Source of the DNA: a virus
Direction: 5' to 3' (one strand)
IMG/VR virus record: IMGVR_UViG_3300036791_000522
Coordinates: 1 to 36,144 of that record
Length of the DNA: 36,144 nt
Every line of letters starts with the position of its first letter. Positions within the stretch are counted from its first letter, which is position 1. The position numbers and the translations under genes are program-made. Of the stretch, positions 1 to 36,144 are shown in pieces. The notes beneath the pieces are model-generated. The model was given only the letters and a program-made list of their open reading frames with translations. It did no database searches and was not told where the DNA came from.

Positions 1-557
1 CTCTCCAGCCTCGCGCGCCAGGGAGTCCCCCCCCACCCCGGGCCGGCGGGCGGCGGCCGGTCCAGGCCAGCGGCCTGCCGCGATTTGATCTTGGGCGTGC
101 TCTCGGCTCGGGCAGGCACGGGCACGGGTCGCCCTCGGCCGGCCGCGGCTGGGCTTGGGGTTGTGTTTGGGGTTGTTGGCGCGGTCGCTGGCTGGCTGGC
201 GGCAGCGGCGGCGGTAGCCGGCGGGGTGCCGGGGTGGCGCGCGGCGGCGCGTGCGGCGGTGGCTTGCTGGGCGGTGACGACGGCGTGGCAGTCGGCGCAC
301 GCGGACGCGAGCGCGGCGTCGGTCTCGTCGCCGGGCCGGGTGTGGTGTACCTCGGTGGCGGTGCCGGTGCATGGGTCGAGGCGCAGGCGGCAGCGGTGGC
401 CGTCGCGGTCGAGGACGCGGCGGCGGGTGGCTGCCCATCCTGGCGGCATGGGTCGTCCGTGCGTGCCGTCTGCCCAGCGGTTCGGCGGGTGGACGGGGCA
501 GGGTGCCGCGTGTGGGCAGGCGGGATTCGTGCAGGCTCGGGGCGGCGCGGTGGGCAT
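1..557 (-). CDS. HNH endonuclease, 5' and main part (runs off the left edge)
   Basis: ATG at 557 directly follows the stop of the small gene at 560-655. The protein carries a compact HNH fold: R47-V-L-D-R-D-G-H then C56 and C63, the HH pair at 71-72, and C87-x2-C90-H91 as the second zinc knuckle. This is the usual arrangement in phage HNH nucleases that assist terminase at cos ends. The C-terminal half is Pro/Ala/Thr-rich linker. The frame is open to base 1 and continues at the right end of the window (36093-36144), giving 202 residues in all. In phages of this type the HNH gene usually lies near terminase; here the small terminase is about 2.5 kb further on around the circle. The HNH assignment is firm; a role in packaging is inferred. 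Confidence 0.85.
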   Translation of the reverse strand, partial: MPTAPPRACTNPACPHAAPCPVHPPNRWADGTHGRPMPPGWAATRRRVLDRDGHRCRLRLDPCTGTATEVHHTRPGDETDAALASACADCHAVVTAQQATAARAAARHPGTPPATAAAAASQPATAPTTPNTTPSPAAAGRGRPVPVPARAESTPKIKSRQAAGLDRPPPAGPGWGGTPWRARLE

Positions 558-559
558 GG

Positions 560-655
560 CTAGCTCTTGATGATCTTGCGGATACACCAGACCGCGGCGG
601 ACGCTAGCGCGCTCAGGTAGCCGATCTCGCGGGCGATGGCGGCTAGTGTCTGCAC
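560..655 (-). CDS. 31-residue hydrophobic peptide, unknown
   Basis: GTG start at 655, five bases after the stop of the upstream gene, and TAG at 560-562, two bases before the HNH start, so it fills the gap exactly. The product (MQTLAAIAREIGYLS then ALASAAVWCIRKIIKS) has a short hydrophobic stretch and a basic end, and could be a small membrane or amphipathic peptide. Support is only the fit between neighbours; it could be a leader for HNH translation. Confidence 0.4.
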   Translation of the reverse strand: MQTLAAIAREIGYLSALASAAVWCIRKIIKS

Positions 656-659
656 GGCA

Positions 660-983
660 TCAGCCTAGGCCGAGGAGGTCGGTTGTGCGGGCGGCGGTGA
701 TGAGCGCGCGGACGGCCTCGATGGTTAGCGGGGTGCCGGACCAGATGAGGGCGCGGGTGGCATAGGGCGCGTAGGCGACCGAGCGCGGGCCGGATAGCTC
801 GGGGTGCGCTTCCCAGAACGGTTCGACGGCGGCGAGGTCTGAGTCGGAGTCGGCGAGGGCGTCGAGGATGTCGTCGGCGTGGGCGCCGGTCCAGTGCGGG
901 TTGAGTGCCGTGAACCGGGTCACGATGGCGGCGCGCTGTGCGTCGGTGAGGTTCGTTGCGACGGCGCCGACCGGGCCGGTCAT
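660..983 (-). CDS. Hypothetical protein, 107 aa
   Basis: The ATG at 983 makes an ATGA overlap with the stop of the upstream gene, so it is preferred over the in-frame ATG at 995. The product is acidic and probably all-helical. It has a HADDILDALADSDSD segment and a WEAHPELSGPRS segment in the middle. There are no cysteines, membrane segments or motifs I recognise. It is the last sizeable gene of the leftward early series before HNH. Confidence 0.7.
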   Translation of the reverse strand: MTGPVGAVATNLTDAQRAAIVTRFTALNPHWTGAHADDILDALADSDSDLAAVEPFWEAHPELSGPRSVAYAPYATRALIWSGTPLTIEAVRALITAARTTDLLGLG

Positions 984-1288
984 GGCGCGGCCCACGGCGG
1001 TAGCGGGACGTTCTGGATGGGGCGCGGTTCGGGTTCGGGTTCGGTCATGCCGTCGCGGTCGGTGCCGAACCGGAGGTAGGCGTTAGCCGGCGGCTGTGCT
1101 GGGTCGTAGACCTCGGTGAGCCAGAGCGATCCGGCGGCGGCGGCGGCGTTGGTGACGGCGGCGTGTAGCTCGGCGGCGTTCGCGGCGGCGGCGTCGGCGT
1201 CGGCGTCTACCGAGTTGATCCAGGTCTCTACGGCGAGGGCGCCGTCTACGTAGATGCGGAACCGGAGCCGCGGGTCGGGCACGGTCAT
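980..1288 (-). CDS. Hypothetical protein, 102 aa; paralogue of the gene at 2638-2919
   Basis: Start at 1288 gives an ATGA overlap with the 51-aa gene upstream. An open extension to 1477 is a shadow of that gene. The N-terminus PDPRLRFRIYVDGALAVETW matches, position for position in spacing, the start of the product of 2638-2919 (DDPRLRLRVYVARELRAETW). Both end in a segment of the type R-F-G-T-D. Alternating hydrophobic residues suggest a small beta-sandwich or alpha/beta fold. Function unknown. GTA valine codons before GAC/GAG are frequent. Confidence 0.75.
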   Translation of the reverse strand: MTVPDPRLRFRIYVDGALAVETWINSVDADADAAAANAAELHAAVTNAAAAAGSLWLTEVYDPAQPPANAYLRFGTDRDGMTEPEPEPRPIQNVPLPPWAAP

Positions 1289-1440
1289 GGCTGGTCGCCG
1301 GCGGGGATCAGGTAGACGCCTGGCTGGCCGCGCATCGAGGCGAGTACGAGGTCGGCGAAGCTGAGCCCGGGTACGGGTGTCTGGTCGGGCTGGCCTGGAC
1401 GGCGCTGGTCGCGGTCCGGTGGTTCGGCGCGGGGCGTCAT
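1285..1440 (-). CDS. Small hypothetical protein, 51 aa
   Basis: ATG at 1440; the TGA overlaps the next start as ATGA, as in the rest of the operon. The sequence is a charged, Pro/Gln-rich N-terminal half followed by a conserved-looking block PGLSFADLVLASMRGQPGVY. No family recognised. A noncoding gap of 112 bp lies upstream, so this may be the first gene of a sub-transcript. Confidence 0.6.
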   Translation of the reverse strand: MTPRAEPPDRDQRRPGQPDQTPVPGLSFADLVLASMRGQPGVYLIPAGDQP

Positions 1441-1552
1441 GGCGCCTAGTGTGGCCTGGCGTTGCGGGGGGGCGCAAGGCGCGGCGCGGGCGGGGTTGTC
1501 ACCGGGGAGCGGGACGGTCCCGCTCGCGCCGCGGTCTAGGGCCCGGTCGCGG
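1441..1552. promoter_or_regulatory. Noncoding gap with a perfect 17-bp palindrome
   Basis: One of the few real gaps in the leftward early block. It holds AGCGGGAC-G-GTCCCGCT at 1508-1524, with 8-bp arms and a single central base, a shape more like a protein-binding site than a hairpin with a workable loop. No clear -10/-35 is visible. Operator, RNA processing site or weak terminator are all possible. Confidence 0.35.
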
Positions 1553-1669
1553 TTATCGGCCGGGTGTGCAGTAGGGGCAGCCGAGGTCGGCGAACTCGTC
1601 GTGCCCGTGGGTGATGTGGGCGAGCCGCCAGCGGGCGCGGAGCCACCATCGGGCTAGGTCTCGTCTCAT
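1553..1669 (-). CDS. Small zinc-knuckle-like protein, 38 aa
   Basis: The ATG at 1669 overlaps the upstream stop (ATGA). The product is strongly basic and Trp/Arg-rich at its N-terminus (RRDLARWWLRARWRL) with C-P-Y-C near the C-terminus and two His residues (ITHGHDEF) before it, so one metal site is possible. The composition suggests nucleic-acid binding, but this is inference. Confidence 0.6.
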   Translation of the reverse strand: MRRDLARWWLRARWRLAHITHGHDEFADLGCPYCTPGR

Positions 1670-2241
1670 GGTGCCGGGTCTCCTCCTCGTAGGTGGTCGA
1701 TAGCGTCGGCGATCACGGCGCGGTAGACCGCGCGGTGGCCGCGCCACGCCTCGGAGTGGCGCCAGGTCTGGTCGGTGACGCCGGGGTCGTAGAGGACGCG
1801 CAGGCCGGTGTCGGGCGCGGTCCATCCGGCGGCCCGGCCGTTGGCGGGCCAGCCGGGCGGCCGGTAGAGGACGAGCGGCGAGTTCATGTCGATGCCCTGG
1901 CGGGGGCGGTCGAACTGGTCGGCCGAGGCGTCGATGACGTCGCCGGGCCCGACCGCGACAAGGTGCCCGTTCCACTTGGCGCGGCGGGAGGTCGTGCCGT
2001 CGATGCCGAGCGAGTAGGCGCCTTCGGGCCAGCGGGATAGGGGGAGCCGGTCCTCTACGGCGGCCCAGGCGGCGGCGTTGAACACCTGGACTTTGACGGG
2101 CACGGGTTTGAGCCGGATGGCCCAGTAGGCGGCGACGGCGATGAGGACGCGGGTGGTTTCGATGCAGGAGTCGGGGGCGCATTCGTTCCGGACGGCGGCG
2201 CGGGCGGCGGCGGCGATCTGGCCGAGGCTGGGCGTCGTCAT
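1666..2241 (-). CDS. Putative transglutaminase/papain-like protein, 191 aa
   Basis: Start at 2241 (ATGA overlap); the longer open frame to 2355 is not needed. The N-terminus contains SLGQIA, shared with the gene at 7244-7453. A Cys in a helix start (C26-IETTRVLIAV), a His in a strand (NGH93-LVAV) and an Asp in a following strand (VID104-ASADQFDRP) are in the order and spacing of a transglutaminase-like Cys-His-Asp triad. If real, it would act as a protease, amidase or protein cross-linker; the substrate is unknown. The triad is visible; the enzyme call is inference. Confidence 0.5.
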   Translation of the reverse strand: MTTPSLGQIAAAARAAVRNECAPDSCIETTRVLIAVAAYWAIRLKPVPVKVQVFNAAAWAAVEDRLPLSRWPEGAYSLGIDGTTSRRAKWNGHLVAVGPGDVIDASADQFDRPRQGIDMNSPLVLYRPPGWPANGRAAGWTAPDTGLRVLYDPGVTDQTWRHSEAWRGHRAVYRAVIADAIDHLRGGDPAP

Positions 2242-2447
2242 ACGTACCGCCGCCGTAGGTGCTCGGCGTGCTGTTCGCAGACGGCTACCCGGACCGCGCC
2301 GCCCTCGACCGGGACGAAAAACCAGAGCGGCCCGTCGCCTTGCGGGTTGTCGCATCCGAGGACTACGGCGGGGTCGGTGATCCCTAGTTGCTGCCGCTCG
2401 GCCTCGGTCGGCGTCGTGTAGAACGAGCAGGGCCGGCCGGGGGTCAC
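2238..2447 (-). CDS. Small Cys/His protein, 69 aa
   Basis: GTG at 2447 forms a GTGA overlap with the preceding stop; the longer frame to 2573 overlaps the upstream gene. Cysteines occur in CSFYTTPTEAE, VLGCDNPQG and VCEQHAEHL, a C...C...C-x2-H pattern that could hold one zinc. Part of the run of small zinc-binding candidates in this block. No known family. Confidence 0.65.
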   Translation of the reverse strand: MTPGRPCSFYTTPTEAERQQLGITDPAVVLGCDNPQGDGPLWFFVPVEGGAVRVAVCEQHAEHLRRRYV

Positions 2448-2641
2448 GGCGGGTCGTCCTCGTCTTGCCAGCGGCCGGTGCCGTGGCAGAGCGGGCAGGG
2501 CTGGCCGGGGGCGTGGCGGGGGTCGTCGTGGAGGCAGACGGTTCCCTCGGGCATGATCTTGGTCCCTTGGCACATCGGGCAGCGGCCCTCGGCGATGGCG
2601 CGGGTGTACGGGTTCGGCGGGCTGCCGCCGTTGCCGCTCAC
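2444..2641 (-). CDS. DnaJ-type zinc-ribbon protein, 65 aa
   Basis: GTG at 2641 in a GTGA overlap. It contains two knuckles of the DnaJ central-domain type, CPMCQGTK and CPLCHGTGRW, separated by about 23 residues with an extra Cys-Leu-His-Asp between them. A J-domain is absent. Such stand-alone CxxCxGxG ribbons in phages may bind nucleic acid or a partner protein. The motif is clear; the role is not. Confidence 0.7.
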   Translation of the reverse strand: MSGNGGSPPNPYTRAIAEGRCPMCQGTKIMPEGTVCLHDDPRHAPGQPCPLCHGTGRWQDEDDPP

Positions 2642-2919
2642 GGCGCGTCCTCGCCGGCGGCGGTCTCGGCGAGTTCGAGCAGTAACGGCAGGTCGGTGCC
2701 GAACCTGCGGCAGAGCGGGCCGTCCGGCCATCCGGGGTCGTGAATTTCGACGGCCCAGAGGTCGCCGCGCGCCTCGGCGTCGCGGCTCATCGCGGAGTGC
2801 TCGGCGGCGAACCGTTCGGCGTGGGTGGCGCAGTCGGGGTTGGATACGTCGATCCAGGTTTCGGCTCGTAGCTCGCGGGCGACGTAGACGCGCAGGCGTA
2901 GCCGGGGGTCGTCGGTCAT
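2638..2919 (-). CDS. Hypothetical protein, 93 aa; paralogue of the gene at 980-1288
   Basis: Start at 2919 by ATGA overlap. The N-terminal 20 residues and the RFGTD block near the C-terminus match the product of 980-1288, and between them both have a Leu-Trp followed by E-V/I-x-D-P. This points to a duplication within the operon. Function unknown. Confidence 0.75.
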   Translation of the reverse strand: MTDDPRLRLRVYVARELRAETWIDVSNPDCATHAERFAAEHSAMSRDAEARGDLWAVEIHDPGWPDGPLCRRFGTDLPLLLELAETAAGEDAP

Positions 2920-3251
2920 GGGAGGTACTCGCCGGGGTCGGGCTCGTTGGCGGCGTGCCACTGCGGGCCGAGGGTCGCGCCCGGCGTCGTCTCGCCGAAC
3001 GCGCCGAGGTGCTCGTCGCCCTCGCCGACCGTCCCGGCGAGCAGGGCGTCGATAGCGGCGGCCTCCCATGATCCGGGGCGGTTGGCGAGGACGGCGGCCG
3101 AGGAGCCGAGGCGCGCGGCGAGGCGGGCGAGGGCTCGGGCGACGAACGCGCCGACGTCCTGCCGGTCGGCGACGACGGCGGCGAGGATGGTCAGGGCGGC
3201 GTCGTCTAGGGCGGTCGAGAGCGCGCCGGCGGGCCCGGGGTCGTAGCTCAC
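2916..3251 (-). CDS. Hypothetical helical protein, 111 aa
   Basis: GTG start at 3251, four bases after the upstream stop. The first 60 residues form a predicted helical pair rich in Ala/Leu (TALDDAALTILAAVVADRQD then AFVARALARLAARLG); the C-terminal part is Gly/Pro-rich. No family recognised. Confidence 0.7.
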   Translation of the reverse strand: MSYDPGPAGALSTALDDAALTILAAVVADRQDVGAFVARALARLAARLGSSAAVLANRPGSWEAAAIDALLAGTVGEGDEHLGAFGETTPGATLGPQWHAANEPDPGEYLP

Positions 3252-3255
3252 GGCC

Positions 3256-3648
3256 CTACCTCAGATCGGATTCGTCGTGGAACCTGTCGGCGAGGCGTTC
3301 GAGCCGCTCGTAGCGGAGGATGGCCCGCTGCTCGCGGGTGTACCCGCCGCCGCTGCGCGCCTCGGTCGGCATCAGGTAGGCCGAGTCGTAATCGACGTGG
3401 CGGCGGGCCGAGCGGGCGAGGTAGCCCTCGTCGTCTACGAACTCGGTTAGGTGGGCGCCGCATTTGCGTTCGCAATCGACTTGGATCACGCGGATTCCGC
3501 GCGGGGTCCGGGTTAGGCGGGCGCTGTCGGTCTCCTCCCAGTCGGTCCACTTGTGGCCTTTGGTGCGGCAGGCGAGGACGTGAGCGGGCATGTTCTGGGC
3601 CCACTGGTCGAATGGGACGCGCCAGGAGGGGCGGTTTTGCCGGGTCAT
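3256..3648 (-). CDS. Putative zinc-binding phage protein, 130 aa
   Basis: ATG at 3648 with GAAGGGAACCACC upstream, one of the recurrent leaders of this genome. The product has an LACRTKGHKWTDWEE block and a second block CERKCGAHLTEF, together a likely Cys/His metal site, followed by a charged helical C-terminus with a TREQRAILRYERLERLADRF helix. Similar CRxxGHxW proteins are common in actinophages with no known role. A 77-bp gap upstream suggests a separate promoter or RNA end. Confidence 0.75.
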   Translation of the reverse strand: MTRQNRPSWRVPFDQWAQNMPAHVLACRTKGHKWTDWEETDSARLTRTPRGIRVIQVDCERKCGAHLTEFVDDEGYLARSARRHVDYDSAYLMPTEARSGGGYTREQRAILRYERLERLADRFHDESDLR

Positions 3649-3725
3649 GTCGGGTGGTTCCCTTCTCGGTCGGGTCGGGCGGTTCGGAGCCGAATCTATC
3701 CGACTACGCCCGGTAGCGGCGGGAT
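3649..3725. promoter_or_regulatory. Short intergenic region with an operator half-site
   Basis: Lies between the replication initiator (upstream in transcription) and the zinc protein. It includes the leader of the gene at 3648 and CTATCCGAC at 3696-3704. That 9-mer is identical to one arm of the palindromic site at 11363-11382. Only one arm is present, so binding here is speculative. Confidence 0.25.
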
Positions 3726-4490
3726 TCAGAACGGTATGTCGTCGTCGGGGTCGGGGGTCGTAGTGGCGGCTTGGCGGACCTGGCGGATCACCTCGTCTCG
3801 GGTCGGGAGCGGGACGTAGGGGCGGGGTAGCTCGCGGGGTGGTTCGTGGCCGGCCTGGACGGGGCAGTCGGCGAGGGTGTGGGGCTTAGCGCAGACGGGG
3901 CAGCTTGGCGCCGCCCTCGGGGGAGCGGGCCGCCCGGCCGCGGAGCGGTAGGGCCGGGCGTCCCGCGCCGGGCTCGGTTCCGCGGGAGCCGCTGAGGGGG
4001 TAGGGGGAGCAGTCTTGCCCGTAGGGCAAGATGCTCTGCTCTGCTCTGCTACAGATTTGCTAGACAGGTTGCTAGTAGCCGCTGCTTGAGCAGGTGCCGT
4101 AGCAGGTGCCGTAGCGTTTGCTGTAGCACTTGCCATAGCGTTTGCTCTAGCAAAACCGCCCTTAGACCCGGCCTTACGGCGGACCTCGGAGAGCGCGGCG
4201 ATCTCGGCCCGGGACCGTTGTCTGTCCAGGTAGTCGTGTACTTGGTAAGAGTCGCCGACCTCCTCCACGAACCCGAGATCGAGGGCGAGCCGGCGGCCGG
4301 TCGCGCTCGCCAGTTCCCGCCACTTTCTCGCGCTGATCCACCCATCGGTTCTGAGCCGGTCGCAGTAACACCAAATCTCGATAAGCGTGCCCATGAGCGT
4401 TACGCGAGTGCTCGGCCCAAGTCCATCGAGTTTCGGATGGTCGGGCAGTTTGTTGTCTACTTTCACGTACTCGAACGGCTCCCGTGGCAT
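3726..4490 (-). CDS. Phage replication initiator (replisome-organizer type) with SSB-like C-terminal tip
   Basis: Start chosen at 4490 (MPREPFEYVKVDNKLPDHPK); the open extension to 4610 is a shadow of the next gene. Residues 1-100 resemble the N-terminal winged-helix/DnaD-like region of phage replication initiators, with a KLPDHPK opening, a WISARKWRELASATG helix and an EVGDSYQVHDYLDRQRS block. A low-complexity Ala/Thr linker (about 113-150) is encoded by 12-bp iterons. A CPVCAKPHTLADC zinc knuckle follows near residue 205. The last six residues are DDDIPF, identical to the conserved tip of bacterial SSB that binds replication and repair partners. The DNA coding for the linker is less GC-rich than the rest, which fits an origin inside the gene as in lambda O. 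Family call good; recruitment role inferred. Confidence 0.75.
   Translation of the reverse strand: MPREPFEYVKVDNKLPDHPKLDGLGPSTRVTLMGTLIEIWCYCDRLRTDGWISARKWRELASATGRRLALDLGFVEEVGDSYQVHDYLDRQRSRAEIAALSEVRRKAGSKGGFARANAMASATANATAPATAPAQAAATSNLSSKSVAEQSRASCPTGKTAPPTPSAAPAEPSPARDARPYRSAAGRPAPPRAAPSCPVCAKPHTLADCPVQAGHEPPRELPRPYVPLPTRDEVIRQVRQAATTTPDPDDDIPF
4013..4150. repeat. Iteron array and hairpin inside the initiator gene, candidate replication origin
   Basis: A perfect stem (TCTTGCCC-GTA-GGGCAAGA, 4013-4031) is followed by four 5-bp repeats of TGCTC/TGCTA (4032-4051). Then comes a run of 12-bp units around TGC at 4058, 4070, 4083, 4095, 4107, 4119, 4131 and 4143. Two units (4090-4101, 4102-4113) are identical, GCAGGTGCCGTA. 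The tract is visibly poorer in GC than its surroundings. Direct iterons in the middle of an initiator gene are the lambda-type origin layout. Confidence 0.55.
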
Positions 4491-4510
4491 TATCCCCAGC
4501 CTTATCCACA
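4490..4510. promoter_or_regulatory. DnaA box pair at the initiator start
   Basis: TTATCCACA at 4502-4510 is a perfect DnaA box, and TTATCCCCA at 4490-4498, exactly 12 bp away, differs at one base. They cover the stop of the upstream gene and the initiator start codon. They may serve origin function, autoregulation, or both. Confidence 0.5.
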
Positions 4511-4867
4511 GCCCCAGAGGGCAAGCTGACCGGCGGCGGGTGGTTCCTTCCGGGCGAGTTCGAGGCAGGCGACGTGTGCGGGAGCGGCCCCGGCGGGCGC
4601 GGGCTGCCATAGCTCCTCGGCGTGCATCGGGAGCCCGCAGAGCGTCCGCGGCTCTACGGCCGGCGGGGCGTCGCCGCTGCCCTGGCAGGCGCCGCAGGCG
4701 CGGAACGACCAGCCCTCGGGGAACACCGCGGCGCCGTGGCAGGCGGGGCAGACGGCGGCGACCCGGCCGTCCGGGTAGAACCGGGTGCCGGGCTCGGCGA
4801 CGTGGAGCCAGGTGAGCAGCCGCGCGGCGGGCGCGGTCCAGGCCGGGCCCTGCGGGCTGTTCGTCAT
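4502..4867 (-). CDS. Double zinc-ribbon protein, 121 aa
   Basis: ATG at 4867 preceded by a strong GGGGAGGT Shine-Dalgarno. The product has CPACHGAAVF and CGACQGSGD knuckles 18 residues apart (DnaJ-type CxxCxG), then further Cys in TLCGLPMH and HVACLELA. The N-terminal 40 residues contain LLTWLHVAEPG. It sits immediately upstream of the replication initiator, so a role near replication is possible. The stop codon lies within the DnaA box. Confidence 0.7.
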   Translation of the reverse strand: MTNSPQGPAWTAPAARLLTWLHVAEPGTRFYPDGRVAAVCPACHGAAVFPEGWSFRACGACQGSGDAPPAVEPRTLCGLPMHAEELWQPAPAGAAPAHVACLELARKEPPAAGQLALWGCG

Positions 4868-4875
4868 AGCTGTAA

Positions 4876-5229
4876 TTACCTCCCCGTGATTCGGTCGCCG
4901 GGCTCGGGGGCGTGTCCCGAGGCGACGAGGAGCGGCATCAGGCAGCGGACGGGGAGCACGGCGAGGGCGTCGGCTACGGACCGTTCGCCGCAGCCGGGCG
5001 GGAGGTAGACGACGACGTAGACCTCGCTCGCCTCGGCGTACCCGGCTGCCTGGGCGATCCACTTGTGGGACCAGCGGGCGCCGGTCTTGACCTCGACCGC
5101 GAGCCCCGGCGTGCCGAGGACGTCGCGGCCGGACGACGACGAGGAGGGCGGGGTCTCGGCGGACGGGTACCAGCGGCGCAGGTAGGCGGCGACCCACGCG
5201 GCGGCGCGCTTGCCCTTGGCTTGGCTCAT
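4876..5229 (-). CDS. PD-(D/E)XK nuclease, Holliday-junction-resolvase-like, 117 aa
   Basis: Start at 5229 (ATGA overlap). The protein begins with KGKRAAAWVAAYLRRWYP, a helix typical of phage/archaeal Holliday-junction resolvases. It then has D36 in GRDV-L-G and E46-V-K48 (LAVEVKTG), the core of the PD-(D/E)XK active site, followed by a helix AQAAGYAEASE and a VYVVVYLPP strand. Length and motif order fit the small resolvases that debranch phage DNA before packaging. Together with RecT, the exonuclease and the HNH protein it forms the DNA-processing set. Family good, exact activity inferred. Confidence 0.75.
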   Translation of the reverse strand: MSQAKGKRAAAWVAAYLRRWYPSAETPPSSSSSGRDVLGTPGLAVEVKTGARWSHKWIAQAAGYAEASEVYVVVYLPPGCGERSVADALAVLPVRCLMPLLVASGHAPEPGDRITGR

Positions 5230-5546
5230 GGCGCCCGCCGGGGTAGCCGCCAGGTCGGGCGCAGGCCGGCGGCGGCGAACGCGGCGCGAGCTTCGCCGAT
5301 CTTGCGGCGGGCGTAGTCGTAGGTGACGCGGGTCCGGTCGGATCGCGCCTCGGCGGCGAGCCGGCGCCAGAGGGTCCGGAGGTAGCGGTTGGCCCATTCC
5401 TGGTCGGCGCGGTAGAGCCCGCCGCACCAGCCGCACCAGACCGCTACGGCGCCGCGGCGGACTTGGTAGCCCTTAGACACGGGGAGGTCGTGACCGTGCG
5501 CGAGGTGCGGCCTGAGAGCCGTGGCGGGGGCGTGTGGCGCGGTCAT
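5226..5546 (-). CDS. Hypothetical CxxC protein, 106 aa
   Basis: Start at 5546 by ATGA overlap. It contains VWCGWCGGLYRAD (C-x2-C) after a His-rich N-terminus (HLAHGHD), then a basic helical C-terminal half with RYLRTLWRRLAAEAR and YDYARRKIGEARAAF. This looks like a small nucleic-acid-binding protein with one metal site. No known family. Confidence 0.65.
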   Translation of the reverse strand: MTAPHAPATALRPHLAHGHDLPVSKGYQVRRGAVAVWCGWCGGLYRADQEWANRYLRTLWRRLAAEARSDRTRVTYDYARRKIGEARAAFAAAGLRPTWRLPRRAP

Positions 5547-5791
5547 GTCCGGGCTCGCCTCCGGGCCAGCATCCCGGCCGCGCGCTGCCGGGCTATAAGA
5601 CCCCGGGGTGTCTGCCAGGTACCGCGACCATCGGGGACTAGCCCTAGGGCCTGTGGCGTAGCGCAGGAGACCGGCTGGGGGCTGCTGTAGTCCGCCGTCT
5701 GATGGGCGTCGAACAGGGTGAGGCTGCCGAACGTCTCGCCGCAGCGGGCGCACTGGTGCTCGCTCGGCTTGAGGTCTAGGCGGGGGGTCAT
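5543..5791 (-). CDS. FDxH-type zinc-finger protein, 82 aa
   Basis: Start at 5791 by ATGA overlap. CARCGETFGSLTLFDAHQ (C14, C17, H30) followed by C43 in PVSCATP is the pattern of a family of small phage/actinobacterial putative zinc-binding proteins with an FDxHR signature. The C-terminus is basic (GLIARQRAAGMLARRRA). Probably DNA-binding. Confidence 0.7.
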   Translation of the reverse strand: MTPRLDLKPSEHQCARCGETFGSLTLFDAHQTADYSSPQPVSCATPQALGLVPDGRGTWQTPRGLIARQRAAGMLARRRART

Positions 5792-6366
5792 GCCGGCACC
5801 AGGGCGAGGGCGTCGGCGAGGGCGTGCTGGAGCTTGTCTAGCCCGGCGTCGCCCTGGCGTTCGGCGATCTCGCGGAGGGCGGGGAGCCCGGTGTCGATGG
5901 ACTCGATGACCTCGGCGCGGGTCGCGGGCCGGCCCTCGGCGAACCACTCGGGCGGGATCATGGGCGGGCCGACGTCGAACAGGAGCCCGCCGGACGTCTG
6001 GACGCGGCCCCAGCCGTTATAGCGCGACGTCCACAGGAGCGTGACGCCGGGGTTGCGGGTGGTCGTCAGGAACGGGCAGGCGCGGGCCGAGTATTCGGCG
6101 CAGTCGTAGTGGCTCGGCGGTTCGCTGCTGATCCGGTTGACCGCGCACATCGGGCCGATCACCCAGACCCGCGGTTCCTGCCGGGCGAACGGGATGCCGC
6201 AGACCCAGCAGAGCCGCGCGTTGATCGCCTCGGCGATGGCGTGCGGCCGGTAGAGCCGGTAATCGGGGGCGCCGTCTACCCAGGCGACGAACCACGGGAC
6301 GGGGTGGCCGTGCTTGTCGTGCGGGCGGCGGGCGATCCGGCCGGGCTCGGGCGGCGGCGTCCTCAC
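5788..6366 (-). CDS. Putative zinc-binding phage protein, 192 aa
   Basis: GTG at 6366 in a GTGA overlap; the frame open to 6525 is a shadow. The central part has LCWVCGIPF (C-x2-C), a GPMCAVNRISSEPPSH block and YDCAEYSARACPFL, giving at least five Cys and a His in a conserved spacing. I have seen this pattern in uncharacterised proteins of actinobacterial phages and integrative elements. The N-terminal HPVPWFVAWVDG and C-terminal GLPALREIAERQGD helix flank it. Function unknown. Confidence 0.7.
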   Translation of the reverse strand: MRTPPPEPGRIARRPHDKHGHPVPWFVAWVDGAPDYRLYRPHAIAEAINARLCWVCGIPFARQEPRVWVIGPMCAVNRISSEPPSHYDCAEYSARACPFLTTTRNPGVTLLWTSRYNGWGRVQTSGGLLFDVGPPMIPPEWFAEGRPATRAEVIESIDTGLPALREIAERQGDAGLDKLQHALADALALVPA

Positions 6367-6593
6367 CACGCGACCTCCTCCGGGGTCAGGCCGGGGAGCG
6401 GCTCGCCTTCCCACGGGCCGGCGGTCGCCCGGTCGCGGGCGGCGGCGTGCGGGTCGTCGCGGCTCAGGTCGTAAGCTTCGCCGGCGGTAGCGAACCGCCC
6501 GGCGCCGTGTAGCTGGCCGCCGCACCGGCAGCGGCAGCGGGCGGTCGCGGCGGTCTCGCAGCTAACGGACTGGCGGGCGGACAGGCGCCTCAT
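6363..6593 (-). CDS. Small Cys-rich protein, 76 aa
   Basis: ATG at 6593, two bases after the upstream stop, with GGAGGAG as ribosome site. It contains VSCETAATARCRCRCGGQLHG, with three Cys in alternate positions and one Cys nine residues before them, a zinc-knuckle candidate. The rest is acidic/Pro-rich, ending TPEEVAW. Confidence 0.65.
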   Translation of the reverse strand: MRRLSARQSVSCETAATARCRCRCGGQLHGAGRFATAGEAYDLSRDDPHAAARDRATAGPWEGEPLPGLTPEEVAW

Positions 6594-6595
6594 CG

Positions 6596-6871
6596 CTACT
6601 CCTCCCAAGGCTGGGGGACTTCGGTCGAGAGTTGGAACGGCGGCAGGCTCATCGCTTCGCGGCGGGCGTTGACCTTGACCATGCACGGGTCGCAGACGGG
6701 TACCTGCCGGGCGCCGGGCGTGTAGGGCTCTACGATCTGGACCCGGCCCGTGCCGCCGCCCGGGTCGGTGCCAGCCGGGGCGAGCCAGATGGTACAGACG
6801 GTCCGGGGGTCGAACTCAAAGACGCGCCTGTGAACGAAGCAGGAGCCGAGCCCGATCTCGCGGCCGGTCAT
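6596..6871 (-). CDS. Hypothetical CxxC protein, 91 aa
   Basis: Start at 6871 is preferred over 6886 because it makes the ATGA overlap with the 35-aa gene upstream. Cys in LGSCFVH, TVCTIWL and VCDPCMVKVNARR could form a metal site. Function unknown. Confidence 0.65.
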   Translation of the reverse strand: MTGREIGLGSCFVHRRVFEFDPRTVCTIWLAPAGTDPGGGTGRVQIVEPYTPGARQVPVCDPCMVKVNARREAMSLPPFQLSTEVPQPWEE

Positions 6872-6975
6872 CGTAGGCACCTCCACACCAGGACGACCCG
6901 GTAGCGCGGGTCGCGGGTTATGACCAGGACGCCGCCCTGGTCGAGAAACGCGACCTCATGCGGGAGCAGGGTCAC
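6868..6975 (-). CDS. 35-residue protein, unknown
   Basis: GTG at 6975 makes a GTGA overlap with the stop of the upstream gene and its TGA overlaps the next ATG, so both ends fit the operon rule. The peptide is mostly strand-like: HEVAFLDQGGVLVITRDPR then YRVVLVWRCLR, resembling one beta-hairpin. Missed by a length cut-off; no family. Confidence 0.6.
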   Translation of the reverse strand: MTLLPHEVAFLDQGGVLVITRDPRYRVVLVWRCLR

Positions 6976-7247
6976 GGCTGGTCACCGAACCCGGGCGGGT
7001 AGCCGAGCGCGCCCGCGGTCTTGTCGGCGCTGGCAGCTAGGGTCTTGAGCCGCGCGGCCTTGGCGAGTACCCGGAGCCGGTCGGCGAGAGCTTCGGCGGC
7101 GCCGGGGGTTACCCAGACGTAGCCGTAGAGCCCGCCGCGCGGCCCGACAACGTTGAGCGCTACTACGGGGAGCTTGCCGTCGTCGGTCCACCATTCGGCT
7201 AGCTCGGTCTGCATGGCCCGGCCGGCGAGCCCTGGCGTCGTCGTCAT
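6972..7247 (-). CDS. Hypothetical protein, 91 aa
   Basis: Start at 7247 (ATGA overlap with the upstream stop). It has a beta-rich core (LPVVALNVVGPRGGLYGYVWV) followed by a helix PGAAEALADRLRVLAKAARLK. No cysteines. Unknown function. Confidence 0.7.
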   Translation of the reverse strand: MTTTPGLAGRAMQTELAEWWTDDGKLPVVALNVVGPRGGLYGYVWVTPGAAEALADRLRVLAKAARLKTLAASADKTAGALGYPPGFGDQP

Positions 7248-7453
7248 AGCGGCGGTTCCTTCCCGGGCGGCGGGACGAGGACGCGGACGGTCGCCTCGCA
7301 GACCGCGCTGGCGATGTGCTCCCAGTAGGCGCGCTCGCCTACGGGCACCCTCGCCCACGCTGGCGCGGCGATACGGCCGGTCCACTCTAGGGCTGCCTCG
7401 TAGGCGATCTGGCCTAGGCTCTTGCCCGGCATCGGGGCGGGCTCGGCGGTCAC
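7244..7453 (-). CDS. Hypothetical SLGQIA-type protein, 69 aa
   Basis: GTG at 7453 (GTGA overlap). The KSLGQIAYEAALEW block followed by W/R-rich helices (ERAYWEHIASAVCEATVRVL) is typical of short helical proteins found widely in actinophages. The same SLGQIA block opens the larger protein at 1666-2241. Function unknown. Confidence 0.7.
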   Translation of the reverse strand: MTAEPAPMPGKSLGQIAYEAALEWTGRIAAPAWARVPVGERAYWEHIASAVCEATVRVLVPPPGKEPPL

Positions 7454-7719
7454 GGGACCGGGACCAGACGCGAGCAGGCGCAACCGGGCGCGGTGCAGGC
7501 GTTCGGCTCGCCGGGGTCGTGGACCCGGGCCGGGTCGCCGCAGAGGCAGTAGAGCCCGGGGTCGGCGGTGTCGGCGAGCCAGAGCAGCGCGCCGCCGGCG
7601 ACGATACCGAGGACGCCGGGGACCGGCGCCAGGCCGGTACCGACCAGTACGCAGCCGGGGAGGGCTAGCGCGCAGGCGAGGACGCGGGCGGCCCGGGGCG
7701 AGATCAGGCCGGGGGTCAT
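7450..7719 (-). CDS. Small membrane protein with Cys-rich tail, 89 aa
   Basis: Start at 7719 by ATGA overlap. Residues 10-50 are strongly hydrophobic and contain two probable membrane helices (ARVLACALALPGCVLVGTG and VPGVLGIVAGGALLWLA). They are followed by a short tail with LYCLCGDPARVHDPGEP and CTAPGCACS, a dense Cys/His cluster that could bind metal or form disulfides. Its place among DNA-metabolism genes, far from holin/lysin, makes a lysis role unlikely. Confidence 0.65.
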   Translation of the reverse strand: MTPGLISPRAARVLACALALPGCVLVGTGLAPVPGVLGIVAGGALLWLADTADPGLYCLCGDPARVHDPGEPNACTAPGCACSRLVPVP

Positions 7720-7931
7720 GCCGGGCCCCGCGCGGCGTGCTCGGTCTCGATCTCGGCGAGCCGGTCGCGCGCCTGCCGGTGCATCGCTATCAGGTGGTCG
7801 CGCAGGTCGCGTAGCTCGCGGACCTCGCGCAGGAGGGCGAGGGCGTCCTCGGGGCGCGCGGCCTGGACGTCGCCATAGTCGGCCCACAGGCGGACCCGCT
7901 GCTCGATGGCGTCGAGGGCGCCGTCACTCAT
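7716..7931 (-). CDS. Small coiled-coil protein, 71 aa
   Basis: ATG at 7931 (8-bp overlap with the recT stop); an in-frame ATG at 7940 is the alternative. Residues 28-66 form a heptad-like helix, LALLREVRELRDLRDHL then MHRQARDRLAEIE. It directly follows recT in the transcript. Unknown function. Confidence 0.65.
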   Translation of the reverse strand: MSDGALDAIEQRVRLWADYGDVQAARPEDALALLREVRELRDLRDHLIAMHRQARDRLAEIETEHAARGPA

Positions 7932-8988
7932 CAGGAGCATCGCCGAGCGGTACCTCCTCCGTGCTCTCGGCGGCGGCGTCCTGCGCCGCCCTGGTGGCCT
8001 GTAGCGCCTCGCGCTGGTTGATCGAGGCGAGCGCGACGCCGGCCTCGGCGGCGGTTAGCTCGTTGGACGAGCCGATCACGCGGCCGATCCACCCGGAGAC
8101 CGCGGCGAGCGCGGCGGCGCGTTCGGTGATCCCTATTCGCTTCATCCCGGCCCAGAGGGCGGCCCGCTGCGTCGCCGATATCCCCGGACCCGGCACAGGC
8201 GGGGTCTCGGGCGACGCAGCGGACCTATCTGCCCCGCTAGCGGGGGGCTCGGGAGCGGGCGGGAGGGCGCCAGCCGGCGCGGGGGTACCTCGGGCCTTGC
8301 GCCGGCTGGCGCGGCGCGGCTTAGCCCCGGAGCGTGCGGGGGCCGCGCCCTCGGCCGGGGGCTGATCCGGCCGGTCTAGGGCGGGAGTCCACCGGGCGGC
8401 GTCCGGGCTGTGGTCGGCGTCGTCTAGGTCGCCGATCTCCTCGGACGTATAGGGCAGGCCGAGGAGCCCGTCCGAGTCCACCCAGCGCGCCATCTCGGCG
8501 GTAGCCCGCGCGACAAGCTGGTTCTGTGGGATGCGCTGCCAGGCGCCCCGGGGGTCGTTGAACCCGCGCGGCCCCATCTGCCGGGCCCGGTCGATAGTCC
8601 ACACCGATTCCATGACTATCTCTGAGTCGGCGCGGCGGCCCCGGACGACGGCGCGGGAGTTCGTAGACTCCACGACCCAGATGTCGTGGCCGTGGTGCTG
8701 GAGGAGCCCGCGGAGGGCGAGGGCGCGTAGCGAGGGCTGTCCCGAGCCCGGCGGGATCACGTCGATGGACTGGAGCGCGGCCATCGGGCCCATGCCTAGC
8801 TCGGTGCCGGTCAGGAGGGCGGCGGTTACCGTGGCGACGGTCGCGTCTAGGTCTAGGTTGTGCTGGTCGTCGTAGACCCGGAGCGAGTCGGGTACGAACG
8901 CCGTGCCGGCGAGGGCCCTGGCGATCCCGGCCGCGGCCTCTGCCTCCTCGGCCCAGTTGACGAGGCTGAGGGCGGCGCCGGTCGTCAC
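7924..8988 (-). CDS. recT: RecT-family single-strand annealing protein
   Basis: ATG at 8988 (ATGA overlap), 354 residues. The RecT core is clear in residues 45-190: LLTGTELGMGPMAALQSIDV, PSLRALALRGLLQHHGH, a basic VRGRRADSE segment, the WTIDRARQ helix, and ARATAEMARWVDSDGLLGLP followed by YTSEEIGDL. The C-terminal 130 residues are a Pro/Ala linker and a helical tail. RecT coats and anneals single-stranded DNA made by its exonuclease partner, encoded two genes upstream. The pair would serve phage recombination, repair or replication of concatemers. Confidence 0.88.
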   Translation of the reverse strand: MTTGAALSLVNWAEEAEAAAGIARALAGTAFVPDSLRVYDDQHNLDLDATVATVTAALLTGTELGMGPMAALQSIDVIPPGSGQPSLRALALRGLLQHHGHDIWVVESTNSRAVVRGRRADSEIVMESVWTIDRARQMGPRGFNDPRGAWQRIPQNQLVARATAEMARWVDSDGLLGLPYTSEEIGDLDDADHSPDAARWTPALDRPDQPPAEGAAPARSGAKPRRASRRKARGTPAPAGALPPAPEPPASGADRSAASPETPPVPGPGISATQRAALWAGMKRIGITERAAALAAVSGWIGRVIGSSNELTAAEAGVALASINQREALQATRAAQDAAAESTEEVPLGDAPDE

Positions 8989-9218
8989 CGGCCCGGTCCG
9001 GCGCGGAGGTAGTCGCGGGCGAGCTTCCCGGCGTGCCTGACGACCTCGGCGGCCTCGGGCGAATCGAGCATGAGGTTGACCTGGCCCCCGGCGTCATCGA
9101 ACAGTTCTACGACGACCCACGGGACGGCGGCGTCGGCGTACTCGGGGGGCGCGGCCGGGTTCGGGGCGCCGAATATATGGCGGACCCCGGCGATTCCGTG
9201 CAGTTCGACAGAGATCAT
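8985..9218 (-). CDS. Hypothetical protein between exonuclease and recT, 77 aa
   Basis: ATG at 9218 with a GAAGGG ribosome site eight bases upstream; the longer frame to 9311 crosses the hairpin and is rejected. Beta-rich: MISVELHGIAGVRHIFG and WVVVELFDDAGGQVNLML. The C-terminus is one helix. It could be an accessory protein of the RecT system, but nothing in the sequence proves this. Confidence 0.65.
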   Translation of the reverse strand: MISVELHGIAGVRHIFGAPNPAAPPEYADAAVPWVVVELFDDAGGQVNLMLDSPEAAEVVRHAGKLARDYLRAGPGR

Positions 9219-9255
9219 CGGTGGTACCCTTCCCGTGGTTGGAGTTTGTGGCAAG

Positions 9256-9291
9256 GCGGGCCGCGCCCTCGCAGCGGGGGGCGCGGCCCGC
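9256..9291 (-). terminator. Strong GC hairpin between exonuclease and downstream genes
   Basis: Arms GCGGGCCGCGCCC (9256-9268) and its perfect complement (9279-9291) around a 10-base loop, in the 89-bp gap after the exonuclease stop. There is no T-run, as is common for actinobacterial terminators or attenuators. Partial termination may set RecT levels. Confidence 0.5.
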
Positions 9292-9307
9292 GGCGTTCCG
9301 GGCGCGC

Positions 9308-10087
9308 TCATGCCGCCCTCGCCGGGGGGTCGATGATGTCGCCGACCCAGCCGCCGGCGTCGTCGTCGTGGTGGTAGAGCCAGGCGATCCTCTGGAAGTA
9401 GCCCCAGGTATCCGGCCCGGTATCGAGGGGGCGCAGGTCGGCGCCGTCCGACCGGATATGAACCGACCCGGCGCGTTCGATCCCGAGCCCGGCGAGCGGG
9501 TGCTCCTCGCCGACGCTGACCCCGGCGTCCATCGTCGTATAGGTCTCGGCGTTCAGGTAGGCGCAGGCTTGGAGCGCGGAGTCGCGGAAGATTCCCGAGC
9601 GGTTGGTCTTGAGTTCGAGCAGCCAGACCTGGCCGAGCATGTGCGCGACGAGATCAGCGGTCCCGCAGTAGCCGACCGCGCGGTTGGCGACGACTAGCTC
9701 TATCGCTACCGGGTCGGGGTCGAATCGGTCCAAGAACCGCCGGTAGCTCTGGACGTGGCCGCGGTACTCCTCGGGGACGTCGCCTAGCTCCTCGGCGCCC
9801 GCGCCGGCGGCGAGCTTCTCGGCGTAGCCGTGAACGGCGCGGCCCCTGATCTTCCCGCGGGTGGAGTCCTCGTAACGCCCGCCCTTGATCTTGGCGAGCC
9901 GGTCGGGTACCGGGAGGCGGGATAGCTCGGCCCAGTTGAAGCAGGCGTACTCGGCGGTCGCGGTCCCGGCCCAGCGGATCAGATTCTCGGCGGGGGCTTT
10001 TCTCAGGATCGTGGTTACGCCGGGTAGGTGCTGCTCGTCTACCTCGTAGCGGTGGCCGGACCCGTAGGCGCGGCGGGTGATGGTCAC
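9308..10087 (-). CDS. RecB/Cas4-like PD-(D/E)XK exonuclease
   Basis: ATG at 10087, ATGA overlap with the methyltransferase stop, 259 residues. The motifs are complete: GRAVHGYAE with H86, E130, D145 in GYCGTADLV, E158-L-K160 in WLLELKTN, and Q173-x3-Y177. This is the active site of RecB-type nucleases. The N-terminus LPGVTTILRKAP is typical of the phage PD-(D/E)XK exonucleases that accompany RecT. It should resect double-stranded ends to give RecT its substrate. Confidence 0.82.
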   Translation of the reverse strand: MTITRRAYGSGHRYEVDEQHLPGVTTILRKAPAENLIRWAGTATAEYACFNWAELSRLPVPDRLAKIKGGRYEDSTRGKIRGRAVHGYAEKLAAGAGAEELGDVPEEYRGHVQSYRRFLDRFDPDPVAIELVVANRAVGYCGTADLVAHMLGQVWLLELKTNRSGIFRDSALQACAYLNAETYTTMDAGVSVGEEHPLAGLGIERAGSVHIRSDGADLRPLDTGPDTWGYFQRIAWLYHHDDDAGGWVGDIIDPPARAA

Positions 10088-10746
10088 GCGGCGGCCCCTA
10101 GCTCCTCGCGTAGCTCCTCGCCGAGGTACTCGGTATAGGCGGGCGGGATCGCCTCGGCGATCTCGTTACGGTTCATCCACGGGCAGCCCATCAGGGCCCG
10201 GCGGCCGGGGAGGAGCACCGGGCCGACCTTGGCGCGGGACCAGGACGCGACGCCGTGACCGGCGATGGAGACCGCGCCCTTGCCGTCGTGGTAGCAGGGC
10301 GGTCGTAGCTGGAACCCGTGCCAGGAGGTCTCAAACCAGCGTTCGCGGACGAGGTAGCCCTCGTCGGTGGCGAGCCCGAATAGGCAGCCGCAGAGCCGGT
10401 AGTCGGGGCGTATCGGCGCCCCGGGGACATTCTCGATGATCCACGGGAGCCCGGACGCCTCTAGTACCTCGCGGGTCCGCGGTATCTGGTTCGGGTAGAC
10501 CCGGCCGGCCCGCCGGTAGGGCCCGGTCGCCTTCGTGAACAGCTTGCACACCGGGGAGGCGTGGATGGCGTCGAACGGGCCCGGCGGCCAGGTCGCGGGG
10601 TCGAGGGCGTCGCCGAGGTGGAACTCAAACGGGTAGTGCGGCTGCGGGAGCACGTCCAGGCCGACGACGACGAACCCGGCGAGGGCGTAGCCCCACGCCG
10701 CGCCGCCGGCGCCGGAAAACAGGTCTAGCACCCGTAGGGGGGTCAT
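10084..10746 (-). CDS. C5-cytosine DNA methyltransferase (Dcm-like), 220 aa
   Basis: ATG at 10746 (ATGA overlap). Motif I is D8-LFSGAGG, a motif II/III region follows (GLDVLPQPHYPF, GDALD), the catalytic loop is ASPVC67-K in place of the usual PPCQ, and motif VI is IIE105-N-V. The protein is shorter than classical enzymes and has no long target-recognition domain, as in other phage methylases. It should transfer methyl groups from S-adenosylmethionine to cytosine C5. It may protect the phage from host restriction, or make 5mC as the substrate for further modification, given the glycosyltransferase candidate at 34363-35358. The P-to-V change next to the catalytic Cys is unusual; activity should not be assumed. 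Confidence 0.78.
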   Translation of the reverse strand: MTPLRVLDLFSGAGGAAWGYALAGFVVVGLDVLPQPHYPFEFHLGDALDPATWPPGPFDAIHASPVCKLFTKATGPYRRAGRVYPNQIPRTREVLEASGLPWIIENVPGAPIRPDYRLCGCLFGLATDEGYLVRERWFETSWHGFQLRPPCYHDGKGAVSIAGHGVASWSRAKVGPVLLPGRRALMGCPWMNRNEIAEAIPPAYTEYLGEELREELGAAA

Positions 10747-10931
10747 CCTGCTTTCGCCTCGCGGTCGTCACCGGGCCTTGCGGCGTCGCGCGCCCGGTCG
10801 AGTTTGATCTCTTGGAGGAGGGCGGCGAGGGGGGCGACGGTCTCGGGCTCGGGGTCGGGCTCGGCGGCGGTCTGCTCCCTGATCCTCGCCCGGACGCGCG
10901 CCTCGGCGCCGGGGGGTAGCTGGCGGCTCAT
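10743..10931 (-). CDS. Small charged helical protein, 62 aa
   Basis: ATG at 10931 and both ends in ATGA overlaps. It is Arg/Glu-rich (AEARVRARIREQTAAEPDPEPE, then VAPLAALLQEIKLDRARDA) without cysteines. Second gene of the early transcript, so it could be a regulator or recombination directionality factor, but no motif supports either. Confidence 0.6.
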   Translation of the reverse strand: MSRQLPPGAEARVRARIREQTAAEPDPEPETVAPLAALLQEIKLDRARDAARPGDDREAKAG

Positions 10932-11188
10932 AATCGGACCGCCCGGAGTAGCGGCGGGCTGGCGGGTACCGTGTCGTCGTCTACCTCAAAAAAATCTTCC
11001 ACGCCGCCGGCGAACGCCCTGGTGATCGCGGCGATGGTGTGGGAGGAGACCGGGGCGCCCGCTAGCATCCGTTCGACGGTCCGCTCAGAGAGCCGGGACC
11101 GGGCGGCGATGGCGGGCGCGTTGGGGGTTATCCCCTGGTCGATAGCTGCGCGCATGATCTTGCGCGGCATGGCACGGTAGCCCGGCAT
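10928..11188 (-). CDS. HTH (XRE/Cro-like) regulator, 86 aa
   Basis: ATG at 11188 with AGGGGAC upstream; ATG at 11170 is an alternative. The helix-turn-helix is in residues 24-52: APAIAARSRLSERTVERML, then SSHTIAAITRAFAGGVEDFF. It is the first gene of the leftward early transcript and the only clear DNA-binding regulator in the window, so it could be the immunity repressor or a Cro/early regulator. Palindromes at 11317-11332 and 11363-11382 lie upstream and are likely operators. Which of the two roles applies cannot be decided from sequence. Confidence 0.72.
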   Translation of the reverse strand: MPGYRAMPRKIMRAAIDQGITPNAPAIAARSRLSERTVERMLAGAPVSSHTIAAITRAFAGGVEDFFEVDDDTVPASPPLLRAVRL

Positions 11189-11284
11189 CCACGTCCCCTG
11201 TGTGGTCGGCTCGGTCTTCTTTGACTGGGCGATTACGCCGACGAGAGCCGGTCCTGACGTGCCCTTTAGCGTCCCGTCACCTAA

Positions 11285-11313
11285 TCGTCTAGGGCATGTT
11301 GTCTAGCTGTCAA
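11285..11313 (-). promoter_or_regulatory. Early leftward promoter
   Basis: TTGACA (11313-11308 on the minus strand) followed after 16 to 18 bases by TAGACGAT, the only perfect -35 box in this gap. The transcript would start near 11280, about 90 bases before the HTH gene. The palindrome TGGCGG-ATTA-CCGCCA (11317-11332) abuts the -35 box, a good position for a repressor. Confidence 0.5.
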
Positions 11314-11316
11314 CAT

Positions 11317-11332
11317 TGGCGGATTACCGCCA
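11317..11332. promoter_or_regulatory. Operator-like palindrome next to the early promoter
   Basis: TGGCGG and CCGCCA arms separated by ATTA, three bases upstream of the -35 box. The 4-base spacing equals that of the CCGACA palindromes, but the arms differ. Confidence 0.4.
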
Positions 11333-11362
11333 GTAGGCGGCGGGATAGTTCGCCTAGTCCTA

Positions 11363-11382
11363 TTCCGACAGGACTGTCGGAT
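11363..11382. promoter_or_regulatory. Operator candidate CCGACA-N4-TGTCGG, copy 1
   Basis: Palindrome TTCCGACAGGACTGTCGGAT in the control region of the HTH gene, with symmetry extending outward (CTATTCC and GGATAG). It matches 17 of 20 bases with a site at the start of the large terminase gene (31781-31800). Probably bound by the HTH regulator. Confidence 0.5.
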
Positions 11383-11405
11383 AGTCGTCATTCTTGGCAG
11401 TTCAG

Positions 11406-11456
11406 CCGACAGCCCCGGCGTTTCTGCCGCCGGGGCTGTCGGTTCCGTGCTATTTT
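11406..11456 (-). terminator. Intrinsic terminator downstream of the integrase
   Basis: 15-bp perfect arms (11406-11420 and 11428-11442) with a 7-base loop, just after the integrase stop at 11472. On the plus strand the hairpin is followed by TTCCGTGCTATTTTT (T-run 11452-11456), so it would also stop rightward transcripts. The ends of the arms carry CCGACA/TGTCGG as in the operator sites. Confidence 0.65.
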
Positions 11457-11471
11457 TCGCCGGGCCCCCCG

Positions 11472-12965
11472 TTACGCCGCCGGGCGGACGGTTAGAGCTA
11501 CCCGGTCCTCGGCCGTCAGCGGCCGGGCGCCGCCGGTCCCGGGGGCGACGACGATAGGCGTAACGAAGGCGTCGGCGACTAGGCGCCGCTTCTGCGCGCC
11601 GGTCATCTCGTCCCAGTCGAGGGCGACCGGGACGGCGGGCTCGGCGGCCTCGGCGGCGAGGGCGTCGCGCTCGGCGATGATCGCCTCCATGTTCGCGGTT
11701 AGCTCGGCCTCGGCGGCGGCGAACCCGGCCGGGTCGATCATCCCGCGCGTCCGCTTACGGAGGAGGTCGGCCATCCACTCCTGCCGCTCGCCGAGCGAGC
11801 GGGCGAGGTCGCCGAGGCGCCCGGAGACGTCGGCGCCCGCGGCGGCGGCGGCGGCGAACCGCTTAGAGGTCGCGGCCCACTCCTCGGCGGCGACCCGGAC
11901 GACCTCATGGAGTTGCGCGGCCGATATCGAGACCCCCCGGCACGGCGCGGCGATCCCTAGCGCGGGGTGCGGGTTCGCGCAGGAGTAGTAGGGGCGGCCC
12001 TTCCAGCCGGGCCCGCCGTTTAGCTGGTTGCCGCACTTCCCGCAGCGGAGGAGTACCCCGAGCGGGTAGCGGTCGCCATCGGCGATCCGGCCCCGGCGCC
12101 GCGAGGCGAATACCGCGGCGAGGGTCCGGAACGTAGCGAGGTCGAGCGGCGGGTCGGCGATAACCTGCCCTAGCTCGGTCCCGTCGCGGGCGGTCATAAT
12201 CCCGGCGGTCGCGGGCCGGGTTAGGGCGGCGCGGACCTGCTTCTCGGACCACTCGGCCCGGAACCCGGCGGGCGCGGCGCGGTAGGCGGGGGTTAGGCGC
12301 CGCTCGGGGTCGGCGAGCATCCGGCCGGCGATCTCGCGGAGGATACCGGCGGCGTCCTCGTCGGTCTCCCAGTCCTCGATGGCCTTACGGCCCGCGGCGC
12401 GGCGGGCGACGTCCTCGGCGGTCATCCGGTAGCCGAGCGGCGGGAGCCCGCCTAGAACGGTCCGGAGCCGGCCCTCCTCGCGGGCGGTGTCCTTCGCGCG
12501 GTTCGTCCGCTCGGCGATCTTCTCGGCCTCCACTTGGTTATCGACTCCATCCTCGGCCATCGTCCGCCAGTCGCGGGTTACGTTCATGTCGTAGGCGCGG
12601 CGGTGGGTCTCGATGTAGATAAGCGTCCCGGTCTCCTGGCACACCTCTAGCAGCGCGAGCCAGGTAGACGCCTTACGGTCGCCCCGGGAGGATTCCCAGA
12701 GCCAGATAATCCCGACCTTGCCGGCGGCGACGAGGGCGATTAGGTCGTCCCAGTCGCCGCGGGCGCCGCGGGCGTGGCGGGACGCGGACCGGCCATCGGA
12801 GAAAATCCCGAGGACGGCCCACGCCTCGGTCTCGGCGCGGCGGGCGCCGATAGTTAGCTGGTCGCGGATACTCGCGTCCTCGGCGTGACTCTGGCGCCCG
12901 TAGAGGACGGCGGCGAGTTCGTCCTCGGCGGGCCCGGCCTGGACGAGGGCTAGGGCGGCGGTCAT
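11472..12965 (-). CDS. int: Large serine integrase
   Basis: ATG at 12965 preceded by GGAAGGAACCACC; the open frame to 13049 would run into the attP candidate and is rejected. 497 residues. The N-terminal resolvase domain has Y-G-R24-Q-S26 with catalytic Ser26, then ASIRDQLTIGARR, and a GIIWLWESSRGDRK loop. The recombinase domain includes LPPLGYRM and a SEKQVRAALTRPATAG segment. A zinc ribbon lies near residues 305-340 (LRCGKCGNQLNG, YYSCANP and PCRG), followed by a coiled-coil region. It integrates the phage by recombining attP with attB. The size is close to Bxb1 integrase. Confidence 0.93.
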   Translation of the reverse strand: MTAALALVQAGPAEDELAAVLYGRQSHAEDASIRDQLTIGARRAETEAWAVLGIFSDGRSASRHARGARGDWDDLIALVAAGKVGIIWLWESSRGDRKASTWLALLEVCQETGTLIYIETHRRAYDMNVTRDWRTMAEDGVDNQVEAEKIAERTNRAKDTAREEGRLRTVLGGLPPLGYRMTAEDVARRAAGRKAIEDWETDEDAAGILREIAGRMLADPERRLTPAYRAAPAGFRAEWSEKQVRAALTRPATAGIMTARDGTELGQVIADPPLDLATFRTLAAVFASRRRGRIADGDRYPLGVLLRCGKCGNQLNGGPGWKGRPYYSCANPHPALGIAAPCRGVSISAAQLHEVVRVAAEEWAATSKRFAAAAAAGADVSGRLGDLARSLGERQEWMADLLRKRTRGMIDPAGFAAAEAELTANMEAIIAERDALAAEAAEPAVPVALDWDEMTGAQKRRLVADAFVTPIVVAPGTGGARPLTAEDRVALTVRPAA

Positions 12966-13027
12966 GGGTGGTTCCTTCCGGTCGTGCTGCGCTTTAGCCG
13001 CGCAGCGGCTACGCCTAGCGTAACGTA

Positions 13028-13081
13028 GTCCTCGCGTTAAATATTCCACCCCGAACGGGGCGAGGTATTAAAACCGAGGAC
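13028..13081. other. attP: Candidate attP site
   Basis: A 54-bp imperfect palindrome with a single centre between 13054 and 13055. Outer arms GTCCTCG/CGAGGAC pair 7 of 7, inner arms CCCCG/CGGGG pair 5 of 5, and A/T-rich blocks between them pair partly, 19 of 27 in all. The central dinucleotide is AA, not self-complementary, as integration polarity requires. Size, symmetry and position about 60 bp upstream of the serine integrase start are those of known attP sites. Both arms being present suggests an unintegrated phage. Confidence 0.6.
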
Positions 13082-13105
13082 GGCCCGGCCTTCGCGGGCG
13101 CGCGG

Positions 13106-13209
13106 GCCCCCCGGCGCCGGGAGGTAGCGGCGCACCCCGATTCCCGCGGGCCCGGCCGCTCTGGGCGGTTCCGCTCGTTGCCTTAGAGTGTCAGCCCCCC
13201 GGCGCCGGG
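13106..13209. repeat. Direct repeat pair before the rightward cassette
   Basis: GCCCCCCGGCGCCGGG occurs at 13106-13121 and 13194-13209; both copies are followed by a diverged stretch ending CGATTCCCG. Each contains the palindrome CCCGGCGCCGGG. May be binding sites for a cassette regulator or a tandem duplication. Confidence 0.4.
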
Positions 13210-13312
13210 GTGCCGCGATTCCCGAAACTACCCCGTTACGTTCGGTTACGGCCCGGTAGACTCCCGCTTAGAGCGGGGCCCGTTCGGCGGCCCCGGAGCG
13301 GAAGGAACCACC

Positions 13313-13588
13313 ATGCAACCACCTACCCCCGTCGTCGTCGCCGGCGACCCCGTAACCCTCGGCGACTGGCTCGCCGGGCTCGGCTACGCGCGGCTGCCCG
13401 ACTATCCCGGGATGCCGTCCTCTGCCTGGTACGCCCGGGGCCGTACCCGGGTCGTAACCCGCGCGGACGGCCGGGTCGGGGTCTACTCGGGGCTCCACGG
13501 CTGGTCGGCGGTACTGGGGAGCCCGCCGCCGCGGTCGGTAATCGCGGTCTTGCTGAGCCTGGCCTCGCAGAACGGGGCCGCCCGGTGA
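13313..13588 (+). CDS. First gene of the rightward cassette, hypothetical, 91 aa
   Basis: ATG at 13313 immediately after the leader GGAAGGAACCACC. The protein opens TPVVVAGDPVTLGDWLAGLGYARLP and contains beta-rich segments (TRVVTRADGRVGVYSGLHG) before a C-terminal helix (SVIAVLLSLASQ). No known motif. As first gene of an operon divergent from int it may be expressed in lysogens. Confidence 0.7.
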   Translation: MQPPTPVVVAGDPVTLGDWLAGLGYARLPDYPGMPSSAWYARGRTRVVTRADGRVGVYSGLHGWSAVLGSPPPRSVIAVLLSLASQNGAAR

Positions 13589-13794
13589 CCCGGCCGAGCC
13601 CGGCGCCCGACCCGCCAGAGCCCGCTATTGACCTCGATCAGCTTCGGACGTGGTATCCGGACTGGGAGTTCGGCTCCGACTGGGAGGGCGCCTCGATTAG
13701 CTGCCTCGTCTACTGGGCTAGGCGCGACGGGAGCCAGCTAACCGGGTTTACCGCCGCCGCCCTGGCCGAGCAGATCGAGGAGCTAGCGCGATGA
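13585..13794 (+). CDS. Rightward cassette, hypothetical acidic protein, 69 aa
   Basis: GTG at 13585 (GTGA overlap with the previous stop); a much longer open frame from 13210 is a shadow. Sequence includes LDQLRTWYPDWEFGSDWEG and a helix AAALAEQIEELAR. The DLDQLRxxYPxWxF type of block is frequent in small actinobacterial proteins of unknown role. Confidence 0.7.
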   Translation: MTRPSPAPDPPEPAIDLDQLRTWYPDWEFGSDWEGASISCLVYWARRDGSQLTGFTAAALAEQIEELAR

Positions 13795-13991
13795 GCGCGG
13801 GCCTGATCCTCTGCACGCGCCCGGACCGCTCGGGGCCGTGCGTCCACACGGCAAGCTGCCCGATCATTACCCGGGCCCCGGCGCCGGGGGTTACCCGGTG
13901 GCCGCGGACCCCGGTCACGGCCCGGCAGGTCGAGCACGCCGGCTGGGACCGCTGTAAGACTTGCCGGCCGCCGGTCGGCGAGGAGACCTAA
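13791..13991 (+). CDS. Rightward cassette, small Cys-rich protein, 66 aa
   Basis: ATG at 13791 (ATGA overlap). Cys in ILCTRPDRSGPCVHTASC and in DRCKTCRPP give a possible zinc site with His19. Unknown function. Confidence 0.65.
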   Translation: MSAGLILCTRPDRSGPCVHTASCPIITRAPAPGVTRWPRTPVTARQVEHAGWDRCKTCRPPVGEET

Positions 13992-14006
13992 CCCGAGGGG
14001 GAAGCG

Positions 14007-14288
14007 ATGGAGCGATACCTAGGCGATGAGCGGATTACGGGCCGGGCGCAGGTCGTCCGCTACCTGACCGCCAACTACACCCACGCGGACGGCGCCCCGG
14101 TGAGCGAGCTACTCGCCGGCGACGCCTGCGACGGGACCGCCGCCAAGGTGGAGATCGAAAAGGCGGTCAACGTGTTCGGGTCAAACGTCTACTACGTCGG
14201 CGACCAGATCGCCCGCCGGGAGGGCTGGACCGAAATCCCCGAGGAGCCCGACGACGAAACCGCGGAGGGGGGTGAGACCGATGACTGA
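14007..14288 (+). CDS. Rightward cassette, hypothetical acidic protein, 93 aa
   Basis: ATG at 14007 with GAGGGGGAAGC before it. N-terminal helix-rich segment (MERYLGDERITGRAQVVRYL), a central AKVEIEKAVNVFGSNVYYVG block and a very acidic tail (EEPDDETAEGG). The tail could mimic DNA or bind a basic partner; this is speculation. Confidence 0.7.
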   Translation: MERYLGDERITGRAQVVRYLTANYTHADGAPVSELLAGDACDGTAAKVEIEKAVNVFGSNVYYVGDQIARREGWTEIPEEPDDETAEGGETDD

Positions 14289-14397
14289 CGACGAGGCGAA
14301 CGGCAATAGCTTCGGCGGGTCGCCCGCCGACCCGGGCGACTGCCAAGACCGGCAGATGCCGCCGTGGATGTTCCCTGACCCGCTAGGGCGGCGCTGA
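14281..14397 (+). CDS. Rightward cassette, 38-residue protein
   Basis: ATG at 14281 overlapping the previous gene by 8 bp, TGA sharing bases with the next ATG (TGATG). Asp/Pro-rich (DPGDCQDRQMPPWMFPDPLG). Only context supports it. Confidence 0.55.
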   Translation: MTDDEANGNSFGGSPADPGDCQDRQMPPWMFPDPLGRR

Positions 14398-14609
14398 TGG
14401 TCCGGGGCCGGCCGCCGACCGCGGCCGAGAGCCGCGCCGCGCAGGCTCGGGCCGCCGAGGACGCGAGGGCTATGCGCGCCCGCGCGGCCGAGGACGCGAT
14501 GGCGGCCGAGCACGCTACGCTCCTCGCGCGGCTGGTTCGCCTCGGGATGGAAGGCGCGACCGACGAGCCGGCCGGGCGGTCCCGGCAGGGTAGGCGCCCC
14601 CGGTCCTGA
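14397..14609 (+). CDS. Rightward cassette, last gene, Ala/Arg helical protein, 70 aa
   Basis: ATG at 14397 (TGATG coupling). Residues 10-50 form a long Ala/Glu/Arg helix (AAESRAAQARAAEDARAMRA then EHATLLARLVRLGM) and a basic tail. Possibly coiled coil. Ends ten bases before a strong terminator. Confidence 0.6.
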   Translation: MVRGRPPTAAESRAAQARAAEDARAMRARAAEDAMAAEHATLLARLVRLGMEGATDEPAGRSRQGRRPRS

Positions 14610-14618
14610 GAGGACGCG

Positions 14619-14651
14619 ACGGGCGGGCCGAGAGGTAGTCGGCCCGCCCGT
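14619..14651. terminator. Terminator between convergent transcripts
   Basis: Perfect 13-bp arms ACGGGCGGGCCGA (14619-14631) and complement (14639-14651), 7-base loop, lying between the last rightward gene and the end of the leftward gene at 14693. No clear T-run; probably works in both directions. Confidence 0.6.
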
Positions 14652-14692
14652 TCGCTTGTGCGGGTGCCGATTGCCCGCGTGCGGCGGTGTAG

Positions 14693-15049
14693 CTAGCGGC
14701 CCCGGCGGGTCCGGCGCGCGGCGGCGAGCCCGCCGCCGACCGATCCGTAGCGCTGCGCGATGGCCCACCGGACGTGACGGCCCGAACCCGCGGTGTCGGG
14801 CCGCGCGGAGTAGGACAGGGCGGCGCGGACGCGGCCGGGGTTGATCGGGTAGCTCGGCGCCTTCCCGCGGCTGGCGCCGACGCCGCCGGGGTAGGCGTAG
14901 TTAGCGGTCCGCCATGACGACGTGAGCGGTAGCCCGTACTTGCGGACCCCGGCGGCCGAGCGGGCGGACCGGCCGCGGGCGGACCGGGCGGCTCCTCCGG
15001 AGGAGCGGGAGCGGGAGCGCGCCGGCGCGGCGGCGCGGCGGGTAGCCAT
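14693..15049 (-). CDS. Basic hypothetical protein, 118 aa
   Basis: ATG at 15049; the frame open to 15085 is not favoured. The N-terminus is Arg/Ser-rich. The C-terminal half has NYAYPGG, SYPINPGRVRAALSYSARP then HVRWAIAQRYGS. That layout (Y-x-I-x2-x-R-x2-A-L...A-V/I-x-x-R-Y) recalls the DUF6582-type tail of phage structural proteins. It lies after the lysis terminator, so it needs its own promoter, which I cannot identify. Confidence 0.6.
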   Translation of the reverse strand: MATRRAAAPARSRSRSSGGAARSARGRSARSAAGVRKYGLPLTSSWRTANYAYPGGVGASRGKAPSYPINPGRVRAALSYSARPDTAGSGRHVRWAIAQRYGSVGGGLAAARRTRRGR

Positions 15050-15333
15050 GCGCTTAGTGTGCGGCGGGCCCGGCGCCGGGCGCAAGCGGGGCCCCGGCCT
15101 GGACGGGCGCCCTGGCCGGGGGGGAAGTATCGCTCCACGGTGTCGGCTCGGGTTCGGCCGCTCTTGCCCGCTCGCGGCCCTTCCCGGCCGGGGGTAGCTC
15201 CGACGTTACCGCCGGGCCGCCGGGATCGCCTCTGCGTGCTTTACGCTGGCGCGTGAACGGCGCGGGCCCCGTATCGCGGTAACCCCCCGGCCGCCGGGGA
15301 GCTTAAAAACGCCCTGAGAGCCGCGGGGCGCGG
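15050..15333. other. 284-bp gap between lysis genes and the 118-aa gene
   Basis: Apart from the terminator at 15305-15340 and one copy of the recurrent word (15096-15104), I see only GC-rich open frames without ribosome sites. A promoter for the gene at 14693-15049 is expected here but none stands out. Confidence 0.4.
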
Positions 15334-15340
15334 CTAGGGC
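15305..15340 (-). terminator. Intrinsic terminator after the endolysin
   Basis: Stem AGCCGCG-GGG-CGCGGCT (15319-15335) extended by GCCCT/AGGGC outer arms (15311-15315, 15336-15340), followed on the minus strand by TTTTT (15309-15305). It overlaps the endolysin stop and marks the end of the long leftward series. Confidence 0.75.
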
Positions 15341-16251
15341 GTTCCGATGGGCTCGGGGTCGAAACGGTACCCGGCGACGAGCCCGCCCTCGGGCGGCGCG
15401 GGGTCGTCGGGGCCGGGCGGGACCATCTCTAGCGACACGATCTCGTAGTCGGCGACGTTGACCTCTTGGAGCGGGTAGCCGGCGGAGCAGTCCATTGTCG
15501 CCACGGGCCACTTCCGGCCCGCGACGTCGTAGCGGGCTACCCGGACCTTGACGTGGCTGGCGCCCTGGTATCCGGGGTCCGAGGCGAGCAGTAGCCTATT
15601 CGCCCAGGACGGGACGGGCTCGGTAACTAGCCCCTTGATCGGTGCCATGCTCTCATCCTCTCTTATCCAGACGCCGGGACCGGCCGCCGCTGGCGGCTCC
15701 TCGGGGCCGCCGACCGTCCCGCCGCCGTAGTCCTTGGCGAGAGCGAGCAGCTTGTCTAGCGGCAGGGCGCCGCAATCGGAGTGGCCGCAGCCCCAGCTAC
15801 CTAGGTGCTGGTGCTCGCAGACGCCGCGCCCGGAGCCCTGCGCCTGGCTGGAGGTCAGCGCGACGAGCGGGATACCGTGCTGCGCGGACTCCTCGGCGAG
15901 CCAGCGGGCCGCGTTGTGCATCATGCGGCTCTGCTCGTTCCACCAGTAGTCGGCCGACCAGCCCGCGGAGGCGCCGCTCGGCGTACACATGACGAGGCAG
16001 ACCGCGTGCGAATTGGCGCCGCACTGGGCCCACGCGCCGTCTTGCTCGTAGACGTACTCGTAGGCGACGTTATCGGCGAGGTTGTCTACCGAGGCGTGAT
16101 ACGAGACCCCGTTGTGGCCGCAGAGAAAGTTCTTGATGCTGTCGTTGTCCCGGGCGCCCTCGGTCGTGTGGAGGCAGAGGAGCCGGGGGTCGCTGCCGAT
16201 AGCTCCCGGGGAGTAGGACGGGCTCGGCCACCAGTACCGTTTAAGCGCCAT
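15334..16251 (-). CDS. Endolysin, N-acetylmuramoyl-L-alanine amidase (Amidase_2 type)
   Basis: ATG at 16251 overlapping the upstream gene by 11 bp, 305 residues. The amidase domain covers about 1-175: LCLH28-TTEG with the first zinc His, GVSYHASVD, a Trp/Asn-rich WWNEQSRMMHN helix, CEHQH149-LGSW and the GHSDCG segment at 156-161 that supplies the last ligand region. After a Gly/Pro linker (175-195) comes a second domain of about 110 residues that I do not recognise, possibly for cell-wall binding. It cleaves peptidoglycan for release. It lies downstream of the holin and a small spacer gene. Confidence 0.87.
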   Translation of the reverse strand: MALKRYWWPSPSYSPGAIGSDPRLLCLHTTEGARDNDSIKNFLCGHNGVSYHASVDNLADNVAYEYVYEQDGAWAQCGANSHAVCLVMCTPSGASAGWSADYWWNEQSRMMHNAARWLAEESAQHGIPLVALTSSQAQGSGRGVCEHQHLGSWGCGHSDCGALPLDKLLALAKDYGGGTVGGPEEPPAAAGPGVWIREDESMAPIKGLVTEPVPSWANRLLLASDPGYQGASHVKVRVARYDVAGRKWPVATMDCSAGYPLQEVNVADYEIVSLEMVPPGPDDPAPPEGGLVAGYRFDPEPIGTP

Positions 16252-16516
16252 CGGCTCGGCTCCGGTCCGGCCAGGTCGCGGGGTCGCCGGTATCTACCCA
16301 GTCCCGCCGGGCGATCTTGTCCGAGCCCCAGGTCTCGCCGGGCCCGCCGAGGAGCCGCTGTAGCGGGCCCTCGGGCTCGGGGTCGGGCGGTACCCGCTCG
16401 CGTTCGACGTCCTCGCCGATCTCGTAGGAATCGCCGGGGCGGACGACCCGCGGGCCGCGGCGGCGGCGGCGCCGTCCAGGCCAGTGCCAGAGCCGTTCGT
16501 GATCTTCGTCAGACAC
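16241..16516 (-). CDS. Lysis-region hypothetical protein, 91 aa
   Basis: GTG at 16516 with AGGAGTAAGCCT before it. It has an Arg-rich patch (PGRRRRRRGPRVV) and an acidic middle (EIGEDVERERVPPDPEPEG), no membrane segment. Located between holin and endolysin, so it may be an accessory lysis or structural protein. Confidence 0.65.
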   Translation of the reverse strand: MSDEDHERLWHWPGRRRRRRGPRVVRPGDSYEIGEDVERERVPPDPEPEGPLQRLLGGPGETWGSDKIARRDWVDTGDPATWPDRSRADGA

Positions 16517-16520
16517 AGGC

Positions 16521-16706
16521 TTACTCCTTACCGTTCTTGCCGTTCACGGGGAGCGCTACGACCGCGATTGCGACGCCGCCGATGATGCCGAGCGCGGCGA
16601 GTAGGTCGGCCGATACGTCGCGGTTGAGGACGAGGACGACGATGGCGAGGGTGAGCATCGCTACCGCGAGGAGGATCAGGGCGGCGAGCCGCCGGGCGCG
16701 GCTCAC
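16521..16706 (-). CDS. Putative holin, 61 aa, two membrane helices
   Basis: GTG at 16706, two bases after the fibre gene stop; a long upstream extension to 17318 is rejected. The protein has a basic start (SRARR), helix 1 LAALILLAVAMLTLAIVVLVL, a short NRDVSAD turn, helix 2 LLAALGIIGGVAIAVVALPV and a charged end KNGKE. Size, two helices and position before the endolysin are those of a class II holin. Confidence 0.7.
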   Translation of the reverse strand: MSRARRLAALILLAVAMLTLAIVVLVLNRDVSADLLAALGIIGGVAIAVVALPVNGKNGKE

Positions 16707-16708
16707 GG

Positions 16709-17587
16709 CTAGGCGATCTGCCAGGCGCGTAGCTGCGAACTGACCTTCACCGTGAACGACGCCGCGGCGGCGGTTGACGCCTGGCCGACCTGCAACAGCC
16801 CGGCCGCGGTGAACACGCCCCAGCCGCGGACGTGCGCGGTATAGCCCTGGCCGTTGACCAAAGCGTTGCTGCTCATGCCGCTTGTGATGCCCGAGCCGGC
16901 CTGATGCTTGAGCAGGGTCGAGGGGTAGCCGGGGTTGTTGACTACCTGGTCGTAGCTCGTCCAGCTTCCCATCGCGGAGTTCGCGGGAGTGGTCATCGAG
17001 AAGATCATGCTGTTGGTGGACTGCGCGGAGACGTAGATGTCGCCCTCCCAGACCCAGGTGCCCGGCGTGATGTTGACGATCAGCCCGGTCGCGGAGATCG
17101 AGGTACTCGAACACTGGGCCGCGTCGGCGGTTAGGTAGCTGGCCTGCACGATGCCGCGGGCCAGCAGGCCCGCCGGGGCGAACGTCATGGCCGACGCCGT
17201 GGCCGCGCTCGCCGGGACCGTGGCCGTGCCGAGCAGCACCCCGGTCCGGCCGCTCACCGGAGACGGCAGCCACGACAGGCCGTACTGCGACGTGCCATCG
17301 GGGTTGATGTCGGCCCACAGGGCGTCTACGCGCTGCGACGCGCCGCCCGCGGTCTCGTTAATCGTCGCCGGCGCCGTGGCGCCGATGATCGCGCTAGTCC
17401 CGTCGCCGCAGTCCACGCAGGCGATCCACGGGCCGATATTGACGACTAGCCCGGACCCGGCGCCGAGGGTCGGCGCCTGGATCAGCCCGAACGCCCCGTA
17501 GCTGAGCCCGCGAATGACGAGCCGGTCGTTTACGGCGTTGTAGTTCCCGGCCTGTCCCCACACCAGGGGGCCGCTCGGCGTAGTCAT
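16709..17587 (-). CDS. Putative tail fibre / receptor-binding protein, 292 aa
   Basis: ATG at 17587 (ATGA overlap). The N-terminal 140 residues follow the phage baseplate/fibre style (NAVNDRLVIRGLSYGAFGLI, a VDALWADINPDG block, and a SPVSGRTGVLLGTATVPA block), and the C-terminal half is Ser/Thr/Gly-rich beta structure (TPGTWVWEGDIYVSAQS). Such domains form trimeric host-binding tips. Last structural gene before lysis. Confidence 0.65.
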   Translation of the reverse strand: MTTPSGPLVWGQAGNYNAVNDRLVIRGLSYGAFGLIQAPTLGAGSGLVVNIGPWIACVDCGDGTSAIIGATAPATINETAGGASQRVDALWADINPDGTSQYGLSWLPSPVSGRTGVLLGTATVPASAATASAMTFAPAGLLARGIVQASYLTADAAQCSSTSISATGLIVNITPGTWVWEGDIYVSAQSTNSMIFSMTTPANSAMGSWTSYDQVVNNPGYPSTLLKHQAGSGITSGMSSNALVNGQGYTAHVRGWGVFTAAGLLQVGQASTAAAASFTVKVSSQLRAWQIA

Positions 17588-19542
17588 GGGTTAATCCCTC
17601 CTGGGGGCGCGGCGAGCGAATTGTGGAAGATGCCCGCGGTTTTCTTGTGCAGGTCTTTTAGCTGGGCGGACAGGGAGGCGTAGCGGCGCGGGTGCGGCAG
17701 GGTGATCGCTACCGTCCACGTCGCGGTCCCGGCGCCGGCGTCAACCTGGACCGCGGTAAGGCGCCCGGTCGCGTTCAGCCCGGCCGGGACGAGCGGGTCG
17801 GCGAGGGCAACGCTTACGTCGTCGCCGACGCCGTAGCTGCCGAGCGGCGGCGACATGAGCGGCATCACGGCCTCTAGCGCGAGGGCCGGGGTCGCGTAGC
17901 TCTGCGAGTAGGCGGCGGCGTACTCGTTGAGCGTCGAGGCGACCGAGACGCCCTGCCAGTCGTCTACGTGGTCAAGCTCGGGGACGCCGGCCTGCGGCGC
18001 GACGATTACCACGACGGGCTTAGTCGCGGTCGTCGGCGAGTTCGGCGGGAGGTCGCCTACGGCAAACGTCCGGGTCCGGAGCATGTCGCCCGCCCAGGTG
18101 GTCCGGAATGAGATCGCGCCATCGGGGACGACGACCGCGAGGTTCCCGGCGGTCCCGACCCGCGGGTAGGCGATCTTGAGCGTGCAGATCGGGTCCGCCG
18201 GGCTGCTGTATTCGGACCGGAACTCGGGCCCGCTGATTACCTGCGATAGCTCGGTGAGCAACTGGTCGCGGCTGGATTGCAGGAACGTGTAGGTCCGGTC
18301 GCGGGCCTGCCCGGACCCGGGCGAGGTGACGACCGGGACGCCGATGTTCGCCAGCGGCGAGGCGAGGTCGGCGGCGATTGCGGTCTGCTCGGCCGCGGCG
18401 TAGGTGTGGTTCAGGGCGTACTGCTTGAGCGCGAGATAGCCCGGTAGCTCGCTCAGCGCGACCGTAACGGTCTGCGAGCCGACGTCGGTTACCCCGGTAG
18501 GGCAGCCGGCCCATACCGGCTGGCCGCCGTAGAACGCCCACAGGCGCCACGTCCAAAGCTGCATGAGCATCGCCCGGGGCAGCGACGAGCCGGGGCCGAC
18601 CGCGATGGTCGCCTCCCCGGAGCCGAACCCGGAGAGTTGCCAGTTGCAGGTAAAGGCGACGACCTGGACCGGGCCGATATCGGCCCACGGCGGGACCGCG
18701 TTATCGGCCCAGAACGTCCAGGGCATCGCGCCGCCAGAGATCACGGCGGTACCTCCTTGCGCGTAGCCGGTGGCCGCGACGGCGAAGGCGACCCCGACCG
18801 CGGCGCTGCCGTTGAACAGCCCCAGGACCGTGCCGGCCGCCGTTACCGTGGCCGAGATAGCGCAGGCGACCCCGGCGCTGCTCAGGACCGAGCCTGCGGC
18901 GCTGACGGCGGCGGTGACGGTCGCGGCGGCCTGCCCGGTAACCGTGACGAGCCCGGCCGCGGTGATCGTGGCGGTTACGGCGCGGGCGGCGCCGCTGCCG
19001 AGGGCGAGCGAGCCCGCGGCGGCGACCGTCGCGGCGACCGGGAGGGCGGCGCCGCTGCCTACGGTCAGCGACCCGGCGGCGGTTACCGTCGCGGTCCAGG
19101 CCAGAGCGGCTAGCCCTCCGGTCCCGACCGCGCCGGCCGCGGTGATCGTCGCCGCGGCGGCGACCGTCGCGCCGCTGCCGAACGCTACGAACCCGGCCGC
19201 GGCGACCGTGGCCGCGATGCTGAGGCTGGCGGCGCCGGCGACGGCGGGCACTACGGCCCCGGCGGCGGCGACCGCTGCCGTTACCGGCCTGGACGCCTGC
19301 CCCATGAAGGTGACCGCGCCCGCGGCGGCGACCGTAGCGGTTACCGGCCTCGTCGCCTGCCCTAGGAACGTGACCGACCCGGCGGCGGCGACCGCGGCGG
19401 TTATCGGCCGGGTCGCGGACTGGCTGACCGCTACGAACCCGGCGGCGCTGATCGTGGCCGTGATGGCGCTAGCCACGTCACCGCTGACGGTGGCGTAGCT
19501 CCACGAGTAGGTGCGCGGGTAGACCCGCGGCGCGCTGGCCAC
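17584..19542 (-). CDS. Minor tail protein with N-terminal 20-residue repeat array, 652 aa
   Basis: ATG at 19542. Residues about 24-270 consist of roughly twelve units of about 20 residues, near consensus V-T-A-T-V-A-A-A-G-A-V-T-F-x-G-Q-A-x-R-P. The rest resembles the Siphovirus ReqiPepy6 Gp37-like minor tail family: a FTCNWQLSGFGSGEATIAV opening, FYGGQPVWAGCPTGV, then TVALSELPGYLALKQYALNH, and a C-terminal TWTVAITLPHPRRYASL. The C-terminal part probably binds the tail tip. The alternating hydrophobic repeats suggest a beta-solenoid or flexible stalk. The array is unusual for this family. Confidence 0.75.
   Translation of the reverse strand: MASAPRVYPRTYSWSYATVSGDVASAITATISAAGFVAVSQSATRPITAAVAAAGSVTFLGQATRPVTATVAAAGAVTFMGQASRPVTAAVAAAGAVVPAVAGAASLSIAATVAAAGFVAFGSGATVAAAATITAAGAVGTGGLAALAWTATVTAAGSLTVGSGAALPVAATVAAAGSLALGSGAARAVTATITAAGLVTVTGQAAATVTAAVSAAGSVLSSAGVACAISATVTAAGTVLGLFNGSAAVGVAFAVAATGYAQGGTAVISGGAMPWTFWADNAVPPWADIGPVQVVAFTCNWQLSGFGSGEATIAVGPGSSLPRAMLMQLWTWRLWAFYGGQPVWAGCPTGVTDVGSQTVTVALSELPGYLALKQYALNHTYAAAEQTAIAADLASPLANIGVPVVTSPGSGQARDRTYTFLQSSRDQLLTELSQVISGPEFRSEYSSPADPICTLKIAYPRVGTAGNLAVVVPDGAISFRTTWAGDMLRTRTFAVGDLPPNSPTTATKPVVVIVAPQAGVPELDHVDDWQGVSVASTLNEYAAAYSQSYATPALALEAVMPLMSPPLGSYGVGDDVSVALADPLVPAGLNATGRLTAVQVDAGAGTATWTVAITLPHPRRYASLSAQLKDLHKKTAGIFHNSLAAPPGGINP
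18730..19480. repeat. About twelve tandem ~60-bp coding repeats
   Basis: Each unit on the plus strand reads like CCGGCGGCGGCGACCGTAGCGGTTACCGG with variation; units diverge by several bases, so the array is old or under selection. It codes for the Ala/Thr/Val repeats of the minor tail protein and can change length by slippage or recombination. Confidence 0.75.
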
Positions 19543-19551
19543 GGCCGGGGG

Positions 19552-19950
19552 CTACGCCGCGATGGGCGTCATCGCCACCGACAGCGATGTCAGGTTGAAC
19601 GTAGAGCCGTTAGTGATCGCCTGGCCCGCGGCGAGGGCCCCGGAGAACAGGAAGTTGCCGGCGCTAACGGCGTCCCAGGAGCTTATGTGGCTGACCGTTA
19701 CCGAGCCGCCGTCCCAGGACGCCCAGGAGGGCGTGCCGGTCATCGCCTTGGACCCGCCCGCCGAGGCGCCCCACGTTACGGCCTTCCGGACCCCGGCGTT
19801 TGATCCGGTGCAGGGCGAGGTCGTCCCGGCGGCGCCGGGGTCGGCGGTGTGGAGCCCGACGTATGAGCCCGGCGGGGCGGTGAACGCCGTCCCGCCTAGC
19901 ATGTCTAGCCACTTGTTCGCCAGGGTTGTCCCGGCGATACCCGTTGTCAT
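19552..19950 (-). CDS. Tail protein, 132 aa
   Basis: ATG at 19950 (ATGA overlap). The sequence TTLANKWLDMLGGTAFTA then SYVGLHTADPG is typical of a small actinophage tail or fibre-associated protein. The C-terminus has GNFLFSGALAAGQAITNG and Ser/Thr-rich strands. Likely part of the baseplate or tip; precise role not known. Confidence 0.7.
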   Translation of the reverse strand: MTTGIAGTTLANKWLDMLGGTAFTAPPGSYVGLHTADPGAAGTTSPCTGSNAGVRKAVTWGASAGGSKAMTGTPSWASWDGGSVTVSHISSWDAVSAGNFLFSGALAAGQAITNGSTFNLTSLSVAMTPIAA

Positions 19951-20198
19951 CTAGGGTTCCCTCCTCGTAGCTCGGGCGTGAGGGCGAAACGGTGCCGCCA
20001 CCCGCAGCCGCACTGGTAGCTGCCTTCGCCGCAGGCGAGTGCCTCGGCGACCGGGACGTGGACGATGGTCACCTCGCCGCAGCTACACGCGACCTCGAAC
20101 CGGGCGACGCCCGGCTGCGCGGGCGGCAGCTTCGTGAGGCGGGCGACGCCCGGGACGACCTCGCCCTCGGCGTGGACCGTCAGCCGCGGATTGAACAT
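19947..20198 (-). CDS. Small zinc-ribbon-like protein in the tail region, 83 aa
   Basis: ATG at 20198, ten bases after the Dit-like gene. The Cys pairs CSCGEV and CGCGWRH, with a further ACGEG, suggest a rubredoxin-like ribbon on beta strands. Unusual among tail genes; may be structural. Confidence 0.65.
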   Translation of the reverse strand: MFNPRLTVHAEGEVVPGVARLTKLPPAQPGVARFEVACSCGEVTIVHVPVAEALACGEGSYQCGCGWRHRFALTPELRGGNPR

Positions 20199-20208
20199 TC
20201 CTGCCTCC

Positions 20209-21096
20209 TCACGCCCAGGCCGACGCCCAGGTCAGGACGACGTTGCCGGTCCCGGTCGCGTAGAGCGTCCAGGTCGTTATGCCGGTGGCGAGCGGCATCG
20301 GTACCGAGCCGGCGAGGACGTAGCTAGCCCGGGTCGCGCCGCCCGGCGCGAACGCTGCGAGCGTGTCCGACTCGACCGTGACGACCTCGCCGGCGCCGAG
20401 GTTCTTGAGCGTGATCGAGCGGGCGCCGTCGCTGATCTCGGGCGTGTTGCTCAGCGGGCCGGTAAAGATGATCGTTACCGGGGTCGGCGCGGTCCCGGCG
20501 TTCGCCAGTTGCGCGGAGTTCGTCGCCAGCCCGGCGTAGTGCCACGGGTACCGCCGCGGGTAGACCCACCCGGTCGCGGTCGAGGGCACCGTCAGCGTGA
20601 CGAGGTTCGTCGCCTGGTCGTAGAGGAGCGGGTCGGCGGCGGTCAGGACGACCTGCCAGGTGAAGGCGTAGCGGGAGAGCCACGCGGTCTGAAACTGGCT
20701 GGTGTCGGCGCGGACCTGGGCGGTCAGCGACCGGACGGCGCCGCCGGTCTCGTCTATCTGGCCGATGGTCAGGGCGACGGGCTGGCGGGCCGAGGCGAGC
20801 GCGGCAAGCTGCCGGATCAGCGCGAGGACGGGCGGGCGCGGCCCGGCGACCATCCCGCTTACGGTGACCTCGCGCTGGGCGATGATCTTGTTCCCGAGGA
20901 CTACGCCGTCGCCGAGGGCGAGGGCGACGTCGTTGCCGTTGAACGCCGGGGAGTCCTCCCAGCCGTTCACGTCGGTAACGACCGTCGTCGTCCCGTCCGG
21001 GTTATCGCCCGTGTTCCAGTTGGTCCCGGCCCACACGACCGGGATAAGGCTGCCCGGGGAGTTCGGGGCGGCGGCGAGTAGCTCGGCGGTCATCAT
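20209..21096 (-). CDS. Distal tail (Dit-like) protein, 295 aa
   Basis: The ATG at 21096 overlaps the tape-measure stop (ATGA); ATG at 21093 is equivalent. The first half resembles siphophage tail/Dit domains: WAGTNWNTGDNPDGTTTVV, NGNDVALALGDG, REVTVSGMVAGPRPPVL, and a AFTWQVVLTAADPLLYD segment typical of the Dit/Tail-domain family. The second half is a galectin-like beta sandwich (TPVTIIFTGPLSNTPEISDG). It forms the ring that joins tail tube and tip. Confidence 0.8.
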   Translation of the reverse strand: MMTAELLAAAPNSPGSLIPVVWAGTNWNTGDNPDGTTTVVTDVNGWEDSPAFNGNDVALALGDGVVLGNKIIAQREVTVSGMVAGPRPPVLALIRQLAALASARQPVALTIGQIDETGGAVRSLTAQVRADTSQFQTAWLSRYAFTWQVVLTAADPLLYDQATNLVTLTVPSTATGWVYPRRYPWHYAGLATNSAQLANAGTAPTPVTIIFTGPLSNTPEISDGARSITLKNLGAGEVVTVESDTLAAFAPGGATRASYVLAGSVPMPLATGITTWTLYATGTGNVVLTWASAWA

Positions 21097-23972
21097 GCTC
21101 TCCCGGTGGCCTGAGCCCAGGCGAGCGAGCGGGAGACCGCGGCGGCGATCTCGGTCTCGGACTGGGACTCGCGCGGGTAGACGTTGACGACGATGGGCTG
21201 GCGGGCCGCGGCCTGGACGCCGCCGCTGATCGGGGACCAGCGCTCGGGGACGCCGGGCGCATTCTCGCCGAACGAGTAGGGCGTCCCGGTGTGGAGTCCG
21301 AGCCCGTAGACGGGCTCCATGAGGATGCCGCCGCTCGCGTACCCGTGACCGTGACCCAAAACGGACCCAATGGACGAACCATACCTAGACAGTGCATATG
21401 CGACAGCAGCGTAGATATTGGCCAAAGGGTTCCATATGCCTAGGCTCCGGTAGGGCCCGGCGTAGGCGTTGAACGTGGGGTCTATGACCTGCATCAACCC
21501 TTTTGACGGAATCCCGGCTTTTGCGTTGGAATCCCACAAATTTATGGCTCTGGGGTTCCCGCCCGACTCTGTGTTCATCTGAGTCATAAAGGTGCCGAAT
21601 AGCTGGGGTATCCCGAAATGGGCGAGTACCGCGCGCATGATCCCGGCGTAGGCTCCGGTCCCGCCGCCGCCGCCGCCGAACAGCCCGCTCAAGCCGGGGA
21701 TCTTGGTTAGGAGCCCCTTGATCGCGCCGCCGAGCCCGGCGATGGCGGATAGTGCCTTGCCCGGGAGGGCGGCGATGGAGACGAGCCCCTTACCGACGAT
21801 GGAGCCGAGCGCTTGGGGGATTCCGCCGAATACCTGCTTCGCGATAGTCAGCGGGTTCTGCTTGACGATCCCCGTGACGAACCCGGAGGTGATCGACTCG
21901 CCGAGCCCTTGCATGACGGTCGAGGGCGAGTGGATGCCGAAAAAATGCTTCACGGCGTTGACGATTGGATCAACGACGTGGCTCTTGATCCACCCGCCGA
22001 TGTTGGCGAGCCCCCCGGCGATCCCCGAGAGCAGGTTGGAGACCGCGGTCTTGCCGGCCGAGAGCCAGCCGCCCGCTAGGTTCTGCACGGTGCGGAGCAT
22101 CGTCCCGGCGGCGCGGGAGACGGCCCCGGAGATCGCCGACCACCCGCGGCCGATGATCGACTGCACGGTCCCGGTGACCGAGGCGACGACGTTACGGATC
22201 GCGCCGAACACGGAGGCGACGGCGCCTCGTATCCGGCCGAGAGTCCCGCCGACAAACGATTCGATCCAGTGCCAAGTCGCCTGGGTTACGGCCCTGACCT
22301 GTGCCCAGTTCCGGACGATAAACAGGGTCGCTAGCCCTATCGGCCCGGTGATGATCGCCAGGAGGAGCGGCCAGTTATGGGCTACCCAGTCGAATACGGC
22401 CTTGAAGGCGCCGACGACTATCGCGCGGAACGTGACGGTGTGCTTCCAGACGAGTTCTAGGGCGACGGCCAGGCCGACGAGCGCGAGCACGACGAGCGCT
22501 ATCGGGTTAGCGTCTAGGGCTACGTTCATCAGCCAGATAGCGGCGACGACCGCGAGGATCACGGGGGCGAGCGGCTTGAGGATCGGGAGCAAGAAGTTGA
22601 TGACGTCTACGAGCGCGAGGATCAGCGGGAGGGCGGCGGCGAGGACGGTAGCGAGGACGGGGCCGAGTGCCTTGGCTAGCTCTACGACGATGGGGACTAG
22701 CGAGAGGACGCTCTTGCCGATCTGGGCGAACGCCGGGGCGAGCCCGGTGAGCAGGGTCGTGACGATCAGCATTACCTCTTTGCGGAACGGCGGCGACACG
22801 GCCATGAGGAGCACGAACCCGCCGATGACGAGCTTCCACGGGCCGGATAGGTCCATGAGGACGCCGCCGAACTGCTTGAGCGGGTCGATCAGCTTGCCGA
22901 GGGTCGGGCCGAGTATCGGGAGCTTGTCGAGGAGCCCGGCCCCGGTGAAGATGGCGGCCCCGGCCCCGGCGGCGGCGAACGCCGGGCCGAGCTTCACGAT
23001 CCAGCCGGCGAAGTCTTTGACCTTGGCGGGGTCGAGCTTGTTGAGCCCGGTCGTCAGCCGGGTAATCATCGCGCCGAGCGGCGCGGCGAGCTTGGAGACT
23101 ACGGTCCCGATGGCGGCCAGGATTGGCTGGAGCTTGCCTCCCGGGGCGACCGCTCCGCTGATGGCGCCGGCGAGCTTGGCGAACCCGACGAACGCCGGCG
23201 CGAGAGCCTTGGTTAGCTGCTCGCCGATGGAGATAGTGAGTTCGTCGGCCTGGAGCTTCATAAACCGGAGCGCGCCGGCCGGGGTCTTAAGCTGCGCGGC
23301 GAAGGCTCCCGAGACCCGGCCGCCGGCGGCCAGGACCGCGTTAAGGGTCGCCTGGGACTTCTCGCTCGCGGTCAGGTTCTTGACGAGGAGCCCGTGGGCG
23401 TCGGCGTACTTCTGGAGCGCGGCCTTGGAGTCAACGTAGATACCGGCCCGCTTGAGCGCGCTCGCGTTGCCGGTGGCGACGGCCTTGGTGATCGCATTCT
23501 CAACGCTCGCGTAGGACCGGCCGGTAAGCACGCTCTCGTCCTGCGCGACCTTAGCGATCTTGGTCGCGCTGGCCAGGCTGACGTGCGTCTTAACGAGGTC
23601 GGCTACGGTTTTCTGCGCGTCCTCGGTCGAGATGCCGAGCCGGTTGAGGCTGCCGATTGTCTCCTGAATCGAGGCGTAGGACACATGGTTCGCCTTGGCG
23701 AGCGCGCCGAGGCTGGCGTTCATCGCCTCGACCCCGGAGGCGAGCTTGAAGGCGTGGACCCCGAACGCGACCGCCGCGGTCGTCGCCAGGCCGAGCCCGG
23801 TAGCGACGGACTTGCCGATGGTCCCGGCGACGCCGCCCAGCTTCCCCATGCCGGCCGACATGTGCTCGTTAACGGACTTCCCGGCCGAGACCGCGGCCTC
23901 GCGTACCTGCTCGGTTAGCGGCCTGGTGTTGGCGTAGACCGGGACGACCAGCGACCCGTACTCGCTAGCCAC
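21093..23972 (-). CDS. Tape measure protein with lytic transglycosylase domain
   Basis: GTG at 23972, eight bases inside the frameshifted chaperone frame. 959 residues. The N-terminus (SLVVPVYANTRPLTEQVREAA) and following helices are typical of tape measures, with several hydrophobic membrane-like segments around 330-520. Residues about 785-885 form an SLT/lysozyme-like domain: MRAVLAHFGIPQLFGTFM, E802-SGGNPRAINLWDS with the catalytic Glu, SKGLMQVIDPTF, and YAAVAYALSRYG. The C-terminus has GGILMEPVYGLG and ENAPGVPERWSP, as in many phage tail proteins. The SLT part is encoded by DNA clearly lower in GC than its surroundings. Confidence 0.92.
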   Translation of the reverse strand: MASEYGSLVVPVYANTRPLTEQVREAAVSAGKSVNEHMSAGMGKLGGVAGTIGKSVATGLGLATTAAVAFGVHAFKLASGVEAMNASLGALAKANHVSYASIQETIGSLNRLGISTEDAQKTVADLVKTHVSLASATKIAKVAQDESVLTGRSYASVENAITKAVATGNASALKRAGIYVDSKAALQKYADAHGLLVKNLTASEKSQATLNAVLAAGGRVSGAFAAQLKTPAGALRFMKLQADELTISIGEQLTKALAPAFVGFAKLAGAISGAVAPGGKLQPILAAIGTVVSKLAAPLGAMITRLTTGLNKLDPAKVKDFAGWIVKLGPAFAAAGAGAAIFTGAGLLDKLPILGPTLGKLIDPLKQFGGVLMDLSGPWKLVIGGFVLLMAVSPPFRKEVMLIVTTLLTGLAPAFAQIGKSVLSLVPIVVELAKALGPVLATVLAAALPLILALVDVINFLLPILKPLAPVILAVVAAIWLMNVALDANPIALVVLALVGLAVALELVWKHTVTFRAIVVGAFKAVFDWVAHNWPLLLAIITGPIGLATLFIVRNWAQVRAVTQATWHWIESFVGGTLGRIRGAVASVFGAIRNVVASVTGTVQSIIGRGWSAISGAVSRAAGTMLRTVQNLAGGWLSAGKTAVSNLLSGIAGGLANIGGWIKSHVVDPIVNAVKHFFGIHSPSTVMQGLGESITSGFVTGIVKQNPLTIAKQVFGGIPQALGSIVGKGLVSIAALPGKALSAIAGLGGAIKGLLTKIPGLSGLFGGGGGGTGAYAGIMRAVLAHFGIPQLFGTFMTQMNTESGGNPRAINLWDSNAKAGIPSKGLMQVIDPTFNAYAGPYRSLGIWNPLANIYAAVAYALSRYGSSIGSVLGHGHGYASGGILMEPVYGLGLHTGTPYSFGENAPGVPERWSPISGGVQAAARQPIVVNVYPRESQSETEIAAAVSRSLAWAQATGRA

Positions 23973-24351
23973 TGCGGACCACCACCCCCGCTAGGCCGGT
24001 CAACTGGGAGAGCCACCCGGAGGGCTGCTCGGCCTCGGCCTGGACGCCGGGCTCGGGCCGTCGCTGGGCGCGCGGGACCGGCCGCGGGAGCGGCGTCGGC
24101 CGCGCGGACTTGGACCCGCCCAACTGGGCTACGAGCCACGTCAGGTCGGCTATCTGGTCGGACAGGACCGCCAGGAGGGATGCCTCGGTAGACCAGTCCT
24201 CGCCCGGGGTGCGCGCCCACGGCGGGAGCCGGTTGACGAGTACCCAGACGCGGCGCGGCGATACGGCCGGGTCGAGGACATCGATCCCGTAGGCGGCCAT
24301 CAGCGCGGCCTCTACGTCGGGGTCGAACCGTGCGCGGCAGGCGCCGACAAG
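23965..24351 (-). CDS. Tail assembly chaperone, frameshifted (T) part
   Basis: Read in the -1 frame from the slippery site at 24351-24357. The fusion continues as LVGACRARFDPDVEAALMAAYGIDVLD..., with the typical W/L-rich chaperone segments (VWVLVNRLPPWARTPGEDWS, then LSDQIADLTWLVAQLGG). The ATG at 24300 lies inside this frame and is not needed. The T part binds tape measure and recruits tail protein. Total fusion 24656-23965 is about 230 residues. Confidence 0.75.
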   Translation of the reverse strand, partial: LVGACRARFDPDVEAALMAAYGIDVLDPAVSPRRVWVLVNRLPPWARTPGEDWSTEASLLAVLSDQIADLTWLVAQLGGSKSARPTPLPRPVPRAQRRPEPGVQAEAEQPSGWLSQLTGLAGVVVRSG

Positions 24352-24656
24352 TTTGGGAGACTCTCCACCCCGGCGGCCTCGCCGACCGCCGTGAACAAGA
24401 TGTTGAGTTCGCCGACCGTCATCCCGGCCTTGAGGAGCCGGGCGTAGGACTCGGCGCCGAGGAGCGAGGTCAGGGCGCGGTCGAGGTCGCCGGACGCGAC
24501 AAGAGCCTGCGCCTCCAGCGGCCAGGAGGTCGCGGGCGGCACGGAGTAGTCCTCGCCCTTGTAGGTGAACAGGAACGGGACGGGCGCGGTCTCGGCCGCG
24601 GCGGCGAGGGCCGCGGCGTCGAGGTCGAACCGCCCGTTACTGGCGGCCCCGCTCAT
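24312..24656 (-). CDS. Tail assembly chaperone, G part
   Basis: ATG at 24656 (ATGA overlap with the major tail protein stop), 114 residues. It contains FLFTYKGEDYSVPPATSWPL, then ASGDLDRALTSLLGAESYARL and VGELNILFTAVGEAAG, the common core of siphophage G proteins. Expressed alone or, after the -1 shift, as the G-T fusion. Position between major tail protein and tape measure is diagnostic. Confidence 0.82.
   Translation of the reverse strand: MSGAASNGRFDLDAAALAAAAETAPVPFLFTYKGEDYSVPPATSWPLEAQALVASGDLDRALTSLLGAESYARLLKAGMTVGELNILFTAVGEAAGVESLPNLSAPAAHGSTPT
24351..24357 (-). other. -1 ribosomal frameshift site CCCAAAC
   Basis: On the minus strand C-CCA-AAC in the G frame is a canonical X-XXY-YYZ heptamer about 13 codons before the G stop. 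The -1 frame is open through it into the T part. Confidence 0.75.
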
Positions 24657-25273
24657 GTGGCGTTCGGCCCGTAGACGACGGTGCAGGTCGTACCGTTGTC
24701 ATCGAGCATGGTCAGCGTGCAGTCGAGGGGGACGGTCGCGCCGCGGGTGATCGCCATGTTCCCGTTCGCGGTGAGGTTGGCCCGGGTCGCGCTGATCCGC
24801 AGGATGTTGGAGCCGTCCTTGACGTCCAGGCCGACCGCGTAGAGCTTCCCGGCGTCCGCGCTCTTGACCGGCATGACGAGCGTGCCGGTGGTCAGGGTGC
24901 CGGGCGCGGCGTTGAAGTAGAGGCTGAGGGTCTGTTGGTTTAGCTGCCACAAGATGAACTGGAGCGTGATCTCGCGGCTGGTGACGACCGACCGGACAGG
25001 GCTCATGGACTGCCAGGGGATTATGTCCTGCTTGTTGGTGTTCTGGCCGATCACGGGCCCGGTGTCGCTCGCGTAGCCGAGGACCGACCAGGCGGCGGGC
25101 CATGCCGTCGTAGTGTCGGTCGGGCCGGCCGTCCCGACCGGGGCGAGGTAGATACCGGGCCCGTTCGGGGTGCCGACGACGATAGAGGTCGTGTCGAGGG
25201 CGTAGACGGTGGCCTCGGGCGAGGGCTCGGCGCCGGCGCGGGCGGCCGGCTTCTCGGGTGCCTGCGTGCTCAT
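24653..25273 (-). CDS. Major tail (tube) protein, 206 aa
   Basis: ATG at 25273 with GGAAGGACAGCT upstream; the frame open to 25468 is ignored. After a flexible N-terminus it has TTSIVVGTPNGPGIYLAPVG, WSVLGYASDTGPVIGQNTNK, then REITLQFILWQLNQQTLSLY and a strand-rich C-terminus. These features and the neighbouring chaperone genes identify the tube protein. Confidence 0.82.
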   Translation of the reverse strand: MSTQAPEKPAARAGAEPSPEATVYALDTTSIVVGTPNGPGIYLAPVGTAGPTDTTTAWPAAWSVLGYASDTGPVIGQNTNKQDIIPWQSMSPVRSVVTSREITLQFILWQLNQQTLSLYFNAAPGTLTTGTLVMPVKSADAGKLYAVGLDVKDGSNILRISATRANLTANGNMAITRGATVPLDCTLTMLDDNGTTCTVVYGPNAT

Positions 25274-25344
25274 AGCTGTCCTTCCACATCGGCCGGGGGG
25301 CACGGGCCGCGCCCATCGGGGGCGCGGGACTCCCCGGAGGGGGG

Positions 25345-25692
25345 CTAGCTGTTGGGCGGGTGGGCTCGTATCTCGTAGCGGCCGACGTACCGGGGGCCGC
25401 CGTCCGGGTCGGGTAGCCAGAACGGGCCCTCGACCGGCTGGACGTAGCTCACCCAGCCGTCCGGCCACGGGACGTCGGGCAGGCCGACGATGATCTGCCG
25501 GACTTGCTCGGCGCGGTCGCGCGCCTCCTGCTTGGTCTTGGCGCGGGTGTCGATCTGGAGGCTGTAGGCGATGTTCCAGCTAGGCCACGGCGAGATCGCG
25601 GAGTAGCAGAACGACGTGACGCCGGGGACGGTCTGGACGTTGGCCCAGACCCACGCCTCTAGGTCGGGCTGCACGGCGACGGGGGAGGTCAT
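25345..25692 (-). CDS. Tail terminator-like protein, 115 aa
   Basis: ATG at 25692 (ATGA overlap). It has the layout of small siphophage tail-terminator proteins: a short N-terminal helix (DLEAWVWANVQTVPGV), a strand with SWNIAYSLQIDTRAK, a central helix (KQEARDRAEQVRQIIVGLP) and a C-terminal sheet with RYVGRYEIRAHP. It would cap the tail tube and attach it to the head. Confidence 0.7.
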   Translation of the reverse strand: MTSPVAVQPDLEAWVWANVQTVPGVTSFCYSAISPWPSWNIAYSLQIDTRAKTKQEARDRAEQVRQIIVGLPDVPWPDGWVSYVQPVEGPFWLPDPDGGPRYVGRYEIRAHPPNS

Positions 25693-25982
25693 GCGCCACC
25701 CCCGCGGAACCGGGCGAGGACGGGCCCGATCATCGGCTCCGCGCTCATATCGCGGGTGCCGTACTCCACGAACTTCGCGTAGAGGACATCGTTGGTGACG
25801 AGCCGGACGGCGGGCCGGTCGCCCTCGGCGACGCGCCAGCCGGCGGCGAGCGTCCCGGTCCGGACGGGGGTCGCGGCCTGTGCCTGCGCGGCGACCTCCT
25901 CGGCGATCCGGCCGATACCGGGGTCGGCGGCGACGTAGGGCGCCTCCGGGTGGGTGACGGTGAACGTCACGGCCTCGGCCAT
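25689..25982 (-). CDS. HK97 gp10-like connector/tail completion protein, 97 aa
   Basis: ATG at 25982 (TGATG coupling). The AAQAQAATPVRTGTLAAGWRV block followed by VLYAKFVEYGTRDMSAEPMI is the hallmark of the HK97 gp10 family, a neck protein. Confidence 0.82.
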   Translation of the reverse strand: MAEAVTFTVTHPEAPYVAADPGIGRIAEEVAAQAQAATPVRTGTLAAGWRVAEGDRPAVRLVTNDVLYAKFVEYGTRDMSAEPMIGPVLARFRGGGA

Positions 25983-26350
25983 CACGGGCCCCACTGATCG
26001 GTGCCGGTCGCGGTGGCTACCCAGCAGTCGAGGGCGCCGCCGCCGGTCGGGTCGCGGACCTCGCGGACCTGGGAGAGGGCGAAGTGCTCGGCGCCGACCT
26101 CGGCGACCATTCCCTCGGCCGGGGCGGCGTCGGGCGGGAGGTAGAGCACGGCGACGGCGCCCCAGTTCGGGTCGTAGGGGCCGTGACCGCCGCCGCCCGT
26201 GGCGAGGTCGTCCGAGCGGCCGGGCTGGCGTTGCAGGCTCCCGGTCCCGGCCCAGACCTGCGCGGTCGGCGCGGCGGCCCAGCCGTGGGCGTCGGCGCCG
26301 GGGCTCGGGGCCCAGAGGGTTACGGCGTCGGCGCCGAGGAGCAGGCTCAC
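25982..26350 (-). CDS. Head closure-type connector, 122 aa
   Basis: GTG at 26350 (GTGA overlap). The protein is beta-rich with Gly/Pro loops (WAGTGSLQRQPGRSDDLATG, VAVLYLPPDAAPAEGMVAEV). Its position between the adaptor and gp10-like genes, and its length, fit a head-closure (stopper) protein. No sequence motif proves it. Confidence 0.6.
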   Translation of the reverse strand: MSLLLGADAVTLWAPSPGADAHGWAAAPTAQVWAGTGSLQRQPGRSDDLATGGGGHGPYDPNWGAVAVLYLPPDAAPAEGMVAEVGAEHFALSQVREVRDPTGGGALDCWVATATGTDQWGP

Positions 26351-27030
26351 GTCTGGATCACCTGGCTCGCGGTCGCGGTAAGGTGCGCCTCGTCGGTGAT
26401 CGTGAGCGTGACCGTGATCGCCTGCGACCCGGCCGGGGTCGTCCAGGTGATTACCGGGGTCGGCGGCGCGGCGTCGGCTACGGCGTCCGAGCCGCCCTCC
26501 CAGGACATCGCCCAGTCGTAGCGGGTGACCGCGCTCCCGTTAGAGCCCTGCGACAGCGACCCGTCGAGGGTGACGGGCGAGCCCGGCGCCGGGCCGGGCG
26601 GGTCGTAGGTGAAGCTGGCGGTCGTGTCGCCGGTCGGCGGCAGGACCGGGGGCGGTCCCCAGCCGCCACCCCAGAACGGGTCGTAGCCTCCGGGCCAGGG
26701 CCGGGTTAGGGTCGCGGGGGCGACGACGGTCGGGACCGCGACGAGGGTGTCCATCAGGGAGCGGTGCCAGGCGGCGCGGGACATCGCGGCCCCGTAGTCG
26801 CCGCCCGGCACCGGGGGGCTGTAGCTGACCGACTGGACCCCGGTCGAGACCTGGGCCATCGCCGGGGCGGGCGGGAGCGTCGCGGCATACGCCTCCCACA
26901 TGAGGGCGGCGCAGAGGTGCGGGTCGGTCGCCCAGGTCGCGTTAGCGATGCTCTGGGCAGCGTCGGCGTCCAGGCCACCCGCGGTCGGCGGGTCGAGCGG
27001 GGGCGCCCACATCTCCCATGTCAGAACCAC
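26347..27030 (-). CDS. Head-tail adaptor fused to a PKD/Ig-like domain, 227 aa
   Basis: GTG at 27030 after the capsid gene. Residues 1-130 are helical (ADAAQSIANATWATDPHLCA, AMSRAAWHRSLMDTL) as in head-tail adaptors. Residues 135-227 read as a PKD-like sandwich: ASFTYDPPGPAPGSPVTLDG, then SAVTRYDWAM and a long TVTLTITDEAHLTATAS strand. An Ig-like domain on a neck protein may decorate the outside of the collar and bind sugars or cell wall. Confidence 0.65.
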   Translation of the reverse strand: MVLTWEMWAPPLDPPTAGGLDADAAQSIANATWATDPHLCAALMWEAYAATLPPAPAMAQVSTGVQSVSYSPPVPGGDYGAAMSRAAWHRSLMDTLVAVPTVVAPATLTRPWPGGYDPFWGGGWGPPPVLPPTGDTTASFTYDPPGPAPGSPVTLDGSLSQGSNGSAVTRYDWAMSWEGGSDAVADAAPPTPVITWTTPAGSQAITVTLTITDEAHLTATASQVIQT

Positions 27031-27045
27031 GGCCCCGGGACTCCC

Positions 27046-27981
27046 CTACTTCTTGGAGCCGCTCGCGGGCTCCTCGGCGAGGACGGTCGGGAGCCCGACC
27101 GCCGAGGCGAACGGGTTGGCCCCGGCCGGGACGCGCAGCGTTACGGGCTTGACGATCTGGCAGCCGAACCGGGCCCAGACCTTCATCGGCGTGACGTCAT
27201 CTTGGAACCCACTGACCTGCACGACCCCGGAGGCGTCGGCGATCACCCCGGAGGGGTTGATCTCGTAACGGATGTCCTGGCGCACACCGAGGATCAGGTA
27301 GTCCCAGTCGCCGGTAAACGCCTTCGGGCTCGCCGAGGTGAACGGCACGTAGGCGACCGGCAGGCCGTAAATCTGCGGCATGTCGTACTGGCCGGTAGGT
27401 ACGTCGGTGAACAGGAGTTCCCCGGTCGTCGTGCGGAGCCCTCGCAGGGTGCCGCGCTCGCCGATGTCGAGGGCGTGGCCGTCCGGGGCGAGCCCCTGAG
27501 ATTCGACCTGGCTCATCATCTTGTTCAGGATCACGTCGGCGGTGAGCCCGGTAGGCACAACCGGCACGGCGACCGAGGCGATCCCGCCGGCGGGCCAGGA
27601 CGCGGGGGCTCCGGTCCCGAAAAACACGGCGCCGTCGAGGGCGACCGCGATGGCCTGCGCGAGGAGCGGCCGGGCGAAGTTCCACAGGTTGATCGTGGAG
27701 TCCTCGATCATCGCGTCAGGGATAGCGATGACCGCGGCTAGCTCCTCCGCGGTGATCGTCGCTACGCCCATCTTGATATCGCTGTAGGGCTTGCGGCCGG
27801 TCGTCGCGGCGACGAATGACGCCGTTGGGAGCGTAGTCGGTACGGGTAGCTGGTTGACCTTGGTCCCCATCGGAATCTGGCGGCCGAGTTGGAGGGCGGC
27901 GGACTGGACCGTCGCCTCCTGAATGATCTGTGCGGATAGCTCGGGCGGGATTACGCCTGAGAAATCGCCGAGTCCTGCCAT
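27046..27981 (-). CDS. Major capsid protein, HK97 fold, 311 aa
   Basis: ATG at 27981 with GGAAGGCATCCCA upstream. It has the signatures of HK97-type capsid proteins: PPELSAQIIQEATVQSAAL and a RQIPMGTKVNQLPVPTTLPT start, the KMGVATITAEELAAVIAIPD loop/spine region, GAVFFGTGAPASWP, and a C-terminal beta region ending in VRQDIRYEINPSGVI and FGCQIVKPVTLRVP. It is preceded by scaffold and portal genes, as expected. Confidence 0.9.
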   Translation of the reverse strand: MAGLGDFSGVIPPELSAQIIQEATVQSAALQLGRQIPMGTKVNQLPVPTTLPTASFVAATTGRKPYSDIKMGVATITAEELAAVIAIPDAMIEDSTINLWNFARPLLAQAIAVALDGAVFFGTGAPASWPAGGIASVAVPVVPTGLTADVILNKMMSQVESQGLAPDGHALDIGERGTLRGLRTTTGELLFTDVPTGQYDMPQIYGLPVAYVPFTSASPKAFTGDWDYLILGVRQDIRYEINPSGVIADASGVVQVSGFQDDVTPMKVWARFGCQIVKPVTLRVPAGANPFASAVGLPTVLAEEPASGSKK

Positions 27982-28177
27982 TGGGATGCCTTCCGGAGCG
28001 CGGACGGGTTCGTCGCGCCGCTTTCACGCACCCGGGCTCGCGCCGCATCCCGCCGCACGCAGAGCCCGGTCTTGGCATCCCGCCTTGCAAGGCGCCCCGG
28101 GTTCGGCTACCGGCTGCCGCCGCATCCCGCCGCACGGCATCGGGGCCAGCGTAATACTGACCGTCCAGTTTCGGAAG
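27982..28177. promoter_or_regulatory. Structured leader with repeats upstream of the capsid gene
   Basis: 196 bp without a convincing gene. GCCGCATCCCGCCGCACG occurs at 28042-28059 and 28119-28136. Related GGCATCCCGCC lies near 28074. CGCCTTGCAAGGCG (28081-28094) is a perfect palindrome, and ACCCGGGCTC (28030-28039) pairs with GAGCCCGGT (28062-28070). Likely a promoter or RNA-level control of capsid synthesis. Confidence 0.4.
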
Positions 28178-28735
28178 CTAGCCGACCCGCGGGTGTCGGC
28201 CCATCGAGGAGCGCAGGAAGTCGTCGGTCTGGCCGTCGCCGCGGGGCCCGGCCGGGACCGACCCGGCGGCGGCGGGCAGGGACTTGGCAAGCTTCTCGAC
28301 CAGGGCGCCGAGTGCCTTGGTGTCTACCTCGCCGGCGTCGCTGACGAACCGGGACAGGTCGAGGACTTCCAGGGCGGCGGGGGGGTCGGCGAGCTTGCCG
28401 TGGGCGAGGGCCCGGAACTCGGCGGCGGCGACCCGGAGCCCGGCGGTCCGCATGGCCTCGGTCGCGCCCTCGGCGCGGGCGTCGGCGAGGGCCCGCTCCT
28501 CGGTCGTCTGGTGCTTGGCGGTGAGGTCGTCTAGCCGGCGCTGTACCTCGATGCGCTGGCGCCGCTCGTCGGCGAGGGCGGCGCGTAGCTCCTCGGCGAG
28601 GTCGGCCGGGGCGCCGGGCGCGGCCGGGGGCTGAGGAGCGGGCCCCGGCGGCTGTGAGGGCCCCGGAGGCGGGCTCGGGGGCGTCGGCGGGGCGCCGCTA
28701 CCCGGGGCGGGAGCGGCCGGCGGAGGGCTAGTCAT
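28178..28735 (-). CDS. Capsid scaffolding protein, 185 aa
   Basis: ATG at 28735 with AAGGAACCACC before it. Pro-rich N-terminus, a central coiled-coil helix (LAEELRAALADERRQRIEVQ, then ERALADARAEGATEAMR) and a C-terminal VEKLAKSLPAAAG with a conserved-type RHPRVG end. Composition and the place between portal and capsid identify a scaffold. It is removed during head maturation. Confidence 0.78.
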   Translation of the reverse strand: MTSPPPAAPAPGSGAPPTPPSPPPGPSQPPGPAPQPPAAPGAPADLAEELRAALADERRQRIEVQRRLDDLTAKHQTTEERALADARAEGATEAMRTAGLRVAAAEFRALAHGKLADPPAALEVLDLSRFVSDAGEVDTKALGALVEKLAKSLPAAAGSVPAGPRGDGQTDDFLRSSMGRHPRVG

Positions 28736-28748
28736 AGCTGGTGGTTCC

Positions 28749-30122
28749 TTACGGTTGCGCGTCGGCGGGCTCGGCCTGGACGCCGGGCTCGGCGGTTAGT
28801 GCGGCGGTCGTCTCGCCGGGCGGCAGGACGACGGGCGGCGGCGGGTTCGCCTTGTCCATCGCCTTCCACTCCTCGATCTCCTGCGGGGAGGCGCCCCACT
28901 TGGCCCAGAGGACTTCGCGGGGTACCCCGAGGGCGCCCATCTTGACGAGGGCGTCTACCCGCTGAGCTTCGGAGCGGGTCTCAAAGTCCTTCCAGATCAC
29001 TTCGGCCTCTACGTCGGTCGCGCCGGGGTCGCCGGTCAGGGCGAGGGCGAGCCGCATTACGGTCTCCCACGCCTCGCCGATGTGCAGCGCCCGGTTGGAG
29101 ACCTTGGCCACCAAGCCCGCTTCGCTCGCCTTGATCGCGTCGGCCGACAGGTTGACCATGCGCGTGCCGAGCGTGAAGTAGTAGGGCGGCGTCTGGGTGA
29201 TCGAGGCGAGACTCTCGATATCGGCGGTCATCGCGGCGATGTACCCGGCGAGCGGGTCGCCCGGGAAGCTGCCGAACTTGCCGTCCGGGTTTTCGTTGGT
29301 CAGTAGGCGGTTCGCGCCGACGTTGTAGGGCTGGACGAGGATCGTAGTCTCGCCGCCCTCCGGGTCGGTGATGATCTGGCGGGCGAGCTTGACCCCGGTC
29401 GCCCAGACCTGGCGGAACGCGCCGTAGTCGGTCGCCACGCAGCGGTTAAAAATCGTCGTGTGGATACGGTCCTGAATCGGGATCGCGGACTCTAGCTCGG
29501 ACCGCGGCGGCCCGACCGTGCGCGGCTGGGGCCGGACCTCGATCAGGGAGACGACCCCGGCCGGGTTCGGCGCGACCTCGGGCTGCGTCGTCCCGGGGTG
29601 CCAGGTGGCGATCTGGTCGGGCAGGATCAGCACTTCGGTCGTCTGCTGGCTCGCCAGGTCGAGGAACCGCTTGTAGCCGGCGATCCGCTGCCGCCGGTTG
29701 CCCGGGGCGTAGAGGACGGTCGCCTCAAACGGGGATTCGGCGGTGATCGAGACCCCGGTCGGGTTAGCCTCGTCGGCCTGTACGAGGACGTAGGCGCCGC
29801 CGCAGACGAGCCCGTCGATGTGGGTTAGCTGGCTGTCGGCGTCCATTTCGTTGGCCTGCCAGATCAGCCATGCGTGGTCGGACGAGTCGCCGAAATGGAA
29901 CCCGACGACCTGGAGCCGCTCGGCTACGGCGTTGACGACCAGCGAGCACCAGTTAGCTTGCGACTCGTCCAGAAACCGCCGGAATACCTGCCGCTCCTGG
30001 GTGTCGAGGAGGGCGATTATGGCGGGCTCGCCCTCGTAGTAGCCGGTGAACTCGGCCGCTCGGGGAATCTGCCAGTCAAGTTGCGTGGAGCAGGCTTGGC
30101 GCGTGTCGTCCAGGGTGCTCAC
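28749..30122 (-). CDS. Portal protein (SPP1 gp6-like), 457 aa
   Basis: GTG at 30122; no better ATG in frame. Features include AIIALLDTQERQVFRRFLDES, NWCSLVVNAVAERLQVVGFHF, a DPEGGETTILVQPYNVGANR segment, and the helix ADIESLASITQTPPYYFTLG followed by NLSADAIKASEAGLVAKVSN, characteristic of actinophage portals. It forms the dodecameric DNA gate of the head. Confidence 0.9.
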   Translation of the reverse strand: MSTLDDTRQACSTQLDWQIPRAAEFTGYYEGEPAIIALLDTQERQVFRRFLDESQANWCSLVVNAVAERLQVVGFHFGDSSDHAWLIWQANEMDADSQLTHIDGLVCGGAYVLVQADEANPTGVSITAESPFEATVLYAPGNRRQRIAGYKRFLDLASQQTTEVLILPDQIATWHPGTTQPEVAPNPAGVVSLIEVRPQPRTVGPPRSELESAIPIQDRIHTTIFNRCVATDYGAFRQVWATGVKLARQIITDPEGGETTILVQPYNVGANRLLTNENPDGKFGSFPGDPLAGYIAAMTADIESLASITQTPPYYFTLGTRMVNLSADAIKASEAGLVAKVSNRALHIGEAWETVMRLALALTGDPGATDVEAEVIWKDFETRSEAQRVDALVKMGALGVPREVLWAKWGASPQEIEEWKAMDKANPPPPVVLPPGETTAALTAEPGVQAEPADAQP

Positions 30123-30166
30123 GGGCTCATGGTAGGCCGGACGATACGAAACGACCAGTTTTGGCT

Positions 30167-31810
30167 TTACCAGCCCGCGGCGGCGTAGTCGTCGCCGGCC
30201 GCTTCGTGGCGCAGGGCGCGGTCGAGGGCCATCACCCCGGCGACGATGCTGTCGATCTTGTCGGCGGACTTGGCCTTGTCGGGCTTGAGGTTCCCGGCGG
30301 GGTCGGTCCGGGTTGTCAGGTTCCCGGCCTGCCAGCGGACGAGCGGGTTACCGCCGTGCCGGTAGAGCCCCCCGGCGACGAGGCGCAGGAGTTCGCGGGT
30401 CGGCCCCGACATCGAGGCGAACCCCTGGCCCATCTGGATCAGCGGGAATCCCTCGTCTAGTAGCTCGCTGCTTAGCTGGGTGGCGCCCCAGCGGTCGTAG
30501 GCGACCTCGCTTATCTGGAATCGTTCAGCGTCGGCGCGTAGCGCTGCCTTGATCGCCTCGTAGTCGATTACGTTGCCCTCGGTGACGGTGAGGAGCCCGG
30601 TCGCGGCCCAGACCGAGGCGGCGCCGCCGGTCCGCCGGTCGAGGTCGGCGACCGCGGTCTCGGGGGCGAACACGCGCCACAGGACGTCATGGGCGCCGCC
30701 CTCGGCGGGGAAGTCCAGGGCGTAAGAGGCGAGGTCGGAGGTCGAGGCGAGGTCGAGCCCGGCGTAGCATTCGCGCCCGTCCAGGCCGGGCGCCTGGGGG
30801 GCGCAGGCGTCCCAGGCGGCGAGGTCGAGGGCCCGGCCGGCGGGCGCGCTCTGCTGGTTCAGCCGGTACTGCCGAAATGCGCGCTCCTCGGCCGGGTTGT
30901 TGATCGCCTTGGCGCATTCGTCGGCGAGGACGCGGGGGTCGAGGTAGTCGCCGAGCGCGGGGTTGGCCTGTGCCCAGGTCGCGGGGTCGGTCCAGTCGGC
31001 GGCGGGGTCGGCGGCGTGGAGCACGACCCAGCGGCGGTAGTCCAGGCCGGGCTGTTCGAGCACCCGCTCGGACCATGCGCGTTCGCCCGCGGCGAACCCG
31101 CCCGGGTTGGAGTCGGCGGTCGTGACGAGCATCATTAGCGGCTGTGATCTCGTCCCGAACCCGGTCCGGAGGGCGTCGTAGAGGTCGCGGTTGGGCTGGC
31201 TGAGCAGTTCGTCTATGTAGGCGCCGTGCGGGGACGGGCCGAGGGCGCCCATCGCGTCGCCGGCGGTGACGGTGAAAAACGAGGCGGTGCTCTCGTCTAC
31301 GATCCGGCGGGCGCCCTTGGCGATGAGGAGCCGGCGGGCGAGCGCGGGGGATAGTTCGACCATGCGGGCGGCGGCGCGGTAGGCCAGGCTCGCTTGCTCG
31401 CGGTCGAGGGCGAGCCCGTAAATCTCGGCGCCCTCCTCGCCATCGGCGACGAGGAGGTAGAGGACGATGCCGGCGAGTAGCTCGGTCTTGCCGTTCTTGC
31501 GGCCGGTCGAGAGGTACAACTCGCGGTAGCGGCGGACGTAGCCCCAACTGGGGTCGTAGACGACGGTGCCGAATAGGGGGCGCAGGACGTCGCGGGTCTC
31601 CCACGGGGCGGGGGCGAACGCGCGGCGGGCCCAGACGCCTTTGGTGTGGACGAGTAGCTCGCGGAAGAATGCGCCGACGTGGCCGGCGCGGGGTTCGCAG
31701 AGGTGCTCGCCGCGGCGGTGGCAGACCTGGCCGTCGAACGCGCGGAGGCAGGGGGGGTAGCGGCGCCGGTCGCGCCCGTTATCCGACACGGCTGTCGGAT
31801 CGGGGGTCAT
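30167..31810 (-). CDS. Terminase large subunit, 547 aa
   Basis: ATG at 31810; a GTG at codon 8 is an alternative because the first codons overlap an operator-like palindrome. ATPase: Walker A STGRKNGKT (101-109), Walker B GAYIDE (196-201). Nuclease: YAGLDLASTSDLAS near 345, AYDRWGATQLSSE near 430 and a final DKIDSIVAGVMALDR. The N-terminal CxxxxCxxRG-like segment (VCHRRGEHLCEP) is an extra. Cuts and packages DNA; its partner is the P27-type small subunit. Confidence 0.93.
   Translation of the reverse strand: MTPDPTAVSDNGRDRRRYPPCLRAFDGQVCHRRGEHLCEPRAGHVGAFFRELLVHTKGVWARRAFAPAPWETRDVLRPLFGTVVYDPSWGYVRRYRELYLSTGRKNGKTELLAGIVLYLLVADGEEGAEIYGLALDREQASLAYRAAARMVELSPALARRLLIAKGARRIVDESTASFFTVTAGDAMGALGPSPHGAYIDELLSQPNRDLYDALRTGFGTRSQPLMMLVTTADSNPGGFAAGERAWSERVLEQPGLDYRRWVVLHAADPAADWTDPATWAQANPALGDYLDPRVLADECAKAINNPAEERAFRQYRLNQQSAPAGRALDLAAWDACAPQAPGLDGRECYAGLDLASTSDLASYALDFPAEGGAHDVLWRVFAPETAVADLDRRTGGAASVWAATGLLTVTEGNVIDYEAIKAALRADAERFQISEVAYDRWGATQLSSELLDEGFPLIQMGQGFASMSGPTRELLRLVAGGLYRHGGNPLVRWQAGNLTTRTDPAGNLKPDKAKSADKIDSIVAGVMALDRALRHEAAGDDYAAAGW
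31781..31800. promoter_or_regulatory. Operator candidate CCGACA-N4-TGTCGG, copy 2
   Basis: ATCCGACA and TGTCGGAT arms with a CGGC spacer, in the first codons of the terminase gene; the counterpart of 11363-11382. Confidence 0.5.
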
Positions 31811-31891
31811 GTCCCATGATGCACGCGGCTGTGAGGTCGAATCTAACGGCCGGGCCTGCCCGGGGTTCCCGGTATACGGGCGGGCACGCGA

Positions 31892-31920
31892 ACGGCCCGG
31901 AGCGGGCTGCTCCGGGCCGT
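31892..31920 (-). terminator. Hairpin upstream of the large terminase
   Basis: ACGGCCCGGAGC arms (31892-31903, 31909-31920) pair perfectly around GGGCT, in the 129-bp gap after the stop at 31940. No T-run. A terminator or attenuator separating the terminase transcript. Confidence 0.55.
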
Positions 31921-31939
31921 CGTCTCGCGGGTTTCGCTG

Positions 31940-32212
31940 CTACGCCTCGGCGGCGAGCCGTTCGATGGTCTCGGTGATCGCGGCGACGGTCGCGGCGTCT
32001 ACCCCGAGCGCGAGGAGCCCGGCCTCGGTCCGCGCGTACCCGCGGACGAACCGCGGCGCGGTATCGCTAACCCGGAACTGCGGCCCGTCGAACGGGAGCG
32101 GGACGTAGCGCGCGGCGCCGCGGTCGTAGCCGCTGCCCATGACCATGACGACGTACTCGACCGTCCGGCCGGCGGCGTCGGTCCAGCGGAGCCCGCCGGG
32201 CTCGGCGGTCAC
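31940..32212 (-). CDS. Hypothetical protein, 90 aa
   Basis: GTG at 32212 (GTGA overlap) preferred over the adjacent GTG at 32215. An N-terminal sheet (LRWTDAAGRTVEYVVMVMGS) is followed by helices (TEAGLLALGVDAATVAAITE). No family. Confidence 0.65.
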   Translation of the reverse strand: MTAEPGGLRWTDAAGRTVEYVVMVMGSGYDRGAARYVPLPFDGPQFRVSDTAPRFVRGYARTEAGLLALGVDAATVAAITETIERLAAEA

Positions 32213-32880
32213 CACGCGACCCGGAGGCGTAGCTCGGCGACGACGGCGCGGAGTAGCTCGGCGCCGGTCTCGGGTAGCCCGGCGAGGTCGCCGAGGACGT
32301 CGCTGCCGACGTCGCCGATCCGGACGGCCCCGGAGGCGAGCGCGGCGGCGGTCGCCCGCGCGGTCGCGTCGGCCTCGGCCATCGTCGCGTCGTAGTCGGC
32401 GAGGGCGTCGTCCTCGTCCCGGGCGAGCCGGCGCTCCACCTCGGCGAGCATCTCGGGGAGGTCGGGGCGGACGCGGCCGAGCCCGGCGTCCGGGTCGCGC
32501 CCGTCGTTGCCGTAGTGGTCGCGGACCGCGGCGAGCGCGGTCTCCTCGTCCTCGTCCGCGGGGAACCCGGGCGGGTAGGTCTCGGCGGCGATCTCGCGGG
32601 CGAGGTCGAGCACCTCGGCGAGGTCGGCGCCGTACCGCTCGGCGAGGATTCGGAGGAGGGCCCGCGCGACGACCTCGGCGGTCCCGGGCGGGGTCGCGGC
32701 GGGCTCGGGGAGGAGCGGCTCTATGCCGGGCGCGAACCGCTCGGCGGGGAGCCGCTCCCAGAACTCGTTAGTCTCGGCGAGCCAGCGGGCGGCGTCGGCG
32801 AGGACGCCGGGGGCCGCGCCCTCGGCGCGGCGTCGGGCGAGGGCGCGGTCTACGACCTCGCGGGGGGTCTCGGACTTCAT
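32209..32880 (-). CDS. Acidic helical protein, 223 aa
   Basis: ATG at 32880 with the leader GGAAGGAACCACC. Mostly helical and acidic, with LADAARWLAETNEFWERL, a LRILAERYGADLAEVLDL helix and an Asp/Glu-rich PADEDEETALAAV region. The middle (MLAEVERRLARDEDDALADY) may be coiled coil. Unknown; located between the H1-like gene and terminase. Confidence 0.7.
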   Translation of the reverse strand: MKSETPREVVDRALARRRAEGAAPGVLADAARWLAETNEFWERLPAERFAPGIEPLLPEPAATPPGTAEVVARALLRILAERYGADLAEVLDLAREIAAETYPPGFPADEDEETALAAVRDHYGNDGRDPDAGLGRVRPDLPEMLAEVERRLARDEDDALADYDATMAEADATARATAAALASGAVRIGDVGSDVLGDLAGLPETGAELLRAVVAELRLRVAW

Positions 32881-32903
32881 GGCGGTGGTTCCTTCCGGAT
32901 ACG

Positions 32904-32948
32904 CGCCGAGCCCGCGGCCCGGGGGGATTCCCGGGGGCGGGCTCGGCG
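32904..32948 (-). terminator. Long hairpin after the H1-like gene
   Basis: CGCCGAGCCCGC (32904-32915) pairs with its complement at 32937-32948, and inner CCCGGG bases add to the stem. It ends just before the leader of the next gene, so it may act as an attenuator. Confidence 0.5.
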
Positions 32949-32956
32949 AGAGGGGG

Positions 32957-33589
32957 TTACTTCGCGGCCGAGTCGTCGGTCGCGGGGGCGGTCGCGGGGG
33001 CGTCGGCGGCCTTCGCGGCGGCCCGCTTGCAGCCGGCGCACCAGACGGCGCGGTCGGCCTTACGGCCCTTCGCCTCGCCGTCCTTCGCGGACTCGGCGGG
33101 GGTCGTCCGGCCGTGCTCGTTGCACAGGACGAGCCAGGTCGGGCCCTCGCCCTCGGCGTCCTTCGCGCGGCGGACGAGCGAGTGGGAGGCGTGCGGCCAC
33201 TGAATCTCGTAGCCGGCGGGGAGCTTCTCGCCGAGCTTCTCGGTTAGCGCGGCGATCTGCTCGTCGCGGGTCGGGCGGGGCGCCTTCGGCTCGGCGTCCT
33301 TCGCGGCCTTCGCGGCGGCCTTCTCGGCGGCCTTCGCCTCGCGGGCGGCCTTCGCGGCGGCGGCCTTCGCCTCGCGCGCGGCCTTTACCTCGGCGGCGTT
33401 CGCGGCCTTCAACTCGTCGGCCTCGCGGTCGGCGACCGGGTTGCCGGTCTTAGCGGCGCCCCGGGTCTTACGGGTCGAGGTCGTCGCCTTCGCGGCGTCG
33501 GCGGTCGCGCGGAGGTCGTCGGTCGCGGTCTTGATCTCCTCGGTCGAGGGGGTCGCGGTCGCGCCGGCGGCGGGGGTCGTGCTGGTCAT
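32957..33589 (-). CDS. Histone H1-like Lys/Ala-rich protein with Cys/His tail, 210 aa
   Basis: ATG at 33589 with GGAAGGAACCACC. An N-terminal Thr/Ala part and a tract around 65-100 (AAREAKAAAAKAAREAKAAE, then KAAAKAAKDAEPKAP) resemble the tail of eukaryotic H1 and of bacterial H1-like proteins such as HupB. A globular part follows (QIAALTEKLGEKLPAGYEIQ), then LVLCNEHGR and VWCAGCK, a possible zinc site. It may compact DNA or affect packaging; the regular A-K repeats are unlike the rest of the genome. Confidence 0.65.
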   Translation of the reverse strand: MTSTTPAAGATATPSTEEIKTATDDLRATADAAKATTSTRKTRGAAKTGNPVADREADELKAANAAEVKAAREAKAAAAKAAREAKAAEKAAAKAAKDAEPKAPRPTRDEQIAALTEKLGEKLPAGYEIQWPHASHSLVRRAKDAEGEGPTWLVLCNEHGRTTPAESAKDGEAKGRKADRAVWCAGCKRAAAKAADAPATAPATDDSAAK

Positions 33590-33667
33590 GGCGGTGGTTC
33601 CTTCCGTTCGGGGCCCGGCGCCTTGCGCGCCCGACCTCCACAGGAGGTAACGGTCCCAACACGGGGA

Positions 33668-33696
33668 GTATTCCCAACCGGGATGGTAGCCATCAA
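33668..33696 (-). promoter_or_regulatory. Leftward promoter candidate for the morphogenesis block
   Basis: TTGATG (33696-33691), 17-base spacer, GAATAC (33673-33668) on the minus strand, in the least GC-rich part of the gap. The leader would be about 75 bases. Confidence 0.4.
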
Positions 33697-33766
33697 CTTT
33701 TTTACTGCCGCCGCGGCCCGCGGTCGTCCCGGGACGCGGGGCCCGGCCGGGTAACATCAGAGAGCC

Positions 33767-33808
33767 GGCCGGCGCCGCGGGTTGGGTGGTTCCTTCCCGG
33801 CGCCGGCC
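33767..33808 (-). other. Hairpin exposing an orphan ribosome-site leader
   Basis: GGCCGGCGCC (33767-33776) pairs with its complement (33799-33808); the 22-base loop holds GGAAGGAACCACC (33797-33785 on the minus strand), but no start codon follows at the usual distance. Confidence 0.4.
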
Positions 33809-33901
33809 GAGCCCGTCCAGGCCAGCGGCCCCGGACCCGGCTGGAGGTTCACGGCTCGGCGATTGCGGTACGCCTCGCCCGCCGGGCCCGGGGCCCCGAG
33901 C

Positions 33902-34357
33902 CTAGCTGAGGAGCCGGTCCGCCGTCCCGAGGACCGAATGCTCCACCCGTAGCGGCTGCCGCGCCGCCGGGGTGAACCCGAACTCGCGCGCCCAGAGCCG
34001 GACCTCGTTAGAGGCGTCCCGCGCCTGCGCCGCGGCCGGGTTCTTGCGGATAGTCCCGTCCTCGCCGCGCAGGATCAGCCCGGCCTTGGCGACTATCGCC
34101 GTGGCGACCCGCAGCCGGGCGACGGCCTCGCAGTACGCGGCGAGGCAGGTAGCGTCACACGCCTTCGCGGTGCCCATCACGGCGAGATCGGGGGCGATCC
34201 GGCCCCACTCCTCGGCGGCGGCCGACGTCAGCCAGTCGGGCGCCTCGGGGAGCACGTCCCGCGGCGTCGGCTCGGCCGCGTTGATCCGAGACGGCCGGTG
34301 CTCGCCGTGCAGTACGCGGAGGTTAGTCGGCTTGGGCGCCGGCCCTCGTCGTCCCAT
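33902..34357 (-). CDS. Terminase small subunit, P27 family
   Basis: ATG at 34357 (MGRRGPAPKPTNLRVLHG) chosen because this is the usual start of the family and a GGGAG precedes it; ATG at 34372 adds five residues. The P27 signature GPAPKPTNLRVLHG is followed by WLTSAAAEEWGRIAPDL and a helical core with CLAAYCEAVARLR. It recognises the packaging site for the large subunit. Separated from that gene by about 2 kb with three unrelated genes and a gap. Confidence 0.85.
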   Translation of the reverse strand: MGRRGPAPKPTNLRVLHGEHRPSRINAAEPTPRDVLPEAPDWLTSAAAEEWGRIAPDLAVMGTAKACDATCLAAYCEAVARLRVATAIVAKAGLILRGEDGTIRKNPAAAQARDASNEVRLWAREFGFTPAARQPLRVEHSVLGTADRLLS

Positions 34358-34362
34358 CGGCC

Positions 34363-35358
34363 CTACTCCCATCTCGCGGCGCGGGCCGCGACCCGCTCGG
34401 CGGCGTCGGCCTGGACGGCGGCGGCGACCCCGGCCGATAGCTCGCGGAGCCGCTCGCCGACCGCGGCGTAGAGCCCGGCGTCGGTGACGACCAGCGGGGT
34501 ACGGATCGCGCCCGTCCTCATGCTGTGGAATACCCGGGCGGTCCCGCGCCCGTTCGCGTGCCCGCGGTGAACCGAGAGCCGCGCCATCTCCGGGGCGACC
34601 CGCTGGAGCCCGACCGACCGCCGCTCGTCCCGGTAGAACGGGCGCATCCCGCCGCCCTGCCGGTGATGATCCTTGAGGTAGTGCAGCGGCAGGACGAGGG
34701 CCGCGGTCGCCGCGGTCGGGTCGGCGCCGTACTGGTAGGCGTGGAGGATGTCCTCCTCGATGGGCCCGTAGTAGGGCAGCCGCCCGGCGCCGACGACCTC
34801 CAAGAACAGCGAGTAGGGAAACCCGGCGCGGGCGACCCGGCCGACCTCGCCCTGCGGCGTAACGGCGTCCAGCTTCGCCCCGGTCATCACCGAGTTCGTC
34901 GCCAGGGTCACCGCGGCGAGGAGGTCGGCGAACAGGCCGAGCCCGCCCGCGGCGTCCGCGGCCCGCCGCCCGGCGCCGTACCCGGTGAACAGCTTGACCT
35001 GCCGGATATTGTCGTCAAGCTGGAGCACCGCCCAGCAGCCGCGCGCCTCCGCGGTCCGGCACGCCCACTCCCGCTCGGTGAAGCAGCCCAGGAACGCGCC
35101 CGGCGCGAACGGGTCCGGCCCTATCCAGTGCGCGGCGGCGTAGGGCTCGGCCTCGGCGAGCGGGTAGCCGACGACCTCCCAGCGGTCGCGCTCGTAGCCC
35201 GCGGCCCGGTCGTCGCGGACGAGCCAAACCGGGTCGGCGGTCACGCCTTCCAGCGCGGCGAGGAGCCGGCGCGTCGGCCGGTCCGCCAGAGCCGGGCGGC
35301 CCCCGGAGATCACGACCGGGAGCACCCCGGCGAGCCACCTAGCGGGCGTGACGGACAT
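34363..35358 (-). CDS. Putative DNA-base glycosyltransferase, TET-associated (TAGT) type, 331 aa
   Basis: ATG at 35358 overlapping the ParB-like gene by 20 bp. The segment CWAVLQLDDNIRQVKLF (D115-D116) is the donor-binding DD motif seen in TET/JBP-associated glycosyltransferases of phages. It is followed by GFPYSLFLEVVGAGRLPYYG, EEDILHAYQYG and LHYLKDHHRQGGGMRPFYRD, then a RARVFHS-like C-terminal block (GRGTARVFHSMRTG). Enzymes of this type are thought to add sugars to hydroxymethylated bases in DNA. The ParB-type neighbour fits the known context. No TET/JBP oxygenase is seen. From memory of the family; moderate confidence. Confidence 0.6.
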   Translation of the reverse strand: MSVTPARWLAGVLPVVISGGRPALADRPTRRLLAALEGVTADPVWLVRDDRAAGYERDRWEVVGYPLAEAEPYAAAHWIGPDPFAPGAFLGCFTEREWACRTAEARGCWAVLQLDDNIRQVKLFTGYGAGRRAADAAGGLGLFADLLAAVTLATNSVMTGAKLDAVTPQGEVGRVARAGFPYSLFLEVVGAGRLPYYGPIEEDILHAYQYGADPTAATAALVLPLHYLKDHHRQGGGMRPFYRDERRSVGLQRVAPEMARLSVHRGHANGRGTARVFHSMRTGAIRTPLVVTDAGLYAAVGERLRELSAGVAAAVQADAAERVAARAARWE

Positions 35359-35917
35359 TGACCACCCCCGGCAGGGCGAGCAGCGCGGGGCCCGCCCGGT
35401 CCGCGGCCTCCTGCGAGTCGAACACCACCGTCAGCGCGGCCTGAGAGCCGAGGATCGCCGGCGCCCCGTCGTCGCCGAACAGCCCGCCGCCCTCGGCGTC
35501 CGCGGCCGGGAGCCCCGCGACTATCGCCCCCCAGTCGGCGAGGTCGAGCACCCCGGCGAAATCATCGAGCCCGGACAGCTCGGCCGCCAGGACGCCGTAG
35601 TCCCACGCCGTATAGTCGTGCGTCCGGTTGTCGGCGATCCGGTACGCCCGGACCTGCTTCGCCGAGAGGTGATCGGCGTAGACCGCCGGGCCCTCGGCCG
35701 CGCCGAGCGAGAGGGCCGCCCGGTGCCGGACGTGACCGACGACGAGCACCCGCTCCCGGTCGATCACTAGCGGCTGCTGCCAGCCGAACTCGCGCAGCGA
35801 CGCCGCCGTCTGCTCGACCGCCTTGGCCGTGATGAGCCGCGCGTTCGCCGGGTACGGCCGGATGGACGCGAGCGGGAGCCGGTGAACCTGGCCGAGGTCG
35901 CGCAGCGTCCCGGTCAC
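35339..35917 (-). CDS. ParB/Srx-domain protein, 192 aa
   Basis: GTG at 35917 (GTGA overlap). The ParB N-terminal domain is plain: LASIRPYPANARLIT, AVEQTAASLREFGWQQPLVI, and GHVRHRAALSLG (61-72). It continues RAYRIADNRTHDYTAWDYGV as in phage ParB proteins linked to DNA-modification genes. The C-terminus is a small alpha/beta part (LTVVFDSQEAADRAG). Not a partition protein by context; it may direct modification enzymes or act as a nuclease. Confidence 0.8.
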   Translation of the reverse strand: MTGTLRDLGQVHRLPLASIRPYPANARLITAKAVEQTAASLREFGWQQPLVIDRERVLVVGHVRHRAALSLGAAEGPAVYADHLSAKQVRAYRIADNRTHDYTAWDYGVLAAELSGLDDFAGVLDLADWGAIVAGLPAADAEGGGLFGDDGAPAILGSQAALTVVFDSQEAADRAGPALLALPGVVNVRHAR

Positions 35918-36096
35918 GGGCGCGGCCCGGCGTCGTCGGGGTCGGGCGCCTCGGTCGCGGCGGCGTAGCGGCCGACGATGTAGGCGTGGGCGGCGGCGAT
36001 CTGCTCCGCGGCGGACGGCGGCCGGTGATCCCGGCGCCACGGGAGCGGCGGGACGGTCTGCATCAGCCCGCGCGCCTCGGCCGGCCCCCCGGTCAC
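35914..36096 (-). CDS. Small hypothetical protein, 60 aa
   Basis: GTG at 36096 overlaps the TGA of the HNH gene when the ends are joined (GTGA). A basic/Pro N-terminal half is followed by a helix (AAEQIAAAHAYIVGRYAAA) and an acidic tail. Unknown. Confidence 0.6.
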   Translation of the reverse strand: MTGGPAEARGLMQTVPPLPWRRDHRPPSAAEQIAAAHAYIVGRYAAATEAPDPDDAGPRP

Positions 36097-36144
36097 GGCG
36101 CCGGGCCCCAGGTTGGCGGCAACCCTGCCGCGATGTTGCCGGCA
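36093..36144 (-). CDS. HNH endonuclease, C-terminal end (continues from the left edge)
   Basis: Read after base 1, these bases complete a Ser codon, then give AGNIAAGLPPTWGPAP and TGA at 36095-36093. The total of 52 plus 557 bases is 203 codons. Confidence 0.7.
   Translation of the reverse strand, partial: AGNIAAGLPPTWGPAP

Follow-up and report, generated by a model that had tools for sequence, protein, structure and literature searches.

Initiator gene and repeats of the window

The window, by which we mean the whole stretch of DNA analysed, comprises an entire virus record of 36,144 bases with a GC content of about 72%. Its minus strand carries nearly all likely genes, and the record also encodes serine integrase, RecT, exonuclease, terminase, portal and tape-measure genes. 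The phage collection searched held no near-identical phage for the first 25 kb, and scanning viral contigs with single proteins (the initiator or RecT) found no relatives. A ParB-like domain protein is encoded near the terminase small-subunit gene (35339–36040, minus strand) and resembles ParB-like nuclease/methyltransferase families. Tandem repeats occur inside two ORFs without a PHROG match. They are 60-bp repeats at 18948–19416, in a 652-aa ORF at 17584–19542, and GCGGCCTTC-type repeats at 33303–33428, in an ORF at 32957–33757.

The initiator gene lies at 3726–4490 on the minus strand, with its ATG at 4490, and encodes 254 amino acids. It was assigned by PHROG and tblastn searches. The protein matched PHROG 3926, 'replication initiation protein' (E = 5.6e-19, residues 7–177), and PHROG 2447 (E = 1.6e-11). 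By tblastn, we found homologues in Arthrobacter, Gordonia and Glutamicibacter phages that align over residues 8–112, with 33–39% identity among the matches listed. The Pfam search returned no homologous family for the window's initiator. RepA_N (PF06970) did not match it, and Phage_rep_O was absent for it and for 13 relatives. PF09681 (Phage_rep_org_N) did not match it either and was matched by one of 14 members of the initiator family (E = 0.0028). A profile search of solved structures gave no homologue.

AlphaFold2 predicted an N-terminal winged-helix domain (residues 10–92; 4215–4463, minus strand), the most conserved part of the family, and a long helix after it that extends to about residue 126. 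Block-mean pLDDT was 86–97 across residues 21–80. The top fold matches of the N-domain were mostly winged helices, every one with Z below 8, and Foldseek gave no match at E 0.001 or better. The predicted fold aligned to the RepA_N structures 5kbj, 4pt7 and 4pql with Z of 6.0–6.2 over 81–82 residues (trust level 8). This likeness is suggestive only, and winged helices other than RepA_N scored equally or higher.

Along the gene strand (4490 to 3726), the winged-helix domain is followed by 12-bp repeats, 5-bp repeats and a hairpin. Eight TGC-centred 12-bp iterons had been proposed in the linker-coding part by a sequence-only reading of this DNA. They were confirmed at 4055–4151 (minus strand), starting 339 nt downstream of the start codon. 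The best copies read GCTANRGCAANY on the gene strand, with half-palindromes TTGCTNNAGCAA. The TGC triplets are at 4058, 4070, 4083, 4095, 4107, 4119, 4131 and 4143, so that the spacings are 12, 13, 12, 12, 12, 12 and 12 bp, one being 13 instead of 12. Six TGC exactly 12 bp apart make the longest such run in the window; the next best is 2. Tandem-repeat scores were judged against synonymous and dinucleotide shuffles, the synonymous ones permuting codons within the gene and keeping protein and codon usage. The 12-bp score was 81, a value that none of 300 synonymous-codon shuffles reached. Lag-12 identity alone was dropped as a detector because codon periodicity lifts its background in GC-rich coding DNA.

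Codon choice was also analysed. GC3 within initiator residues 113–160 was 0.25 and 0.38, versus 0.87 in residues 179–254, and residues 113–160 use codons much rarer than is usual for this phage. Part of this drift is gene-wide, because residues 1–112 (GC3 of 0.76) also use somewhat rare codons. In addition, a 16-base pattern was taken solely from the non-coding iterons of a distant relative, locus L026, whose initiator is 31% identical. The pattern matched the window four times against an expectation of 0.5. All four matches were within 4100–4151, and one agreed at 16 of 16 bases. Because the synonymous shuffles, the rare codons and the non-coding pattern all say so, the repeats of the window are a DNA signal rather than a by-product of the protein.

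The short-repeat tract is located at 4032–4050 (minus strand). It reads TGCTC ×3.8 on the plus strand and AGCAG on the gene strand, which is T-free here, and its TGC triplets at 4032, 4037, 4042 and 4047 correspond to the four 5-bp repeats claimed earlier. The 5-bp score of 38 was reached in 3 of 300 synonymous shuffles. Directly after the short repeats, a perfect 8-bp hairpin with a 3-nt loop, TCTTGCCC-GTA-GGGCAAGA, occupies 4013–4031, as had also been read; hairpins as good were present in 2% of other 60-bp segments. An intrinsic terminator was ruled out, the gene strand having no T-run after the stem. The earlier observation that the iteron tract is less GC-rich than its surroundings held (AT 0.44 for the whole tract versus 0.28 in the window, 99th percentile). 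The 60 bp beyond the short repeats were 30% AT (61st percentile). No AT-rich unwinding tract was found beside the iterons in the window; T-poor short repeats occupy its place.

Two DnaA boxes are present at the start of the gene, both on the plus strand. The box at 4490–4498 (TTATCCCCA) has one mismatch, and the box at 4502–4510 (TTATCCACA) matches the consensus exactly. An exact box appeared in 8 of 400 shuffles and the pair in none of 400. The pair, including a perfect member, had thus been read correctly. The boxes do not cover the start codon (4490–4488), as had been stated, and sit just upstream of it with an overlap at its first base. A check of the origin by cumulative GC skew had been suggested as well. 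When run, it gave no vote either way. The curve climbs along nearly the whole record and marks no origin, because nearly all genes share one strand.

The module in related loci

Relatives were gathered through the N-domain, with the repeats not used, and the DNA after the N-domain was read in 28 loci including the window. The sources were phage records, Bifidobacterium, virus contigs and two circular records of plasmids. The relatives were not sampled at random and phages within a cluster do not count as independent, so percentages are descriptive. An alignment of seven initiator sequences was too diverse to scan with.

A 10–13-bp array and then a 5–7-bp array were seen by eye in nearly all 28 loci. 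A strict rule was also applied, in which a 12-bp-type score of at least 40 is followed within 45 bp by a 5–7-bp score of at least 28. Within 350 bp of the N-domain, 18 of the 28 loci (the window and 17 others) had both arrays by this rule, whereas the remaining 411 kb contained 3 occurrences on both strands, an expectation of 0.003 per 350 bp. The rule missed 10 loci, some of which show one element alone by the rule.

Held-out prophages were obtained by searching 396 actinobacterial genomes, of which nine matched, one already known. Both arrays were present by the strict rule in three of seven distinct loci (L052, L053 and L055). L048 had the 12-bp array only, L049 and L050, which are identical, had short repeats only, and L051 had weak short repeats only. 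In L054, neither element was found by the rule.

The iteron GCTANRGCAANY is common to the window, L026, L032, L010 and L042. Other iterons are CGATCACAAATG in ArV1, CAAAACGCATGC in L012 and GTCACGCGTGAC in L034. The short-repeat units of relatives include CAGAGA, GCAGAG, CCCGA, ACCAGA, ACCATTA and AGAGG. On the gene strand, T made up 3.5% of short-repeat tracts versus 13.4% of the loci (25 loci, Wilcoxon p = 5e-5).

The tract extends partly or wholly beyond the stop codon in about ten relatives. In L002, L004, L006, L021, L026, L029/L030 and L032, the array follows the stop codon or sets in right at it. It begins at the stop in L011, spans it in L042 and is coding in the others. L010 is the closest relative found (47% identity in the N-domain). 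Its 12-mers are the same but shifted by one reading frame, which changes the protein while the DNA is constant. Homologues that kept the Ala/Thr linker and lost the 12-bp period would have spoken against the sequence-only reading; the opposite was seen, with homologues keeping the period and losing the linker.

We also searched the flanks of the short repeats. The ends of these repeats were set partly by eye for the stem and box tests. By these offsets, a stem within the top 10% of background followed the short repeats in 11 of 27 loci, which does not support the hairpin as a family-wide element, and 0 of 26 other loci tested had a matching DnaA box near the initiator gene. Because those 26 loci had no such box, a role of DnaA in the window is a local possibility. 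In L042 (4321–4650), the iteron array is split by about 130 bp that contain a perfect DnaA box; its first part runs across the stop codon, and GCAGAG repeats and a hairpin come after its second part.

A recurring word similar to GTCACCTAA, often with CGCGCG after it, was noticed roughly 15–90 bp past the short repeats in L003, L005, L007, L021, L023, L031, L033, L034 and others. With one mismatch allowed it occurred in 11 of 27 loci, a count not above that of the top words from random segments, and it is absent from the window. A motif search beyond the short repeats was abandoned because GC-rich words swamped the result.

In Adora and CheeseTouch, an annotated helicase gene directly follows the initiator gene. 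Two of the loci, L026 (NZ_CP127391, Propionimicrobium) and L025 (NZ_CP045481), are circular 'plasmid' records of about 40 kb with a phage-type initiator and the origin module. They may be phage-plasmids.

Comparison with known origins

Origins inside initiator genes are already known as a layout; for the actinophage family, our search, conducted largely outside subscription journals, found no published description of the module. The lambda ori inside gene O (PMC7466680, PMC3349717) and the SPP1 oriL within gene 38, encoding gp38 (PMC6316719), are experimentally established. In pSK41, Rep uses its 120-residue N-domain to bind boxes midway along rep, and ori codes for the linker (PMC5703833). 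Direct repeats beside repA are parS in some mycobacteriophages, and in the RepA mycobacteriophages Miko, Rachaly and Jeeves no repeats are reported near repA, the origin being presumed in or beside that gene (PMC7157519).

In both lambda and the window, the iterons lie inside the initiator gene, just past the N-terminal domain. They start 348 nt from the start codon in lambda O, by annotation, and 339 nt in the window. In both, the iterons give way to a strand-asymmetric tract that carries short A/G repeats (PMC3349717); in lambda, this stretch has AAAAG-type repeats and 15% T. The close offset and the short repeats directly after the iterons support the lambda-O layout proposed earlier. There are also differences. 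The lambda iterons are 18 bp long with spacers, whereas those of the window are 12 bp and head-to-tail. The second tract is AT-rich in lambda but repeat-like, T-poor and not AT-rich in the window. In the actinophage family, unlike in lambda, the module is free to lie within the gene or beyond it. Again unlike lambda, Phage_rep_O homology was not found, and no helicase-loader gene was identified beside the window's initiator.

The RepA_N plasmids pSK41 and pTZ2162 resemble the window by anatomy, with an origin in the middle of rep that encodes the linker (PMC5703833). Their N-domain has about 120 residues, and the window's initiator differs in giving no RepA_N match in Pfam. Firmicute replisome organisers (TP901-1 Rep and SPP1 gp38; PF09681) have iterons in the initiator gene, as the window does, but the length and sequence of the repeats differ. 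RepA-type mycobacteriophages, compared by description, have an actinophage initiator and an origin presumed in or beside repA; unlike the window, they have no repeats there.

Virus contigs were also searched by DNA only, with a 22-base iteron pattern, and two loci were found, L045 and L044. L044 was rejected as a module; the architecture is missing and the match looks like chance. L045 is on a contig of 31% GC. The pattern is in the middle of a DUF6291 gene at 8921–9670 on the minus strand (Pfam PF19808, E = 1e-11), in which GCTAAAGCAAAC iterons and then ACAGAA-type repeats lie in the linker. Its protein did not match the N-domain profile built here at E 1. In the rep gene of TP901-1, a short-repeat stretch poor in T comes after 15-bp repeats. 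L045 and TP901-1 are single examples and do not represent a survey.

A probable origin inside its own initiator gene

Judging from the sequence, 4013–4151 is very probably (roughly 0.86) a phage replication origin inside its own initiator gene, of the lambda-O, SPP1 or RepA_N type. We infer that the N-terminal winged helix would bind the eight 12-bp iterons and assemble on them as a nucleoprotein complex. Next to the iterons, the T-poor short-repeat tract would then open or be kept single-stranded, the host helicase would be loaded there, and bidirectional theta replication would start. DnaA, at the two boxes by the start codon, possibly helps. The peptide encoded by the iterons would be a flexible linker only.

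The alternatives differ in what the repeats would do. They might be an operator for self-repression or a parS-like partition site, with replication beginning elsewhere, and a DNA-binding winged helix beside its own repeats, the ParB-like protein of the record and the parS repeats adjacent to repA in some mycobacteriophages (PMC7157519) all fit this idea. We consider it unlikely. A tract lying some 340 nt beyond the start codon, and past the stop codon in many relatives, is poorly placed for an operator, and the short repeats recur with the iterons as a second element. For partition, the ParB-like protein is 31 kb away and resembles phage nuclease/methyltransferase families, and no ParA was identified among the ORFs scanned, which were part of the window's ORFs. 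Autoregulation through the same iterons would be compatible with origin function.

It is less probable still that DnaA is the main initiator, with the boxes at 4490–4510 as the functional origin and the iterons as accessories. The window's box pair, which no shuffle reproduced, and the perfect box between the two iteron arrays of L042 favour it; the iterons and short repeats, however, recur in relatives, and a matching box near the gene was lacking in the other 26 loci tested. The 12-bp period could also be thought a by-product of an Ala/Thr/Pro-rich linker made of four-residue protein repeats, as 12 bp equal four codons and the linker reads ATANATAPATAPA. We regard this as scarcely credible. 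It conflicts with the synonymous shuffles (0 of 300) and with rare codons throughout, and the same 12-mers are read in a different frame in L010 and are non-coding in L026, L032 and L006. The relatives with non-coding iterons refute it.

Of the elements of the proposed origin, the T-poor short-repeat tract is explained least well. Many phage initiators from different families might share a two-part plan, winged-helix iterons and then 5–7-bp repeats almost T-free on the gene strand, in a module free to sit in coding or non-coding DNA beside the gene. As the tract would not have to be AT-rich in GC-rich phages, the functional feature may then be its strand-biased repeat rather than easy melting. 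We put this forward tentatively, at somewhat less than even odds. Such a repeat may be, for example, a single-strand loading site for initiator or helicase. The conserved T-poor short repeats thus give a simple hypothesis for the strand-opening site where the tract is not AT-rich. Many actinobacterial phages, a large group with initiators mostly annotated as hypothetical or 'replication initiation protein', gain a candidate origin with this module, which would also supply ready-made origins for plasmids in Arthrobacter, Gordonia and Mycobacterium.

The C-terminus of the window's initiator was also inspected. Its last six residues, DDDIPF (3729–3746, minus strand), are identical to the bacterial SSB tip, and no other matching C-terminal tip was seen among the window's ORFs and the loci compared. 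The SSB tip engages primase and other partners (PMC5872125). If real, the DDDIPF tip, a single case, would be a route to recruit host replication proteins. A zinc-knuckle-like stretch, CPVCAKPHTLADC, lies upstream of it.
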